Shown: piece after piece, positions 1-63,840 of the stretch | How the letters are laid out: the number at the start of each line of letters is the position of its first letter | How positions within the stretch are numbered: the stretch's first letter is position 1 | Source: Thiomonas bhubaneswarensis | GTDB lineage: Bacteria; Pseudomonadota; Gammaproteobacteria; Burkholderiales; Burkholderiaceae_C | Reading direction: 5' to 3' | Length of the DNA: 63,840 bases | NCBI RefSeq assembly: GCF_001418255.1 | Contig: NZ_LIPV01000010.1 | Coordinates: 87,145 to 150,984, forward strand | Program-made: the position numbers and the translations under genes | The notes under the pieces: generated by a model | The model's input: the letters and a program-made list of their open reading frames with translations, nothing else | The model's database searches: none | What the model was told of the DNA's origin: nothing

Positions 1-98
1 CCCCCCCCCGTGCAATTTCCCCAAATTTTGATCTGCAAAGCGATGACTCTAGTTTGCCGATACGCCAACCAGTAGAACTTTAAGAGGGATACATCACC

Positions 99-1148
99 AT
101 GGATTTTAGAACTGAACATATTTCTTCTTGGCTTCTTTATATGTTTGATGCCACTGCTCAAGAATGGTTGAAATGCTGTAACGATGACGTACTGCGAGCC
201 GAGATTCGAACTCACTGCCAGCAACTTGTTAAATCTGCTTATACGCATGGAGATCGTTCAGCGCTTGAGCAAGTGCATAAAGCACTAGCATTAATTTACA
301 CCAAAGATTTCTCTAGTGCTCAGATTGGCACTATAGAGTGCGAGATGCAACCCATTTTGCGTGACATCTCAGCTATCTTTGAAAAATCGATGATAGATCA
401 TGAAATTAAACAGTTTACGCATGGCTGGCTTGAAGATGTGCCAAAGGATGGACAGCTCTATGTAAAATGGCTGAAAAATATTATTTCTAAGCATTCATCT
501 AGCGTACATCCTTTGTATAACGATTTTCTGGGGCTGCATGCGCAGTCACATCATCTGGCGTATTATCTTGCCCAGGAAACCAATTTGGATCCACGCTTTG
601 ATGATATTCTGGCCTTCCTTCAAGTGGGTCTGCCCGTAGAGCCAAAGTTGGAACTGGCTCAAAATTATTTCGATGAAATGGGCAATGGAAATCCTGCCGA
701 AGTGCATTCTCACATGTTTAAAACTGCACTACAGCAAATTGGCGTAGATGATCAATTTTTACAAGACAATATGCTTTTAGATGCTAAAATATCTGGGAAT
801 ATTTCGGCCGCATTGGCATTGTCGCGTCGACATTATTTCAAGGCGGTTGGTTATTTCGGAGTAACTGAATACTTGGCGCCACGCCGCTTTAAGCATGTTG
901 TCAATGCATGGCGCCGCAATGGCCTGCCGGAATCAGGTATCACTTATCATGAACTGCATATTGGCATAGATGCTGTACATGCCAAAGGCTGGTTTAACAA
1001 CGTGATAATTCCAGCAGTAGAAAACAATATAGATGTTGGTCGTGAAATTGCAATTGGTGCAATGATTCGTCTAAATTCATCAGAGCGGTATTTGAATTCA
1101 TTGTTGCAACATTTCGAAAATCAATATACCGCTATTGACAATGCTTAA
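99..1148 (+). CDS. Haem-oxygenase-like diiron oxidase/oxygenase (HDO)
   Basis: This 349-residue protein carries the metal-ligand pattern of the HDO superfamily (SznF, BesC, FlcD, UndA). Glu160 lies on one helix, Glu193 and His203 follow in an E-x9-H arrangement, and His287-x3-Asp291-x2-His294 completes the set. These enzymes use a labile diiron site and O2 for N-oxygenation, oxidative C-C cleavage or desaturation of amino acids and fatty acids. The substrate here is unknown. It is the first visible gene of a co-directional cluster and ends 12 bases before the dioxygenase gene, so the two are probably co-transcribed. An AGAGGG ribosome site precedes the ATG. Base composition is markedly more AT-rich than the chromosome. 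Family assignment is good; the reaction is not predicted. Confidence 0.8.
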   Translation: MDFRTEHISSWLLYMFDATAQEWLKCCNDDVLRAEIRTHCQQLVKSAYTHGDRSALEQVHKALALIYTKDFSSAQIGTIECEMQPILRDISAIFEKSMIDHEIKQFTHGWLEDVPKDGQLYVKWLKNIISKHSSSVHPLYNDFLGLHAQSHHLAYYLAQETNLDPRFDDILAFLQVGLPVEPKLELAQNYFDEMGNGNPAEVHSHMFKTALQQIGVDDQFLQDNMLLDAKISGNISAALALSRRHYFKAVGYFGVTEYLAPRRFKHVVNAWRRNGLPESGITYHELHIGIDAVHAKGWFNNVIIPAVENNIDVGREIAIGAMIRLNSSERYLNSLLQHFENQYTAIDNA

Positions 1149-1160
1149 GGAGCAAATATC

Positions 1161-1856
1161 GTGTCTTTGAATGATCAAGGCTATACAGTTATAAAAATCC
1201 CGCATGTTAGCGAAAAAATAAAATCCAGTTTTTCCGACTTGGTGTTTGATAAGTATATTGGAAATGGCAATCGCTATCGCCGCTTCTCTCAATACAAAAT
1301 GTATTTTGTTGAGAATTCCTGGAAATTCGAATTACTACCGCACCGGCCTTATATGACATTCTCTAAATACAATAAAGTTGCTGGCGGTATTAAACGTTTC
1401 TACGAGCCTTTGCAAGTAGATTTTACAGACCAGATTGAGGCAATGGCACTTGGTTTTCCACTGGATACGCATGATGATTGGCAAATTAATGTACATCAGT
1501 ATCGTGTGCGCACCGGCCCTGGACTTGCCGGGGTAACAGTTCCGGAAGGGCCGCATCAGGATGGCCATGATTTTGTCGCGATTGCTGTGATCACACGCTT
1601 TGGCATTACTGGTGCAGAAATGACGTTACTGCCACTCGGAGGTGAGGGCGAACCATTCTTCCGTTGCACGGTTCAAGAAGGGGAAATGGCCCTGCTGAAT
1701 GATCGGAAGATGCTTCATTATGTTACAGAGATTGTTGCCACAAATGAAACCGGTTATCGCGACATCTTCGTAGTGGCATTTTCACGTTGGGCTGATCGCT
1801 GGCATGGTGAAGATTTTGAATCTCGAGTTGCAGAGTCAGAGTCTACTGCTGTTTAA
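1161..1856 (+). CDS. 2-oxoglutarate/Fe(II) dioxygenase, PF10014-like
   Basis: The 231-residue product has the facial-triad pattern of the bacterial 2OG-Fe_Oxy_2 family, whose best-known members hydroxylate free amino acids such as isoleucine. His132 and Asp134 lie in PHQDGHD, His186 is the distal ligand and Arg200 is the likely 2-oxoglutarate anchor. It starts at GTG 1161, chosen because AAGGAG sits at an ideal distance upstream and no better ATG matches the family length. It follows the HDO gene by 12 bases and precedes the E1-like gene by 29. A role in hydroxylating or otherwise oxidising an amino acid in the same pathway is an inference. Two different O2-activating iron enzymes side by side is notable. 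Confidence 0.82.
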   Translation: MSLNDQGYTVIKIPHVSEKIKSSFSDLVFDKYIGNGNRYRRFSQYKMYFVENSWKFELLPHRPYMTFSKYNKVAGGIKRFYEPLQVDFTDQIEAMALGFPLDTHDDWQINVHQYRVRTGPGLAGVTVPEGPHQDGHDFVAIAVITRFGITGAEMTLLPLGGEGEPFFRCTVQEGEMALLNDRKMLHYVTEIVATNETGYRDIFVVAFSRWADRWHGEDFESRVAESESTAV

Positions 1857-1885
1857 AGTGCCGTAATATTACGAGGAGAAAATTG

Positions 1886-2698
1886 ATGGCCAATTTTTCA
1901 AGAGACGTACTGTTCAGTCGCATGGTAGGTCTCGTTACCCCAGACGAATTGAACATGCTCGCCACACGTCGGGTGGCGGTTCCAGGCTGTGGCGGTACTG
2001 GCTTTACGTATGCTGAATGCTTGGCACGTATGGGGGTGGGCGGAATCAACATTGCCGATGCCGATACTTTCGGCCCGGAAAACATGAATCGCCAGTTTGG
2101 TTGCACCGTGCATACAGTAGGACAGAAAAAATCTACTGTACTGCGGGAAAGACTTGAGTCGATCAACCCAGATATTGATGTGCGCACTGTTGATTTCATC
2201 GATGAAGGCAATATTCACGCGTATCTTGACGGTGTGGATGTGGTGTGTGATACGCTCGATTTTTTCGTAATCAAACCACGGCGGCTACTCTACAAAGTGG
2301 CACGAGAAAGAGGTATTCCGGTGCTAATATGCTGCCCAGTAGCGTTTGGAGTGACCGGGCATTTATTCTTACCCGATGCTATGACTTTTGAAGCGTATTT
2401 CGGTATCAATGACAATCAGAGCGAGACCGAACAATTGAAGCGCTTTGGTGAGGGTCTGACTCCCGCAGCTTTGTTTAAGGCGTATGCAGACACGCCTAGC
2501 CTCGACTTCGCCCAGCGAAAAGTAGCCTCACTCAGCGCATCATGCCTAATGGCTACGGCGTGGGGTTCTAATCTGGCATTGATGCTGCTATTAGACCAGA
2601 TACCTGGTTTCAAACCTGTGCCTTGGTGCTATCAATTTGATATTCGCGCAGGTCGCTTTGAAGCGGTACAGAACAGCACTGCCTCTCATAACCAATAA
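1886..2698 (+). CDS. E1/ThiF/MoeB-like adenylyltransferase
   Basis: The 270-residue protein begins with a Rossmann-type ATP-binding site, GCGGTG at residues 34-39. The E1 signature of Asp58/60 and NMNRQ (66-70) follows, with a conserved lysine pair at 81-82 and Asp122 of the CDTLD motif. This is the HesA/MoeB/ThiF family, which adenylates a C-terminal or free carboxylate. The CxxC zinc pairs of many ThiF and MoeB proteins are absent, and no ubiquitin-like partner is encoded nearby. Activation of a small-molecule carboxylate for the downstream ArgC-like reductase is therefore a possibility, but an inference. ATG 1886 is preferred over TTG 1883 because of the GAGGAG ribosome site. Confidence 0.78.
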   Translation: MANFSRDVLFSRMVGLVTPDELNMLATRRVAVPGCGGTGFTYAECLARMGVGGINIADADTFGPENMNRQFGCTVHTVGQKKSTVLRERLESINPDIDVRTVDFIDEGNIHAYLDGVDVVCDTLDFFVIKPRRLLYKVARERGIPVLICCPVAFGVTGHLFLPDAMTFEAYFGINDNQSETEQLKRFGEGLTPAALFKAYADTPSLDFAQRKVASLSASCLMATAWGSNLALMLLLDQIPGFKPVPWCYQFDIRAGRFEAVQNSTASHNQ

Positions 2699-2723
2699 CC
2701 ATTGTTACAGGATTAATCCGGGC

Positions 2724-3797
2724 ATGCAAACCTATCGAATTCAGGATTGGGTTTTCAAAGACGCCCTTGGCAAATACGATATTGATCTGGGCGATAGCAA
2801 CGCGCCATGTATTACGCTGGATGACTTCAGCGCTATTCCGCCGGTGGTGTTTGATTACGGCACCGACAGGGGGGCGCAACGATTACGGGAACAAGTTGCG
2901 GATCTTTACCAGCTGCCGCTCGATCATATCGGCATCGCTCATGGCGCACAGGAGGCACTCTATCTCATATATCGCACTTTGCTGAAACCTAGTGATCACA
3001 TCATCACCACTGGTCCAGGTTGGCAGCAATCTTGGGAGGCCCCACGAGCTGTAGGTTGCCAAGTCTCTATCGTGCCTTTTGAAACAGGCTTCAGTTTTGA
3101 TATTGCAGCTATTGCTGCAGCGATCCAGCATGACACCCGTGCCATTGTGATCAACACGCCGTGCAACCCCACAGGTCGAGTGCTTAGTGCAACTGACAGG
3201 GCCGCTTTGATCCAGTTGGTAGAAGAACGTGGACTGTATCTGATTGCAGATGAGGAATATCTGTTTAATCTGGAGCAATCACTGGCGCACTTAAGTCACA
3301 ATGTAGTGTCAGTGTCCAGCCTTTCCAAGATTTATGGGGCTCCAGGATTGCGCGTGGGTTGGGTAGCGGGTGCGCCCATCATTGTTCGTGATGCGATGGC
3401 CTATAAACATCTGACCACTATTTCTAACTCAACACTGTGTGAAACCTTGGGCTCTCTGATTTTAGAGCGGCACCCGCAGTACATTGCGCATTACCAAGCG
3501 CTGATGGAGCATGGCTTGCACATTTTGCGCAAATGGATACAGCGTTACACGGAGTTTGTTGAGTTGGTAGAGCCTGAAGGCACGCCTTTCGCTTGGGTAC
3601 GGCTCAAGGGCGAAGAAACCTCGTTGACGTTCTGCAGACGCGTGCTGCAGACCAGCCGTGTGTTACTGATGCCAGCTGAAGTTTTTGGCGAAAAAAGGGG
3701 TTTGCGGGTTACCTTCGCGCGCGAGCCTGAGCAATTAAAAGCAGGGCTTGCTGGAGTGGCGTGCTGCTTTGAAGATGTACCGCACCCTATGGTGTGA
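2724..3797 (+). CDS. PLP-dependent aminotransferase, class I/II fold
   Basis: The 357-residue product is a fold-type I aminotransferase. It shows the NPTG motif (148-151), the Asp176 region that contacts the pyridine nitrogen, the Schiff-base Lys202 in SSLSKIYG, and Arg210 for the substrate carboxylate. It resembles the many short 'aminotransferase class I/II' proteins of amino-acid-derived biosynthetic clusters rather than a housekeeping aspartate aminotransferase. The start at 2724 aligns the N-terminus with the family; an upstream in-frame ATG at 2637 would overlap the E1-like gene and is unlikely. Together with the ArgC-like reductase it could convert a semialdehyde into an amine, as ArgD does after ArgC, but the substrate is not known. 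Confidence 0.85.
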   Translation: MQTYRIQDWVFKDALGKYDIDLGDSNAPCITLDDFSAIPPVVFDYGTDRGAQRLREQVADLYQLPLDHIGIAHGAQEALYLIYRTLLKPSDHIITTGPGWQQSWEAPRAVGCQVSIVPFETGFSFDIAAIAAAIQHDTRAIVINTPCNPTGRVLSATDRAALIQLVEERGLYLIADEEYLFNLEQSLAHLSHNVVSVSSLSKIYGAPGLRVGWVAGAPIIVRDAMAYKHLTTISNSTLCETLGSLILERHPQYIAHYQALMEHGLHILRKWIQRYTEFVELVEPEGTPFAWVRLKGEETSLTFCRRVLQTSRVLLMPAEVFGEKRGLRVTFAREPEQLKAGLAGVACCFEDVPHPMV

Positions 3798-3843
3798 ATA
3801 TGGCACGATGGGAACTTCACCAACTTCGACGAAGGTCAAATTC

Positions 3844-4788
3844 ATGAGTCTCTACCGGGTATTTATTGACGGCCAGGCTGGCACCACCGGGCTTCAAATC
3901 AGGCAACGCCTAGCTCTTCATCCGCACATTGAGGTGGTGACAATTGCGCATCAGTTGCGCCGAGACAATCAGGCACGTCGTGAGCTAATGGCCGCGGTGG
4001 ACGTAACGGTTTTATGCCTGCCCGACGATGCTGCACGAGAATCAGCCCAGCTGGCAGAAGACGCAGGTTGTCGTGTGTTGGACGCTAGTTCGGCACATCG
4101 TACCAAGCCAGGATGGGTTTTCGGTTTGCCTGAACTCGCGCCAGGCCAAAGAGAAACGATTGCCTCTGCGCGGCAGGTCGCCAATCCGGGGTGCTATGCA
4201 ACCGGCGGCATTTCGTTGTTGCGACCGCTAATTTCGCAGGGATTGTTACCAGATGATGCTGTTTATTGCATCAACGCAATCTCTGGTTATACTGGTGGCG
4301 GTAACAAACTTGTTGAGCAGTACGCCGAGGGTGGACCGGCTTATTCCGCGTATGCACTGGACTTCAGTCACAAGCATATTCCCGAAATCCAGACCTGGAG
4401 CCAACTTAGCGCACGACCCGTGTTTCAGCCTGCGGTAGGGAATTTTGATCAAGGAATGCTCGTTTTTATTCCGGTTGTACATGCGGCAGGTCACAGCCGG
4501 GACCTGCATACCGCGTTGCAACAATGGTACGAAGCTGAAACGTTTGTAAAAGTGCAGGCGTTTAACGAAATTGAACCAACTACTGCACCCATGCTCACGC
4601 CACACGGCACCAATGGAAGCAATAATATTGAGTTATTTGTATTGGCAAACCCTGCGTATTCTGATCGAACTTTGCTGATAGCTAGGCTAGACAATCTGGG
4701 CAAAGGGGCTTCAGGTGCAGCGGTACAAAACCTGAATATCATGCTGGGCTTGCCGGAGAGTTTGTGCACAAATCTACCCGTCGCTTGA
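3844..4788 (+). CDS. ArgC-type (short form) N-acyl-gamma-glutamyl-phosphate reductase-like protein
   Basis: The 314-residue protein has the NADP-binding GQAGTTG motif (10-16) and the catalytic cysteine in NPGCYATG (Cys117), matching the shorter 'type 2' ArgC family that reduces acyl-phosphates to semialdehydes. No acetylglutamate kinase or other arginine gene is nearby, so a role in arginine synthesis is unlikely. The local partners are the aminotransferase just upstream and the DapF-fold protein downstream. An activated carboxylate would be needed, and the E1-like enzyme of this cluster is the only visible candidate activator (inference). ATG 3844 gives the family N-terminus; longer in-frame starts run back into the aminotransferase gene. 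Confidence 0.83.
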   Translation: MSLYRVFIDGQAGTTGLQIRQRLALHPHIEVVTIAHQLRRDNQARRELMAAVDVTVLCLPDDAARESAQLAEDAGCRVLDASSAHRTKPGWVFGLPELAPGQRETIASARQVANPGCYATGGISLLRPLISQGLLPDDAVYCINAISGYTGGGNKLVEQYAEGGPAYSAYALDFSHKHIPEIQTWSQLSARPVFQPAVGNFDQGMLVFIPVVHAAGHSRDLHTALQQWYEAETFVKVQAFNEIEPTTAPMLTPHGTNGSNNIELFVLANPAYSDRTLLIARLDNLGKGASGAAVQNLNIMLGLPESLCTNLPVA

Positions 4789-4896
4789 CACCCTGAAATC
4801 TGAGCTCATTTAGAGCCGCCAATGCGTGCTCATCGAACGTATTGGGGACTTAGGTCGCATTTTTACTGCATCGTTATTTTAAATGGGGTTGCTTGT

Positions 4897-5751
4897 ATGG
4901 AATTTTTTAAATATCAGGCATTGGGGAATGATTATCTGATATTAGAGCCGCGCTGGTTCAGTGAAACTATCCCGCCTGCGTTTATCCGCCAGCTGTGCAA
5001 TCGTCGGTTTGGTGTTGGTGCTGACGGAGTCATAATCGGACCGTGGCGAGCACCTGATGGTGCTTACGGTCTACGCATCTTCAATGCGGATGGCTCAGAG
5101 TGTGAAAAAAGCGGCAATGGTTTACGCTTGTTCGCTCGTTATCTGGTTGATGTCGGGTATGCCACAGAGTCAGAACTGCGACTGTCCCTGTTATATACCG
5201 GAGAAATCGTCAACGTTAGTTTTCTGCGCACCGAACATGCTATCCGTGTGGATTTGGGTAGCTATTGCTTTGATGCAATAGCCCTGCAAGCCAGCACCTC
5301 GCAGGAGCAATTACGCAATTACCCCCTTGAAATAGGCGGCAAGGTGTTCACCATCACTGGTGTGGACGTGGGCAACCCGCATTGTGTGGTCTGGGTAGAT
5401 AGCCTCAGTGCCGAACTGGCGCGAACCTGGGGGCCCCGGATCGGCACTTGCACGCTATTCCCGCAAAAAACAAATGTGCAGTTCGCTCGCGTGCTGGACA
5501 GGAGAAACGTGCAGATCGAAATCTGGGAGCGCGGTGCAGGTTACACCCTGGCGTCTGGTAGTAGTGCGTGCGCGGTAGCCGCCGTGGCGTATGACTCTGG
5601 GTTGGTAGACGCTGCTGTCACCGTACACATGCCCGGAGGCCAAGTGCAGGTAGATTTAAACGCAAACCATACACTGGCGCTGACTGGCCCTGCACAACGG
5701 GTTGCGCTGGGCCGCGTCTCCGCTGATTTTGGAAGCCAGATGCTGGCCTGA
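4897..5751 (+). CDS. DapF-fold protein lacking both catalytic cysteines
   Basis: The 284-residue protein is clearly of the diaminopimelate epimerase fold, with QALGNDYLI at the N-terminus, NADGSE...SGNGLR (63-77) and WERGAGYTLASGSSACA (210-225). In true DapF these two motifs read CGNG and ACGTGACA, and the two cysteines do the two-base proton transfer. Here codon AGC gives Ser72 and the second position is Ser220, so both catalytic cysteines are serine. One other cysteine (Cys69) sits three residues before Ser72. Ordinary epimerase chemistry is therefore doubtful, and isomerase, lyase or cyclase activity on a pathway intermediate is more likely (inference). ATG 4897 matches the family start. 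It is followed 15 bases later by the acetyltransferase gene. Confidence 0.82.
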   Translation: MEFFKYQALGNDYLILEPRWFSETIPPAFIRQLCNRRFGVGADGVIIGPWRAPDGAYGLRIFNADGSECEKSGNGLRLFARYLVDVGYATESELRLSLLYTGEIVNVSFLRTEHAIRVDLGSYCFDAIALQASTSQEQLRNYPLEIGGKVFTITGVDVGNPHCVVWVDSLSAELARTWGPRIGTCTLFPQKTNVQFARVLDRRNVQIEIWERGAGYTLASGSSACAVAAVAYDSGLVDAAVTVHMPGGQVQVDLNANHTLALTGPAQRVALGRVSADFGSQMLA

Positions 5752-5766
5752 TACGAGGACCCGATT

Positions 5767-6288
5767 ATGAACTGGACATTCCGGCCCGCGTGCAGCGGCG
5801 ACCTGCCACAAATTGTTGAAATTTACAACCAATCTGTTGTCACCCTGGAAAGCACTTGTGATACCGAACCCGTGAGCGTGGCCTCACGCGAGGTTTGGTT
5901 TGAGCGCCATCTAGCGACTAGCTGCCGCCCTTTATGGGTCGCTCAAAGCGATGACCTGGCACTACCTGGGCTGGCTGGCTATTTGTCATTCTCGCACTTC
6001 ATGAACGAACGCCCAGGCTACTCTATTACTGCGGATATGGGCTTGTACCTGCATCGTGATGCACAAGGGAAAGGGCTTGGCACCTTTTTGCTGCGTAATG
6101 CCATTGAGGCCGCGCCTAGTTTGGGAATTGAAACCCTGGCCACCACCATTTTTGCGTCCAACATCGCCAGCTTGCGGCTGTTCAAAGGCCAAGGGTTTGG
6201 GGAGTGGGGCTATATGCCGCGTGTTGCGCGACTGCGTGGTATAGAGCGCGATCTGATTATGGTGGGACGTCGCGTTGTACTCGACTGA
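5767..6288 (+). CDS. GNAT N-acetyltransferase, phosphinothricin/methionine-sulfoximine type
   Basis: The 173-residue protein fits the Pat/YwnH branch of GNAT acetyltransferases, with an early DLPQIVEIYN segment, an acetyl-CoA loop around RDAQGKGLG and a C-terminal NIASLRLFKGQGF segment. Relatives acetylate the alpha-amine of glutamate or methionine analogues such as phosphinothricin. In a biosynthetic cluster this can either protect an intermediate's amine, allowing ArgC-like chemistry, or give self-resistance to a toxic product. The sequence cannot decide between these. It is the last gene of the AT-rich block, beginning 15 bases after the DapF-like gene and followed immediately by transposase debris. 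Confidence 0.83.
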   Translation: MNWTFRPACSGDLPQIVEIYNQSVVTLESTCDTEPVSVASREVWFERHLATSCRPLWVAQSDDLALPGLAGYLSFSHFMNERPGYSITADMGLYLHRDAQGKGLGTFLLRNAIEAAPSLGIETLATTIFASNIASLRLFKGQGFGEWGYMPRVARLRGIERDLIMVGRRVVLD

Positions 6289-6296
6289 ATCGGCAC

Positions 6297-6551
6297 TTAT
6301 TGACCTACTTTCTTCTGCACAGGCTTTATTAACCACTCGTACTGCTCTTTGACTTCCAGAGGTTTGGTGCGCAGGGCGTTCTCCATGCCGGGCTTGCCCT
6401 CATCAACCCAGGACTCGACCTCCGAGGGGTTGAGATCGAAGGCCCGGCTTGACTCGGAGACCGTGCTTTTACCTTGGATGATATCCAGAACCAGGGCCGT
6501 TTTTCGCTTGGCCGTCCAGCGTTTGATGTCGTCTTCCATCAGGGTGCTCAT
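6297..6551 (-). pseudogene. IS3-family OrfA-type transposase subunit, C-terminally altered remnant
   Basis: Residues 1-60 of this 84-residue reading frame, with RWTAKRKTALVLDIIQGKSTV and a NPSEVESWVDEG helix-turn-helix, resemble the small first ORF of certain IS3-group elements (DUF1153-like). After EQYEW the sequence departs from the expected continuation and stops early, and no OrfB follows. It is best read as an IS remnant that marks the junction between the AT-rich cluster and the GC-richer radical SAM/exporter pair. Confidence 0.6.
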
Positions 6552-6863
6552 CGTCGTTCCTTTCAACGTTAACACCTGTGCAGGAATTCACTGGGTCAAT
6601 ACATGCGGGCCTTGGTTTTCTCCAAAGCGTCCATGATCGCCCCCATGGGCGTGTCCTTGTCCAGCGCTTTGCGGTGGCTGGGCATCATGGCCACGTGCCA
6701 ACAGTACGGCCTGCATAATGCCGGAGCCTGTCATACCTGACAGGTTCCGTCTCAAGGACTTTCTCTTACAGTGGTCACTTCGAGAGGCACCGCGAGCTGA
6801 GGCGTGCGCCGACCGGTTACAGCAGTCCTCAGACAATATCTACAATACCGAGAGAACCGCACC
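6552..6863. other. Intergenic segment without a supported gene; possible promoter
   Basis: No reading frame here has family features. A promoter-like pair, TTACAG at 6817-6822 and TACAAT at 6841-6846 with an 18-base spacer, faces the radical SAM gene. The predicted transcript would have a very short leader, so this is tentative. The segment probably contains further unrecognisable IS debris. Confidence 0.35.
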
Positions 6864-8462
6864 ATGAGCGAGCCGAGGGTAGTCGTATTCTTTGTCAATC
6901 CGCCGAACAGCAATGATCTGGATGCTGACGACGTGGGCGAAGCAAGCGACATCGTTGTATCGAAGGGCATTCAACATACTGACTGGGCTAATTTCCCGCA
7001 TCTCGGTATCCTGTCACTGGCTTCTTATGTCGATGCGCTTCCGGGCTTCGAAGGCTGTTACGTCGATGGCGTAATTCATCCGCTCGAACGTATTCTTGCA
7101 GTTATTCGCGAGCGGGCTGGCCGCACACTCGCCGTTTGTCTCAGTGCGATCACGGCCAATTATGAAGCCGCGATCCGGATTGCCGGCGCAGTCAAATCCA
7201 TCGATTCGAATATCTCGATCGTGATCGGTAACGATCATTTCACTGCATTGAGCCGAGAGATTCTCCATCGCCACGGTGATCTGATCGATTGCGGATTTGT
7301 CGGCAACGAAGTGTATGGCGGCCTGGTCGATTTCCTGAGGGATCGGCAGCAATCACGAGCCGCCAGCCTCTATCCCGGTTCGGTTCGCTTGGAATCCGGG
7401 AGGATCGTTGCCGATCCTGCGATTCGAGAGCCTGTGAACCGCATCATCGACTACGGCTTGATCGACCGGACCTTGCCGCATACTGCCGTCTACACCGAGA
7501 ATTTCACCCGGCGCCTCGGCCGGCGGATCCTGGCACTGACTGGGCGGCAGGTGCGCAAGGGCGTGCCTGTCGAAATCGGACGCGGCTGCATCAAATTCAG
7601 CGGCGACGACGCCTGTTCATTCTGTTCGATTCAGTACGGCTCCATGTGGAAGAATGAACTGCCAGCAGACCACGCATGGTCCGCCGTACGAGGCGCATGG
7701 GAGGCAGGCTACGATTATCTGTACGTGACGGCCGACGAGTTGCCGCTCACGTTCGCACGGCTGATGCTCGACATGGCGGACTCGCCGCCGCCATGGTGGT
7801 GCGCGCTGCCAGTAGACGAGCGCCCGGTCTTGGTTGGCTACGCGCGCGCGGACGGTATGGAGAAGGAGCAAGTACTGAAAGCTATGAGCGAGATCGGTTT
7901 TCGCATTCTGTTTGTGGGCGTCGACGCAGGCGCCGCGCGCTCTTTGCTGGCGCTCAACAAGCCGCTACGGAACAAGGATCCGGTGGCAGCTGCGCATCGG
8001 ATGGCCGACGCCAATCTGCGTGCTCTGTACAACGCACGCGCGCATGGAGTAGCGATCAAGGCAGGATTCGTGCTGGGGCATTTGGGGATGAACGAGGCGT
8101 TGCTGGCGGAAAACATCGAGACCTACATCGCCTTTCTCAAGGCCGGGCGGGATGTGATCATCAGCGCCGACATCGAATTGCTGTCGCCGGAACCGGGATC
8201 GAAGGATTTTCGCTATCTGACTGACCCGGACGAGGCTGAAACAATGTCGGATCGATTGGGTCTCGCGATCGGAAGCCGCGCACTGCGGCAGCATGTGGCC
8301 AATCGCTACCGGAACGTCGATATCTTTGATCGCGAGGCCGCCATTGACGACTATATCGGTGTGTTCATGCCCGAACTGTCTAAGGAGCGGCTCGCCACCG
8401 CACGCGATCAGGTGCGCGGCGAATGCGGTCGACTCGGGATCGTGATTGGAGACGACCTTTAA
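6864..8462 (+). CDS. Radical SAM protein with cobalamin-binding-like N-terminus
   Basis: The 532-residue protein has an N-terminal alpha/beta region (about 1-170; NFPHLGILSLASY, CLSAITANYE, VIGNDHF) typical of B12-binding-like domains. A radical SAM core follows, with iron-sulfur cysteines Cys242, Cys251 and Cys254 in GRGCIKFSGDDACSFCS. The spacing is C-x8-C-x2-C rather than the classical C-x3-C-x2-C. Several B12-radical SAM methylases and mutases have such variants, but the reaction here is unknown. The stop codon overlaps the start of the LysE-type exporter by one base, implying coupled translation and a product that is exported. Base composition is closer to the chromosome than the upstream cluster, so the pair may have arrived separately. 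Confidence 0.78.
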   Translation: MSEPRVVVFFVNPPNSNDLDADDVGEASDIVVSKGIQHTDWANFPHLGILSLASYVDALPGFEGCYVDGVIHPLERILAVIRERAGRTLAVCLSAITANYEAAIRIAGAVKSIDSNISIVIGNDHFTALSREILHRHGDLIDCGFVGNEVYGGLVDFLRDRQQSRAASLYPGSVRLESGRIVADPAIREPVNRIIDYGLIDRTLPHTAVYTENFTRRLGRRILALTGRQVRKGVPVEIGRGCIKFSGDDACSFCSIQYGSMWKNELPADHAWSAVRGAWEAGYDYLYVTADELPLTFARLMLDMADSPPPWWCALPVDERPVLVGYARADGMEKEQVLKAMSEIGFRILFVGVDAGAARSLLALNKPLRNKDPVAAAHRMADANLRALYNARAHGVAIKAGFVLGHLGMNEALLAENIETYIAFLKAGRDVIISADIELLSPEPGSKDFRYLTDPDEAETMSDRLGLAIGSRALRQHVANRYRNVDIFDREAAIDDYIGVFMPELSKERLATARDQVRGECGRLGIVIGDDL

Positions 8463-9073
8463 TGCTGCCAGAAAAAGCGCTGTTCTTCGGCCTAACCTGC
8501 CTCGGGTTCGGTTTCATTCCTGGGCCTGCACTGCTACAGACTGTATCGTTGACGCTTCAGCACGGGCGGCGTGTCGGCTTCCTGTCTGCGCTCGGCATTC
8601 ACCTCGGCGCCTTTTTCCAGATCTGCATCGTCGCGCTCGGTGCGGTCGCGGTGCTGAAGACATCACCGATGCTGTATCACGTGCTCAAGGTGGTCGGTGG
8701 AGGCTATCTGATCTGGCTCGGCATCCAGCGCATCCGTGCACCCGTAAGGCATGACGAGGAGATCGACGTGCCGAACAACGTTGTGTCGTCGAGCGCGTTC
8801 ATCGAGGCGTCGAATCCGAAATCAGCACTGTTCTATTTTTCGTTTCTGCTGCAATTCACCGATCCTGACGCGTCGCTCGGGCTCGGCTGGCAACTGTTCT
8901 TGCTCGGCGCTTGCGCCAACCTGCTGTTTTCCGCCGCCGACGTGTTCTGCATCCTGCTCGCCCATCCGTTGCGTGCCCGCGTGTCACCGGGCGGCCAGGC
9001 ACTGCGGGTCGGCCAGTTGCTCGCCGGCACGCTGTTCGTTGTGCTGGGCGTGATCGCGATCATCGGCGATTAG
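8462..9073 (+). CDS. LysE/RhtB-family amino-acid exporter
   Basis: The 203-residue membrane protein opens with the family hallmark FIPGPALLQTVSL and the GRRVGFLSALGIHLG loop, followed by about six hydrophobic segments including GGGYLIWLGIQRIR. LysE/RhtB proteins export basic or neutral amino acids and analogues through the inner membrane. The ATG overlaps the radical SAM stop codon (TAATG), so the two are expressed as a unit. Export of the radical SAM product, or of the amino-acid-like product of the AT-rich cluster, is the natural hypothesis but is inferred from position only. No companion LysR-type regulator is seen. Confidence 0.85.
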   Translation: MLPEKALFFGLTCLGFGFIPGPALLQTVSLTLQHGRRVGFLSALGIHLGAFFQICIVALGAVAVLKTSPMLYHVLKVVGGGYLIWLGIQRIRAPVRHDEEIDVPNNVVSSSAFIEASNPKSALFYFSFLLQFTDPDASLGLGWQLFLLGACANLLFSAADVFCILLAHPLRARVSPGGQALRVGQLLAGTLFVVLGVIAIIGD

Positions 9074-9276
9074 TGCTGGTGGCCTGGGTGAGTCTCGACG
9101 CGTTCCTTCCACAGCTCAGCAGACTCAGCGTCATACCCTTGCGGCGCATCTCATGGTGCACCTGACCGCACGCTGAGCAGACTGGCCAGTAGCGCGTGAG
9201 TTTGCCAACCTCATATCCATTTTGCCACACAAAGCGGCATAGTAGAGCTCCCCTGGGATCCTGCTGAGGGGCTGAT
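9074..9276 (-). pseudogene. Possible decayed TnpB/IS605-OrfB zinc-ribbon end
   Basis: On the minus strand a frame ending near 9063 contains VCSACGQVHHEMRRKG and then LSCG 18 residues after the first CxxC pair, like the C-terminal zinc ribbon of IS605-type OrfB proteins. A neighbouring frame contains GTRRDSPRPPAL, which resembles the expected HDRD-NAA ending, suggesting a frameshift. The match is short and degenerate, so this is only a weak call. Confidence 0.25.
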
Positions 9277-9663
9277 TCAAACGAGTATCCGAATACTGGC
9301 CAGCGCCTGATGGAGCCGCTCGAACAGGGCGTCCACCATATTGTGGGTCTTGAGGGCTTCGCGGAACGCCCAGACGGTACGGGCATCGGGCACGTCGCCC
9401 GAGAGTTCAAGACCGAAGAAACTCATGAAGGAAAGCTGATCGGTGACCTGGAATTGCAGGCGTTCGACGGAAAGGTTGTGCAGGCGCTGCAGGATGAGCA
9501 GCTTGAACATGAGCACGCGGCAGGTGGTCTTGTGCCCGGCAGCGCTCTTGCGCTGCTTGGCGTCGATGCGCTCAAGGATGGGGCGGAAGACTTCCCAGTC
9601 GATGACGGCATCGAGCCGTTCCAGGGGATCCGTGCCGCCACCTGTCCCATGAACCATATACAA
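9277..9663 (-). pseudogene. IS5-family transposase, N-terminal fragment
   Basis: The 128-residue frame matches the start of IS5-group transposases: WEVFRPILERIDAK, then FKLLILQRLHNLS and GDVPDARTVWAFREAL, the DUF772 region. Complete members are about 320-360 residues with a DDE catalytic domain, all of which is missing after LFERLHQALA. It is a truncated insertion-sequence remnant between the exporter and the island integrase and should be inactive. Confidence 0.75.
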
Positions 9664-9685
9664 CGCTGTCTCTTTTAGCGCTTGC

Positions 9686-10816
9686 TTATCCCAGCTTCTT
9701 CGCCAGCTTCTCCGCCTCGATGTGCGTGTAGCGCTTGAGCATGGACAGGCTCTTGTGGCCGGTCATGCTGGCGACTTCCATGATGCCCAGGCCCTTCTCG
9801 AAAAGCCTTGAAGTCGCCTCATGTCTGAGGTCGTGAAAGTGCAGATCATCAAGGAAGGGATCGGATTGCAGCCGACCCCATAGCGCCGCAGCGCGAGGGT
9901 CGGGTTCTCGCTTGTGCCATTGGAGGGCTCGGGCCTGCGCTTCACCGTCCAGCCCGATGCTGTCCAGCTCAGTGCGCAGCTTGTTCAGCAGGGCCGTGCG
10001 CCGTGCGCGCGCAAGCCAGCGCGTCCATACCGCCTTGAAGCCCTCGGCCGTCTTCCACCGGAACACTAACCCGTCCAGCCTGCGCGGCAGGCTTTGCAGG
10101 GCCTCCACCGCCTTGCTGGACAGCGCCACAGTCCGGCTCTCGCCATTCTTGGTTCGGGGCAGATGCGCCGTGCGGCGCTTGAGATCGATATGCTCCCACC
10201 AAAGTCCGAGCATCTCACCCCTGCGCATACTGGTTTCCAGCGCCAGGGTCAGAATGGCGATCTGATCGGCATTCTCGGTCGCCGCCCGAAGCGCATCCTC
10301 TTCGCCTGGGCGAAGCCGGCGATCCCGCGCAGGCGCGGCGGCGGGCAATGCCAACCGTCTCACGGGGTTGCCTTGCGGCAGATCGATGCCAAGTTCACGC
10401 TCGGCATGGGTGAAGACCACGGACAGCGCGGCAAGATAATGCCGCGCCGATTGGGAGGCGTAGCCCTGCGCGAGCAAATCATCACGCCATGCGGCGATAT
10501 CCAGTCCCCGGATGTTGGCAAGAAACAGCTTCCCGAAACGCGCCCGCGCCGCCTCCAGGCGAACCGGGATGTTGTGCCGGCTTCGCTGCGCGGCCAGCCT
10601 TGGACTGGCGAGATAGGCGTCAATGACTTCGCTCAAGGTCGTGCGCTGCGCCTCCTGCCGAAGCACGGTAAGATTGCCGCGTTGCAGTTCGCGCTCAGCT
10701 TCGCGCCCCCAGGCTTCGGCATCGGCCTTGAGGTCGAAGGTTCGACTGATTGACTGCGCTCCCTTGCGCCGGATCTGAACGCGCCAGCCGCCTTTTCTCT
10801 GCTCGATGTGCGCCAT
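9686..10816 (-). CDS. Tyrosine recombinase, island integrase
   Basis: The 376-residue protein has an N-terminal arm-binding segment (IEQRKGGWRVQIRRKG), a core-binding SAM-like region and a catalytic domain. The arginine lies in LETSMRRGEMLGL, the HxxR pair in FHDLRHEATSRL, the late histidine in MTGHKSLSML and the nucleophile in RYTHIEAEKLA. Length and motifs suggest an intact enzyme. Its start lies 87 bases from the tRNA-Pro fragment, the classical position for an integrase that recombines a tRNA attachment site, so it probably inserted this island. The downstream IS5 fragment lies immediately beyond its stop. Excision activity is not predictable from sequence. Confidence 0.88.
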   Translation of the reverse strand: MAHIEQRKGGWRVQIRRKGAQSISRTFDLKADAEAWGREAERELQRGNLTVLRQEAQRTTLSEVIDAYLASPRLAAQRSRHNIPVRLEAARARFGKLFLANIRGLDIAAWRDDLLAQGYASQSARHYLAALSVVFTHAERELGIDLPQGNPVRRLALPAAAPARDRRLRPGEEDALRAATENADQIAILTLALETSMRRGEMLGLWWEHIDLKRRTAHLPRTKNGESRTVALSSKAVEALQSLPRRLDGLVFRWKTAEGFKAVWTRWLARARRTALLNKLRTELDSIGLDGEAQARALQWHKREPDPRAAALWGRLQSDPFLDDLHFHDLRHEATSRLFEKGLGIMEVASMTGHKSLSMLKRYTHIEAEKLAKKLG

Positions 10817-10902
10817 GCTTCATTCCCCCTGTATTCCCCCAAATGGCTTGAAAAAACAGAAAGAATCAAGCATTCATGCGGGTTACAGAGATTCTAGTTT
10901 AC

Positions 10903-10949
<47 letters not shown>

Positions 10950-11018
10950 GTTTTCATCGGTATGCCGAGGTTTTCGCAAGCCCGCTGGGATAGTGGGTGT
11001 GGCATATCGAGCAGTTTT

Positions 11019-11095
11019 CTGCCCGTAGCTCAGCTGGATAGAGCAACGGCCTTCTAAGCCGTAGGCCACTGGTTCGAATCCAGTCGGGCAGGCCA
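11019..11095 (+). tRNA. tRNA-Arg(TCT)
   Basis: A full cloverleaf can be drawn. The acceptor stem pairs CTGCCCG with CGGGCAG, followed by discriminator G and an encoded CCA. The D-arm is GCTC-AGCTGGATA-GAGC, the anticodon arm ACGGC-CTTCTAA-GCCGT gives anticodon TCT, and the T-arm is ACTGG-TTCGAAT-CCAGT. It marks the start of ordinary chromosome to the right of the island. Confidence 0.96.
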
Positions 11096-11157
11096 TGATC
11101 GCGCGGACAGTGGCTTTGCGACCCCGGCCCATGAAGGGTGACACCTTCGCGCTGGGT

Positions 11158-11733
11158 TTACATACCCATTCGTACAAGCGCCATCAGCCAGAGGCCGACG
11201 CCTCCGGCCGCGCTGGCGAAGGCCAGAGCGAAAAGCCAGCGGCGCCCGGTCAAGGCGGTGATCGAGGCCAGGGAAATCGCGATTTGCAGAAAGATCAGGC
11301 TGCGTGCCAGTTCGGTGTGCGGGCGGTTGAGGCGATCGGACTCGTTGTCGGCTTTGAGGGATGCCTGTTCGAGCGCTTCGGCCTGCCGCTTGATGCTGAT
11401 TTTTTGCTGATCGTATTTCTGAATTTTGGCGCTGATCGCCGCCTGCCGTTCGGGCGGTGCGAGGTCGCGCGCGAGTTCCATCAGGTGTTCCTTGGTGCTG
11501 ACGGCCTCGTAGTAATTCCATTGATCGGTGGCGTGGGCCTTCTGGAGCACGGCCTCGTTTTTGTGCAGAAGCACCTCGTTCATGAGGTGACTGCCCTGAT
11601 AGCTGACGATGGCGCCCAGCGCGGCCAGCAAGGCGGTGAAGATCGCGACCCATTGACTCAGGGGATGATGGGCCGCCTGTTCTTCGACGAACTCTTCATG
11701 CGGGGCGTGAGTGTGGATGCCGGATTCGCTCAT
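11158..11733 (-). CDS. DUF4337 family membrane protein
   Basis: The 191-residue protein has a first hydrophobic helix (WVAIFTALLAALGAIVSY), then a long charged, glutamine- and lysine-rich central region likely to be coiled coil or periplasmic helices (about 50-135), and two close C-terminal membrane helices. This is the layout of DUF4337 proteins, whose function is unknown. It lies downstream of the glycogen operon in the same orientation but is separated from pgi by about 100 bases, so co-transcription is uncertain. Confidence 0.75.
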   Translation of the reverse strand: MSESGIHTHAPHEEFVEEQAAHHPLSQWVAIFTALLAALGAIVSYQGSHLMNEVLLHKNEAVLQKAHATDQWNYYEAVSTKEHLMELARDLAPPERQAAISAKIQKYDQQKISIKRQAEALEQASLKADNESDRLNRPHTELARSLIFLQIAISLASITALTGRRWLFALAFASAAGGVGLWLMALVRMGM

Positions 11734-11830
11734 GGGTGCACAGCCGTGGGGTAGATGGGAAGGGTGCAGGCGTGCCTGACCGAGCGCCCCGGATGGGCCG
11801 CTCGCGCAGTGTGCGTGGGTCGGAACAGCG

Positions 11831-13339
11831 TCAGTTGCTGTGGGCGCGAAGGTAATCGATCGAAGCGGCGGTCTCGGCGCTCAGCCCCTGGGCATTTTGT
11901 GACAGCAGAGCATTTTCGATCTTGGTGGCCAGGGTCTTGCCGAGCTCCACGCCCCATTGATCGAAGGGGTTGATGCCGTAGAGCCAGCCTTCCACCACGG
12001 TACGGTGTTCGTAGAGAGCGAGCAGGGCGCCGAGATGGTAGGGGCTGAGTTGCTCCATCCAGATGAAGGTGGACGGACGGCCGCCGGGGCAGGCACGGTG
12101 ATGCGCGGCGCGGGCGGCGGCTTCGGGCGTCATGCCCTGCGCCATCAGCTCGGTCTGCCAGCTCGAGGCGTCTTTGCCGTTCCACAAGGCGTCGGCCTGG
12201 CCGAGTGCGTTGGCCAGCAGGGCGAGATGCTCGCGCAGGTGGCGGTGCCAGGGGTGAGCCACGGCGACGATTTCGTGAAACACCGGCACGGCGGCCTGAT
12301 GCAGCAATTGAAAATAGGTGTGCTGCACCGGAGTGCCCACGCCGCTGATGACCGCCGGGCCGCTGACGTGAACGGGTTGCACGCCGTCGGCGCTGGTGGA
12401 CTTGCCCAGCGACTCCATCAGCAATTGCTGCAGGTACAGCGGCATGTGCGAGAAGGCGTCGCCATAGAGGCCGATGGACAGCAGCGGCAGACCGAAGCGC
12501 ACGCGGTAGGCGTGCGACAGGCCGGCCATGAGTCCGGGGGCGCTCTGTTCCAGTGGGGTCTCGATGAAGTGGGTGTCCATCGCATGCGCGCCGGCATGGA
12601 GCTGGGTGACGGTCTCGCGGCCGAAGGCCAGCAGCAGCACGAGGCCGTGCGCGCTCCACAGCGAGAAGCGCCCGCCGATTTCCGGCAGGGAGCGGAAGAT
12701 CTGATCGGCCGGAAGGCCGAAACGCTGCAGCGCCAGCTCGGCATTGGCGGTCAGGGCGACCAGTCTGGAGCGGGCCTTGTCGGCACCGATGCCGTCGCCC
12801 AGCCAGCGCAGCGCGATGTCGGCGTTGCGCATGACCTCCTGGGTGCGGAAGGACTTGCTGTTGATGATGATCCAGCTGCGTTCGGGCTTGGCCGCGTTGA
12901 GTGCGGCGTCGATGGTGGCGCCGTCGAGGTTGGCGACCCAGTGAATCCGCACGCGCGAGGGCTGGAGCACCGAGATCGCGGTGTAGAGCGCACGCATCGG
13001 GGTTTCGGAGCCGCCGGCGCCGAGGTGGATGATGTCCAGTCCTTCGGGGCCGGCGTCGTTCACGATCTGCTCCGCCCAGTCGGTCATGCGGGCGAACTCG
13101 GCATGCAGAAAATCAGCCGCGGCCTGCGACGTGGCATCACGCCCCTTGGCGCCCAGTCGTGACAGTACATGCCAGGCAGGGCGGTTTTCGCTGCCGTTGA
13201 GCACCGTCTTGTTCACCAGGTCTTCGGCCTTTTGCGGCAGGGCGGCCAGAGTCTTGAGGGCAGTGGCCAGAGCCTGCTCGCCGTGTCGGGTGAATTCTAG
13301 GCGCAGGCCGGCGGTGTCGATGGTCTTGGGTGCGGGCAT
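11831..13339 (-). CDS. pgi: Glucose-6-phosphate isomerase
   Basis: The 502-residue protein interconverts glucose 6-phosphate and fructose 6-phosphate. Recognisable family blocks include HLGAGGSETPMRAL near the phosphate site, IINSKSFRTQE, LPEIGGRFSLWSAHG, and the C-terminal INPFDQWGVELGK with its catalytic lysine. It is somewhat shorter than the E. coli enzyme (549) and belongs to a divergent bacterial branch. As the last gene of the glycogen operon, 40 bases after glgP, it links glucose 6-phosphate from glycogen or from gluconeogenesis to fructose 6-phosphate. Confidence 0.92.
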   Translation of the reverse strand: MPAPKTIDTAGLRLEFTRHGEQALATALKTLAALPQKAEDLVNKTVLNGSENRPAWHVLSRLGAKGRDATSQAAADFLHAEFARMTDWAEQIVNDAGPEGLDIIHLGAGGSETPMRALYTAISVLQPSRVRIHWVANLDGATIDAALNAAKPERSWIIINSKSFRTQEVMRNADIALRWLGDGIGADKARSRLVALTANAELALQRFGLPADQIFRSLPEIGGRFSLWSAHGLVLLLAFGRETVTQLHAGAHAMDTHFIETPLEQSAPGLMAGLSHAYRVRFGLPLLSIGLYGDAFSHMPLYLQQLLMESLGKSTSADGVQPVHVSGPAVISGVGTPVQHTYFQLLHQAAVPVFHEIVAVAHPWHRHLREHLALLANALGQADALWNGKDASSWQTELMAQGMTPEAAARAAHHRACPGGRPSTFIWMEQLSPYHLGALLALYEHRTVVEGWLYGINPFDQWGVELGKTLATKIENALLSQNAQGLSAETAASIDYLRAHSN

Positions 13340-13379
13340 GAGGAGTCAGGAGCTGAGGTGGGTGAAGGGCCAGTGCAGG

Positions 13380-15863
13380 TCAGCCCAGCAAGGGCTTGGC
13401 ATGCCAGATCTGCTGGGCATACTCGGCGATGGTGCGGTCGGAGGAGAACGGCCCCATGCCGGCGACATTGGTCAGCGCCCGCCTGGCCCATTCGTCGGGC
13501 TTGCGGTACAGCGCATCGACCTTGGTCTGCGTGGCGATGTAGCTGGCGTAGTCGGCCAGCAGCATGTAATGGTCGCCCCAGTTCACCAGCAGGTCGTAGA
13601 TGCTCTGGTAGCGGTGTGGCTCTTCGGGGCTGAAGCGGCCGTCGCGCAGGGTGTCGAGCACGCGCGAGAGTTCGGGGTTGGCGTTGGCGATGGCATGGGG
13701 CTGATAGCCGGTCATGCGCAGATCGGTGACTTCGCCCGCGGTGAGACCGAAGATGAAGATGTTGTCGGCACCGACATTCTCCTGGATTTCGACGTTGGCG
13801 CCATCGAGCGTGCCGATGGTGAGTGCGCCGTTGAGGGCCAGCTTCATATTGCCGGTGCCCGAGGCTTCGGTGCCCGCGGTGGAGATCTGCTCCGACAGGT
13901 CGGCTGCGGGAATGATGACCTCGGCCGCGCTCACGCTGTAATTGGGCACGAACACGACCTTGAGCAGATCGCCCACCCGGTCGTCGTGGTTGATGGTCTT
14001 GGCCACGTCGTTGATGAGCTGGATGATGAGCTTGGCCATGTGGTAGGCCGAAGCCGCCTTGCCCGCGAAGATGACCACGCGCGGCACGGTGACGCTGCCG
14101 GGCTGCTCCAGAATGCGCAAATAGCGGGTGATGACGTGCAGCACGTTGAGCAACTGGCGCTTGTATTCGTGGATGCGCTTGACCTGCACGTCGTAGAGCG
14201 CGTCCACCGGAATGGTGATGTTGTGATGGCTTTGCAACCACGCTGCGAAACGCTGTTTGTTGCTGTGCTTGGCGGCCTGAAACCGCTGGATGAGCGTGGC
14301 GTCGCCCACCAGCGGCCGCAGTCTGGCGAGGTCGGACAGGTCGCGGCGCCAGTGGCGGCCGATGGTGTCGTCGAGCAGCGAGGCCAGCGGCGGGTTGGCC
14401 AGCGCGAGCCAGCGGCGCTGGGTGATGCCGTTGGTCTTGTTGTTGAATCGGGTGGGCCAGATGCGGGCGAAGTCGGCGAAGATCGACTGCTGCATCAACT
14501 CGGAGTGCAGCGCCGACACGCCGTTGACCGAGTGACTGGCGAGTACCGCCAGATACGCCATGCGCACCGAGCGCGTGCCCGATTCGTTGACCAGCGAGAC
14601 ATGCCGCATCAGGTTCACATCATGGCCGTGCTTCTGCGTGAGGCGGGTGAGAAAGTGGGCGTTGATGTCGAGGATGATCTGCAGGTGGCGGGGCAGCACG
14701 CGGCCGAGCATGTCGATGGGCCAGGTCTCGAGTGCCTCCGACATCAGGGTGTGGTTGGTGTAGGAGAAAACGCCCTGACAGATGCGCCAGGCATCGCCCC
14801 ACGGCAGGTGATGCACGTCGAGAAACAGGCGCATCAGCTCGGGAATCGCGAGCACCGGATGGGTGTCGTTGAGGTGGATGGACACCTTGTCGGCGAACTG
14901 GTCGAAGGTGGTGTGCGTCTGCAGGTAGCGGCGCATAAGGTCTTGCACGCTGGCGCTGCAGAAAAAATATTCCTGATGCAGTCGCAGCTCGCGCCCGGCG
15001 TCGGTCGAGTCGTCGGGGTAGAGCACGCGCGACACGTTTTCCGAATGGTTCTTCTGTTCGACCGCGCCAAAGTAGTCGCCGCGGTTGAACGCGCCCAGGT
15101 CGATCTCCTTGGTGGCCTTGGCCGACCACAGCCGCAGGGTGTTGGTGGTGGTCGTGCCGTAGCCGGGGATGATGGTGTCGTAGGCCATGGCCTCGACATC
15201 GTGGGTGTCGATCCACCGGGCGCGATCGCCCTCCTTGACGACATGACCGCCGAACTGCACCCGGTACACCACTTCGGGGCGGGGAAATTCCCAGGGATTG
15301 CCTGCGGTGAGCCAGTAGTCGGGCGCCTCGACCTGCCGACCGTCGACGATGGTCTGGCGGAACATGCCGTAGTCGTAGCGGATGCCGTAGCCGTAGCCGG
15401 GAATGCCCAGCGTGGCCATGCTGTCGAGAAAGCAGGCGGCCAGTCGGCCCAGGCCGCCGTTGCCCAGGGCTGCGTCGGGCTCGAGGTCGGCGATGGCGTC
15501 CATGTCGACGCCGAGCTCGGCCAGCGCGGTGCGCAGCGGCACGGTGAGTTCCAGGGCGATGAGGGCGTTGCTGAAGGCCCGGCCGATGAGGAACTCCATC
15601 GACATGTAATAGACCTGCTTGGCGTCCTGCGCGTTGCGGGCGTGCGTCGTGTCGAACCAGTGCTCCACCATCAGATCGCGCACGGCGTACGAGGCCGCAT
15701 GCAGCCAGTCGATGGGCTGCGCAGACGCTGGGTCTTTGCCGATCTGGAACATCAGCTTGTTGGAGATCGCGCGCTTGAGCGCACCCACATCGTGCGGTGG
15801 CGTGTCGTGGACGAAGGGAACCGCAGCGGCTTCGGGAATGGGCGGTTTGGGTTCGGGAGTCAT
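13380..15863 (-). CDS. glgP: Glycogen/alpha-glucan phosphorylase
   Basis: The 827-residue enzyme phosphorolyses alpha-1,4-glucan to glucose 1-phosphate using pyridoxal phosphate. The phosphorylase signature [16 protein letters not shown] carries the PLP lysine, and the N-terminal block [14 protein letters not shown] and the [15 protein letters not shown] glycine-rich site are also present. Length is typical of the bacterial family. The ATG overlaps the glgA stop by four bases (ATGA), so translation of the synthesis and breakdown genes is coupled. No separate maltodextrin phosphorylase is visible. Confidence 0.96.
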
Positions 15864-17353
15864 GTCGGTTGCTTGGGAAGATCGGGGAGTGCGGCAGAAT
15901 AGACCGCGCGGTAGTGCCGGGCCGCTTGCGTCCAGCTGAAATCTTGCTGCATGCCGTTTTGCCGCACCCGTGACCAGGCGCGCGGCTGGCGATGCAGGGC
16001 CAGAGCGCGACGGACGGCGTGGCGGTAATCGGCCTCGGAAAAGCTAGCAAAAACGATGCCCGTGGCCGTGCCGTCGTCGAGGGTGGCGAGATCGGCATCG
16101 ACCACGGTGTCGGCCAGGCCGCCGACGGCGCGCACCAGCGGCAGACTGCCGTAGAGCAGGCCATACATCTGGGTCAGCCCGCAGGGCTCGAAGCGCGAGG
16201 GAACCAGCGTGATGTCGCTGCCAGCAAAAATGCGGTGGGCGTAGTGCTCGTCGTAGCCCACGCGCAGCGCCACGGCACCGGGGTGGCGCTGCGCGGCATG
16301 CGCGAAGGCGGCTTCCAGCGCGTGATCGCCGCTGCCCAGCACCAGCAGTTGCCCGCCGCCATGCACAAGGTCGTCGACGCCGGCGAGCACCAGGTTGAGG
16401 CCTTTTTGCTCGGTCAGACGGCTGACCACGGTGAACAACGGCGCGTCCTTGCGCGCTTCCAGCCCGGCTTCGGCCTGCAACGCGGCCTTGCAACGGGCCT
16501 TGCCCGTCATCTGCTCCACGCCGTAGTGCCGGGGAATGAGCGGGTCGGTGGCGGGGCTCCACACCGTGGTGTCGACGCCGTTGAGGATGCCGCTCAGATC
16601 GTTGCGGCGGCTGCGCAGCAGGCCGTCGAGGCCGAAGCCTTGCTCGGGCGTCTGAATCTCGCGGGCGTAGGTGGGGCTGACGGTGGTGATCTTGTCGGCG
16701 TAGAACAGGCCGGCTTTCATGAACGAGATCTGGCCGTGAAACTCCAGGCCGTCCATCTGAAACGCGGCGGGCGGCAATCCCAGATCGGCGAACTGGTCGG
16801 CGCCGAAAATGCCCTGATACGCCAAGTTGTGCACGGTGTAAACGCAAGGCACGCGCCGCCCCGCGGTGAGCTTGATGCAGGCGGCGACCAGCCCGGCATG
16901 CCAGTCGTGGCCGTGGACGAGTTGCGGCGACCAGTTGGGGTCGAGACCGCGCGCTAGATGCGCCGCCGCCCAGCCCAGCGCGGCAAAGCGGCGGTGGTTG
17001 TCGGCATACGGCCGACGCTGTGCGTCCTCGTAGGGGTTGCCGGGGCGTTCGTACAGGCTGGGCGCTTCCACCACATAGGCGAGTGACGCTGCGCCATCGG
17101 CGCCAGGCACTGCGGGCAGGGTGCCGCCGAGCACCTGCGCCGCCTCGCCCCAGGGCAGGGTGAAGCGGCCGACGGGCGCGGCATTCTGCAGTCCGGCGAG
17201 GATGGCGGGAAACCCCGGCAACAGCACGCGCACCTCGCAACCCGCACCGGCCAGCGCCGCAGGCAGGGCGCCGGCCACGTCGGCCAGCCCGCCCGTCTTG
17301 AGCAGGGGGTAGATTTCGGCACTGACCTGCAAAACCCGAACCGAATCAGTCAT
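15860..17353 (-). CDS. glgA: Glycogen synthase, ADP-glucose type
   Basis: The 497-residue GT5 glycosyltransferase extends alpha-1,4-glucan from ADP-glucose. The N-terminal sugar-nucleotide loop is [24 protein letters not shown] begins the second Rossmann domain, and [18 protein letters not shown]-like residues ([11 protein letters not shown]) form the catalytic C-terminal site. The start at 17353 is chosen because ATGACTGA overlaps the glgC stop by eight bases and gives the standard N-terminus [14 protein letters not shown]; a longer in-frame ATG at 17365 lies within glgC. Confidence 0.96.
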
Positions 17354-18674
17354 CGTCTTCCTCATTGAGTTCGGCTTCGCCGAGGGCGCGCAGCATCTTC
17401 TTGGTCACCAGCACCACGCCGCCGCTGGTGCGCTCGAAGCGCTTGGCGTCCAGCTCGGGGTCTTCGCCGATGACCATGCCTTCGGGCAGAACGCAGCCAC
17501 GGTCGACGATGACCTTGTTGAGACGGCATGAGCGGTTGACCACCACATCGGGCAACAGCACGCATTCATTGAGGGTGCAGAACGAATGCACCCGCACATT
17601 GGAGAACAGCACCGAGTTGCTGACCACCGAGCCCGAAATGATGCAGCCGCCAGACACCATCATGTTGATGGTTTGGCCGTGGCTACCGTTGTGGTCTTGC
17701 ACGAACTTGGCCGGGGGAAGCTGGCGCTGGCTGGTCCAGATCGGCCACTCGGTGTCGTAGAGGTTGAGTTCGGGCGTGACCGAGGCCAGATCGAGGTTGG
17801 CGGCCCAGAAGGCATCGAGCGTGCCGACATCGCGCCAGTAGGGCTGGCTCTGCTGCCCGCCCTGCACGCAGGACATCGAGAACGGGTGCGCGTGCGCCAC
17901 GCCTTCGCGCACGGCCTTGGGGATGATGTCCTTGCCGAAGTCGTGTGAGGACGCGGCATCGGCCATGTCCTCGTCGAGCATGCGATAAAGGTAGGCGGCG
18001 TTGAAGATGTAGATGCCCATGCTGGCGAGCGACATCTGCTCGTTGCCGGGCATGGCCGGGGGATGGGCCGGTTTTTCGACGAATTCGACAATGTTGCGGT
18101 CGGCATCGATGGCCATGACGCCGAAGGCGCTGGCCTCCTCACGCGGCACCTCGATGCAGCCCACCGTGACCTGCGCGCCGCTGGTGGCGTGGTCCTGCAG
18201 CATGATGGAGTAGTCCATCTTGTAGACATGGTCGCCAGCCAGAATGACTACGTACTCGGGCTTGCTCGACTGGATGATGTCGATGTTCTGATAGACCGCG
18301 TCGCCCGTGCCGCGATACCAGTGTTCCTCGTCAACCCGCTGCTGCGCGGGCAGCAGATCGACCATTTCGTTGAGCTCGGCGCGCAGAAAGCTCCAGCCGC
18401 GCTGCAGGTGTCGCAGCAGCGAATGCGATTTGTATTGGGTGATGACGCCGATGCGCCGGATGCCCGAATTGACGCAGTTCGACAGCGCGAAGTCGATGAT
18501 GCGGAACTTGCCGCCGAAATACACCGCAGGCTTGGCGCGTTTGTCGGTGAGCTGCTTCAGACGCGAACCACGCCCCCCGGCGAGCACCAGGGCGATGGAG
18601 CGGCGCACTAGCATGTGCGGCTGCATCTGGCGATCATGCATGGTCATCGGGCTGAGCGGGCTGTTCTGATTCAT
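17346..18674 (-). CDS. glgC: Glucose-1-phosphate adenylyltransferase
   Basis: The 442-residue enzyme makes ADP-glucose from glucose 1-phosphate and ATP, the committed step of glycogen synthesis. It has the nucleotide-binding [18 protein letters not shown] block, [15 protein letters not shown], and a C-terminal left-handed beta-helix with the [10 protein letters not shown]-type repeats. This branch of the family is normally allosterically controlled. It is separated from pgm by 50 bases, the widest gap in the core of the operon, where an internal promoter could sit. Confidence 0.96.
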
Positions 18675-18724
18675 GGCAGGTCTCCTGGGTGTTTTAGGGC
18701 TGAAGTTCGGGGCAAGGTGGGGGC

Positions 18725-22584
<3,860 letters not shown>

Positions 22585-22586
22585 GC

Positions 22587-24791
22587 TCAGGCGCCCGGAC
22601 GCAGGATGACGCAGGCCAGCGGCGGCAGGGTGAGCCGCAGCGAGAACGGTCGGCCATGCGCGGGCTCGGGCGTGGCTTCACTCAGGTTCAGCGGCAGGGC
22701 AGAGCCGTCGTACACCACGTCGTCGGTATTGATCAGCAATTCCCAGCGCCCGCCTTGCGGCACACCGACGCGGTAATCCGGCCGTGGTGTGGGGGTGAAG
22801 TTGCACAGCACGACCAGGCTGCTGCTGTCGGCCGCCTTGCGCTCGAAGGCCAGCACCGATTGCGACGCGTCTTCATGGGTGATCCAGGCGAAACCGCTGG
22901 GGTGATGGTCGCGCTGGTGCAGGGCCGCATGGGCGCGGTAGGTGAGGTTGAGATCGCGCACCAGCCGCTGCACGCCGCGGTTGGGAGCGTGCAGCAGTGC
23001 GTCCCAGTCGAGGCTGTAGTCGGACTGCCACTCCGGCCCTTGCGCGAATTCGTCGCCCATGAACAGCAGCTTCTTGCCGGGGTGGCTGAACATATAGCCT
23101 AGATAAACGCGCAGATTGGCGAACTGCTGCCAGCGGTCACCGGGCATCTTGGACAGCAGCGAGCCCTTGCCGTGGACGACTTCGTCGTGCGAGAGCGGCA
23201 GCACGAAGTTTTCGTCATACGCGTACATCATGCTGAAGGTCAGCTCGTTGTGGTGGAACTGCCGGTGCACCGGGTCGCGGCGCATATAGCTCAGGGTGTC
23301 GTGCATCCAGCCCATGTTCCACTTGTAGTGAAAGCCCAGGCCGCCGCTTTGCAGATCGGCCGAAGGCGGGCGGCTCACCGCTGGGAAGGCCGTGGACTCC
23401 TCAGCGATGGTGATGGCGCCCGGTCGCTGCACGCCGACGGTGTGGTTCATGCGGCGCAGGAAGTCGATGGCCTCCAGGTTTTCGCGGCCGCCGAACTTGT
23501 TGGGCACCCACTGCCCGGCGGGGCGGCTGTAGTCGCGATAGAGCATCGAGGCCACCGCGTCCACGCGCAGGCCGTCGACGTTGAAGCGCTCCAGCCAGTA
23601 CAGGGCGTTGGCCACCAGATAGTTGCGCACCTCGGTGCGGCCGAAGTTGTAGATCAGGGTGTTCCAGTCGTGGTGGAAGCCTTCCTTCGGATCGGCATAT
23701 TCGTAGAGGTGGGTGCCGTCGAAGTTGGCCAGGCCATGCGGATCGGAGGGGAAGTGCGCGGGCACCCAGTCGAGGATGACGCCCAGGCCCGCGGCATGCG
23801 CGGCATCGACGAAAGACTGGAAATCCTCTGGCGTACCGTGGCGCGCGGTGGGGGCGTAGAGGCTGATGGGCTGATAACCCCACGAGCCGTCGAACGGGTG
23901 CTCGCTGACGGGCAGCAGCTCCAGATGCGTGAAACCCATGTCGCGGGCGTAGGGCACCAGGGTGTCGGCCAGTTCGCGGTAGCTCAGCCAGCGCCAGCCG
24001 TCGGCCTTGCGCCACGAGCCCAGATGCACTTCGTAAATGCTGATCGGCGCGTCAAACCCGTTGGCCTGCGCCATGGCCGGGCGCACGGGGTGCAGCGGCG
24101 GCAGGCCTTGCACGATGCTGGCGGTATTGGGCCGCAGCTCGGCGCGGAACGCCATCGGGTCGGCCTTTTGCAGAACCTCGCCGTGCTGGGTGAGGATTTC
24201 GAATTTGTACAGCGCGCCCTTGCCCACGCCGGGCAGGAACAGCTCCCACACGCCGCACTCGCGGCGCAGGCGCATGGGGTGGCGGCGGCCATCCCAGGCG
24301 TTGAAGTCGCCGATGACCGAGACGCGCCGCGCATTGGGCGCCCACACGGCAAACCGCGTGCCCTGCACGCCGAGCATCTCGCCCGGGTGCGCGCCCAGGC
24401 ACTCAAAGGGACGCAGGTGGGTGCCTTCGGCCAGCAGCCAGGCATCGGTCTCGCCGAGCACCGGCGGGAAACGGTAGGGGTCTTCGAGATCGACCACCCA
24501 GTCGGGGTCGCCCGCGCGCAGCGGCGGCCATGTCACGCGCAGCAGGTAGTCGAACGGCTTGCGGCGACGCCCCATGCGGGCGCTGAACACGGCGGTCTCG
24601 CCCATGCGCTCCAGCGTGGCGACGGTCTTGCCGCTCGACCGTTCGACCACGTTCACGCCGAGCGCGCCGTGCAGCACGGCGCTGACCCACAGCCCCGCGC
24701 CACGGACATGCATGCCCAGCACGCCGAAGGGGTCGTCGTGGCGGCCGTGGTCCAGTGCGGAGATGTCGTGTTCGGTCAGCATGGAGGTCAT
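22587..24791 (-). CDS. glgB: 1,4-alpha-glucan branching enzyme
   Basis: The 734-residue GH13 enzyme introduces alpha-1,6 branches. The N-terminal carbohydrate-binding modules ([25 protein letters not shown]) precede a catalytic barrel with the [13 protein letters not shown] nucleophile region and [15 protein letters not shown]. The start at 24791 places the gene five bases after the malQ stop; a longer open frame upstream to 25823 only reads malQ in another frame and shows no homology. Confidence 0.95.
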
Positions 24792-24796
24792 CCGGT

Positions 24797-26320
24797 TCAG
24801 GAGGGAAGACGGTTGTAGAGCAGGCCGAAGTGTTTCAGGCCGTCCGCATGATGGGGTTGTACCTGAGCCCAGGTGAAGCGCCAGCCCCAGTTGCCCTCGG
24901 CCGTGCCCGGGGTGTTCATGCGATGCGTGCCGTCCAGGCGCAGCACGTCCTGCATGGTGAAGAGGGCAATGTCGGCGACGCTGGCACTGGCCGCGCGGAT
25001 CAGCGTCCAGGCGATGTCGCCGCCGTCGCAGGCCAGATAGTCGCGCAGGTGGTGGCGCACGGTTTCTGGGGCGTTGTGCCACCAGCCGACGGTGGTGTCG
25101 TTGTCGTGCGTGCCGGGATAGACCACGGTGTCGTGGGTGTGGTTGTGCGGCAGGTAGGCGTTTTTGCCGCCATTGTCTTCGCCCCAGGCGAACTGCAGGA
25201 TGCGCATGCCCGGAAAACCGAAGCGCTGGCGCAGCGCAGTCACCTCGGGGGTGATGACGCCGAGATCCTCGGCGATGATGGGCAGCGGCCCCAGGGCCTG
25301 GAACACCGCGTCGAACAGCGCCGCGCCCGGCGCTGGTACCCACCTGCCGCCGATGGCCGTGGGCTCTTCGGCCGGAATTTCCCAGCAACTCTCGAAGCCG
25401 CGGAAGTGGTCGATGCGCACCATGTCCACCAGGGCGAAGGTGGCACGCAGCCGCGCGATCCACCAGGCGAAACCCTCGGCCTGATGCGCCGCCCAGCGGT
25501 AATGCGGATTGCCCCAGCGCTGGCCGGTGGCGGAAAAGTAATCGGGCGGCACCCCGGCCACGACGGTGGGCTGGCCCGTGTCGTCGAGCTGGAACAGATC
25601 GGGCCGCGCCCACACGTCGGCGCTGTTGAGGGAGATGAAAATGGGCATGTCGCCCACCAGTTTGACACCCTTGCCGTTCGCGTAGGCCCGCAGCGCCGCC
25701 CATTGCCGAAAGAAGCACCACTGCGCGAACACCCAGAAGTCGATGTGCTGGGCATGCTCGGCACGGGCCGTCTGCAGCGCCGCAGCCTCGCGCTGCGCGA
25801 GAGGCGGTTCCCAGGTGTTCCACGACTGCTCGCCGAACTGCTCCGAAAGTGCCATGAACAGGGCGTAGTCGTCGAGCCAGGCGGCGTGCTCAAGGCGAAA
25901 GGCGGCCAACTCGGCCCGCTCCTGCGGTGTGGCGCTTGCCGCAAAGCGCGCGGCGGCGCGGCGCAGCCGTTCCATGCGGAAGGGAATGACGCGGTCGAAG
26001 GCCACGCGATCGTCGCTCAGACCCTCAGTGGGGGTGAGATCGGCAGCATCGAGCCAGCCGCGCTGGTGCAGTTCGGCCAGGTCGATCAGCAACACATTGC
26101 CGGCGAAGGCCGAACGGCTCATGTAGGGCGAGTGGCCCAAACCGATGTCACCCAGCGGCAGAAACTGCCACAGCGACTGCCCGGCGCTGTGCAGCCAGTC
26201 GACGAAGTGGTAGGCGGCAGGCCCAAGGTCGCCGCTGCCGTGGGGGCCGGGCAGGCTGGTGAGGTGCAGCAATACGCCGCTGGCGCGGGGAAAACGTGAG
26301 ACGTTCGGGTTCGCACTCAT
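24797..26320 (-). CDS. malQ: 4-alpha-glucanotransferase (amylomaltase)
   Basis: The 507-residue GH77 enzyme transfers alpha-1,4-glucan segments between maltodextrins. The N-terminal [15 protein letters not shown], the [12 protein letters not shown] nucleophile block, [11 protein letters not shown] and the [13 protein letters not shown] catalytic block are all present. In this operon it recycles the short dextrins left by GlgX and GlgP. It starts 17 bases after the pgl stop. Confidence 0.95.
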
Positions 26321-26337
26321 GAGGGGTGGACGGCGGT

Positions 26338-27027
26338 TCAGGGTGTCCAGTAGGCGTCGAAAGGGGTCTGTTGCTGCTGAATGAGATAGCTGATGGGCAG
26401 CGCGGGGCTGGGCGGCGGCTGGCAGGCGCGGTCATAGACCTCGCGCTTGGCCGCTCCGGCGATCGACAGCAGCAGACGATCGCTGGCCAGCAGGGCCGCA
26501 AGACTCAGGCTGATGCGCTTGTGCGGCGCATGCGGCGGCGTCAACGCCAGATAGGGCTGGGCAAAGTTGGGATCGAGACCTTCGGCCAACTCGGCCGCTT
26601 CGGGAAACAGCGAGGCCGTGTGACCGTCGTCACCCATGCCCAGCAGCGCGGCGGAGAGCGGCTGCCCCAGTGCGCGGAACCGGGTATTGGCGCGGGCCAC
26701 GCAGCCCGCCAGGTCGTGCGGCACGTCTACCAGCGGCAGAAACCGCGCCTTCGCCGCATCGCCCGTCAGCAGATGGGTGCGCACCAGGGCGGCGTTGCTG
26801 TCGGCATGATCGGCCGACACCAGACGCTCGTCCACCAGGGTGATGGTGACGCGAGCCCATTCGACAGGCGCCCGCGCCAGGGCATGAAACAGCGGGATAG
26901 GCGAGCGTCCGCCGGAGACGGCCAACACCGCCCGCCCGTAGCGATCGATTTCCTGCGTGAGCGTGGCCGTGAGTGCGCTCACCAGACGCGCGATCTGGTC
27001 TTGCGGGCTGGCGCAGACGTGCAGCAT
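26338..27027 (-). CDS. pgl: 6-phosphogluconolactonase
   Basis: The 229-residue DevB/SOL-family enzyme hydrolyses 6-phosphogluconolactone, the second step of the oxidative pentose phosphate pathway. SGGRSPIPLFHAL, the VTITLVDERLV block and LLGMGDDGHTASLFP are hallmark motifs. It begins three bases after the zwf stop, so the two consecutive enzymes are made together. Its place inside the glycogen run ties NADPH production to glycogen turnover. Confidence 0.95.
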   Translation of the reverse strand: MLHVCASPQDQIARLVSALTATLTQEIDRYGRAVLAVSGGRSPIPLFHALARAPVEWARVTITLVDERLVSADHADSNAALVRTHLLTGDAAKARFLPLVDVPHDLAGCVARANTRFRALGQPLSAALLGMGDDGHTASLFPEAAELAEGLDPNFAQPYLALTPPHAPHKRISLSLAALLASDRLLLSIAGAAKREVYDRACQPPPSPALPISYLIQQQQTPFDAYWTP

Positions 27028-27030
27028 GGT

Positions 27031-28491
27031 TCACAGCTCCTCATGCCATGAAGCGCCGTCGCGCGAGAGCAGGGCGCTGGAGGCGGCCGGGCCCCAGGTG
27101 CCCGCGGTATAGCTCTTGGGCGCCTCGCCGTTGCGCGCCCAGCACTCCAGAATCGGCTCCACCCAGCGCCAGGCGGCGGTGAGTTCGTCGCGGCGCATGA
27201 ACAGCCCGAGCTCGCCGCGGATCACATCGAGCAGCAGCCGCTCGTAGGCGTCGGCCCGGCGCTTTTGCGCCGTGGCCTCGACGTCCAGATCGAGCCGCGT
27301 GGGATGCAGCCGCATGCCGTCGCCGGGCTCCTTGGCCAGAAAGTGCAGGCTGATGCTCTCCTCGGGCTGCAGCCGGATCACCAGCCGGTTGGCCCCCTGC
27401 AGCGCCGTCACGCCGCCGAACAGATGCAGCGGCACGGCCCGAAAGCTGATGACGATCTCCGCCAGTCGCTCGGCCATGCGCTTGCCCGTGCGCAGGAAGA
27501 ACGGCACCCCCGCCCAGCGCCAGTTCACCACCTCGGCCTTGAGCGCCACGAAGGTCTCGGTGCGGCTGGCTGCGGCGATGTCGGCCTCCTGCAGATAGCC
27601 CACCACCGGCTTGCCGTCGACGGCACCCGCGCGGTATTGGCCGCGCACGGTCTTGCTGGCCACGTCGGCTTCGCCAAAGGGCTTGAGCGCCTGCAGCACC
27701 TTGAGCTTCTCGTCGCGGATGGCGTCGGCCTGCAGGCTGGCCGGGGGCTCCATGGCCACCATGCACAGCAGTTGCAGCAAGTGGTTCTGCACCATGTCGC
27801 GCAGCGCGCCGGTCTTGTCGTAAAACTCGCCGCGGCCGCCCACGCCCAGGTCTTCGGCGATGGTGATCTGCACGTTGTCCACCCACTCGCGGCGCCACAG
27901 CGGCTCGAACAGCACGTTGCCAAAGCGCATGGCCATGAGGTTCTGCACCGATTCCTTGCCCAGGTAATGGTCGATGCGGTAGAGCTGGTGCTCGGCGAAG
28001 GACTGGGCCACGGCGGCGTTGATGGCGTCGGAGGAGGCCAGGTCATGGCCCAGGGGCTTTTCCAGCACGACGCGCACGCCGGGGTGGTTGAGTCCGACGC
28101 GGGCGAGCTGGGCGCAGATCTGGGCGAACAGGGCAGGGGCGGTGGCGAGGTAGCAGACAGTGACGCGCTCGCCGTCCGTGCCCAGCCGCGCGGCCAGGGC
28201 GTCGAAGTCATCGGGGTGGGTGGCGTCGAGCTTGGCGAAGTCGATGCGCTCGAGAAAGCTGTCCCAGCTGGCGGCGTCGAAGTCGGCCTGCACATGCACC
28301 CGGGCCTCGTGCTCCATCTGGGCAAGGTAGGCGCTGCGGTCGGCATCGCGTCGGCCCAGGGCCAGAATCCGCCCCTGCGGGTGCAACTGTCCGGCCCGAT
28401 GCGCGCTATACAGCGCAGGCAGAAGCTTGCGCATTACCAGATCGCCAGTGCCGCCGAATAACACCATGTCGAAAACAGGGGATGCGCTCAT
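27031..28491 (-). CDS. zwf: Glucose-6-phosphate dehydrogenase
   Basis: The 486-residue enzyme oxidises glucose 6-phosphate with reduction of NADP(+). The nucleotide loop is FGGTGDLVMRKLLP and the substrate/catalytic block is RIDHYLGKESVQN. The start at 28491 gives the canonical N-terminus and length; upstream in-frame ATGs would add 73 unrelated residues. It is the promoter-proximal gene of the ten-gene run, and the 229 bases before it must contain the main promoter, though I could not identify its boxes with confidence. Confidence 0.95.
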   Translation of the reverse strand: MSASPVFDMVLFGGTGDLVMRKLLPALYSAHRAGQLHPQGRILALGRRDADRSAYLAQMEHEARVHVQADFDAASWDSFLERIDFAKLDATHPDDFDALAARLGTDGERVTVCYLATAPALFAQICAQLARVGLNHPGVRVVLEKPLGHDLASSDAINAAVAQSFAEHQLYRIDHYLGKESVQNLMAMRFGNVLFEPLWRREWVDNVQITIAEDLGVGGRGEFYDKTGALRDMVQNHLLQLLCMVAMEPPASLQADAIRDEKLKVLQALKPFGEADVASKTVRGQYRAGAVDGKPVVGYLQEADIAAASRTETFVALKAEVVNWRWAGVPFFLRTGKRMAERLAEIVISFRAVPLHLFGGVTALQGANRLVIRLQPEESISLHFLAKEPGDGMRLHPTRLDLDVEATAQKRRADAYERLLLDVIRGELGLFMRRDELTAAWRWVEPILECWARNGEAPKSYTAGTWGPAASSALLSRDGASWHEEL

Positions 28492-28720
28492 CTTGTGTTT
28501 CGCTTGTTGCTGTGTGCCTGTGGGGGAAACTCGGCTCAGTGTAAGGACAGGGACGCACTTGCGTGTGACGCCGCCGGTCCCGTTCCCGTGAAATTGATCT
28601 TCATCACGAAACCGATTCAGGCGCTGCGGCGGCAGAACGGGTGTCACCCGGGCCGATAAAACAGTGCGAACCGCATGCAATTTCCTTGCCACCCGCATTG
28701 GGTGATGCAATCGGGCGCGG

Positions 28721-29227
28721 TTACGGGTTGGGGACTGCTGGACTCTCGGCGCCCGGGTTCCGGCGCCGGAACATGCCCCAGCCTTTCATGCTCAACACGC
28801 AGTCGCCATGCTGGTTGAACAGTTCCCAGTGCGACTGGACCAGCCCGACGTCAGGTTTGCTGCGCATGGGTCGTGTGTCCAGAATCGTCATGCGCAGCTT
28901 GAGCTCGTCCCCGGGATAAACCGGCTTCAGCCAGCGCAACTCGTCCAGGCCGGGCGAACCCAGGCTGGTTGATCGCAGCAGGTAGGCGTCGCACATCAGG
29001 CGCATGGCCATGCTGCAGGTATGCCAGCCACTGGCGGCCAGGCCGCCGAACAGCGAGTTCCTGGCCGCTTCGTCGTCCACATGAAAGGGCTGGGGATCGA
29101 ACTGGCGGGCGAAATCGAGCACGGCTTCGCGGCTGACTCGGGTGCTGCCGCAGTCGCGCACGGAGCCTTTGGGGAAGTCTTCCCAGTGCAGCAGGTCGGA
29201 TGCGGGTGGGTAGTGTCGGGCGTTCAT
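28721..29227 (-). CDS. MaoC-like hotdog dehydratase
   Basis: The 168-residue protein has the MaoC/R-specific enoyl hydratase signature FDPQPFHVDDEAARNSLF followed by GLAASGWHT, where Asp and His form the active site. Such single-hotdog proteins hydrate enoyl-CoA or act on related thioesters. It lies upstream of zwf in the same direction but is separated by the operon leader, and it is divergent from the DUF3034 gene. The physiological substrate is unknown. Confidence 0.85.
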   Translation of the reverse strand: MNARHYPPASDLLHWEDFPKGSVRDCGSTRVSREAVLDFARQFDPQPFHVDDEAARNSLFGGLAASGWHTCSMAMRLMCDAYLLRSTSLGSPGLDELRWLKPVYPGDELKLRMTILDTRPMRSKPDVGLVQSHWELFNQHGDCVLSMKGWGMFRRRNPGAESPAVPNP

Positions 29228-29401
29228 GCGGCGATGCTAGAGCCTGCGCACATCGTCTGCGCACGGTCACGCTGCGGTCGGATGCAAACCTTTACATCTT
29301 TCTCGGTGCGCTGGCCTGATTTGCTGAATCCGCTGCACTGGGTCTGGCGTAGTGCCGGTATCGCATACGGAAACCGACAGGGGTCGGCTTTCTGATGCGG
29401 T

Positions 29402-29421
29402 CATTCCACATGGGTGGAATG
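29402..29421. promoter_or_regulatory. Perfect 8-bp inverted repeat, candidate operator
   Basis: CATTCCAC-ATGG-GTGGAATG is a perfect dyad with a 4-base centre ending 28 bases before the start codon of the DUF3034 gene. Its size and position fit a dimeric regulator binding site overlapping the core promoter. The regulator is unknown. A GACAGGGGTC-type hairpin lies a few bases upstream. Confidence 0.5.
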
Positions 29422-29449
29422 GAACGTATGACTCTAAAGGAGCGAGACC

Positions 29450-30487
29450 ATGAGTGCACAGCGTTGGAGGCGGACCCTGGCGGCGACGGCCGTGGCGGGA
29501 TTGGGGGTATGGGGTATGGGTGCGGCGCAGGCGCAAGGCAGCCGCCTGCTGGCGACCAGCGGGGTCACCGAGGTGGGCGGCTCCACCGGAGGTGGCATCA
29601 CGCCCTGGGCGGTGATTGCCGGCTACGACACGGGCGACGAAGTCGGCGGTTCGGTCACCGGCACCTACGTCACCGTGCCCAACTATGGCTTGACCACCCT
29701 GGGCGCGGCTGTGGGCATTCACAACCGCTTCGAGATCTCGGTGGCCCACGAGAACCTCAATGTCAACCTGGGTGGCCTGTCCAGCCTGGGCGTTCTGGGT
29801 AATCAAGCAGGTGGCCTGGGCCTCATCTCCAGTCCCAATCCCAACATCAACCTTGGCAACCAGACCATCAGCATGGACGTCTTGGGATTCAAGGCCCGCT
29901 TGTTTGGCGACATTCTCTACACCCCTTACCCGCAGGTGTCCGTGGGCATCAAGTACAAGAAAAACAACGACTTCAACAGCAACTTCTCGGGTCTGGGCCC
30001 CATCGGCATTCCGAAGTTCTTCGGTGCGGCCAGCGACTCGGGCACCGACTTCTATGTCGCTGCCACCAAGGTGTTCCTCAATGGCATCTTTCACCGCGTC
30101 ACCCTGGTCAACCTGACCCTGCGCGGCACCAAGGCCAACGCCATGGGTCTGCTGGGCTTCGGCACGAACAGCGCCAACGGCATTGCCGGGGCACTGGGCA
30201 CCAAGAGCGACAACAGCTACCACGCTGAACTCGAAGGTTCTGCCGCCGTGTTTCTGCGCCCGGATGTTGCCGTGGGTGGCGAGTTCCGTCAGCAGCCCGA
30301 CAACATGAAATACCCGATCAACGCCAGCGCCACGGCCGTAGGCTCGCCCGGCACGATGAAGGATGTCTTCATCGCCTACTTCCCGAACAAGAGCCTGTCG
30401 CTGACCGCGGCCTATGCCGACCTGGGACCCTTGCCGTTCCAGGCCAGCAACAAGGGCTTCTACCTCTCGCTTAACGGCACGTTCTGA
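29450..30487 (+). CDS. DUF3034 family exported/outer-membrane protein
   Basis: The 345-residue protein starts with a signal peptide (cleavage likely after GMGAAQA). The mature part is rich in glycine, asparagine and alternating hydrophobics, with a terminal FYLSLNGTF phenylalanine as in outer-membrane beta-barrels. The sequence fits DUF3034, uncharacterised proteins of betaproteobacteria. It is followed at 27 bases by a periplasmic truncated haemoglobin and then a HiPIP, so a role in periplasmic redox chemistry or gas handling is possible (inference). AAAGGAG precedes the ATG. Confidence 0.72.
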   Translation: MSAQRWRRTLAATAVAGLGVWGMGAAQAQGSRLLATSGVTEVGGSTGGGITPWAVIAGYDTGDEVGGSVTGTYVTVPNYGLTTLGAAVGIHNRFEISVAHENLNVNLGGLSSLGVLGNQAGGLGLISSPNPNINLGNQTISMDVLGFKARLFGDILYTPYPQVSVGIKYKKNNDFNSNFSGLGPIGIPKFFGAASDSGTDFYVAATKVFLNGIFHRVTLVNLTLRGTKANAMGLLGFGTNSANGIAGALGTKSDNSYHAELEGSAAVFLRPDVAVGGEFRQQPDNMKYPINASATAVGSPGTMKDVFIAYFPNKSLSLTAAYADLGPLPFQASNKGFYLSLNGTF

Positions 30488-30514
30488 TTCCGCCCCCTTT
30501 CAGGAGATCCTCCC

Positions 30515-30970
30515 ATGAAACTGCAATCCCTCCCCCTGGCGCGCCATCTCGGTGGCGTTGTCCTGACCTGCGCGCTGGCCTTGCCGACGTTGGCTCATGC
30601 GCAGATGGCCTCGGGCCAGACCCTGTATGAGCAACTCGGCGGCAAACCGGCCATTACCAAGGTCGTGCACGACATGATCGTCAACGTGGCCGCGGACAAC
30701 CGCATCAATCACTTTTTCGCCAAGACCAATATCCCGCACCTTCAGATGGAACTGGTCAACCAAGTGTGCGAGGGCACGGGCGGTCCGTGCAAGTACACCG
30801 GTCTGAGCATGCAGCAGGCGCACAAAGGCATGAAGCTGAGCACGGCCGATTTCAACGCTCTGGTCGAAGATCTGCAAAAGTCCATGCACAGCAATCACGT
30901 GCCCCTGGGCCTGCAGAACCAGTTGCTGGCGATTCTGGCACCGATGGAGCCCGACGTGGTGCACCAGTAA
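30515..30970 (+). CDS. Group 1 truncated haemoglobin with signal peptide
   Basis: The 151-residue protein has an N-terminal signal sequence ending near TLAHAQMA and then a truncated globin domain. LYEQLGGKPAITKVV covers the A/B helices, FFAKTNIPHLQ the CD/E region, and MQQAHKGMKLS carries the proximal haem histidine. Truncated globins bind O2 or NO. Most are cytoplasmic, so the signal peptide, implying a periplasmic location, is unusual. It sits between the DUF3034 protein and a HiPIP with almost identical CAGGAGATC ribosome sites, indicating an operon. Confidence 0.87.
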   Translation: MKLQSLPLARHLGGVVLTCALALPTLAHAQMASGQTLYEQLGGKPAITKVVHDMIVNVAADNRINHFFAKTNIPHLQMELVNQVCEGTGGPCKYTGLSMQQAHKGMKLSTADFNALVEDLQKSMHSNHVPLGLQNQLLAILAPMEPDVVHQ

Positions 30971-31040
30971 GGCCTGCGGCCGCATTGCGATGCGGAGGTC
31001 TGCCGGCCTTCGCACCGCCTCACCTCACAGGAGATCTCTC

Positions 31041-31334
31041 ATGAACCACCCACCCTCGTTTCGCTCGCTTTCCAACCCGCAGCGCCGCCGTCTGCTGCGC
31101 CAAGGCGGCCTGCTGCTTGCAGTGGTCGGTGCAGCAACGCTCGCACCGGCGCGGGCCGACGACGGCATGCTGAGCAAGACAGCAGTGCACTATCAGGACA
31201 GCCCGCACGGTGGCCAGCATTGCAGCGATTGCGCCTACTTCATCCCCGGTGCCACGGCCACGGCCAGCGGGTCTTGCCGACTGGTCGCGGGAACCATCTT
31301 CCCCGAGGGATGGTGCGAGCGGTTCTCGTCGTGA
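31041..31334 (+). CDS. High-potential iron-sulfur protein (HiPIP)
   Basis: The 97-residue precursor has a twin-arginine signal (NPQRRRLLRQGG plus a hydrophobic stretch ending APARA). The small mature domain binds a [4Fe-4S] cluster through four cysteines: CSDC, a third in GSCRL and a fourth in GWCERF. HiPIPs are soluble periplasmic electron carriers, often feeding terminal oxidases or reaction centres in photosynthetic, sulfur- and iron-oxidising bacteria. ATG 31041 is chosen because of the AGGAGATCTCTC ribosome site; an upstream in-frame start adds unrelated residues. Confidence 0.92.
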   Translation: MNHPPSFRSLSNPQRRRLLRQGGLLLAVVGAATLAPARADDGMLSKTAVHYQDSPHGGQHCSDCAYFIPGATATASGSCRLVAGTIFPEGWCERFSS

Positions 31335-31353
31335 GCAGGCTACTCTGAAACAA

Positions 31354-31377
31354 CAAAGCCGCCCAAGGGCGGCTTTG
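31354..31377. terminator. Bidirectional hairpin terminator between HiPIP and efp
   Basis: CAAAGCCGCC-CAAG-GGCGGCTTTG forms a 10-bp stem with a four-base loop between convergent genes. On the minus strand it is followed by a T-rich stretch (TTGTTGTTTC), so it can end efp transcripts, and on the plus strand those of the HiPIP operon. Confidence 0.8.
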
Positions 31378-31410
31378 TGAGTGCGTACAGATCGGAGCAG
31401 TCGTCTGGTG

Positions 31411-31965
31411 TCAGACGCGGCTGCGGTATTCGCCCGTGCGGGTGTCGATTTCGATTTTGTCGCCAGTGGCCACGAAAATGGGCACGGGCACTTCGAAGCC
31501 GGTGGCCAGCTTGGCGGGCTTGAGCACCTTGCCCGAGGTGTCGCCCTTAATGGCAGGCTCGGTGTAGATGATCTCGCGCACCACGGTGGTGGGCATTTCG
31601 ATGGAGATAGCCTTGCCGTCGTAGAACACCACCTCGACGGCCATGCCGTCTTCGAGGTAGTTCAGGCTGTCGCCCATATTGTCTTTTTCGACCTCGTACT
31701 GGTTGTAGTCGGCGTCCATGAAGACATACATGGGGTCGGCGAAGTAGGAGTAGGTGCACTCCTTGCGCTCCAGCACGACCGGGTCGAGCTTGTCGTCGGC
31801 CTTGTAGACCACTTCGGTGCCGCCGCTGGTGAGCAGGTTCTTGAGCTTCATTTTCACCGTGGCGGCATTGCGGCCGCCGCGGCTGTATTCGGTTTTCTGC
31901 ACCACCATCGGGTTGTCGCCAACCATGATGACATTACCGGCGCGAATTTCTTGTGCGATCTTCAT
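31411..31965 (-). CDS. efp: Elongation factor P, Arg32 type
   Basis: The 184-residue factor relieves ribosome stalling at polyproline. It has the three-domain EF-P sequence, starting [14 protein letters not shown]. The modification loop reads SRGGRNAA with arginine at residue 32, the form rhamnosylated by EarP rather than lysylated by EpmAB. The matching earP gene lies immediately upstream on the same strand, 35 bases away. The start at 31965 gives the standard length. Confidence 0.97.
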
Positions 31966-32000
31966 TGAACAGTCTGTGGGGTTCCAAATAAACGCATATT

Positions 32001-33167
32001 CTACCGGGCCGCCACCAGACTCGGCCGATTGCTGCCCAGCTGCTGGACTTCGTTGATGAGCTGGCTGGCCAGATCGGGCTGGGTTTGCAGGCTGCGCGAC
32101 CACTTCAGGGCGTGGCGCTGCAGTGCGGGCAGGCTGCCGACAAATTCGAGCCAGGCGGGTGCGAGGTCGAGGCCGCGGTTCCAGGCGGTCCAGAAATGCA
32201 CCACGGTGTCGCGTAGGTCATGGTCGGCCTCGGCCAGGTAGCGATCGAGGAAGGCGTCGAGCTTGCGGTCGTGGGCGCTGTCTTCCTGCGGGTAGATGTG
32301 CCAGACGAAGGGCTTCGCGGCCCATTGCGCGCGGACGAACGAGTCTTCCCCGCGCACGATGCAGATGTCGGCGGCCCAGAGCAGCTCGTCGAATCGCTGT
32401 TGCGGGATGTAGGGCAGGGCGTAGATGGTGAGGCTGCCGCGGCTGGTGATCTGCCCGGTCTGCAGCTCCATGTCCAGCCAGGCGTTGATGGCCGTTTTCA
32501 CCGGGCCGGGGCAGACCCACAGCGCCACGGGACGTTCGGAGGCGGCCATGGAGTGCAGCCACCCATCGAGCCGCTGGCGGGCGTAGCTGAACAGCAGCAC
32601 GGTGAGGGCGTGATCGGGCGGAGGCGGCAGGCCCAGCGCACGCATGGCGATGCGACGGGCGGAGGGCTGCATCTGCCAGTTGTCGCGTTGGGCGATCAGG
32701 TTCGCCTCACGCAGCAGGCCGCCGCTCTTGTCGGTGAAGCCGGGGTAGTAAAAATACTTTGTCACACCCCCGCTTTGCGGCGAGGGCTTGAGGTGGTGCA
32801 GATCGACCCATGTCTCCGCGCTGAGGTGTTCGAGGTTCAGCCAGACCGGCTGCGGTGAAGTCTGGCCGATTTTGGCGATGTAGGTCTCGCTGAGGTGGCA
32901 GCCGAACATTTCGATGACGACATCGCCCGGCGTCGCCTGAGCCTGGCGCGCCCAAGGCACAATCTGCACCCCGGCGAGAGTCTGTTCGGCTGCGCGCAGT
33001 TGGACTTGGGGCGCGATATGGGCAAACGCCTTGAAGTCGTCGAGAAATAATCGCACCTGTTGCCCATGCTCGACGACGAGTTGCCGGGCAAGCCGCCAGG
33101 TCACGCCGATATCGCCGAGGTTGTCGACGACGTGGCAAAACAAATCCCACCGATGTTGGACTTTCAT
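32001..33167 (-). CDS. earP: EF-P arginine-32 rhamnosyltransferase
   Basis: The 388-residue DUF2331/EarP glycosyltransferase transfers rhamnose from dTDP-rhamnose to Arg32 of EF-P. Family features include [18 protein letters not shown] at the N-terminus with the catalytic aspartate, and the [23 protein letters not shown] block that binds the nucleotide sugar. It is upstream of efp in the same orientation. The chosen start (33167) overlaps the start codon of the divergent glycosylase gene within a CATG; a start nine codons upstream is less likely. Confidence 0.94.
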
Positions 33168-33870
33168 GACTATGCAGGGTGACAACGCACCAGTTTCGAG
33201 ATCTCTGTCTTTTTACGATTCGCATTGTCGCCTGTGCCCACGACTCGCGGCGTTTTTACATCAGGTCAAGCGGGAACATCCCGATTTTGCCTGCCAGCCG
33301 GTGGCGCCGTTCGGCCCGATCGACGCGCCGCTGCTGATCGCCGGTCTGGCGCCGGGTCTGAAAGGTGCCAATGCCTCCGGGCGGCCGTTCACCGGCGACG
33401 GCGCCGGGCCTTTGCTTTTCGGCACGCTGACCGAACTCGGCATGGCTTCGCGCCCGCAGCCGGTGCGCATCGCCGATCATCCCTCGACGATTCGTGCCGA
33501 CGATGGCCTGCAGCTTCACGGCTGCCGCATCAGCAACGCGGTGAAGTGTCTGCCGCCCGACAACAAGCCGCTACCCGTGGAAATCCGCACTTGCAATCGC
33601 TTCATGGCGGCCGAGATCGAGGCCATGCGCAATCTGCGCGTGATCGTGGCGCTGGGCAAGGTGGCTCATGACGCCGTGCTCATGGCGCTGGGGCAAAAGG
33701 CGTCGGCGGCGCGCTTTGCCCATGCCGCCGAGCACCGCATCGCGGGCTACACCTTGATCGACAGCTACCACTGCAGTCGCTACAACCAGAACACCGGCCG
33801 CCTGACGGCGCCGATGTTCCGCGCGGTGTTCGAGCGCGCGGCGCAAATTCTTGAGCTGACCAACCGATGA
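33166..33870 (+). CDS. Uracil-DNA glycosylase, family 4/5 (UdgB-like)
   Basis: The 234-residue iron-sulfur protein has the first cysteine pair in CRLCPRL and later cysteines in NAVKCLPP and IRTC. The substrate loop [22 protein letters not shown] is of UdgB type, and the last motif reads [15 protein letters not shown]. UdgB enzymes excise uracil and deaminated purines. In most relatives the last motif is HPS, so the cysteine is a small deviation. Starts at 33166 or 33172 are both possible. The stop overlaps uvrC by four bases, pairing two DNA repair genes. Confidence 0.85.
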
Positions 33871-35813
33871 CATCCGACCCATCCGCACCGCAGCACAGCG
33901 CGGCGCTGCTCGCGCAGGTGGCGGCGTTGCCGCATCTGCCCGGGGTCTATCGCTATTTTTCGGCGGACGGCGCCTTGCTCTACGTGGGCAAGGCGCGCGA
34001 TCTGCGCAAACGGGTTTCGAGCTATTTCCAGAAAGACCACGGCGGCACGCGCATCGGGCTGATGGTGTCGCGCATCGCCCGGCTCGACACCACGGTCACG
34101 CGCACCGAAGCCGAGGCGCTGCTGCTCGAAAACAACCTCATCAAGACGCAGCACCCGCGCTACAACATTCTTTTTCGGGACGACAAGTCCTACCCCTATC
34201 TGCAGATCACCACCGCGCACGCTTTTCCGCGCGTGGCCTACTACCGCGGCGCGACCGATCGCAAGCAGCAGTATTTCGGGCCTTATCCGAATGCCTGGGC
34301 CGTCAAGGAAAGCATCGCCGTGCTGCAGAAGGTGTTTCAGCTGCGCACCTGCGAGGACACGGTGTTCTCCAACCGCAGCAGGCCCTGTCTGCTGCATCAG
34401 ATCCACCGCTGCACCGCGCCGTGCGTGGGCAAGATCAGCCCCGAAGACTATGCACGCGACGTGCAGCATGCGGTGCGATTTCTGCGTGGCGACCATGGCG
34501 TTGTCATGGGCGACCTGCAACAACGCATGCAATCGCTCTCGGATGCCTGGCGCTTCGAGGAGGCGGCCGTGCTGCGCGACCAGATCGCCGCGCTCTCGGG
34601 CGTACTGCAACAGCAGAGCATGGAAGTGGGCAGCACGGACGACGTGGACATTCTGGCCGTGGCCCTCAAGGGCGGACGGGCCTGCGTCAACCTGGCCATG
34701 GTGCGGGGAGGTCGGCATCTAGGCGATCGCGCCTATTTCCCCAGCCAGGTGCAGGCGGCGCTGGAACTCGAAGACCTGGCGGCTTCTGACGAAGCGGCTT
34801 CGCCCGATGCGGGTGGCCGAGCAGCGCAAAGCGTGTTGCAGGCCTTCGTCGCGCAGCATTACCTGCAGATGGCTCCGCCGCCGGTGCTGGTGTGCGATCA
34901 GCCGCTCGACGCCGAACTGCTCGACGCGCTGAGCGAGCATGCCGGGCACCGCATGCTGCACATCACCCAGCCGCGCGGCCAGCGCCGCGACTGGCTGGAC
35001 ATGGCGCAGAAAGGCGCGCAGATCGCCCTGACGCGCCTGCTGGCCGAAGAAGGCTCTCAACGGGAACGCAGCCTTGCGCTCGCGCAGGTGCTGGGGCTAG
35101 GTGCCGAGCAGGCCGAGGGCTTGCGCATCGAGTGTTTCGACATCAGCCACACGGCGGGCGAAGCCACGCAGGCCTCGTGCGTGGTGTATGCGGAGCATGC
35201 CATGCAGCCTGCGCTGTACCGGCGTTATCGCATCCAGGACATCACGCCGGGCGACGATTACGCGGCCATGCGCCAGGTGCTGACCCGGCGCTACAAGCGG
35301 GTTGCCGAAGCCTTGGCGGCCGATGCCGAGCCAGACCCAGAGGCGCAGGGGCGAAACGACGCGCGGCTGCCTGACCTGGTGCTCGTCGACGGCGGGCGAG
35401 GGCAGGTGTCCATGGCGCGCGAAGTATTCACCGAACTGGGGCTGGATCTGGGCGTGATCGTCGGCGTGGAAAAAGGCGATGGGCGCAAGGTCGGCCTGGA
35501 AGAACTGGTGTTCGCCGACGGTCGGCCCAAGCTCACCCTGCCTGCCGACAGCGCCGCGCTCATGCTCGTGGCGCAGATTCGCGACGAGGCGCATCGTTTT
35601 GCCATCACCGGCATGCGGGCGGCGCGAGCCAAGGTACGCACCGGAGGCTCACGGCTGGAAGACATCCCCGGCATCGGCCCGAAACGCCGCGCCAAGCTGC
35701 TGGCGCGGTTCGGCGGCATTCGCGGGGTGGAGGCGGCGAGCGAGGACGATCTGATGACCGTGGACGGCATCTCCCGCGAACTCGCTCACGCCATCTACAA
35801 GGCCATGCACTGA
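33867..35813 (+). CDS. uvrC: Excinuclease ABC subunit C
   Basis: The 648-residue nuclease of nucleotide excision repair has an N-terminal GIY-YIG domain ([23 protein letters not shown]), a UVR motif around [17 protein letters not shown], the C-terminal RNase H-like nuclease ([26 protein letters not shown]) and a final helix-hairpin-helix ([16 protein letters not shown]). Length is typical. In many beta- and gammaproteobacteria pgsA follows directly; here it lies more than 14 kb away. Confidence 0.97.
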
Positions 35814-35838
35814 AGCAGCCTTGTCTGCCACGTCGGCC

Positions 35839-36315
35839 TTACTTCGCCGCGCCGTGGCCCTTGTGCAGCGAGGCCTTGTAGAGCGCAACCACTTCCTTGA
35901 ACTGCTCGGCGTTGAGCAAGGCGCGCATCCGGTCCACGCAGCCCGCGCGCATGGCCACCAGCGCGGCTTCCTGCTTGCCGATGTCTTCGATCATGGCCTG
36001 GCGCTCGGGCGTGTCGCCCATGCCGTTCAGCAGGGCATCGCGCAGTTGCAGACGAGTCTGGGCCAGCTTGTCTTCGGCCGCCTTGCGCTTGACCGGGGCG
36101 GTCTTGAGCCACTGGGCAAACTCCTCTTGTTGCTTGGCATCGAGCTTGAGCGCCTTTTCGTGCTGTTTGATGATGGGCACCAGGGCGACGACGGGTTCGC
36201 CCAGGTTGTAGGCAGGCGCTTCGGCAAAGGCGGACGACATCGGCGCCGCCAGACCGATCGCCAGCGAAGCGAACAGCGTGGCGCGTTTGAAGCCGGACAA
36301 GGGAAAAGCAAGCAT
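35839..36315 (-). CDS. Periplasmic Spy/LTXXQ-like small helical protein
   Basis: The 158-residue product has a signal peptide (LFASLAIGLAAPMSSAFA) and a wholly helical, charged mature region with a ...QQEEFAQWL and DTPERQAMIEDI pattern similar to Spy/CpxP-type periplasmic chaperones or metal-resistance proteins. The similarity is general, and one lone cysteine is present. The start at 36315 puts the signal peptide at the N-terminus. It is convergent with uvrC and divergent from the bd-like oxidase, with an FNR-type box in between. Confidence 0.55.
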   Translation of the reverse strand: MLAFPLSGFKRATLFASLAIGLAAPMSSAFAEAPAYNLGEPVVALVPIIKQHEKALKLDAKQQEEFAQWLKTAPVKRKAAEDKLAQTRLQLRDALLNGMGDTPERQAMIEDIGKQEAALVAMRAGCVDRMRALLNAEQFKEVVALYKASLHKGHGAAK

Positions 36316-36793
36316 GACGATCTCCAGGTGATGGGCCCATGCACCATGCATCGGCACATCCATCAATGTAAGCATATGTATCAAAACGACTATTGATCGT
36401 CAGCAAGGGGATGCGTCATGCGGCGAAATGTCGCAGGCTTGGGGTTCATTCGCGGGATGACTTCTCAGGCGCGCACGACTGATCGAGACGATGCGCAAGC
36501 CGATGGGTGATTTGATATAGATCAAGTGCGCGGGCTGAGGCCTTGCGGCAAAGCCGTGATTCGCGCCTAGGCTTCACCGAATCGTTGTGCCCAGAGCGTT
36601 CTGGGGGTCGAAAGCCGAGCAGGCGCACCTTTGCTTTTTCGATGCGGGGTGAGTGATTCAGGGTTTTCCCAGCGACGTTTTGTCATCTTGTTCCCGATCT
36701 ATATCAGCGAATACTGATGTACGGATATTGATTCGACGGACAGCGGCGCCAAGACCGCGATCCACCGTCAACACATTGCTTGAAGGAGTTTGT
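36316..36793. other. Intergenic regulatory region of the bd-like oxidase
   Basis: This 478-base gap has no convincing gene. It contains a perfect FNR-type palindrome at 36512-36525 and an AAGGAG ribosome site just before the oxidase start at 36794. No clear -35/-10 pair stands out. The length suggests a long leader or several regulator sites. Confidence 0.6.
36512..36525. promoter_or_regulatory. FNR/ANR/CRP-type box TTGAT-N4-ATCAA
   Basis: TTGAT-ATAG-ATCAA is a perfect match to the FNR consensus. It lies 268 bases before the bd-like oxidase start and about 200 before the Spy-like gene on the other strand. Low-oxygen control of the oxidase operon is the likely role (inference). Confidence 0.65.
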
Positions 36794-38275
36794 ATGTCTG
36801 ATCTGATCGGCATGTATCCCACGTGGTACGTGCCCCAAATCGGCACAGCCTGGGTGATGGGCATCATCGGCACGATCCACGTGCTGGCGTCCAATACCTC
36901 GGTGGGTGCTGCCGTGCTGTTCGCCATGCTGGAAAGCCGGGCGGTTCGTGAGAACAAGCCGGAAATCATGCAGTACATCAAGAAGTACGGCATGTTCCTG
37001 CTGGTGTTCTCCTACATCTGGGGCTCGGTCACCGGCCCCGGCATCTGGTATTCGGTCACCGTGGCCAGCCCGCGCGGCATCTCAGCGCTGATCCACAACT
37101 TCGTCTGGGCCTGGGCGACTGAATGGATTTTCTTCACGGTCGAGGTCATCGGGGTTTACGCGCTGGTCTATACCATCGGCAAGATCGACCCGAAGACGCA
37201 CCTGAAGATCACCTGGACCTTCGTCGTCAGCTCGATTGCCACGTTGGTGCTGATCGTGGGCATCCTGTCGTTCATGATGTGGCCGGGCAACGACCGCTGG
37301 TACCTCACCGGCAGTGTGTTCGATGCGTTCTTCAACCTGAATTTCGCCGCCCAACTCGCCGAGCGCGGGTTCCTGATGCTGACGTCCGCTGCAGTCGTGG
37401 GCAGCATCATCGTCGCGGCCATTCCGAAGGGCGACCCGCTGCGGCGCGATGTCGGCAAGACGGTGGCGCAGCTCGGTCTGTTCGGTCTGGTGGGCGGGGC
37501 ACTGGCGTTCATGTGGTACGTGGCCACGCTGCCGCCCAACGCGCTGCTCATGCTCAAGGACAGGCTGCCGCACTGGTTCGGCTATGTAGATTTCCGCGTC
37601 ACCACCTTCATGCCGCTGGCGATCACGTCGCTGTTGATCGGGCTGTATCTGCTGTGGGTCTATCTCAAGCCGCATGCAGTGCGCGTGCCGCTGGCCGCTG
37701 GCATGGTGGTGATCCTGCTGATCGCCGGCATCTGGCCGGAAGAGCGCACCCGCGAAAGTCTGCGCAAGCCCTGGGTGGCGGGCCAGTACATGTATTCCAA
37801 CCAGATCATTGGCCGCGACGTGCCTGGGCTGGGCATTCAGGACGAGGTGCCGATCATCGCCAAGGAGGGGCTGCTCAAGACCGCGGCCTTCGTGCCGGCC
37901 GATCTGCGGGTGATCACCCCGCAGAACCAGATGCAGGCGGGCCGACTGCTTGCCGTTATGTCGTGCTCCAACTGCCATTCGCTCAACAAGGACGGCCCGC
38001 TGCGCCCGCTGCCGCAACTGCTGCACGGCACCACCGACGTGGCGATGATTCAGGGCTTTCTTGCCGGCCCTCTGGCGCATGGCACCGTGCCCTACATGCC
38101 CAAGATCGATCTGCCGGATGACGAGCAAAAAGCGCTGGCGACCTTTCTCGCTGCGGTCAACGCTGGCACGGTGGACGCCGAAGGCCATCTGATCGCCCGC
38201 GCTGCGCCTGCTGCAGCGCCGCTGCACACCGCCGTGGCCCAGGCCGCAGCGCAACCCGTCAAAGCAAAGGACTAA
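36794..38275 (+). CDS. Cytochrome bd-like oxidase main subunit with C-terminal cytochrome c domain
   Basis: The 493-residue membrane protein has about eight or nine hydrophobic helices. An early histidine (His29) in a GTIHVLASN helix and WATEWIFFTVEVIGV resemble CydA haem-binding helices. A periplasmic tail from about residue 330 carries the haem-c motif CSNCH (391-395) and a possible Met ligand in VPYMPKI. Canonical CydA has no haem c. The design matches bd-superfamily members thought to accept electrons from cytochrome c rather than quinol. The following four-base gap to a second membrane subunit and a nearby c-type cytochrome gene support this. The exact donor is an inference. Confidence 0.78.
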   Translation: MSDLIGMYPTWYVPQIGTAWVMGIIGTIHVLASNTSVGAAVLFAMLESRAVRENKPEIMQYIKKYGMFLLVFSYIWGSVTGPGIWYSVTVASPRGISALIHNFVWAWATEWIFFTVEVIGVYALVYTIGKIDPKTHLKITWTFVVSSIATLVLIVGILSFMMWPGNDRWYLTGSVFDAFFNLNFAAQLAERGFLMLTSAAVVGSIIVAAIPKGDPLRRDVGKTVAQLGLFGLVGGALAFMWYVATLPPNALLMLKDRLPHWFGYVDFRVTTFMPLAITSLLIGLYLLWVYLKPHAVRVPLAAGMVVILLIAGIWPEERTRESLRKPWVAGQYMYSNQIIGRDVPGLGIQDEVPIIAKEGLLKTAAFVPADLRVITPQNQMQAGRLLAVMSCSNCHSLNKDGPLRPLPQLLHGTTDVAMIQGFLAGPLAHGTVPYMPKIDLPDDEQKALATFLAAVNAGTVDAEGHLIARAAPAAAPLHTAVAQAAAQPVKAKD

Positions 38276-38279
38276 AGCC

Positions 38280-39524
38280 ATGGACAACGCTTCCGTTTCC
38301 GCCATGCTGCACGCCTTGCAGGACCCGGCCGGTCTGCCCGCGCCTGCATGGATTTTCCAGTATCTCAACGTCCTGACCTGGTCGTTCCACATCGCCTTCG
38401 TCAATCTGTCGCTGGGCGCGGGCCTGTTGGCGATCATCGCCTTCATGCGCCGCCAACAGTCGGCCTGGGCGCGGTTGTCGGTGGCCATGACCGGCGTGGC
38501 CAAGGTGGCCGTCTCGATGGCCATCGTGTTGGGCGTGGCGCCGCTGCTGTTCACCCAGACCATCTACGACCCGTCGTGGTACACCAGCAATGTGCTGTCG
38601 GCGTTCTGGGTGATCTTTTTCATCTTCAGCCTGGGCATCGGCTACACCATGTGGTTCGTGTTCTATTTCAAGAACCACGACGTGTCGCACGCAGCGCAAG
38701 CCCCCGACACCACGGTGTGGTGGGCCACGGGTGCGCTGTCGCTGTTGATCTTCGACGGCTTCATCATGCACATGCTGTCGTACCAGGGACTGTTTCCGCA
38801 GAAGTGGATGCAGTGGTATGCGCCGCATGGCGTGCCGGTGATGAACGGCATGGGCATACACGCTTTTGAGCTGCCGCGCTTTGCCTTTTTCATCGTCATG
38901 TCGCTGACCATGACCGGCGTGTTCCTGCTGGGCTACGCGCGCTACTTCCGCGCCCGCGCCGACTTCCCCGCAGACTATCTCGATCTGGCGCACCGCATCG
39001 GCGTGAAGACGGTGTACTGGGGCGTGGCGCTGCAGCTCGTCACCGGCCTGCTGTGGGCATTCGGCCTGCCGTCGTACATGCAGGTGTTCACCCAGCCGCT
39101 GTTCTGGCTCACGCTGGTGCTGATCGTGGGTGTGGCGCTGTATGCGCGTCAGGTGCCGGTGGGCGGATCGGCGCTGCAGGCGTATTCGGCCATGGCGTTC
39201 TACGCGCTGATGGCGTTGATCGTTTCTGTCGACCGCGAGGCCCTGCGCGTGGCCTATCTGGCCCCGTTCCACTACGACCTGGCTTCCAAGCCGCACTACG
39301 AGTGGGGCGCAGTGGTGTGGTTCTTCGCCACCTTCGTCTTCGTGGGGGGCTCGCTGGTGGCCTTCTACTCGGCCATGCTGTGGAAGGCTGGCAAGGTCAA
39401 GGGGCTGTACACGGCTGACCGCACCGTGGCCCGCCTGGGCGACGCTGCGGTGTGGATCAACTTCACCTGGCTGGCGGTGTTCTTCGCCATTGGCGTTTGG
39501 GCCTACGTGCGCAACATCGCCTGA
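38280..39524 (+). CDS. Second membrane subunit of the bd-like oxidase
   Basis: The 414-residue protein has about nine to ten transmembrane helices and resembles the CydA-type fold more than CydB: FQYLNVLTWSFHIAFVNLSLGAG near the N-terminus with a histidine, and later SYQGLFPQKWMQWY and IHAFELPRFAFFI. It begins four bases after the main subunit stop, so they are coupled. By position it is the partner subunit of the haem-c-containing oxidase; its own haem content cannot be set from sequence alone. Confidence 0.72.
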   Translation: MDNASVSAMLHALQDPAGLPAPAWIFQYLNVLTWSFHIAFVNLSLGAGLLAIIAFMRRQQSAWARLSVAMTGVAKVAVSMAIVLGVAPLLFTQTIYDPSWYTSNVLSAFWVIFFIFSLGIGYTMWFVFYFKNHDVSHAAQAPDTTVWWATGALSLLIFDGFIMHMLSYQGLFPQKWMQWYAPHGVPVMNGMGIHAFELPRFAFFIVMSLTMTGVFLLGYARYFRARADFPADYLDLAHRIGVKTVYWGVALQLVTGLLWAFGLPSYMQVFTQPLFWLTLVLIVGVALYARQVPVGGSALQAYSAMAFYALMALIVSVDREALRVAYLAPFHYDLASKPHYEWGAVVWFFATFVFVGGSLVAFYSAMLWKAGKVKGLYTADRTVARLGDAAVWINFTWLAVFFAIGVWAYVRNIA

Positions 39525-39580
39525 TGCAGCGGGCGGGCGCAGGTCCGCCCGTTCAACTTCCTGATTCCAGATTGCTCATC

Positions 39581-39901
39581 ATGACTCTTCTGAAAACCAC
39601 TCTGCTGGCAGCCGCCAGCGTCATCCTGACCACCTCCATGGCGCAAGCCGCGCCCACTGCCGCGCTCAACGCCAAGTTCGGTGTGTGTTTCTCATGCCAC
39701 GGCGTGGATGGTCATGCCATTCTTCCCACCTATCCCAACCTCGCCGGGCAGAACAAAGACTATCTGGTGCAGACGCTCAAGGAATTTCGCGACGGCACGC
39801 GGCCCAACCCCATCATGGGGCCGATGGCCAAGCCGCTGAGCAACTCCGACATCGATCAGATCGCGATGTATTTCGCCGATCTCAAACCGGGGAAGAAGTA
39901 A
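39581..39901 (+). CDS. Small periplasmic class I cytochrome c
   Basis: The 106-residue precursor has a signal peptide ending near MAQAAP, one CFSCHG haem-binding motif, and a distal Met in a GPMAKPLS loop. Length and motif order fit a monohaem cytochrome of the c553/c5 group. It is 56 bases after the second oxidase subunit and probably donates electrons to it. The start at 39581 is set by the signal peptide. Its last 20 bases overlap the convergent efflux gene. Confidence 0.88.
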   Translation: MTLLKTTLLAAASVILTTSMAQAAPTAALNAKFGVCFSCHGVDGHAILPTYPNLAGQNKDYLVQTLKEFRDGTRPNPIMGPMAKPLSNSDIDQIAMYFADLKPGKK

Positions 39902-41372
39902 GCCGCGGCGTTTGCTGCAGGCCGCCGCCGAGGGCTTGATAGAGCGCGGCGGTGTCGATCAGCCGCGCGCCCTGTGCGGCAATCAATCCAAGCCGCGCCT
40001 GCTCCAGTTTTTGCTGCGCAATGAGCAGTTGCAAGGCATCCGCGCTGCCCAAGGCATATTGCCGCTCGGCCAGGTCGCTGAACCGCTGCGCGGCGGCATC
40101 GGCCCCGGTTTGCGCCTGCAGCGCCTGCGCGTCATACTCCAGCGCGCGCAACGCGTCGGCGACCTGGCGCAAACCCTGGAGCACGGTTTCGCGGTAGTTG
40201 GCGGCGGCCGCGTCGAACCCGGCTTGCGCGGCGCGTTCTTCGGCCTTCAAGCCGGGTTTGAACACGGGTTGCGCGAGTTGTGCAGCCAGGCCCCAGATCA
40301 GCGACCCGCTGCTGAACAGGCTTGCCGCGGTGAGCGCCTGGCTGCCGACCGAGGGGCTGAGCGTGAGCTGCGGATACTGTTTGGCCACGGTCACGCCGAT
40401 CTGCGCGCTGGCGGCATGCAACAGCGCTTCGGCGGCGAGAATGTCCGGGCGCTGCCGCGCCAGCTCGGAGGGCAGGCTCAGCGGCAGTTCGTTCGGCAGG
40501 GTGAAGTCGGAGAGGGTGAATCGGGTGTCGTCAGCCAACCCCGGTGCCTGACCGCTGAGTACGGCGAGCAGGTGTGCGGTCTGTTCCAGGCGGCTGCGCA
40601 GTGGCGGAATGCTGGCGCGCGTCTGCTCGATCTGGGTCTGCAAGGCAGCGACATCGCTGTCGGTCGCCACGCCCAGCCGCACGCGTTCGTGCATGATCTG
40701 CAACTGCCCGCGCTGGTTGACGAGAAGACGCTCCAGCGCCTGCACCTGCTCCGCGAGCACCGCCTGATTCACCGCCGTGGCGACGAGGCTGCCGATCAGG
40801 GTCAGGCGCGCGCCTTCGAGTTGATAGCGCCGCCAGTCGGTCTGCGCCGCCAGCGCTTCGAGGGCCCGGCGGTTGCCACCGGACAGGTCGAGAGCGTAGC
40901 TCACGCCCAATCCGGCGTTGTAGAGGTCGTAGCGCCTTTCTGCCCCGGGCAGTCCCATTGCCGCGCTGTTGTTTTGCAGGGTCTGCGCGCCCAGCGTGGC
41001 GCCGACCTGCGGGTAGAGCGTGGCGCCGCTTTGCGCGGCATAAGTCTCCTTGGCCTGACGCAGCGTGGCTTGCGCCGCGGCAATGGTGGGGCTGTGCTGC
41101 AGGGCGCGGCGCACGAGCGCATCGAGCTTGGCCGAGCCGAACGCCTTCCACCAGTCGTCGGCCACGGACTGACCCGCGATGAAACGCTGCGCCCCGCCGA
41201 GCGCGCCCGGTGCCGACGCGGTCTGCACGGGCAGCGGCGTTGCGGTGTACCCCGCCACGGCTGGCGGAGCTGGCGATTTGAAATCAGGGCCGACGGCGCA
41301 ACCTGCCAGGCCGAGGACGGACAGGCCGAGGGCCGCGCTGCGCTTGCGTAGGGTGTGAGGCAGAATTTTCAT
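39882..41372 (-). CDS. Outer-membrane efflux lipoprotein, NodT/TolC family
   Basis: The 496-residue protein has a lipoprotein signal (LSVLGLAGCAVGPDF, lipid-anchored cysteine) and the two repeated long alpha-hairpins of the OEP family, such as AAQATLRQAKETYAAQSGA and LIAQQKLEQARLGLIAAQGA. It forms the outer-membrane channel of a tripartite exporter. It is the last gene of a five-gene run with TetR, adaptor, permease and ATPase, 43 bases after the ATPase gene. Confidence 0.92.
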   Translation of the reverse strand: MKILPHTLRKRSAALGLSVLGLAGCAVGPDFKSPAPPAVAGYTATPLPVQTASAPGALGGAQRFIAGQSVADDWWKAFGSAKLDALVRRALQHSPTIAAAQATLRQAKETYAAQSGATLYPQVGATLGAQTLQNNSAAMGLPGAERRYDLYNAGLGVSYALDLSGGNRRALEALAAQTDWRRYQLEGARLTLIGSLVATAVNQAVLAEQVQALERLLVNQRGQLQIMHERVRLGVATDSDVAALQTQIEQTRASIPPLRSRLEQTAHLLAVLSGQAPGLADDTRFTLSDFTLPNELPLSLPSELARQRPDILAAEALLHAASAQIGVTVAKQYPQLTLSPSVGSQALTAASLFSSGSLIWGLAAQLAQPVFKPGLKAEERAAQAGFDAAAANYRETVLQGLRQVADALRALEYDAQALQAQTGADAAAQRFSDLAERQYALGSADALQLLIAQQKLEQARLGLIAAQGARLIDTAALYQALGGGLQQTPRLTSSPV

Positions 41373-41415
41373 GCTGCGATTCCGTGAATTGGGGGCGGGT
41401 GTGTTGGTTTCCCCG

Positions 41416-42129
41416 TCAGTCGAAGCCGCGGCCTTCACCCGCCTCCTCGTGGGTCACGCCGTCGCGGATGTGGTAGATGCGCTTGAAGGTGGGGATGATC
41501 TTCTCGTCGTGGGTGACGACGATGATGGCGGTTTGATACTTCTTCGCCATGTCGTTGAGGATGCGGATCACCGCCATGGCGCGCTGCGAGTCGAGCGGCG
41601 CGGTGGGTTCGTCGGCCAGAATCACCGGTGGGCGGTTGACCAAGCCACGGGCGATGGCTACGCGCTGCTGCTCGCCCCCGGACAGCTGCGAGGGCATGGC
41701 CTTGGCGCGATGCTGCACATCCAGCGCGGTGAGCAGTTCCAGCGCCCGCGCGCGTGCCTCGGCATTGGGCATGCCGGCCAGCATGGGCAGCAGGGCGACG
41801 TTGTCGGTGACGTCGAGGAAAGGAATGAGGTAGGGCGCCTGGAAGACGAAGCCGATCTTGTCGCGGCGCAGGGCGCGCAGATCGCGCACCTTCCAGGCGT
41901 CGTCGTAGATCACCTCGTCGCCCAGAATCATGCGCCCGGCCGTGGGGTCGATCACCGCGCCCAGGCACTTGAGCAGGGTGCTCTTGCCCGAGCCCGACGG
42001 CCCGACCAGTCCGACCACCTCGCCGGGATCGACCTGCATGGACACGGCCTTGAGCGCGTCCACTGCGGTGTCGCCGCTGCCGTAGCGCTTTTTCAAGCCT
42101 TCGATGCGGATGCCTTTGTTCGTGCTCAT
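41416..42129 (-). CDS. ABC transporter ATPase, MacB/LolD/DevA type
   Basis: The 237-residue protein has Walker [10 protein letters not shown], signature LSGGEQQR, Walker [14 protein letters not shown] and the switch histidine in VVTHDE. It energises the neighbouring FtsX-type permease. Start 42129 lies two bases after the permease stop, so they are coupled. Separate ATPase and permease genes make the system more like DevBCA than fused MacB. Confidence 0.93.
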
Positions 42130-42130
42130 C

Positions 42131-43345
42131 TCACCCCCCGATCGCCTCGGCCGGATCGACCTTGAGCGCCATGCGGATGGCAATCAGGCTGGCCAGCGCG
42201 CAGATGACGATGACGGCGGCCAAGCCCTTGAGCGAGTCGTCCGGCAGCAGCAGCACATACTTCGGAAAGATCGGCGCCGCAAAGGTGGCGGTGATCTTGC
42301 CCACGGCAAAGCCGATCAGGCCGAGCGCGAGCGCCTGCTGCATGATCATGGCGGCGATGGTGCGGTTGCGCGTACCGATGAGCTTGAGCACCGCGATCTC
42401 GCGGATCTTGTCCATGGTCAGGGTGTAGATGATGAAGGCGACGATGGCCGCGCTGACCATGGCCAGGATGACCATGAACATGCCGATCTGCTTGGCCGCG
42501 GTGGCGATGAGCTTGTTGACCAGGATGTCTTCCATCTGCGCGCGGGTGAACACCGTGAGCCGCTTCCAGCGCCGGATGGGTTCAGCTACTTCGTTGGCGG
42601 TAGTGCCGGGCTTGATGCGCACCAGCACGGCGTTGACATAGTTGTTGCTGCTTTGCGAGGCGATCACCGCGTCGAGCAGACCCGGCACGCCGGGGCGGTT
42701 GAAGGCCGGATTTTCGGCGGTGCGGCGGCGCTGTTGCAGGATGGCCTCGTTGTCCTTGAGGAACTGCGCCTGCTGCGCGTCCTTGAGCGGGATGAACACC
42801 ATCGGGTCGCCGTTGGACGACACCATGCGCCGGGTCAGACCGACCACGGTGTAGCGGTTGCGCCGGATCTGCAGGGTGTCGCCCAGGCGAAAGCCGCTAG
42901 CGATGTCAGCCACGGCCTCGTAGTGGCTGCGGGTGATCTGGCGCCCGGCTACCAGATAGGGCGGCCAGCCCGCCGTGCCGTGGCCGTCGGCGGAAACGCC
43001 CACCACCATGGCGCGCACGTCGCGCTGCTGGCTGCGGTTGACCGCGCGCACCTGCATGGTCAGGTAGGTGACATTGGCGGCGCTGGCCACGCCCGGCATG
43101 GCGGCGATGCCGCGCCAGGTATCGTCATACAGGCTGGACGACTCGGCGTACGGCCCTTGCGTGTCCTTCTGCACCACCCACAGGTCGGCGCCGCTGTTGT
43201 CCAGCAGCACCATGGCATCGTCGATCATGCCGCGATAGACCCCGGCCATGGTCAGGGTCACGCCGATCAGCAGGCCCAGACCGATGCCGGTGAAGACGAA
43301 CTTGCCCCAGGCGTGCAGGATGTCGCGGCCGGCCAGGCTGATCAC
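42131..43345 (-). CDS. ABC transporter permease, FtsX/MacB (DevC-like)
   Basis: The 404-residue protein has one N-terminal membrane helix (FVFTGIGLGLLIGVTLTMAGVY), a large periplasmic domain (about 45-270) and three C-terminal helices with the FtsX-family MDKIREIAVLKLIGTRNRTIAAMI loop. Proteins of this mechanotransmission class push substrates from the periplasm through the adaptor and TolC-like channel. Its start overlaps the adaptor stop by four bases. Confidence 0.92.
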   Translation of the reverse strand: MISLAGRDILHAWGKFVFTGIGLGLLIGVTLTMAGVYRGMIDDAMVLLDNSGADLWVVQKDTQGPYAESSSLYDDTWRGIAAMPGVASAANVTYLTMQVRAVNRSQQRDVRAMVVGVSADGHGTAGWPPYLVAGRQITRSHYEAVADIASGFRLGDTLQIRRNRYTVVGLTRRMVSSNGDPMVFIPLKDAQQAQFLKDNEAILQQRRRTAENPAFNRPGVPGLLDAVIASQSSNNYVNAVLVRIKPGTTANEVAEPIRRWKRLTVFTRAQMEDILVNKLIATAAKQIGMFMVILAMVSAAIVAFIIYTLTMDKIREIAVLKLIGTRNRTIAAMIMQQALALGLIGFAVGKITATFAAPIFPKYVLLLPDDSLKGLAAVIVICALASLIAIRMALKVDPAEAIGG

Positions 43346-44490
43346 GGTGTCACTCCGGGAATGCGGTCGACGATGCTGAAGCGGCTGCCCGCGCGCAGGC
43401 TGCGCTGGCTATAGACCACCACGTGTTCACCCGCCTTCACGCCCTCGACCTGGACATGGCCTTCGAGGTCGCTGCCCAGCACTTTGACGGGCACGAACTC
43501 CAGCTTGTCCGCGTGGATGCGCCACACGCCGAGCTTGCCGTCCACATGCTGTAGGCTGGCGTTGGGCAGGGTCGGGCGCGCAGGCAGGGCGGGCAGGCTC
43601 ACTGTCACCTCGGCCAGTTCGCCCAGCGGCGGCAGGGGCTGCGGCACTTGAGCGAAGCGCACCTTCGCCAGAGTTTCCTCGGTGACGGCGTCGGCCAGCG
43701 GCTCCACGCGCAGCACGCTGCCGGCCAGGGTCTGACCCGAGCGCGAGCGCAGCACGATGCGCGCCGCCTCGCCTGCGACCAGGCCGCTGGCGCTGAGCTG
43801 GTCGAAGCGGGTGTCGATCCACAGGCTGTTCGGGTCGATCATCTCGATCACCGGCGCCCCGGCGACCACGGTGGTGCCGGGGTCGGCGTCGCGGGCGGTG
43901 ATCAGGCCATCCGCCGGGGCGATGAGCTTGAGATTGCCGCGCTGCGCGCCCACGCCCTGGGCATCCGCCTGGGCGCGTTTGACGGCGTCGCGGGCGGCGG
44001 CCAGCGCGGTATCGGCCACGCGCAGCTCCTGGCGCTTCACATCGGCCACCTCCTTGCTGGTGCCATGCACGGCGAGCAGTTGCTCGTAGCGTTCGGCCTG
44101 GCTGGCGGCGAAGTCGCGCTGCGCCTGCGCCTGCTGCAACTGCGCCTGCGCGCTGCGCATCGCCGCATCGAGCGCGGTCTGGCGCTGGCCGAGATCGACC
44201 GGATCCATCTCACCCAGCAGCTGGCCGGCCTTGACCTGGTCGCCCACATGCACGTTCAGCCGCAACACCCGCCCGGCCACGGTCGGGCCGATGCTGTAGG
44301 TGTAGCGCGCCTGCACGGTGCCGATGCCGAACAGAGCCGGTTGCAGGGCGCGGCTTTCCACTTTGGCTATAGTGACCGGCACCGGAGCCAGCGGCCCCGA
44401 GCGCAGCGCCACGTAGCCGAGCAAGATCAGAATGGGCACCAGTACGGCAAGCAGCAGCAGGGTGCGGCGGTTCATTGCGGAAAACGTCAT
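43342..44490 (-). CDS. HlyD/MacA-type periplasmic adaptor
   Basis: The 382-residue protein has an N-terminal anchor helix, the biotinyl-lipoyl half-motifs AGRVLRLNVHVGDQVKAGQLLGEMDP and LIAPADGLITARDADPGTTV, a coiled-coil hairpin between them and a beta-barrel and membrane-proximal region. It bridges the permease and the outer-membrane lipoprotein. Its ATG overlaps the TetR stop by four bases, so the regulator and pump are co-translated. Confidence 0.93.
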   Translation of the reverse strand: MTFSAMNRRTLLLLAVLVPILILLGYVALRSGPLAPVPVTIAKVESRALQPALFGIGTVQARYTYSIGPTVAGRVLRLNVHVGDQVKAGQLLGEMDPVDLGQRQTALDAAMRSAQAQLQQAQAQRDFAASQAERYEQLLAVHGTSKEVADVKRQELRVADTALAAARDAVKRAQADAQGVGAQRGNLKLIAPADGLITARDADPGTTVVAGAPVIEMIDPNSLWIDTRFDQLSASGLVAGEAARIVLRSRSGQTLAGSVLRVEPLADAVTEETLAKVRFAQVPQPLPPLGELAEVTVSLPALPARPTLPNASLQHVDGKLGVWRIHADKLEFVPVKVLGSDLEGHVQVEGVKAGEHVVVYSQRSLRAGSRFSIVDRIPGVTP

Positions 44491-45095
44491 GGCTGGCTCC
44501 GAATGCAGCGACGGTACAGCGCGAACACTCCAGGTGCCGCGCTGCGAATGTGTTGGGGTTTGCCGGTCAGCAGGGTCTGCATCACCAGGCCCTGGATGGC
44601 GCCGATGAACATCGCGGCGGCGGCGTCGGCGGTGATGTCTGAACTCAGTTCGCCGCGCTGCTGGCCCGTGGTAATGAGCAGGCGCAGGCGCTTGCCGTAG
44701 GCCGAGAGCAGGCTGCGAGCGACGCGTTTGGCGGCGGTGTCCTCGGCGCGCTGCAGTTCACCGAACAGCATGCGCGGCACCCCCGGATGCTCGGCAACGA
44801 AGTCACAGTGCGTGAGGAACACCGCTTCCAGGGCGTCGAGGGCATCGCTGTGCGTGCCCATGGCGGCGTCCACCCGCGCCATCAGCCGGGCCGCTACCCA
44901 GTCCATCACCGCCTCCCACAGCGCCTCCTTGCTGGGAAAGTGGCGGAACAGCGCGCCTTGCGTCAGCCCCATGTGGCGGGCAATGGCGCTGGTGGTGATG
45001 TCGCCGGGATTGTGCTCGGCAGCCAGCGCGATCACCGCTTCGACCGTGACCTCGCGGCGCACGTCGGCGGGTAGATGTAGGGAATGCGTATCCAT
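44487..45095 (-). CDS. TetR-family repressor of the efflux operon
   Basis: The 202-residue protein has a typical N-terminal helix-turn-helix (ITTSAIARHMGLTQGALFRHFPSKEALW) and a variable ligand domain. It is the first gene of the exporter operon, with translational overlap to the adaptor, so it most likely represses its own operon in response to the exported compound. The start at 45095 is chosen for family length and because an operator-like repeat lies directly upstream at 45107-45130. Confidence 0.9.
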   Translation of the reverse strand: MDTHSLHLPADVRREVTVEAVIALAAEHNPGDITTSAIARHMGLTQGALFRHFPSKEALWEAVMDWVAARLMARVDAAMGTHSDALDALEAVFLTHCDFVAEHPGVPRMLFGELQRAEDTAAKRVARSLLSAYGKRLRLLITTGQQRGELSSDITADAAAAMFIGAIQGLVMQTLLTGKPQHIRSAAPGVFALYRRCIRSQP

Positions 45096-45106
45096 TGAGT
45101 CCTGTA

Positions 45107-45130
45107 AAGTAAGTAATTGAATACTAACTT
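45107..45130. promoter_or_regulatory. Candidate TetR operator (imperfect inverted repeat)
   Basis: AAGTAAGT-AATTGAAT-ACTAACTT pairs seven of eight positions in each arm and sits 12-35 bases upstream of the tetR start, a typical place for an autoregulatory operator overlapping the promoter. Confidence 0.5.
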
Positions 45131-45154
45131 CAGTGTGACGAGCTTGCAAGTAAG

Positions 45155-45189
45155 AGTGAACGGATGCAGCGGCGCTGCATCCGTTCACT
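45155..45189. terminator. Perfect 16-bp inverted repeat hairpin
   Basis: AGTGAACGGATGCAGC and its exact reverse complement are separated by only three bases (GGC). On the minus strand the hairpin starts four bases after the stop codon of a 28-codon frame (45194-45280). No long T-run follows on either strand, so it could be a terminator, an RNA-stabilising structure or a protein site. Confidence 0.55.
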
Positions 45190-45193
45190 GAAG

Positions 45194-45280
45194 TCAGTGC
45201 GCGCCGACGACGACGGCCCAGCCGAAGGGGATCAGCAAGGCGAGTCCACGGATCAGATGCCGGAGCGTGTTCATCACCAT
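45194..45280 (-). CDS. Possible 28-residue membrane microprotein
   Basis: This short minus-strand frame encodes MVMNTLRHLIRGLALLIPFG and ends WAVVVGAH, a single strongly hydrophobic helix with a basic N-terminus, the common form of bacterial membrane microproteins. An internal ATG at 45274 is an alternative start. The stop is followed after four bases by a perfect 16-bp hairpin, which supports a discrete small transcript. The ribosome site is weak and I recognise no family. Confidence 0.35.
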   Translation of the reverse strand: MVMNTLRHLIRGLALLIPFGWAVVVGAH

Positions 45281-45367
45281 GCAAGCTGGTGTTGTGGCGT
45301 CACGTCGGGGCAGGATGGCATGGGAGCGGACGCGGGCCAAATCCGGCTCACGTCCGTTCCTCTGAGG

Positions 45368-46003
45368 TCAGACGCTACCTCTCTCCTGCGGACTGTTGAC
45401 AATGGCGTCGAACTCGGCCTGGGTGATGTACTGCGGCACGTAGGTCACACCCAGCGTGGCCAGCTGGGACACGAAGGCGCGCAAATGGTTGCGCGAGCCC
45501 TTCAGTAGATTGCTGTACACCAGTTTCACATCCGGATTGTCGGTCTGGGCAATGCGTTCGTTCAGATCCTTGATGTCCAGATCCTCGATCGTGGCGCCGA
45601 CCTGCAAAGCCGCCTGCAGCGAACTCTGGCCCTGGCTCATGAGGGCATTGAACATGGTCTGCAGTTCGGCATCGACGAACACGCCTGTGGCGGTATGGGA
45701 CGCCGGGTCGGGCAGTTTGTAGCGCGAGATCAGCGTGCCGACGGCGTCCATGTGCTGCTGTTCACTCGCGGCAATGTTCGAGAAGATGGGCTGGCCCCAC
45801 TGGGTGTAGAGCAGTTGGTACACATCGCGGGCGAGCTTTTCTTCTTCGCGCATGATGACAATGCCAGCGGACTCGGTGGCGTCGAGGGTGCGGGTGCTGG
45901 CGCCCGTGGGGCGGCCGCCGTTTCCGGCAAACGCCGCGCTGACCAGCAGGATGCCGACCAAGGTGACCGTAGTCTTGGAGAGGATGGAAGGAAATAGGGT
46001 CAT
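45368..46003 (-). CDS. DUF2202 ferritin-like exported protein, copy 1
   Basis: The 211-residue protein has a signal peptide (GILLVSAAFAG) and a four-helix ferritin-like DUF2202 domain with acidic/histidine motifs MREEEKLARDVYQLLY, ASEQQHMDAV and KGSRNHLRAF that could hold a metal pair. Function is unknown. It lies 30 bases after a second DUF2202 gene with about the same sequence and the same GSV C-terminus, so the two arose by tandem duplication. Copy 1 lacks the lipoprotein cysteine of copy 2. Confidence 0.83.
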   Translation of the reverse strand: MTLFPSILSKTTVTLVGILLVSAAFAGNGGRPTGASTRTLDATESAGIVIMREEEKLARDVYQLLYTQWGQPIFSNIAASEQQHMDAVGTLISRYKLPDPASHTATGVFVDAELQTMFNALMSQGQSSLQAALQVGATIEDLDIKDLNERIAQTDNPDVKLVYSNLLKGSRNHLRAFVSQLATLGVTYVPQYITQAEFDAIVNSPQERGSV

Positions 46004-46033
46004 GGGATTTCCAGGTGGATGGGGAAGACGGGG

Positions 46034-46723
46034 TCAGACGCTACCGGTTTCCATCGGGCTGTTGACGATGGCGTCGAACTCGGCTTGGGTGATGTACTGC
46101 GGCGTGTAGGTGACTCCCTGCTTGGTCAACTGCGAAATGAAGGAACGCATGTGGTTGCGCGAGCCCTTCATCAGTTCGCCAAACACCAGGGCGATGTCGG
46201 CGTTGTCCGTGGCGGCGATACGCTGTTCGAGGTCGAGGATGTCGAGATCCTCGATGGTCGCGCCGACCGTGAGCGCACCGATCAGCGAGGTCTGACCTTG
46301 CGCCATCAGGGTGTTGAACATCTGCTGCAGCGCCGGGTCGGCGAACACACCCGTTGCGGTATTGGCCGCCGGATCGGGCAGGTTGTAGCGCGTCAGCAGC
46401 AGGGCGACGGCGTCCATGTGCTGCTGTTCGCTGGCGGCGATGTTGTTGAACACTTTTTGCCCCCACTGCGCATAAAGCAGTTGGTACACATCGCGGGCGA
46501 GTTTTTCCTCTTCGCGCATGAACACCAGCGCCTGCGCTTCGGTATCGGACAGCGTGGACGGAGGCGTCGCGTCGAGCTGCGCGCTCAGCGCGGCGAGTGC
46601 GGTGGCGGAGGCTGCGTCCGTGGTCGCGGGCGCTGCGGCGACGGAGGTATCTCCGCCGCCGCAGCCACCCAGGGCCAGCAGCGCAGCCCCGAGGGCAGAG
46701 CCCAGGAAGAGTCGGCGTTGCAT
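46034..46723 (-). CDS. DUF2202 ferritin-like lipoprotein, copy 2
   Basis: The 229-residue protein has a lipoprotein signal (GAALLALGGCGGG) followed by an alanine-rich linker and the same DUF2202 domain (MREEEKLARDVYQLLYAQWG, ASEQQHMDAVALL, KGSRNHMRSF). It is likely membrane-anchored in the periplasm. The start at 46723 places the lipobox correctly; longer frames read into the upstream gene. It sits between a low-complexity exported protein and DUF2202 copy 1 on one strand. Confidence 0.83.
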   Translation of the reverse strand: MQRRLFLGSALGAALLALGGCGGGDTSVAAAPATTDAASATALAALSAQLDATPPSTLSDTEAQALVFMREEEKLARDVYQLLYAQWGQKVFNNIAASEQQHMDAVALLLTRYNLPDPAANTATGVFADPALQQMFNTLMAQGQTSLIGALTVGATIEDLDILDLEQRIAATDNADIALVFGELMKGSRNHMRSFISQLTKQGVTYTPQYITQAEFDAIVNSPMETGSV

Positions 46724-46742
46724 GGTTTGGTCCTTAGGGAGA

Positions 46743-47042
46743 TCAGTTCGTCGGAGCGACGGCAGTCGTCGGCGTGGTGGAGTGCAGGGACGGGTCTTGC
46801 ACGCGGTCACGCTGTTGCAGCTTCTGGCCCTGCGCGCTGCCCTGGCCTGCGCCCTGGCCGCCGTTCTGGTGCATATTGCGGTGCTGGTATTGATGCTGCT
46901 GCATCTGGCCCGTGCCGGTGCCCGCACCGGCGGGCATGCCACCACCCATGCCGCCACCGCCCATGCCTGCGGCGAAGACGGAACCCGCGGCTGTCATGGC
47001 GACTGCGGCAAGAGCGAGACGAAGAGATTTGCTGTGTTTCAT
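46743..47042 (-). CDS. Small exported Gly/Gln/Met/His-rich protein
   Basis: The 99-residue product has a clear signal peptide (LALAAVAMTAAGSVFAAG). A low-complexity mature part follows, first GMGGGGMGGGM, then glutamine/histidine-rich QMQQHQYQHRNMHQN. Methionine and histidine clusters of this kind often bind copper or other soft metals, but that is an inference. No family is recognised. An AGGAG-like site precedes it, and it lies 19 bases before DUF2202 copy 2 in the same direction. Confidence 0.6.
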   Translation of the reverse strand: MKHSKSLRLALAAVAMTAAGSVFAAGMGGGGMGGGMPAGAGTGTGQMQQHQYQHRNMHQNGGQGAGQGSAQGQKLQQRDRVQDPSLHSTTPTTAVAPTN

Positions 47043-47068
47043 GATGAACTCCTAGAGATGAAGAGGAA

Positions 47069-47512
47069 TCAGCGTCGACCACGCCCACTGCCATGTCCGC
47101 CTGGCTGTCCGCCGCCCGCAGCGCCCGCACCGCCTGCAGCTGCCCCTGCCGCAGCGGGGCGTGCGGGCGAGCCTGCAGACAGTCCGGCGGCCGCTGCGGC
47201 ACGCTCCATGCGGCGTTCGTAGCCCGTACCGAAAGGCGAGTCCTGTGCGCCATGGTTCTGCCCGCCGCCCTGCAACTCCTGGAACGCCGGGGCAATGCCC
47301 GTGGCCACCGGGGGCTGCACCTGACGCAGGGGTGCCGCAGCGCCGCTCTCGATCTGCCGTGCCTGATCGTTCGCCACCTGACGGGACGACTCGAACAGCG
47401 CGCCTTTGCCAAGAGTCGGCGTCTGCGCGCAGGCCAGCCCCATGCTCGCCAGAAGCGGAACGAGGCTGGCTGACGCGACAATGCGACGGAACAGGGCAGG
47501 GCGGCAGGACAT
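47069..47512 (-). CDS. Exported Ala/Gly-rich protein of unknown function
   Basis: The 147-residue product begins with a signal peptide (ASLVPLLASMGLACAQ). It then has a moderately complex region (LGKGALFESSRQVANDQARQ; TGYERRMERAAAAAG) and ends in an alanine/glycine-rich tail terminating GSGRGRR. I recognise no family. The start at 47512 is set by the signal peptide. It is the first gene of a run with the 99-residue protein and both DUF2202 genes, and it is divergent from the two-component system, with a shared 164-base promoter region. Confidence 0.55.
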   Translation of the reverse strand: MSCRPALFRRIVASASLVPLLASMGLACAQTPTLGKGALFESSRQVANDQARQIESGAAAPLRQVQPPVATGIAPAFQELQGGGQNHGAQDSPFGTGYERRMERAAAAAGLSAGSPARPAAAGAAAGGAGAAGGGQPGGHGSGRGRR

Positions 47513-47676
47513 GGTGAAGCGGACAAGGCAGTGGTCGTGGTCGATGCCGACATGTTTCGCCACGAGGGTTTCGCCGGGATGTCCTGCCACATCCCCAGGG
47601 TTGCGCTGCGTGACGCTTTGTTTCAGCGCATTTCCGGATGCGCGCAACCCGCCGCGCCACGCCTAGACTTCGACCC

Positions 47677-48423
47677 ATGCAACCCACGCCAACACCCCAC
47701 AATCCGCGCATCCTCGTGGTCGATGACGATCCCGAGCTGCGCGCCATGCTGCGCGACTATCTCGTGGGCAACGGCTACGAGGTCGATCTGGCCGCTCATG
47801 GCGAGGCCATGCGTGAAAGCCTGGCGCGCGCCAGGCCACAGGCCGTCATCCTCGACATCATGTTGCCCGGCGAAGACGGCCTTGCCTTGGCGCGCGAGCT
47901 GCGCCGCGATGGCGATCTGCCCATCCTGATGCTGTCGGCGCGCGGCGACGAGATCGACCGCGTCATCGGCCTCGAAGTCGGTGCCGACGACTACCTGCCC
48001 AAGCCCTTCAGTCCGCGCGAGCTGCTCGCGCGCCTGCGTGCCCTGCTGCGGCGGGCGCCATCGGGCGCTCTCGCGGAGCCGCAGCAGCGCACAGATGCCG
48101 CCGCGCAGGGTGTGAAACGGTTCGGCCCCTTCGTGATCGACGCCCCGGGCTTTCGCCTGCTGCGCGACGGACGCGACGTGGGCCTGAGCGTCGCCGAGTT
48201 CACCTTGCTGCAAGTCATGGCTGAGCACCCCAACCGGGTGCTCAGCCGCGATCAACTGATCGACTGGCTCAAGGGCTACGAGCGCGACGCCTTTGACCGC
48301 AGCATCGACGTGCGCGTCACCCGTCTGCGCCGCAAGATCGAGCCCGACGCGGCTCACCCCGTCTACATTCGCACCATCCGCGGGCAGGGTTATCTGTTCA
48401 ACCCTGCGGGTGCCGAAATCTGA
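47677..48423 (+). CDS. OmpR-family response regulator
   Basis: The 248-residue regulator has a receiver domain with the acidic pocket DDDPEL, phosphoacceptor Asp in VILDIMLPGEDG and the KPFSPREL lysine. A winged-helix DNA-binding domain ends RKIEPDAAHPVYIRTIRGQGYLF. The sensor kinase gene follows after 16 bases. The divergently transcribed exported-protein/DUF2202 genes are the obvious candidate targets. Confidence 0.95.
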   Translation: MQPTPTPHNPRILVVDDDPELRAMLRDYLVGNGYEVDLAAHGEAMRESLARARPQAVILDIMLPGEDGLALARELRRDGDLPILMLSARGDEIDRVIGLEVGADDYLPKPFSPRELLARLRALLRRAPSGALAEPQQRTDAAAQGVKRFGPFVIDAPGFRLLRDGRDVGLSVAEFTLLQVMAEHPNRVLSRDQLIDWLKGYERDAFDRSIDVRVTRLRRKIEPDAAHPVYIRTIRGQGYLFNPAGAEI

Positions 48424-48439
48424 GCCGCCTCTGGCCGCA

Positions 48440-49804
48440 ATGCGCCGCGATCCCCGTCTGATCGACACCTGGCTGCGCACGCCCAGCCTGCGTCGGCAGA
48501 CGGTGCGCGCCATGCTGGTGCTGGTGCTGGGGCTCGAATGCGCCTTTGCCACGGTGGCGCTGCTGTTCGTGCTTCAACCCATGGCGCAGCGGTCGGCGCA
48601 CGATCTCGCCGGGCTGATGGTGCTGTCGGCAAATACCTGGGCCGAACTTCCTCCTGGAACGCGCCCGGCCTTCGAGCGCGAACTGCAGCAGCACTATCGG
48701 CTCAGCCTTCAGCCCGGCATGGCCGCCCCAGCGGATCAAGGGCTGATCCACGGCTTTTACATCGGCTACCTGGAGAGCGCCTTGCGGCAGCGTCTGGGCC
48801 ATGCGGTCTATTTCGACAAGCGCGTCGATGCGCAGGGGCATGTCTGGCTGTGGACCAGCATTCCCGCAGGCGGGCGCGACATCGGCGTGGGGGTGGACAA
48901 CAGCCGCATCCAGACCCAGCCTCTGCGCGCGCTGCTGCTCGGCCTGCTGTTGACCCTGCCCATAGCCATCGTGCTTGCGCTGTGGTGGGCAAGGCGCATC
49001 ACCCGCCCGGTGGAGGCCATGGAACGGGCTGCGGCCAAGCTAGCGCGCGGCGACGTGCCGCAGCGCCTGCCCGAAGGCGGTTCGCGCGAACTCGCGCGGC
49101 TGACGGCGCATTTCAACCAGATGGCGCAGCGCATCGATGACCTGCTGCAGGCGCGCACTGTTCTTTTGGCCGGCGTGTCGCACGACCTGCGCACGCCGCT
49201 GGCGCGCATCCGCCTGGCGCTCGAACTGCAGCGCATGCAACCCAGCGATGCCCGGCTCGATCAGATCGAACGCGACGTATTGGCGATGGACCGCCTGATC
49301 GGCGACGTGCTGCAACTGGCGCGCGGGCTGCAGATGCAGGCGCCGCAAGAACTCGAACTGCTGCCCTGGCTTGAACAACGCCGCCAGGAGCATGCAGACT
49401 GGGCGCAGGCGCAGGGCTGCACGCTCGACGTGCAATGCCCTGCCGATCTGCACGCCTGGGTGGATGTCAGCGCGCTGCAACGCGTGGTGGACAACCTGCT
49501 GGGCAATGCGGTTCGTCATGCGCCAGGCTCCATCACCCTGCGGGCCGAGCCTGCGCCCGAACAGGGTTGGGTGCGTCTGTCGATTGACGACCGCGGCCCG
49601 GGTATTGCGGCCGACCAGCTTCAAGCCGTGTTCGAGCCCTTTGTGCGTCTGGACAAGGCGCGTACCCCGGGGGCGGGGTCGGGTCTGGGCCTGGCCATCG
49701 TGCGCCAACTGGCACAGCAGCATGGCTGGCCGACAGGCTTGCAGGCGCGTGAGGGCGGTGGCTTGCAGGCCTGGGTCGACGTGCCTGAAAAGCCGTCAGC
49801 CTGA
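48440..49804 (+). CDS. EnvZ-type sensor histidine kinase
   Basis: The 454-residue kinase has an N-terminal membrane helix, a periplasmic sensor of about 120 residues, a second helix (LLLGLLLTLPIAIVLALWW) and a HAMP region. The HisKA histidine is in LAGVSHDLRTPLARI, and the ATPase boxes are NLLGNAVRHA, DDRGPGI and GSGLGLAI. The signal is unknown. The start at 48440 fits the membrane topology; the reading frame extends back into the regulator gene. Confidence 0.93.
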   Translation: MRRDPRLIDTWLRTPSLRRQTVRAMLVLVLGLECAFATVALLFVLQPMAQRSAHDLAGLMVLSANTWAELPPGTRPAFERELQQHYRLSLQPGMAAPADQGLIHGFYIGYLESALRQRLGHAVYFDKRVDAQGHVWLWTSIPAGGRDIGVGVDNSRIQTQPLRALLLGLLLTLPIAIVLALWWARRITRPVEAMERAAAKLARGDVPQRLPEGGSRELARLTAHFNQMAQRIDDLLQARTVLLAGVSHDLRTPLARIRLALELQRMQPSDARLDQIERDVLAMDRLIGDVLQLARGLQMQAPQELELLPWLEQRRQEHADWAQAQGCTLDVQCPADLHAWVDVSALQRVVDNLLGNAVRHAPGSITLRAEPAPEQGWVRLSIDDRGPGIAADQLQAVFEPFVRLDKARTPGAGSGLGLAIVRQLAQQHGWPTGLQAREGGGLQAWVDVPEKPSA

Positions 49805-49841
49805 GCACCAGTGCAGGCGCGAAGCGCCGCCTCAGGGAACA

Positions 49842-50003
49842 TCAGGGCTCAATGCCATCTCGCTTGCGGGCAGCCCGCTTGCGCTTGCGCGCCCGCCACA
49901 AGGTCCAGATCACCAGCGCAATGGCGATGCCGCCATAGATGTAGAGAAGAAGATCGACATGGGTGGCAAACCAGCTTGCGTTCATTCGAAGCGTTTCCTG
50001 CAT
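49842..50003 (-). CDS. Small single-pass membrane protein
   Basis: The 53-residue frame has one membrane helix (LLLYIYGGIAIALVIWTLW) followed by a basic tail RARKRKRAARKRDG, implying a cytoplasmic C-terminus. It is convergent with the sensor kinase. An internal start at 49985 is possible. No family is recognised. Confidence 0.45.
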   Translation of the reverse strand: MQETLRMNASWFATHVDLLLYIYGGIAIALVIWTLWRARKRKRAARKRDGIEP

Positions 50004-50137
50004 GGGGAAAATTCGTTCACACCCTATCATGCTGATTACGGCGACCCGCGGTTTTTCGGCGCTGCCCACGCAGCCGCTGACGGCAGCCGGGTACTGCGGC
50101 TGATGCCGGGCTCGACGAATACGCCTCCACTTGCTCC

Positions 50138-50716
50138 ATGTCCTTACGCGCGCTCAACCTGCCGACGCTGCTCACCTGGGCGCGCGTGGCGGCCATTCCC
50201 CTCATCGTCGGGGTGTACTTCCTGCCCGCGGGCTGGATGACGCTGCCCGAGCGCAATCTCACCGCGACCGTTTTGTTCATTCTGAGCGCCATCACCGACT
50301 GGCTCGACGGCTATCTGGCGCGCAAGTGGAATCAGACCTCGTCGTTCGGCGCCTTTCTCGACCCTGTGGCCGACAAGCTGATGGTGACTGCGGCCCTGCT
50401 CATCCTGCTGCAGCTCGGTCGCATCGACGCCCTGGTGGCGCTGATCATCATCGGCCGCGAAATCGCCATTTCGGCCCTGCGTGAGTGGATGGCGCAAATC
50501 GGCCAGTCTCGCCGCGTGGCGGTGAGCTACATCGGCAAGGTGAAGACGGCGGTGCAGATGGTCGCCATACCCTTCCTCTTGTTCGACGGCGTGCTGTTCG
50601 GGGTCATCGACACGGTGTGGATCGGTCAATGGCTGATCTGGGTGGCGGCCGTGCTCACGCTCTGGTCCATGCTCTATTACTTCCGCATCGCCCTGGCCGG
50701 CATGAAACTGGTATGA
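50138..50716 (+). CDS. pgsA: CDP-diacylglycerol-glycerol-3-phosphate 3-phosphatidyltransferase
   Basis: The 192-residue membrane enzyme makes phosphatidylglycerol phosphate. It has the CDP-alcohol phosphatase signature ITDWLDGYLARKW...FGAFLDPVADK, with the D-x2-D-G-x2-A-R-x8-G-x3-D-x3-D spacing, and four or more membrane helices. Length is typical of bacterial PgsA. It usually follows uvrC, but here the intervening 14 kb separates them. Confidence 0.95.
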   Translation: MSLRALNLPTLLTWARVAAIPLIVGVYFLPAGWMTLPERNLTATVLFILSAITDWLDGYLARKWNQTSSFGAFLDPVADKLMVTAALLILLQLGRIDALVALIIIGREIAISALREWMAQIGQSRRVAVSYIGKVKTAVQMVAIPFLLFDGVLFGVIDTVWIGQWLIWVAAVLTLWSMLYYFRIALAGMKLV

Positions 50717-50720
50717 AACG

Positions 50721-50792
50721 GCCCCCTTGCTCGCTGCGCGCGTTCCCCCCGAGGGGGCGTCAGTTCCTTCGGAACGGCCGTGCGGAACTGAC
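50721..50792. repeat. REP-like double hairpin
   Basis: GCCCCC at 50721-50726 pairs with GGGGGC at 50753-50758, and the next unit GTCAGTTCC (50759-50767) pairs perfectly with GGAACTGAC (50784-50792). It fills the gap between pgsA and the exporter gene. Such C-rich/G-rich paired elements recur between genes in Burkholderiales genomes, but only this copy is in the window. Confidence 0.5.
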
Positions 50793-51689
50793 GTGAGCGC
50801 GGCAGCGGCGGTGTCTGCGCCCGTGCTCAAGCGGGTGATGCCCTGGGTGTTCGTGCTGATCTGGAGCACCGGCTTCATCGTGGCTCGGTATGGCATGCCG
50901 TATTCGCCTCCGCTGAAATTTCTCAGTCTGCGCTACGCCTTCTCGCTCGCGGTTCTGTTGCCTCTGGCCGCCTGGCTTCGCACGGAGTGGCCCAGTGGGC
51001 GCAGGCAATGGCTGCATCTCGCGGTGGTCGGGGCGCTGATGCAGGCGGGTTATCTCGGCGGTGTCTGGGCGGCGGTCAAACATGGCATTCCCGCGGGCAC
51101 GGTGGCCTTGATCGTCGGGCTTCAGCCGCTTTTGACCGCGGTACTGGTTTCCGCCGGAGGCCAGCGCATTCACCTGCGTCAATGGCTGGGCCTGCTGCTG
51201 GGCTTCGGTGGGCTGGCGCTGGTGGTGCTGCACAAGCTCGACGGCGGCGAACTCAGCGTCCACAACCTGATGTTGTCGCTGCTGGCGCTGGGCAGCATCA
51301 CGGCCGGTACGCTGTGGCAGAAGCGCTATGTCCGCCCGGTTGCGGTGTGGAGCGCGTTGACCGTACAGCTCGCCGCGGCCCTGCTGCTGAGCCTGCCGTT
51401 CGCACTGATCGAGTCGGAATCGGTGGTGTGGAACGGGCAGCTCATCGGTGCGCTGGCCTGGTCGGTACTGGCGCTGACGGTGGGAGCCGGTGCCTTGCTC
51501 TACCTGCTGATCCAGCGCGGCGCCGCGGTGCAGGTGACCAGCCTGATTTATTGGGTTCCCCCGGTGACCGCACTGATGGGGTGGGCCTTGTTTCACGAGA
51601 CGCTCGGTCTGACGACCTGGGTGGGCATGGCGCTGGTGGCCGCCGGGGTGATGGCCGTGACGCGCTGGTCGCCCCCGGCTCGAGGCTGA
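50793..51689 (+). CDS. EamA/DMT-family transporter
   Basis: The product (about 298 residues from GTG 50793) has ten predicted membrane helices arranged as two EamA repeats: WVFVLIWSTGFIVARYGMPYSPPL with the family WSTGF motif, and a second repeat from about residue 150. These proteins export amino acids or other metabolites. GTG 50793 lies directly after the REP-like hairpin; ATG 50838 is an alternative start with a slightly shorter N-terminus. Confidence 0.82.
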   Translation: MSAAAAVSAPVLKRVMPWVFVLIWSTGFIVARYGMPYSPPLKFLSLRYAFSLAVLLPLAAWLRTEWPSGRRQWLHLAVVGALMQAGYLGGVWAAVKHGIPAGTVALIVGLQPLLTAVLVSAGGQRIHLRQWLGLLLGFGGLALVVLHKLDGGELSVHNLMLSLLALGSITAGTLWQKRYVRPVAVWSALTVQLAAALLLSLPFALIESESVVWNGQLIGALAWSVLALTVGAGALLYLLIQRGAAVQVTSLIYWVPPVTALMGWALFHETLGLTTWVGMALVAAGVMAVTRWSPPARG

Positions 51690-51707
51690 CCGTAGACAGG
51701 AGATGCA

Positions 51708-52835
51708 ATGAAGAAAGCCGTGGATTCACCACCGTTGCGCATTGCCGTGATGGCGGGCGATGGCATCGGGCAGGAGGTCGTTCCCGAGGGGCTGCGGGTG
51801 CTCGACGCCGTATCGCGGCGCCTGGGCATCGCGCTCCAGTTCGATCATTTCGACTTTGCCTCGTGCACGTATTACGAGCGTCACGGCCAGATGCTGCCCG
51901 ACGACTGGAAAGAGAGACTCGGCGGCCACGACGCGCTGTTTTTCGGCGCCGTCGGCTGGCCGAAGACCGTGCCCGACCATGTCTCGCTGTGGGGGTCGCT
52001 GCTGCAATTTCGGCGTGCTTTCGACCAATACGTTAACCTGCGTCCGGCCAGATTGATGCCGGGGGTGCGCTCACCCCTGGTCAAACGCGACGGCAGCCCT
52101 TATGCCGCCGGTGAAATCGACATGCTGATCGTGCGCGAAAACACCGAAGGCGAATACTCCAGCATCGGTGGGCGCATGTTTGCAGGCACCGAGCGCGAGA
52201 TCGTCATGCAGGAGACGGTGATGAGCCGCCTCGGCGTGGATCGCGTGTTGCGATACGCCTTCGAGCTGGCGCGTCGCAGGCCGCGCAGACATCTCACCTC
52301 GGCGACCAAATCCAATGGCATCGCCATCACCATGCCGTTTTGGGACGAACGCGTCGAGGCCATCGCAGCCGAGTTTCCCGACGTGACGCGCGATCAGTTT
52401 CACATCGATATCCTGACCGCGCACTTTGTGCAACGTCCGCAGGCGTTCGACGTGGTGGTGGCGAGCAATCTCTTCGGTGACATCCTGTCCGACCTTGGCC
52501 CCGCCTGCTGCGGCACCATCGGCATCGCGCCTTCGGCCAACCTCAATCCGGAGCGCAAGTTCCCATCGCTGTTCGAGCCGGTACACGGCTCGGCGCCCGA
52601 CATCGCGGGCAAGGGCATTGCCAATCCCATTGCGCAGATCTGGAGTGCGGCGCTGATGCTCGACTTTCTCGGCCGACGCGATGGCCACGATGCCATCTTG
52701 CGCGGGATCGAGACGGTGCTCGATCCCGCCTCCGGCGCACCCCGCACCCCCGATCTTGGTGGCAAGGCGACGACGGCCGATGTCGGGCGGGCCGTGGCAG
52801 AGTGCGTCGGATCGCTCGCGCTGCCGGGCCGATGA
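51708..52835 (+). CDS. Tartrate/D-malate dehydrogenase (decarboxylating)
   Basis: The 375-residue beta-decarboxylating dehydrogenase belongs to the TtuC/DmlA branch of the isopropylmalate dehydrogenase family. It has MAGDGIGQEV, the branch-typical FFGAVGWPKTVPDH, and the nucleotide/metal block NLFGDILSDLG...HGSAPDIAGKGIANP. It oxidises D-malate or tartrate with NAD and metal. The AGGAG ribosome site is good, and it lies 18 bases after the transporter gene, suggesting a shared transcript. Confidence 0.9.
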   Translation: MKKAVDSPPLRIAVMAGDGIGQEVVPEGLRVLDAVSRRLGIALQFDHFDFASCTYYERHGQMLPDDWKERLGGHDALFFGAVGWPKTVPDHVSLWGSLLQFRRAFDQYVNLRPARLMPGVRSPLVKRDGSPYAAGEIDMLIVRENTEGEYSSIGGRMFAGTEREIVMQETVMSRLGVDRVLRYAFELARRRPRRHLTSATKSNGIAITMPFWDERVEAIAAEFPDVTRDQFHIDILTAHFVQRPQAFDVVVASNLFGDILSDLGPACCGTIGIAPSANLNPERKFPSLFEPVHGSAPDIAGKGIANPIAQIWSAALMLDFLGRRDGHDAILRGIETVLDPASGAPRTPDLGGKATTADVGRAVAECVGSLALPGR

Positions 52836-52907
52836 GGCGTGCCGCTGACAGACGTGGCTAGAATGCACGCTCTTTGGCGTGTACAACGCCATCACTGATA
52901 TGCCGCA

Positions 52908-52937
52908 TTGACAGGGGCAAATCGCCCCGGCTCTAAT
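52908..52937 (+). promoter_or_regulatory. Sigma70-type promoter before hupB
   Basis: TTGACA (52908-52913) and TCTAAT (52932-52937) with an 18-base spacer form a strong promoter-like pair. The spacer itself contains GGGGCAAATCGCCCC, a short palindrome. Predicted start is near 52944. Confidence 0.6.
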
Positions 52938-52963
52938 CAATCGATCGTCGCGACCGATCATCG

Positions 52964-52990
52964 CGCGCCCTGAGCAGGGCGCGATTTTTT
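52964..52990 (+). terminator. Intrinsic terminator/attenuator in the hupB leader
   Basis: CGCGCCCTGAGCAGGGCGCG folds into a GC-rich hairpin followed directly by six Ts. It lies only about 20 bases after the predicted transcription start, between the promoter and the HU gene, so it would yield an RNA of about 47 bases or act as an attenuator. Confidence 0.7.
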
Positions 52991-53039
52991 GGCGCAGGGC
53001 GCGGCTTTGCGCCGTTATCCAGACTGAAGAGGGACACAA

Positions 53040-53312
53040 GTGAACAAGGCTGAACTGATTGAACACATGGCCAAAAACGCCGATCTCAACAAGGCCCAGG
53101 CTGGCCGCGCGCTCGACGCCCTGGTCGATGCCGTGCGACGCACCCTGAAGAAAGGCGACAGCGTCTCGCTGATCGGCTTTGGCACTTTTGCTGTCACCAA
53201 GCGTGCCGCGCGCACGGGTCGCAATCCGCGCACCGGCGCCGCCATCAAGATCAAGGCCGCCAAGATTCCGAAGTTCCGTCCGGGCAAGGGCCTGAAAGAC
53301 GCCATCAAGTAA
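53040..53312 (+). CDS. hupB: DNA-binding protein HU
   Basis: The 90-residue histone-like protein has the standard HU sequence ([43 protein letters not shown]) with the flexible DNA-binding arm [14 protein letters not shown]. It starts at GTG 53040 with GAAGAGGG upstream. It dimerises and compacts or bends DNA. The order HU, tRNA-Val, ppiD is common in Burkholderiales. Confidence 0.96.
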
Positions 53313-53384
53313 GAGTTGTCCAAGGCCCAAGCCCGCAGGCACGATCGTTCGGCTTGCAAGACCTGGGCCGCAATGGCAACGGCC

Positions 53385-53460
53385 GGGTGCTTAGCTCAGT
53401 TGGTAGAGCGGCGCCCTTACAAGGCGTAGGTCGGGGGTTCGAACCCCTCAGCACCCACCA
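53385..53460 (+). tRNA. tRNA-Val(TAC)
   Basis: The cloverleaf is complete. The acceptor stem pairs GGGTGCT with AGCACCC, with discriminator A and an encoded CCA. The D-arm is GCTC-AGTTGGTA-GAGC, anticodon loop CTTACAA gives TAC, and the T-loop is TTCGAAC. Confidence 0.96.
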
Positions 53461-53551
53461 ACGGCTGTTGCGCAGGTCGATCATTCTTCACCTGTCTTTG
53501 ATCCCTCTGTGAGTCGGCCTCACAGGGCACCCCTCTCCAAGCCTCGCCACC

Positions 53552-55477
53552 ATGCTCGAATCCATACGCAAACACAGCAAGCTGATGCAAATCGTGCTGT
53601 TCGTGTTGATCTTTCCGTCCTTCGTGCTGTTTGGAATCCAGGGTTACTCTAGCTTTGAGGGAAATGCGGATGTGGCGGCCAAGGTCGGTGGCCAGAAGAT
53701 CACCATGCAACAACTCGACGCGGCCAATCGCGAGGAGATCGCGCGCCTGCAAAGTATGTTGGGCAGCGCCGTGGACATCAAGCAACTCGATACCCCCGAA
53801 CAGAAGCTGCGCACCTTGAACGGTCTGATCCGCCAGATCCTGCTGCAGCTCGAAGCGCGCCGCGAGCATCTCGCAGTGACCGATGCACAGGTGCAGCAGG
53901 CGATTCTGCAGATTCCGCAGATTGCGGCGCTGCGCAAGCCCGATGGCAGCTTCGATGTGCAGGCCTACCGCAGCCTGATCGCGGCGCAGGGCATGAATAC
54001 CGCCCAGTTCGAAGCGCAAGTGCGCGAACAGCTCATCCTGCAGCAGGTGCTCGGAGGGCTGACCGGATCGGTAATCGACAGCAAGGCTCTGGCCGAGGCT
54101 GCTGCCAAGGCGGCGGCACAACAGCGCGAAGTGCGTCTGGCGCTGTTCAAGCCCGCCGACTACACGGCGCAGGTTCAGGTCACGCCGCAGCAGGTTGAGA
54201 GCTTTTACGAGGACAACAAGGCGAAGTTTCAGAAGCCCGCTCAAGTGGACATTCAGTATGTGGTGCTGAGCGCCAACACGCTGGCTGACCAGATTCAGGT
54301 GACGCCCGAGCAGATCAAGGCCTACTACGACGCCAACCTAGCCAAGTTTTCCACGCCAGCCGAGCGGCGTGCCAGCCACATCCTGATCACCGTGCCGAGC
54401 GACGCCACCCCCTCCCAGCAGGAGGCGGCCAAAGCCAAGGCCGAGGCCATCGCCAAGCAGGTCGAAGCGAATCCGTCCGATTTCGCTGCACTGGCCCGCA
54501 AGGATTCACAAGACCCTGGTTCCGCAGAGAAGGGCGGCGACCTCGGCTATTTCACCGCCGACGCGATGGTCAAGCCCTTTGCCGACGCCGTGTTCGGCAT
54601 GAAGAAGATCGGCGACATCGTCGGGCCGATCAAGACCCAGTTCGGCTACCACATCATCGAGCTGACCGGCATCAAGCCAGGCAGCCAGCAGCCCTTCGAC
54701 GCCGCCAAACCCGGCATCGAAAAGCTGATGCGGCAGGAGGCCGCGCAAAAGCAACTCGCCGCCGATGTCGAGACCTTCACCAATGCCGTCTATGAACACC
54801 CCGACAGCTTCAAGACCGTCGAAAACAAGCTCAAGCTGAAGGTGCAGACCGCCAACAACGTCACACGCACTCCTCAGCCACAGGCTCCTGGCAGCACCGA
54901 TCCGCTGTCCAGCAAAGCTTTCCTCGACGCCCTGTTTGCCGAGAACAGCCTGCGCAACAAGCACAACATCCAGGCCGTGCAGATCGCGCCCAATGTCTGG
55001 GCTTCCGGCCGCGTGCTGTCGTACAGCCCGGCCCAAACCCTTCCCCTCGCCGAGGTGGAGAACCAGGCCAAGCAGATGCTCGTGGAGCAGCGCGCTGCCG
55101 AACTCGCGCGCAGCGCAGGGGAGCAGGCTCTCAAGTCGCCCACAACGCTGAAATTCGGGGCACCGATCACGCTGGATCAAACCCAACCCTCGCCAGATGT
55201 CCCGGCGGCCGTCGTCGCCAAAGCCTTCGGTCTTGGCACAGACAAGCTGCCGACTTTGGCGGGCGTGGATCTCGGGGCCGGTGGCTACGCTGTCTTGCAA
55301 CTCGACAAAGTGACCGAAGGCAAAGCTCCCCCGGTACTCGTCAACGCGGCAGCTGGCGCCGAGCAGCAGCTTCTCACCCAGGGCATCATGGACGCCTACA
55401 TCGAGGCGCTCAAGAAACGCTTCGGCGTGGAAATTTTCTACAAACCAAACGCCGAAGGCACCACCGCCGCAGGTTGA
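53552..55477 (+). CDS. ppiD: Periplasmic folding chaperone/prolyl isomerase PpiD-like
   Basis: The 641-residue protein has one N-terminal membrane anchor (LMQIVLFVLIFPSFVLFGI), a SurA-like N-terminal chaperone region, a parvulin domain (about 265-375; ASHILITVPSD, DLGYFTADAMVKPFADAVFG, FGYHIIELTGI) and a C-terminal chaperone region. It assists outer-membrane and exported proteins at the inner membrane. Length and order match PpiD. Confidence 0.92.
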   Translation: MLESIRKHSKLMQIVLFVLIFPSFVLFGIQGYSSFEGNADVAAKVGGQKITMQQLDAANREEIARLQSMLGSAVDIKQLDTPEQKLRTLNGLIRQILLQLEARREHLAVTDAQVQQAILQIPQIAALRKPDGSFDVQAYRSLIAAQGMNTAQFEAQVREQLILQQVLGGLTGSVIDSKALAEAAAKAAAQQREVRLALFKPADYTAQVQVTPQQVESFYEDNKAKFQKPAQVDIQYVVLSANTLADQIQVTPEQIKAYYDANLAKFSTPAERRASHILITVPSDATPSQQEAAKAKAEAIAKQVEANPSDFAALARKDSQDPGSAEKGGDLGYFTADAMVKPFADAVFGMKKIGDIVGPIKTQFGYHIIELTGIKPGSQQPFDAAKPGIEKLMRQEAAQKQLAADVETFTNAVYEHPDSFKTVENKLKLKVQTANNVTRTPQPQAPGSTDPLSSKAFLDALFAENSLRNKHNIQAVQIAPNVWASGRVLSYSPAQTLPLAEVENQAKQMLVEQRAAELARSAGEQALKSPTTLKFGAPITLDQTQPSPDVPAAVVAKAFGLGTDKLPTLAGVDLGAGGYAVLQLDKVTEGKAPPVLVNAAAGAEQQLLTQGIMDAYIEALKKRFGVEIFYKPNAEGTTAAG

Positions 55478-55541
55478 ATGTGCGCTGGCTAAAGCTCTTC
55501 AAGCACACAAGGCGTTTCGTATAGAATGTTTGATTTTCTGC

Positions 55542-55618
55542 GGTGGCTGTAGCTCAGTTGGTAGAGTCCAGGATTGTGATTCCTGTCGTCGTGGGTTCGA
55601 GTCCCATCAGCCACCCCA
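55542..55618 (+). tRNA. tRNA-His(GTG), intact and host of tandem insertions
   Basis: The cloverleaf includes the extra G at position -1 that is specific to tRNA-His, an acceptor stem pairing GTGGCTG with CAGCCAC, C73 and CCA. The anticodon arm CAGGA-TTGTGAT-TCCTG gives GTG. The 3' half from the anticodon stem onward is repeated exactly at 61342-61393, showing that an element is integrated here while leaving the gene whole. Confidence 0.96.
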
Positions 55619-55620
55619 AA
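55569..55620 (+). repeat. attL: 52-bp direct repeat inside tRNA-His
   Basis: This segment runs from CAGGATTGTG in the anticodon arm to CCACCCCAAA just past the CCA. It recurs base for base at 61342-61393. It is the left attachment site of the 5.8-kb element. Confidence 0.92.
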
Positions 55621-55634
55621 TAAATCAAGAACTT

Positions 55635-55662
55635 AGCCCAGCCTCACCCGCTGGGCTTTTTG
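55635..55662 (+). terminator. Intrinsic terminator after tRNA-His
   Basis: AGCCCAGC and GCTGGGCT form an eight-base stem around CTCACCC, followed by TTTTTG. It lies 15 bases inside the element's left end and can end the tRNA-His transcript. Confidence 0.75.
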
Positions 55663-55676
55663 TTGCCTGGCGTTCA

Positions 55677-55694
55677 TGTAATGGCTGTGTAATG
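55677..55694 (+). repeat. 18-bp end repeat of element A, left copy
   Basis: TGTAATGGCTGTGTAATG matches TGTAATGGCCGTGTAATG at 61208-61225 in 17 of 18 positions and the same orientation. Each copy contains two TGTAATG units. Their position near both ends fits integrase arm-type sites. Confidence 0.5.
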
Positions 55695-55737
55695 CGCGCA
55701 CGGGAATGCCTGGCATCTCGGCAGGTTCGGCGGGCAT

Positions 55738-55762
55738 GAAAAACCCGGCGCAATGGCCGGGC
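55738..55762 (-). terminator. Terminator of the element A operon
   Basis: Read on the minus strand, GCCCGGC-CATTGC-GCCGGGTTTTT-like bases form a six-base GC stem followed by five Ts, placed just beyond the last gene of the element's minus-strand operon. Confidence 0.65.
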
Positions 55763-55798
55763 GGTGGTGTGGGTCATGCGCGAATGAAGGCGTTGGCG

Positions 55799-56023
55799 TC
55801 AAAGCCTCTTCAGAGCCTGGCGCTGCTCCCGCAGTAGCTCATGGATGTGGCGCAGTGCCTCGCGGCTGCGTGCGTCGAACAGGCCATGCACCAGGGCGTT
55901 ACCCGACGATGCGGCCTTTCCCTCGGGCGTCTTTGGCCCGGTGGACTGCTCCCACGGTTTCCATCGCTGGATTGCTTCGCGCTGGCGTTGTCTTTGCTCG
56001 GGTGTCCAGTGTGCTCCACTCAT
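55799..56023 (-). CDS. Small element-borne protein of unknown function
   Basis: The 74-residue product starts MSGAHWTPEQRQRQREAIQ and contains STGPKTPEGKAASSGNALVHG. This arrangement recurs in small hypothetical proteins of phage-like elements. Function is unknown. Its first 125 bases overlap the end of the preceding gene in a different frame on the same strand, an unusually long overlap, so either it or the other C-terminus might be mis-called. It is the last gene of the operon, before a terminator. Confidence 0.5.
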   Translation of the reverse strand: MSGAHWTPEQRQRQREAIQRWKPWEQSTGPKTPEGKAASSGNALVHGLFDARSREALRHIHELLREQRQALKRL

Positions 56024-56558
56024 TCGGTGCCTCCAGGCATGATTGTTCGTTTGCAGGCTTCGGTGAATCCTCCACGCGCGGCGTGCCGTTGTTCACCTGC
56101 TGCTGCTGCGCGATGTTCGCTTGCTTGACGAATGCCACGGCGCGCGGGTTCTTGATTTCGGCCAGCGCCTCGACCGTCGCTCGGCTTTGCGCTTGCGCCT
56201 TAAACGCCAAACGCAGGTAAGTCTCGGTCGCGTCCAGGTGCTCGCCCATGTTCAGCGCAGCCCGCCGCGCCAGTTCGGTGAACATGACATTCAAGGTCTG
56301 TGCCTGTGCCGACAGCATGCGCTCCAATGCTCCTAGCTCACCGCCTGATGCGTCCGCCGCTGCGGTCATCATGCGCTCGTGCATCGCCGTCAAATCGACC
56401 TCGACACCGTAGTCAACGGCAAACAGGTGCGATGCGAACGCCAGCGGTAATACGCCGTCCACGGTCAATTTACCGATGATTTCGCCGCGCGGGGCGTTCG
56501 GCTCATCCGCGCGAATTTTCACGGTGCGGCCTATGGGCGTTTTGTGTTTCGCGCTCAT
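55899..56558 (-). CDS. Element A conserved hypothetical protein
   Basis: The 219-residue product has a globular N-terminal half (VDLTAMHERMMTAAADASGGELGALERMLSAQ... helices predicted from about 55 to 140) and a low-complexity, proline-rich tail after residue 150. The helical part resembles small phage-encoded DNA-associated proteins only in a general way. It overlaps the SSB-like gene by four bases, implying coupling. Confidence 0.5.
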   Translation of the reverse strand: MSAKHKTPIGRTVKIRADEPNAPRGEIIGKLTVDGVLPLAFASHLFAVDYGVEVDLTAMHERMMTAAADASGGELGALERMLSAQAQTLNVMFTELARRAALNMGEHLDATETYLRLAFKAQAQSRATVEALAEIKNPRAVAFVKQANIAQQQQVNNGTPRVEDSPKPANEQSCLEAPNEWSTLDTRAKTTPARSNPAMETVGAVHRAKDARGKGRIVG

Positions 56559-56971
56559 AGCAACGTCCCCCCATCGTCCAAAGGCTCCAGCGAGTCCATA
56601 GCGGCTCGCTGTTGCCTGGCCTGTGCAGTGCCCTTGCTGTGCTGCGCTTTAGGCTCTACGGCCTTGCGTTTGCGCTGCACGGCGTAGGTTGTCAGCACCG
56701 CATGCGCCACCATGTCCAGCACCGGGCGCGGCTCGCCATTCGCGGGTGTCCATACCTTCGGCGTGAGTTCACCGGCAAGCGATACCGGCTCGCCAGCAGA
56801 CAGCGCCAGCAGCGCAGCGCATTCCGTGGCGTCGAAACAAATCACGTTCACGAAAACCGATTCAGTGCCCACCGCTGCCCGCACCTTGGCGGTTGCGTAG
56901 GGCTTGCCATTGCTGGCGGTTTTCCCCACCGCGGCGGCGTGCAGCGTGCCACCAATCAATGCGTCAATCAT
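56555..56971 (-). CDS. Single-stranded DNA-binding (OB-fold) protein-like
   Basis: The 138-residue protein has the pattern of short SSB/OB-fold proteins: MIDALIGGTLHAAAVGKTASNGKPYATAKVRA, then VFVNVICFDATECAALLALSAGEPVSLAGELTP, and an acidic end (SLEPLDDGGTLL). Similar genes in plasmids and integrative elements bind single-stranded DNA during replication or transfer. The start at 56971 lies two bases after the upstream stop. This is the best evidence that element A replicates or is transferred as DNA. Confidence 0.68.
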   Translation of the reverse strand: MIDALIGGTLHAAAVGKTASNGKPYATAKVRAAVGTESVFVNVICFDATECAALLALSAGEPVSLAGELTPKVWTPANGEPRPVLDMVAHAVLTTYAVQRKRKAVEPKAQHSKGTAQARQQRAAMDSLEPLDDGGTLL

Positions 56972-56973
56972 GT

Positions 56974-57609
56974 TCAATGCCTCCAATCTCGGGGAGCCAT
57001 TCGGGCCGCGTGCGGATTCGTCGCCAATGCCTGCCCCCGAACCTTGGCCGTAGGGAATGGCATAGTTAACTTGTGTCCGTGAGGCGGTCTTGGCGAAGCG
57101 CCAAAAACGGCAGTTTCTGGACCGTGTGGCGGTCTTGCAGCGGTTTCGCTAGGACCGCTGGACGGTCTTGCAGCGGTGTTTCCAGGACCGCTGGACGGAC
57201 AGCCGTTTTGTTTTTGCAGCGGCAGCAGGTAGGCGCCGGGGTGGTACTGCTGCGGCGAGATGTCCAGCCCGGCAAAGTCGGTCACGGCCAGCCAGGTCAG
57301 CGCGTAGAAGTGCGAGCCGTTGCGCAGGCCACCGTGTCGGGTCTGCACAATCAGCCGGTTGCGCAGCAACTCATCGCGGGCCGCGTTGATGCTGCTCACG
57401 CTGCCCCAGCCGCGTCCTGCAAGCCAGGACCGGGACAGCCGGATATGCCCGTTGTTCGCGCCGTTGTGCTGTCGCATGAGTTCCAACAGCAGCGCCTTTG
57501 CCATGTGCCCGCAGGACTGAAACGCGGCACTGTCCAGCACGCTATGCGGCAGCGGGACATAGCGGCCGGACACGGATTCAGTGGGTGCGTTGCGTCGCCT
57601 CTTAGCCAT
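56974..57609 (-). CDS. Winged-helix replication-type protein with tandem repeats
   Basis: The 211-residue product has a basic start (MAKRRRNAP) and a helical domain with LSRSWLAGRGWGSVSSINAARDELLRNRL, which reads as a winged helix like those in phage and element replication proteins. Three 11-residue repeats follow (RPSSGPGNTAA, RPSSGPSETAA, RPPHGPETAV). The function is inferred, not shown. It overlaps the upstream gene by eight bases. Confidence 0.5.
   Translation of the reverse strand: MAKRRRNAPTESVSGRYVPLPHSVLDSAAFQSCGHMAKALLLELMRQHNGANNGHIRLSRSWLAGRGWGSVSSINAARDELLRNRLIVQTRHGGLRNGSHFYALTWLAVTDFAGLDISPQQYHPGAYLLPLQKQNGCPSSGPGNTAARPSSGPSETAARPPHGPETAVFGASPRPPHGHKLTMPFPTAKVRGQALATNPHAARMAPRDWRH
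57131..57196. repeat. Tandem 33-bp repeats with internal dyads
   Basis: Two units (57131-57163 and 57164-57196) begin GGTCTTGCAGCGGT and end AGGACCGCTGGAC, differing only in the six-base middle. Each contains AGCGGT-N9-ACCGCT, an inverted repeat. They lie inside the winged-helix gene and encode its 11-residue repeats. Confidence 0.7.
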
Positions 57610-57955
57610 GCGCGGCACCTCCCATAGCGTCAATGTCGGCCGGGTCCAGCGAATACCTGGCGACTCCGCAATGCTTGCCGGTCCAGGGCTGGCCGTCCTC
57701 GGTCAACGTGCGAACGTGCCAGCCTCGGCGCTTGAGCGCATGGGCGTAGGCAGCAAGGCGCCAGGTGCGAGCCTCGCCAATGAACTCGGCATGGTTGAAG
57801 CTCGCGCCAGTCAGCAGCGCGGCCAGCAATTGGCCTTCCTTCGTTGCGTTGCTCGGCCACTCGGGAGAAAATGGCGGCCGTTCGAACAGTTCTTGCTGTG
57901 CTGCCTCGAACCGCCCCCGGCTGCAACCGGGGTTTTCCTTTTTGGGGGCGTCCAT
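57602..57955 (-). CDS. Small helix-turn-helix-like element protein
   Basis: The 117-residue product has a central helical part, EGQLLAALLTGASFNHAEFIGEARTWRLAAYAHALKRRGW, that resembles winged or helix-turn-helix DNA-binding folds of phage regulators, plus a C-terminal DPADIDAMGG. Precise function is unknown. It starts one base before the AlpA-like gene stop and overlaps the next gene by eight bases. Confidence 0.5.
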   Translation of the reverse strand: MDAPKKENPGCSRGRFEAAQQELFERPPFSPEWPSNATKEGQLLAALLTGASFNHAEFIGEARTWRLAAYAHALKRRGWHVRTLTEDGQPWTGKHCGVARYSLDPADIDAMGGAAHG

Positions 57956-57956
57956 G

Positions 57957-58178
57957 TCAAGCCCCCTCGGTCAGCAGGCGGGCCACGTCTGCGATGGGCC
58001 ACAGCAAGCGGCCTCCGACATTGCGCGGCCTCACGCCGCAGCAATGCCCGGCGATGCAAAAATTCTTGCGCGCAGTCTGCGGCGCGCGTCCCACGGTTCG
58101 GGCGAATTCGGCGGTTGTCAGGAAGTCCCGCCCCTGTGCGATGCGGGCCAGTTCGGGCGGCATGTTTTGCGTGTCCAT
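57957..58178 (-). CDS. Excisionase/AlpA-like small DNA-binding protein
   Basis: The 73-residue product has FLTTAEFARTVGRAPQTARKNF followed by RNVGGRLLWPIADVARLL, the layout of MerR/AlpA-type excisionases and phage regulators (helix-turn-helix plus wing). It probably helps control integration or element genes. It lies one base before the next gene, in the same operon. Confidence 0.6.
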   Translation of the reverse strand: MDTQNMPPELARIAQGRDFLTTAEFARTVGRAPQTARKNFCIAGHCCGVRPRNVGGRLLWPIADVARLLTEGA

Positions 58179-58277
58179 CGGTTCCCCTCCTATGGGGTCG
58201 GTTGCGATGGTTTCGCAAGTTATGCGGCGTTTTCCGGTTCTCCGATAGCTGCGGGCGCTCGCGGGCGCTGGCGTCCG

Positions 58278-59153
58278 TTAGCGGGCGTTCGCGGCGCGGC
58301 TCATGCGCTTGCGTAGCGCGTCGAACCTGAAAAAATCCACCTCACCAGCGGGCGTTTGATACTTGATGCCTTCACCTTCGGCGAACCCAATAAACGGGGC
58401 CTTGCGCTCCTCGGCCCATCGCTGAAGCACGGCATAAACCGCGTGCGCATCGTTGGGGTTCGTCGCTTCGTGCTTGGCTGCTTCAATCTCTGCGTCCAGC
58501 GGTTGCGCTCTCTTGCCCTTCGTGTTGTGGCGCACCGTGCCCGGCCCTGCAATCGTTGCAACCTCACCCGCTGGCGCTGCTTGCGGTTCGGCCAGTAGCG
58601 CACTGCCCAGAAAGTCCGGCGCGCATTCTTTGGCCCAGGCTCGAAGCTCTGCCTTCGTCATGTAAAGCCCTTCGCGCCAGCCCGGCGGCAGCGGCTGGCC
58701 CTTCGGCCACAGCAACCCGCTCGGCGGCTGACGCAGCGGCAGCGCGTCGGCGTGCGCCTCGAACGCGCGCATGATTTGCCCCTCTGCGACAGTCCGTGCC
58801 GCGCTGTCCATACCGGGGTTGCGCTCGCGCAGTTCAGCAGCGAACCAGAAGGCCCACAGCGCGGGCGGAGCGCCGTTATCTGGTTCGGCTGCGATTGCTG
58901 CCAGTTGCTCGGTTATCGTGCCGTACTCGCGCACCCTGAAGTTTTCCGGCGGCACCGTGTAGCCCCTTGCCTCGCTTTGAATGCGTGCGGCCTCGCACAT
59001 GACAACCCAGTTTTGGAACCCACCCGCTGCCCTGATGCGTTCGAATTGCTGGCACTGGGCTTCAATCTGCGCCTCGCTCCAGCCCGATGCGCGCAACGTT
59101 GCGATGGCTTCAGGCGTCGGGGCGTTGCGCTGTTCGGGTTGCTTGTCTGTCAT
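58278..59153 (-). CDS. Element A protein of unknown function
   Basis: The 291-residue product starts MTDKQPEQRNAPTPEAI. Its first third is helical (LRASGWSEAQIEAQCQQFERIRAAGG), the middle has a tryptophan-rich stretch (ALWAFWFAAELRER) and the C-terminal part looks globular with EGIKYQTPAGEVDFFRFDALRKRM. I recognise no domain. It is the largest unknown gene of the element and stands between the toxin-antitoxin pair and the DNA-binding genes, separated from the latter by about 100 bases. Confidence 0.6.
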   Translation of the reverse strand: MTDKQPEQRNAPTPEAIATLRASGWSEAQIEAQCQQFERIRAAGGFQNWVVMCEAARIQSEARGYTVPPENFRVREYGTITEQLAAIAAEPDNGAPPALWAFWFAAELRERNPGMDSAARTVAEGQIMRAFEAHADALPLRQPPSGLLWPKGQPLPPGWREGLYMTKAELRAWAKECAPDFLGSALLAEPQAAPAGEVATIAGPGTVRHNTKGKRAQPLDAEIEAAKHEATNPNDAHAVYAVLQRWAEERKAPFIGFAEGEGIKYQTPAGEVDFFRFDALRKRMSRAANAR

Positions 59154-59252
59154 GCTTGCGCTCCTCCTGCGCTGGCCTTCATTCACGGGCACCAGGCAGG
59201 CGGGCGAAGGTTCCCGCTTTTCTCCCCGTCGAGGTAGCCTGGCGCTGAACTG

Positions 59253-59528
59253 TCATGCCTCGATGCGCACCACGGCGCGGCCTCCCACGGCTTGCGCGTA
59301 GCGTTGCACCGTGCGCAGCGACGGCGGGCGACGACCACTTTCCAGGCGGGCGACCACGCTTTGGGTCGTGCCCATCCGCTGCGCGACCTCGGCCTGTGAC
59401 AGCCCGGCGCGGGCGCGTGCGGCGGTTAGCTCGTGCGCGATGGCGAATTCATCGGCCAGGGCGTCGTATTCGGCCTTCACCGCGGGAGCGGCCAGTAGCT
59501 CGGCCTTCATCTGTTTCAGGGACTTCAT
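59253..59528 (-). CDS. HigA-like XRE-family antitoxin
   Basis: The 91-residue product has a C-terminal helix-turn-helix: GLSQAEVAQRMGTTQSVVARLESGRRPPSLRTVQRYAQAVG. It lies directly after the toxin gene with a four-base overlap, in the toxin-first order typical of HigBA. The antitoxin normally neutralises the toxin and represses the operon. Confidence 0.85.
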   Translation of the reverse strand: MKSLKQMKAELLAAPAVKAEYDALADEFAIAHELTAARARAGLSQAEVAQRMGTTQSVVARLESGRRPPSLRTVQRYAQAVGGRAVVRIEA

Positions 59529-59833
59529 CGCATGGCCTCCAGGCGTTTGCGCGCGGTCTCGATGGCGGCGCGCGGGGTTGTCTGCGTCTTTTTCACGAAC
59601 ACATGCAGCACGGTCAGGGTGCGGCCGTGCTGGGCGACGTAGACCGCGCGGGCGATGCCGTCCCGACCCTGCGCCCGCATCTCCCATAGCTTGTCCTCCA
59701 ACGGGCGAACATGGGGCATCCCGACGCGCTGCGGCCCAAAGGTCTCCAGCATGTCGGCCACCCGCAGCAAGCGCGCCTGCATGTCCGCCGGAAGCGCCCG
59801 CAGCTCGGGCTCGGATGCGGGGTGTAGCTGCAC
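59525..59833 (-). CDS. HigB/RelE-like (Gp49-type) toxin
   Basis: The 102-residue product has the phage Gp49/HigB pattern: LRALPADMQARLLRVADML, the conserved VRPLEDKLWEMRAQGRDGIARAVYV block with basic active-site residues, and VLHVFVKKTQTTPRAAIETARKR. It likely cleaves mRNA on the ribosome. GTG 59833 is the probable start. It forms an addiction pair with the XRE antitoxin, stabilising the element. Confidence 0.85.
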   Translation of the reverse strand: MQLHPASEPELRALPADMQARLLRVADMLETFGPQRVGMPHVRPLEDKLWEMRAQGRDGIARAVYVAQHGRTLTVLHVFVKKTQTTPRAAIETARKRLEAMR

Positions 59834-59837
59834 TGTC

Positions 59838-59849
59838 CATGTTTACATG
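59838..59849. promoter_or_regulatory. Palindromic operator-like site before the toxin gene
   Basis: CATGT-TT-ACATG is an inverted repeat centred about ten bases upstream of the toxin start. It fits an antitoxin-binding operator for HigBA autoregulation. Confidence 0.4.
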
Positions 59850-59863
59850 TTATCGCCTTATTG

Positions 59864-61183
59864 CTATGCCTGCACCACGCGCAACCCTGGCGCGGCTTGC
59901 TCGAAACTCACCCCGGCCTGCTCCAGAATCCACGCCTCGATGCGTTCATGGTGAACCCGCAGCAAGTCGAGCGGGCGCACCTTGTAATGCCGTTCGGCTG
60001 TGGCGCTGGGCTTGTGCCCCATGATTTGCGCCACTACACCGGCGGGAATTTCCAGCCATTCGGTGAGTGTCGAGAAACTGCGGCGCAGGCCGTGCAGTGT
60101 CAGGCCCTCGATTCCGGCGGCAGTGCAGGCGCGGGCGTGCGGCGTGTTCGGTTTGGCAATCTGCCCGCTGGCGCTGCTCGGGCTCGAAAACACCCAGGCA
60201 TTGCGCCGCGGCAGTAGCGCCAGCAAGTGCGCCACAAAAGGCGTCAGCGGAATCATGCGCTCGCCCTCCACCTTGTCCCGTATCACGATGCTGCGCCACT
60301 GCGTGCCCACATCCTCCCAGCGCAGGGTGAGCACTTCACCAAGCCGGGCACCCGTCAGCAGCATGACTTGTAGCGCGGCGGCAATCGTCGGATTTTGAAT
60401 CTGGCGCACATGGGCGAACCAGGCGGGCAGTTGCTCGCGGGTGAGCACGTCCGATTTCCTGCCGGGCTTACCCAGGGCTTCGCGGGTGCGGCGTGTCTTG
60501 GCGGGGTTCGGCGTCCGCACGATGCCCGCATACTGCGGCTGTTCTGCGCACCAGGTGAGAAACACCCCCAGCAGTCGCCATGCAAGCCGAGCCGATGCCG
60601 GGCGCGTCTGGCCTTCACGCTGCGCCCATGCCTCGATACTGGCGGCGTCCAGCTTTGCCAGCGCCAGCGGCATGAACTCAGCCAGCGGGCCGGGCTGTGT
60701 TTTTCTGCCTGCCTGGCCCCTGGCGTTGGAATCAGCGCCACCAGGCCGGGCCTTGTCGATATGGTCGCGCAAGTGCAGCGCGCTCCAGTGCGGGCGGCGT
60801 TCCTCAACATAGGCGGCCCATGCTTCGCCCACCGTCAGGCTTTCCCGCTGGCGCTGGGTTTGCTCCTGCACTTTGGCGGCGGCTTTGGCCTGCTCCAGTT
60901 CGCGGCGCTTCTCGGTCGGGTTTGTGCCGCTGTCCACCAGCACTTTCAGCCGGGCGGCTTCCTTGCGGGCCGCGTCGAGTGTCCAGGCGGCAGGCGTGCC
61001 AATTGTCACGCGAACAGCGCCAGCGCCTAGCCAGCCTTGGAATACATAGGCGCGGGCACCGGCTGCCGTCACGCGAAGCCCCAGGCCGGGCTGTCTGGCG
61101 TCCCAAAAAATGGCCTGTTGCTTGCCCGGCGGGCATGCGAACTCCGCCACCCGTCCCGCTGTGAAGTTCTCGCGTTTGCCCAT
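59864..61183 (-). CDS. P4-type tyrosine integrase of element A
   Basis: The 439-residue recombinase has an N-terminal DUF4102-like region (AIFWDARQPGLGLRVTAAGARAYVFQGW), a core-binding domain, and a catalytic domain with arginine in LTGARLGEVLTLRW, HxxR in LHGLRRSFSTL, histidine in MGHKPSATAE and tyrosine in RHYKVR. The start at 61183 gives the family N-terminus; a longer frame runs into the attachment site. It sits 158 bases from the right repeat at 61342, as expected for the enzyme that recombines tRNA-His. Confidence 0.9.
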   Translation of the reverse strand: MGKRENFTAGRVAEFACPPGKQQAIFWDARQPGLGLRVTAAGARAYVFQGWLGAGAVRVTIGTPAAWTLDAARKEAARLKVLVDSGTNPTEKRRELEQAKAAAKVQEQTQRQRESLTVGEAWAAYVEERRPHWSALHLRDHIDKARPGGADSNARGQAGRKTQPGPLAEFMPLALAKLDAASIEAWAQREGQTRPASARLAWRLLGVFLTWCAEQPQYAGIVRTPNPAKTRRTREALGKPGRKSDVLTREQLPAWFAHVRQIQNPTIAAALQVMLLTGARLGEVLTLRWEDVGTQWRSIVIRDKVEGERMIPLTPFVAHLLALLPRRNAWVFSSPSSASGQIAKPNTPHARACTAAGIEGLTLHGLRRSFSTLTEWLEIPAGVVAQIMGHKPSATAERHYKVRPLDLLRVHHERIEAWILEQAGVSFEQAAPGLRVVQA

Positions 61184-61207
61184 GTCCCAGCCCTCCAAAT
61201 CGGCCCG

Positions 61208-61225
61208 TGTAATGGCCGTGTAATG
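61208..61225 (+). repeat. 18-bp end repeat of element A, right copy
   Basis: TGTAATGGCCGTGTAATG is the partner of 55677-55694. It lies between the integrase start and the right attachment site. Confidence 0.5.
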
Positions 61226-61230
61226 AAATT

Positions 61231-62547
61231 TTAGGCATTTTCGGGAATACATGGCAACGCTTCGATGCGTCGAAGCATGCGTAAGTGCTTGTTTTTTATT
61301 GAAACGGCTATGCGCGTCAACACTGCGGAATGCCGTTCTGTCAGGATTGTGATTCCTGTCGTCGTGGGTTCGAGTCCCATCAGCCACCCCAAAGATTTCT
61401 TCTGAACTTGCGCGGACTTACCAACGTCGCGCTGCGTTGATTCTGCTCCGAGTTCTGGCACTTGTTCCAGATTTGAGACAGAAACCCGGTCGGCCCAGGC
61501 GGCCAGATGACCGGGGCTCAGGTGGGTGTAACGCTCCACCATCGCCAGACTGGCCCATCCCCCAAGTTCTTTCAGCACCATTGCAGGTGTACCCGCCATC
61601 GTGTGCCAACTTGCCCAAGTGTGGCGCAGATCGTGGAACCGTAGCTCGGGCACTCCCGCCCTGACGCATGCCTTGCGCCAGGCGTGATTGCAGATCTTCC
61701 CAGTGGGCGCATCGGCCGTTTTCGTGTCGCGGCGATAGACCGGGAACACCCAGCGCCGGTGCTGGTCTCGTTGCTCGTGGAGAACGTCCAAGGCGTCGGC
61801 GTTCAGCGGGACCGGAATGTTCTTACCGGCCTTGGCCTGATCCGCATGAATCCAGGCCGTACGGCGTTCCATGTCGACCTGAGTCCAGGTCAGCATGCGC
61901 ACGTTGGTTTCACGCAGGCCTGTTGACAGGGCGAAGCGGGCCATCTGGCGCAGATGCGTGGGCAGCTCGGCCAGCAGTATGCTCGCCTGCTCAGGGGTGA
62001 GCCAGGTCATGCGCTTGGCAGGCTGCGGCTGCTTGGTGATCGGCGGCACACGGTCGATCCATCCCCGCTTGTGCGCGTAGTGCAGGATTTTGGACAGCTC
62101 GGCCATGTGCAGGTTGACGGTGCCGGCGGCTGCGGGCTTGGGGGTAGGCGGTTTCTCGCCTGCGGCGATGGCATGCTCGATGGCGCGCCGGTTCACCGGA
62201 CAGTCGCGGCGTGCGGCCATGATCTGCCGCACGCGCTGTGCGTCGATGTCCTTGAGCGCCACCCCCTGCAGACCGCCCTGGTAGGTTAACCAGGTCAGCT
62301 TGAGCTTGATGTCCTCGATGGAGCGCCGATGCCCGAACTCCTGCAGCCATGCCAAGACGGCGGCATCCCAGGTTACGGACGGGGCTTGTCCGAGCCGCTT
62401 GACCCGCCAGAGGTCACTCGCAACCTGGGCGGCATATTCCTTCGCCTGCGCTCTTTCTGTGGCGCCAGCGCTTCGCTTAATGCGCTCGCCATCGACGGTG
62501 ATGTCGATGTACCAAGTAAGGCTCTGTCCACGCCGATAGACGCGCAT
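61231..62547 (-). CDS. Tyrosine integrase of element B, with att-encoded C-terminus
   Basis: The 438-residue recombinase has TLVRYRRG-like N-terminal strands (MRVYRRGQSLTWYIDI), a core-binding domain and a catalytic domain with arginine in LSTGLRETNVRML, HxxR in FHDLRHTWASW, and tyrosine in VERYTHLSPGHLA. After the catalytic part the frame runs antisense through the tRNA-His repeat (GWLMGLEPTTTGITIL) and ends within element A. About the last 37 residues beyond the repeat are therefore supplied by the neighbour. It is a different integrase from that of element A. Confidence 0.87.
   Translation of the reverse strand: MRVYRRGQSLTWYIDITVDGERIKRSAGATERAQAKEYAAQVASDLWRVKRLGQAPSVTWDAAVLAWLQEFGHRRSIEDIKLKLTWLTYQGGLQGVALKDIDAQRVRQIMAARRDCPVNRRAIEHAIAAGEKPPTPKPAAAGTVNLHMAELSKILHYAHKRGWIDRVPPITKQPQPAKRMTWLTPEQASILLAELPTHLRQMARFALSTGLRETNVRMLTWTQVDMERRTAWIHADQAKAGKNIPVPLNADALDVLHEQRDQHRRWVFPVYRRDTKTADAPTGKICNHAWRKACVRAGVPELRFHDLRHTWASWHTMAGTPAMVLKELGGWASLAMVERYTHLSPGHLAAWADRVSVSNLEQVPELGAESTQRDVGKSAQVQKKSLGWLMGLEPTTTGITILTERHSAVLTRIAVSIKNKHLRMLRRIEALPCIPENA
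61342..61393 (+). repeat. Inner tRNA-His 52-bp repeat (attR of A, att of B)
   Basis: An exact copy of 55569-55620 lacking the tRNA 5' half, so it is not a working tRNA. It is the junction between the two tandem elements. Confidence 0.92.
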
Positions 62548-62738
62548 GAGGCGTTCTCCTGCTTTTTCCCGTTGAGATATTGTGTGCGTACCCATTCGAT
62601 CACGTCATCGTCGATCAACGTGTAGCTGCGCCCCAGCTTTGCCGCCGGCAGGCCGTGGTGGCGGATGTGGTTCACCACGGTTTCGGGGCAGATGTGCAGC
62701 ATTTCGGCTGCCTGGATCAAGGTGAGCGTGTTAGCCAT
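62373..62738 (-). CDS. Excisionase-like helix-turn-helix protein
   Basis: Residues 1-65 show the HTH_17 pattern: LTLIQAAEMLHICPETVVNHIRHHGLPAAKLGRSYTLIDDDVIEWVRTQYL. This is the domain of phage excisionases and MerR-like element regulators. The remaining 55 residues overlap the start of the integrase gene in another frame and are basic and low-complexity, so only the first part may be functional. Its start overlaps the end of the next upstream gene by eight bases. Confidence 0.68.
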   Translation of the reverse strand: MANTLTLIQAAEMLHICPETVVNHIRHHGLPAAKLGRSYTLIDDDVIEWVRTQYLNGKKQENASCASIGVDRALLGTSTSPSMASALSEALAPQKERRRRNMPPRLRVTSGGSSGSDKPRP

Positions 62739-63533
62739 GGGTTGCCCCGGTGTTTGAATGCCCCGAAAACGCGGCAGAATCGTCTTGGGCGGCCTTTCGA
62801 GTCGTTGGTGACGCCGATGTCGTGGAACGATGAATCAACCCCGTCAGAAGGCCGCCTTTCGCCTTTGGCCTTCCGCGTATGGAGCCAGCGACGATGCGCG
62901 GTCGGTTTTCCTCGTCGCCAGCAACAGTGCCAGTTCCAGCAACGGATGCCTGATCGCCATCGTGCTGTCGGCCAAAAGCCAGAGCACCGGCAGGTGCGGG
63001 GCATGCTGCGGTGACCAGCCCCGGTAGGGGCGGGTGTCCTGCGGGGAGCAGGTGTGCCTGAATGGCGGGCTCCGGCAAGGAGTCTGCCATTTCAGGTCTA
63101 AAGAGACCTGAAATACCTAAAGGGACTGGGCGGGTGTGGCACAAATCGGGCGGCTGTGGCACGCGATTGGGCGGCTGTGGCACGCGCCGCACCCTGTCGC
63201 CGTCGATTTCGATCCCAATTTCTCTCAGGCCGGCCGCGTCGGAGCGCAAGCGGCGCCGCGCATTTCTCATATCTTGGTCGTTTAGCGCGCCAGCAGTCGC
63301 TTCGATCACGGTGTCGATCTTCCATCCGCCGTTGGGTTGTCTGTCGACGCTATGGGTGATCAGGAGACGCGCCACGGCTTGGCTGACGCCGTGTTCCAAG
63401 CGGGCGATGGGCGTCGGATCGTAGTTCAGCACCTTGTCCAGGCGCATGATCTCCGCCCATGCCTTGCCCAGCCATACGACCCATAGCCTGCGTGGCTCTC
63501 CAGTGAAGGGATCGGGTAATGTCCCCGGGCGTG
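62731..63533 (-). pseudogene. 5'-truncated element B gene, interrupted next to IS256
   Basis: In-frame coding continues upstream of the first Met at 63447, with DPFTGEPRRLWVVWLGKAWAEIM reading directly into RLDKVLNYDPTPIARLEHGVSQAVARLL. This shows the N-terminus is missing; the frame meets a stop near 63580. The intact part looks helical and may be a replication or DNA-binding protein, but I do not recognise the family. The coordinate 63533 is an estimate of where host sequence gives way to the insertion sequence. A repeat-containing segment VPQPPN/VPQPPD lies in the middle. Confidence 0.45.
63128..63183. repeat. Three iteron-like direct repeats (about 20-21 bp)
   Basis: GGG-CGG-G/C-TGTGGCAC recurs at 63128, 63148 and 63169, spaced 20 and 21 bases, about two helical turns. 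The repeats lie inside the truncated gene of element B and would also encode VPQPP repeats. Confidence 0.55.
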
Positions 63534-63548
63534 GTGTAAGTCTTTGAA

Positions 63549-63589
63549 GCGGTGAGCTGCGAAGGGCGTAGCCCGGAGCAGCTCACCGC
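63549..63589. repeat. Large imperfect hairpin at the IS256-like left end
   Basis: GCGGTGAGCTGC pairs perfectly with GCAGCTCACCGC (12 bp), enclosing GGGC-GTA-GCCC with a 3x3 internal loop. It lies in the leader before the transposase start and could limit transcription into it. Confidence 0.55.
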
Positions 63590-63680
63590 GCGCCGGTCGT
63601 CCCTGGTGATGGGGGTGGCCATCGTGAAGTCCGGATAAGGTTGAGGTGCGAACCCACCAACTTTGTCTGAAGGAAACCAC

Positions 63681-63840
63681 GATGACCCACGCCCCTATCG
63701 CATTGACCGAGCTCGCTGAGAAGGGGGCCGATGTCGACGTGCTGCGCCAGATGGTGCAGTTCATGGCCCAGCGCCTCATGGAACTCGACGTCGAGGGGCG
63801 CTGCGGCGCCGGCTACGACGAGAAGAGCGCCGCCCGGCTC
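63681..63840 (+). CDS. IS256/Mutator-family transposase, 5' part only
   Basis: The first 53 residues read MTHAPIALTELAEKGADVDV, then LRQMVQFMAQRLMELDVEGRCGAGYDEKSAARL, the standard start of IS256-group DDE transposases. A GAAGGAAA ribosome site precedes the ATG. The gene continues beyond the window end. Confidence 0.82.

Follow-up and report, generated by a model that had tools for sequence, protein, structure and literature searches.

A seven-gene operon on a mobile island of Thiomonas bhubaneswarensis that probably makes and tailors a nitrocyclopropyl amino acid without an NRPS or a peptide ligase

Excerpts of a review (PMC10764440) link nitrocyclopropane amino acids with two peptides of Streptomyces, belactosin and hormaomycin. 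According to the same excerpts, both clusters contain a trio made of an HDO, a 2OG enzyme and a DapF homologue, belK-belL-belM for belactosin and hrmI-hrmJ-hrmT for hormaomycin, which is associated with a lysine-derived nitrocyclopropane; parts of a second paper (PMC13108848) cover this chemistry as well. Besides the trio, the belactosin A cluster (belK, belL, belM, belN) includes ATP-grasp ligases and what is predicted to be a molybdenum nitro reductase; hormaomycin is assembled by NRPSs (PMC10764440, same excerpts).

The window analysed here, 63,840 nucleotides of T. bhubaneswarensis DNA, has seven open reading frames on the + strand between 99 and 6288. They are co-directional and tightly spaced, as the original prediction had stated, with intergenic gaps of 12, 29, 25, 46, 108 and 15 bases when the preferred ATG start codons at 1886, 2724, 3844 and 4897 are used:

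99-1148, + strand, HDO, predicted HrmI/BelK-like lysine N6-oxygenase, 349 aa (PF14518, PDB HrmI)
1161-1856, + strand, 2OG-Fe enzyme, predicted BelL/HrmJ-like nitrocyclopropane synthase, 231 aa (PF10014, PDB 9dq0/8jms)
1886-2698, + strand, E1-like adenylating enzyme of the ThiF/PRK08223 type (PF00899)
2724-3797, + strand, PLP enzyme of the GntC / VioD / PRK07324 group (NCBIfam and PDB matches)
3844-4788, + strand, ArgC-like reductase of the TIGR01851 type (TIGR01851, conserved columns)
4897-5751, + strand, DapF-fold protein, BelM/HrmT-like, with both catalytic Cys replaced by Ser (TIGR00652, alignment)
5767-6288, + strand, GNAT N-acetyltransferase, ArsN1a/Pat-like (NCBIfam, PDB 1vhs)

All seven proteins match named families (PF14518, PF10014, ThiF, class I/II PLP enzymes, TIGR01851, TIGR00652 and GNAT), in agreement with the earlier family calls. 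The cluster had also been described as AT-rich and unlike the chromosome. Its composition does differ, but as a slope, with GC contents of 0.41, 0.44, 0.50, 0.52, 0.52, 0.54 and 0.55 from the HDO to the GNAT gene, and "AT-rich" fits the 5' genes best; the two genes after GNAT have 0.58 and 0.61, and the window past base 10,000 has 0.65.

By their sequence matches, the HDO, the 2OG enzyme and the DapF homologue correspond to the belK-belL-belM / hrmI-hrmJ-hrmT trio; HrmI was compared by sequence, and the likeness to BelK, BelL, BelM, HrmJ and HrmT rests on published descriptions. The HDO matches PF14518 in a profile search (E 3.4e-35) and the HrmI structure 9n1a across residues 22-342 (E 1.3e-112), with the next PDB match at E 0.0035. 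The 2OG enzyme matches PF10014 (E 5e-43) and PDB entries 9dq0 (E 2.8e-62) and 8jms (E 5e-62), presumably BelL-type cyclopropanases, given that a ScBelL structure is mentioned in the excerpts of PMC10764440; its metal ligands H132-x-D134 and the distal His are conserved in the alignment. Residue 136, a His here and, by the numbering of the review, also in BelL (PMC10764440, in part), was dropped as a predictor of stereochemistry, since the solved homologue has His as well. Because the trio matches belKLM and hrmIJT, it is likely that lysine would be converted to 6-nitronorleucine by the HDO and that the 2OG enzyme would, by homology, close the ring to 3-(2-nitrocyclopropyl)alanine (Ncpa). The claim that no pathway with this gene set had been described thus holds in part: three of the seven genes are those of the known trio, but no title or abstract among the matches listed dealt with the whole set, in a search that had most subscription journals outside it.

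Membership of the HDO or 2OG family is in itself no proof of Ncpa, because HrmI-like HDOs of Streptomyces in the plasmid set also adjoin a small gene, which in one locus is 2OG-like without metal ligands (L004), and because some BelL-like genes there have neither an HDO nor a DapF in the nearby annotation (L007, L008). The HDO family is moreover functionally diverse, as parts of PMC13108848 describe, so the two enzymes could be relatives with another substrate or outcome, hydroxylation only for example, and no nitrocyclopropane would be formed. We regard this as quite improbable in view of the gap between HrmI and the next PDB match of the HDO, the best matches of the 2OG enzyme at about E 3e-62 and the DapF partner that is also there.

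The DapF-fold protein scores 213 bits against TIGR00652 (cut-off 115), but a role as DAP epimerase is unlikely because both catalytic cysteines are serine. The same Ser/Ser pair is present in all four cluster DapF-like proteins that were aligned (window, Pantoea, A. vitis and Streptomyces), while the housekeeping DapFs keep Cys at both positions (3 of 3; own genome and two Pantoea). Most amino-acid-contacting residues are retained without the two thiols. An AlphaFold model of the protein, made from a two-sequence alignment, was poor (mean pLDDT 62.0), and a fold search with this low-confidence model gave DapF structures as best matches. The excerpts of PMC10764440 explain the DapF homologue as a possible lysine supply, an explanation that we reject for lack of the catalytic thiols; the protein may instead act on the acidic nitro C-H or be a binding partner of the nitro amino acid. 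All five loci found to pair an HrmI-like HDO with an intact BelL-like 2OG gene also have a DapF homologue in that gene group, namely the window, two Pantoea loci (L001, L002), A. vitis (L003) and Streptomyces NBC_01216 (L009).

A search for shared neighbourhoods, proposed with the original prediction, recovered all seven genes, in unchanged order, from Pantoea sp. Mb-10 (L002) and from a Pantoea MAG (L001), with protein identities of 35-73% (55% for the HDO). Both records are near kin (97.5% across 13,267 bases), so this synteny counts as one independent repeat and not two. A ferredoxin gene precedes the Pantoea operons, and an EamA exporter gene follows them. In A. vitis pRvVAT039a and Streptomyces NBC_01216 the HDO, 2OG and DapF genes are consecutive, with DapF directly after the 2OG gene and Ser/Ser in DapF, but an aldo/keto reductase and a molybdopterin oxidoreductase follow, the latter being the kind of enzyme to which the excerpts of PMC10764440 assign BelN; EamA genes lie upstream of both trios, and NBC_01216 adds a PLP enzyme (27% identical to that of the window) and an ornithine cyclodeaminase-family reductase. 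Neither outcome that would have refuted the original cluster idea, close homologues occurring just singly or genes that are all of the housekeeping kind, was what we saw. The Pantoea synteny and the other gene copies lead us to reject an assembly of housekeeping duplicates by chance; since a further DapF and a further ArgC lie elsewhere in the T. bhubaneswarensis genome, those of the operon are not displaced housekeeping copies.

The HDO at E 1e-50 was detected only in its own genome among 398 sampled genomes of the phylum, as was the 2OG protein at E 1e-30 among 399 of the order; a first set of 60 relatives gave an HDO in the own genome and in one of the same family at 33% identity. Within Pantoea, 2 of 61 genomes were positive, and a pattern-based search of genome contigs with the 2OG protein, which misses distant kin, returned the two Pantoea loci only. 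The ThiF protein had no match in viral contigs, the Pantoea operon none in plasmids by megablast, and window positions 1-9700 gave a single 108-base plasmid match (6496-6603). The Pantoea operon does not appear to be among the 12 antibiotic clusters already described for Pantoea, as the terms epimerase, ThiF and aminotransferase do not occur in the main text of PMC11350110, a comparison made by text terms and not gene by gene.

In place of the nitro reductase and ligases of belactosin, the window operon has the E1-like enzyme, the PLP enzyme, ArgC and GNAT. Neither a molybdenum nitro reductase nor an ATP-grasp ligase was seen among the ten window proteins scanned (99-9073) or the Pantoea genes scanned. 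The hormaomycin cluster has the same trio but works with NRPSs, and none was seen here; no open reading frame above 750 aa is listed in the 24.1-kb island that carries the operon, whose long scanned ones are a relaxase and a DUF3987 protein. Our results thus point to an operon whose probable task is to produce a nitrocyclopropyl amino acid and to tailor it with neither an NRPS nor a peptide ligase.

For the tailoring we infer that the acetyltransferase would protect the alpha-amine, the E1-like enzyme would adenylate a carboxylate, ArgC would turn the activated acyl group into an aldehyde by reduction, and transamination of this aldehyde would fall to the PLP enzyme. These steps would follow the logic of the acetylated ornithine pathway (ArgA-ArgB-ArgC-ArgD), with which the operon shares ArgC itself, an N-acetyltransferase and a PLP enzyme, but with an E1-like enzyme at the place of ArgB, a Pat-like GNAT and a GntC-like PLP enzyme. 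The ArgC-like reductase reaches 369 bits against TIGR01851 (cut-off 230), keeps 73 of the 79 columns that are invariant in six ArgCs compared, among them the NPGCY cysteine and the HKH histidine, and is by score and active site a putative N-acetyl-gamma-glutamyl-phosphate reductase. The good preservation of ArgC would suit an N-acyl-glutamyl-like substrate more than it does the alpha-carboxyl of Ncpa, and Ncpa has no second carboxylate, which speaks against Ncpa tailoring. It is conceivable, if rather unlikely, that the trio is assigned correctly and the GNAT, E1-like, ArgC and PLP enzymes act on a second substrate such as glutamate or aminoadipate in a route of the type ArgA-ArgB'-ArgC-ArgD, giving an ornithine- or lysine-like unit as a precursor or a second building block. 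N-acetylation with ArgC and a PLP enzyme is the classical pattern and, like the conserved reductase, would suit such a route, but no ligase that could couple two units was seen in the operon, another ArgC is encoded elsewhere in the host and the PLP enzyme does not resemble ArgD.

The PLP enzyme is nearest to the cyclases GntC (212.7 bits, cut-off 415) and VioD (185.7, cut-off 390.9) and to PRK07324 (203.9), all below cut-offs, with PDB matches 3op7, 8fft and 4m2j. GntC is a gamma-hydroxyarginine cyclase (PMC10367076, in part), and the enzyme may act in a GntC/VioD-like manner on 6-nitronorleucine or Ncpa by elimination, ring opening or re-cyclisation, so that the end product would be no simple nitrocyclopropane. 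We consider this unlikely: GntC and VioD are the best family matches and the closest plasmid relative (43.7%, Streptomyces NBC_00557) lies directly behind a 2OG dioxygenase gene, but the scores are about half of the cut-offs, the PRK07324 aminotransferases score nearly as high and the alignments begin behind the positions of the N-terminal Glu and Ser-Ser that parts of PMC10367076 name for GntC, VioD and OrfR.

For the preferred tailoring route, the E1-like enzyme is the component that would replace a kinase in carboxylate activation, as the original prediction proposed. It is the best conserved of the seven (73% to the Pantoea copy) and matches PF00899 (E 1.2e-31) and, below the cut-off of 266, PRK08223 (230 bits). 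The window and Pantoea proteins share GCGGTG, DAD, NMNRQ and GxKK in the alignment, and we take GxGGxG, Asp, N-x-x-R-Q and Lys to be the functional motifs of ThiF/MoeB/TcdA E1-type enzymes; an AlphaFold model from two aligned sequences was poor (mean pLDDT 62.8). PRK08223 ThiF proteins of PEP-CTERM/exosortase loci belong to the same subfamily (35-41% identity), and a TIGR03694 N-acyltransferase gene adjoins the ThiF gene in two of the three neighbourhoods opened, but the N-acetyltransferase of the window is of another kind and no exosortase was seen among the genes scanned. The support for the kinase replacement consists of the intact active site of ArgC and these two ThiF relatives. The GNAT has ArsN1a as its best NCBIfam match (79.5 bits, cut-off 170) and matches PDB 1vhs (E 8e-34), with 25.9 of the 300 bits required for phosphinothricin acetyltransferase; it may be a pathway enzyme, and an antimetabolite with self-protection, as the original prediction suggested, is plausible. 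That ThiF, PLP enzyme and GNAT fall below the cut-offs of the named NCBIfam models weighs against the later roles assigned to them, as does the kinship of the PLP enzyme with GntC, VioD and PRK07324 instead of ArgD.

What the original prediction said of a small modified amino acid made with neither NRPS nor PKS is supported, and the operon, a conserved neighbourhood on a mobile island, reads as horizontally acquired. The features behind the operon are:

6297-6575, - strand, transposase-like ORF (DUF1153 E 1.2e-6, HTH_Tnp_1 E 6e-4)
6722-6749, no strand, inverted repeat ahead of the rSAM gene, its core CTGTCA-N4-TGACAG resembling a lux box, LuxR link inferred
6864-8462, + strand, radical SAM-like protein with B12-binding domain (PF02310 E 2e-9)
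8462-9073, + strand, LysE-family amino acid exporter (PF01810 E 2.4e-26; start chosen by eye, ORF from 8423)
9686-10816, - strand, tyrosine integrase of the island (PF00589 E 2.5e-26)
10903-10949, no strand, attachment repeat of 47 bases identical to the tRNA-Pro 3' end upstream (L014, 6681-6727)

With its 47-base tRNA-Pro repeat, integrase, relaxase, LuxI and LuxR, the island has the make-up of a 24.1-kb integrative element in tRNA-Pro that carries the operon beside the LuxI/LuxR genes. Because the operon adjoins these genes, quorum-sensing expression is likely. A perfect palindrome, CTGTCAGATCTGACAG, lies 45 bases ahead of luxI, and a gap of 10 Ns separates luxI from the HDO gene, across which co-transcription of luxI and the operon is an assumption. 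Lux-box-like matches with up to three mismatches occurred in 20 of 100 shuffles of the window, and with up to two in none of 60 simulated windows; the repeat at 6722-6749, with its 12-base arms, may be a plain hairpin. The rSAM and LysE genes were dropped as part of the operon and are treated as a separate module: Paraburkholderia sabiae has a 78.5% copy of rSAM beside a LysE gene, and the 29.5 kb inspected there, on a plasmid whose annotation is incomplete, show no annotated copy of any of the seven genes. Export of the product could be the task of EamA in Pantoea, and LysE is a candidate in the window.

Examination of this locus suggests that the pathway very probably begins with known chemistry, from lysine to a nitrocyclopropane amino acid, and goes on with tailoring of an as yet undescribed kind. 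A bolder reading, which we hold only tentatively, is that a quorum-controlled mobile operon yields an undescribed free nitrocyclopropane metabolite, with the E1-like enzyme replacing the acyl-phosphate kinase, ArgC taking the acyl adenylate to an aldehyde or amine, and the thiol-free DapF being a new type of enzyme. Such DapFs, found in the window, Pantoea, A. vitis and Streptomyces and perhaps including BelM and HrmT, would then either carry the nitro amino acid or work on its acidic nitro C-H, by forming a nitronate or by epimerisation. The operon points to a small bioactive molecule as its product, and the pairing of E1 and ArgC, if real, would be a new route for carboxylate reduction. As a compact, NRPS-free operon of Gram-negative bacteria, it would offer a simple system in which to find what each member of the trio does, and most of all the DapF homologue, whose role the replacement of Cys by Ser makes directly testable.

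Our results show that the seven ORFs at 99-6288 of the window (HDO, 2OG enzyme, E1-like ThiF, PLP enzyme, ArgC, DapF-like protein and GNAT) are all open on the + strand with 12 to 108 bases between them, as expected for the tight, co-directional cluster of the original prediction, whose family names also agree with our family matches. The composition is indeed unlike that of the chromosome, with GC climbing from 0.41 to 0.55 along the operon against 0.65 in the window beyond base 10,000; the two following genes have 0.58 and 0.61. This gene-by-gene slope from 0.41 to 0.61 (99-9073) is absent from the Pantoea copy, in which the seven genes are uniformly low in GC (0.38-0.44) and the flanks are at 0.55 and 0.61.

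A pattern search of the genome collection with the 2OG protein as query returned two loci, each from Pantoea (a MAG and Pantoea sp. Mb-10), with an identical gene set and order, so that the conserved neighbourhood by which the cluster was to be checked was found for all seven genes. Since the two records are 18 substitutions apart over the eight genes from HDO to EamA, they count as one independent repeat. Protein identities between the window and Mb-10 are 55% for HDO, 65% for the 2OG enzyme, 73% for ThiF, 49% for the PLP enzyme, 53% for ArgC, 35% for the DapF-like protein and 49% for GNAT, and the Pantoea operon is flanked by a small ferredoxin gene on its upstream side and an EamA transporter gene on its downstream side. 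The grouping is not due to chance. Within the genus, 12 other genomes gave no match to HDO (E 1e-3) or ThiF (E 1e-20).

The window takes up positions 87145-150984, the end of a contig of 150,984 bases, and the stretch upstream of it (L014) carries tRNA-Pro, an IS110-type transposase, a MobA/VirD2-like relaxase, a DUF3987 protein, LuxR and LuxI. The relevant features are:

Window 10903-10949: attachment repeat, an exact copy of the final 47 bases of tRNA-Pro, adjoined by an integrase
L014 19836-19845: 10-N assembly gap between luxI and the HDO gene
Window 6722-6749: inverted repeat upstream of the radical SAM gene, its core as in the palindrome before luxI

The exact recurrence of the tRNA-Pro end beside an integrase gives an island of 24,114 bases; this island and the content, order and conservation of the genes are direct observations. 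Upstream of luxI, at a distance of 45 bases, is a perfect palindrome, CTGTCAGATCTGACAG. luxI itself ends about 150 bases from the HDO gene as assembled, a distance that includes the gap just ahead of the run of C with which the window opens and may differ in truth. The inverted repeat core has 2 mismatches in 16 to this palindrome; repeats with 2 or fewer mismatches occurred in 0 of 60 simulated windows, and those with 3 or fewer in 20 of 100 shuffles. The gene behind it encodes a B12-domain radical SAM-like protein (cysteine pattern CX8CX2C, by eye) and forms a two-gene module with a LysE exporter (6864-9073). In the comparison with L051-L053, this module is present in Paraburkholderia sabiae at 78.5% identity, in a stretch where the inverted repeat was not found, and its 44% relatives lie in Streptomyces and Embleya NRPS clusters with phosphotransferase and urease genes.

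The best solved relative of HDO is HrmI (9n1a, E 1.3e-112; second best, E 0.0035), and those of the 2OG enzyme are 9dq0 (E 2.8e-62) and 8jms (E 5e-62), which carry only the label 'BsmA domain containing protein'. We take both to be BelL homologues because a review mentions an existing ScBelL structure (PMC10764440). The same review describes conversion of lysine to 6-nitronorleucine by BelK/HrmI and closure of the nitrocyclopropane ring by BelL/HrmJ, and places belL homologues in many Actinomycetota and Proteobacteria, so that a proteobacterial belL is not by itself new (PMC10764440). Judged from sequence, three of the seven genes are the trio belK-belL-belM of belactosin, or hrmI-hrmJ-hrmT of hormaomycin. 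The claim that no described pathway has this set thus fails for these three genes and stands for the tailoring set, which is new.

Searches of the plasmid set by tblastn gave 46 records with HDO as the query and 41 with the 2OG protein, and seven neighbourhoods were examined (H1, H2, H3, H6, H33, H36, H37). Agrobacterium vitis (pRvVAT039a) and Streptomyces NBC_01216 have HDO, 2OG and DapF genes in direct succession, with an EamA gene upstream and a molybdopterin oxidoreductase and an aldo/keto reductase after them. In the NBC_01216 locus (L009, 8039-16052), an ornithine cyclodeaminase-family imine reductase and a PLP enzyme add to these genes, and the enzymes of the whole locus, trio included, might, hypothetically, convert cis-aminocyclopropylalanine to 4,5-methanoproline via keto acid, cyclic imine and reduction. 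Three Streptomyces plasmids (L004-L006) have an HrmI-like HDO beside a small gene, whose product in L004, the one aligned, matches the 2OG enzyme without its metal ligands; L005 and L006 have a VlmB-like gene in the vicinity. In two others (L007, L008), the neighbours of a BelL-like gene include methyltransferase, ATP-grasp and GNAT genes, joined in L007 by a PLP decarboxylase (Pfam), and HDO or DapF was not among the genes annotated in the surrounding 18.7 kb.

In the DapF-like proteins of the window, Mb-10, A. vitis and NBC_01216, most of what we take to be the residues holding the amino acid in DapF are kept by eye: Asn of GN, of FNxDG or variants and of NV, and Glu-Arg of WER, with Asn of GNPH missing from two of the four. 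Both catalytic Cys are Ser in all four (DGSEC-x-x-SGN at site 1, S-[GS]-[SN] at site 2), and a conserved Cys lies instead three residues ahead of site 1; both Cys are present in all three housekeeping DapFs examined, of which two are from Pantoea and one is from the window's own genome. DapF works through a thiol-thiolate pair (PMC12039745), and single Cys-to-Ser changes strongly lower turnover of a DapF-fold histidine racemase (PMC11602996). A role as DAP epimerase is therefore very unlikely for these trio-type proteins. Since the acidity of a nitro C-H far exceeds that of the alpha C-H in an amino acid, a weaker base could, speculatively, suffice.

Among the remaining genes, ArgC retains 73 of the 79 columns invariant in six ArgCs chosen among 126 plasmid records (40-47% identity), with the active-site Cys and His among those retained. 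ThiF has the E1-like nucleotide motifs and scores 230 bits against PRK08223, under its 266-bit cut-off; matches at E 1e-40 or better occur in 14 of 398 sampled genomes of the phylum, its own counted. In three neighbourhoods examined from the 13 other genomes, a TIGR03694 acyltransferase adjoins the ThiF relative in two and a PEP-CTERM protein gene in one, and this N-acyltransferase association is a weak sign that the substrates could be N-acylated amino acids. GNAT is closest to ArsN1a, below cut-off, and its closest solved match is a Pat-like structure. The PLP enzyme is closest to GntC, PRK07324 and VioD with a score below every cut-off, and a GntC-like reaction is improbable; its best plasmid relative (43.7% identity, Streptomyces NBC_00557) directly follows a 2OG gene.

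By close homology of HDO and the 2OG enzyme, lysine would be converted to 6-nitronorleucine and then to 3-(2-nitrocyclopropyl)alanine (Ncpa), and acetylation, adenylation, reduction and amination may follow in the fashion of ArgA to ArgD. Against such a route, Ncpa has an alpha-carboxylate only, whereas ArgC normally reduces a side-chain carboxyl. For this reason we retain, as an unlikely alternative, that GNAT, the E1-like enzyme, ArgC and the PLP enzyme build a second unit apart from Ncpa. Of all the points in this analysis, the revised reading of the DapF partner lends itself best to testing, and the operon as a whole joins a known nitrocyclopropane start to a new, NRPS-free tailoring set.
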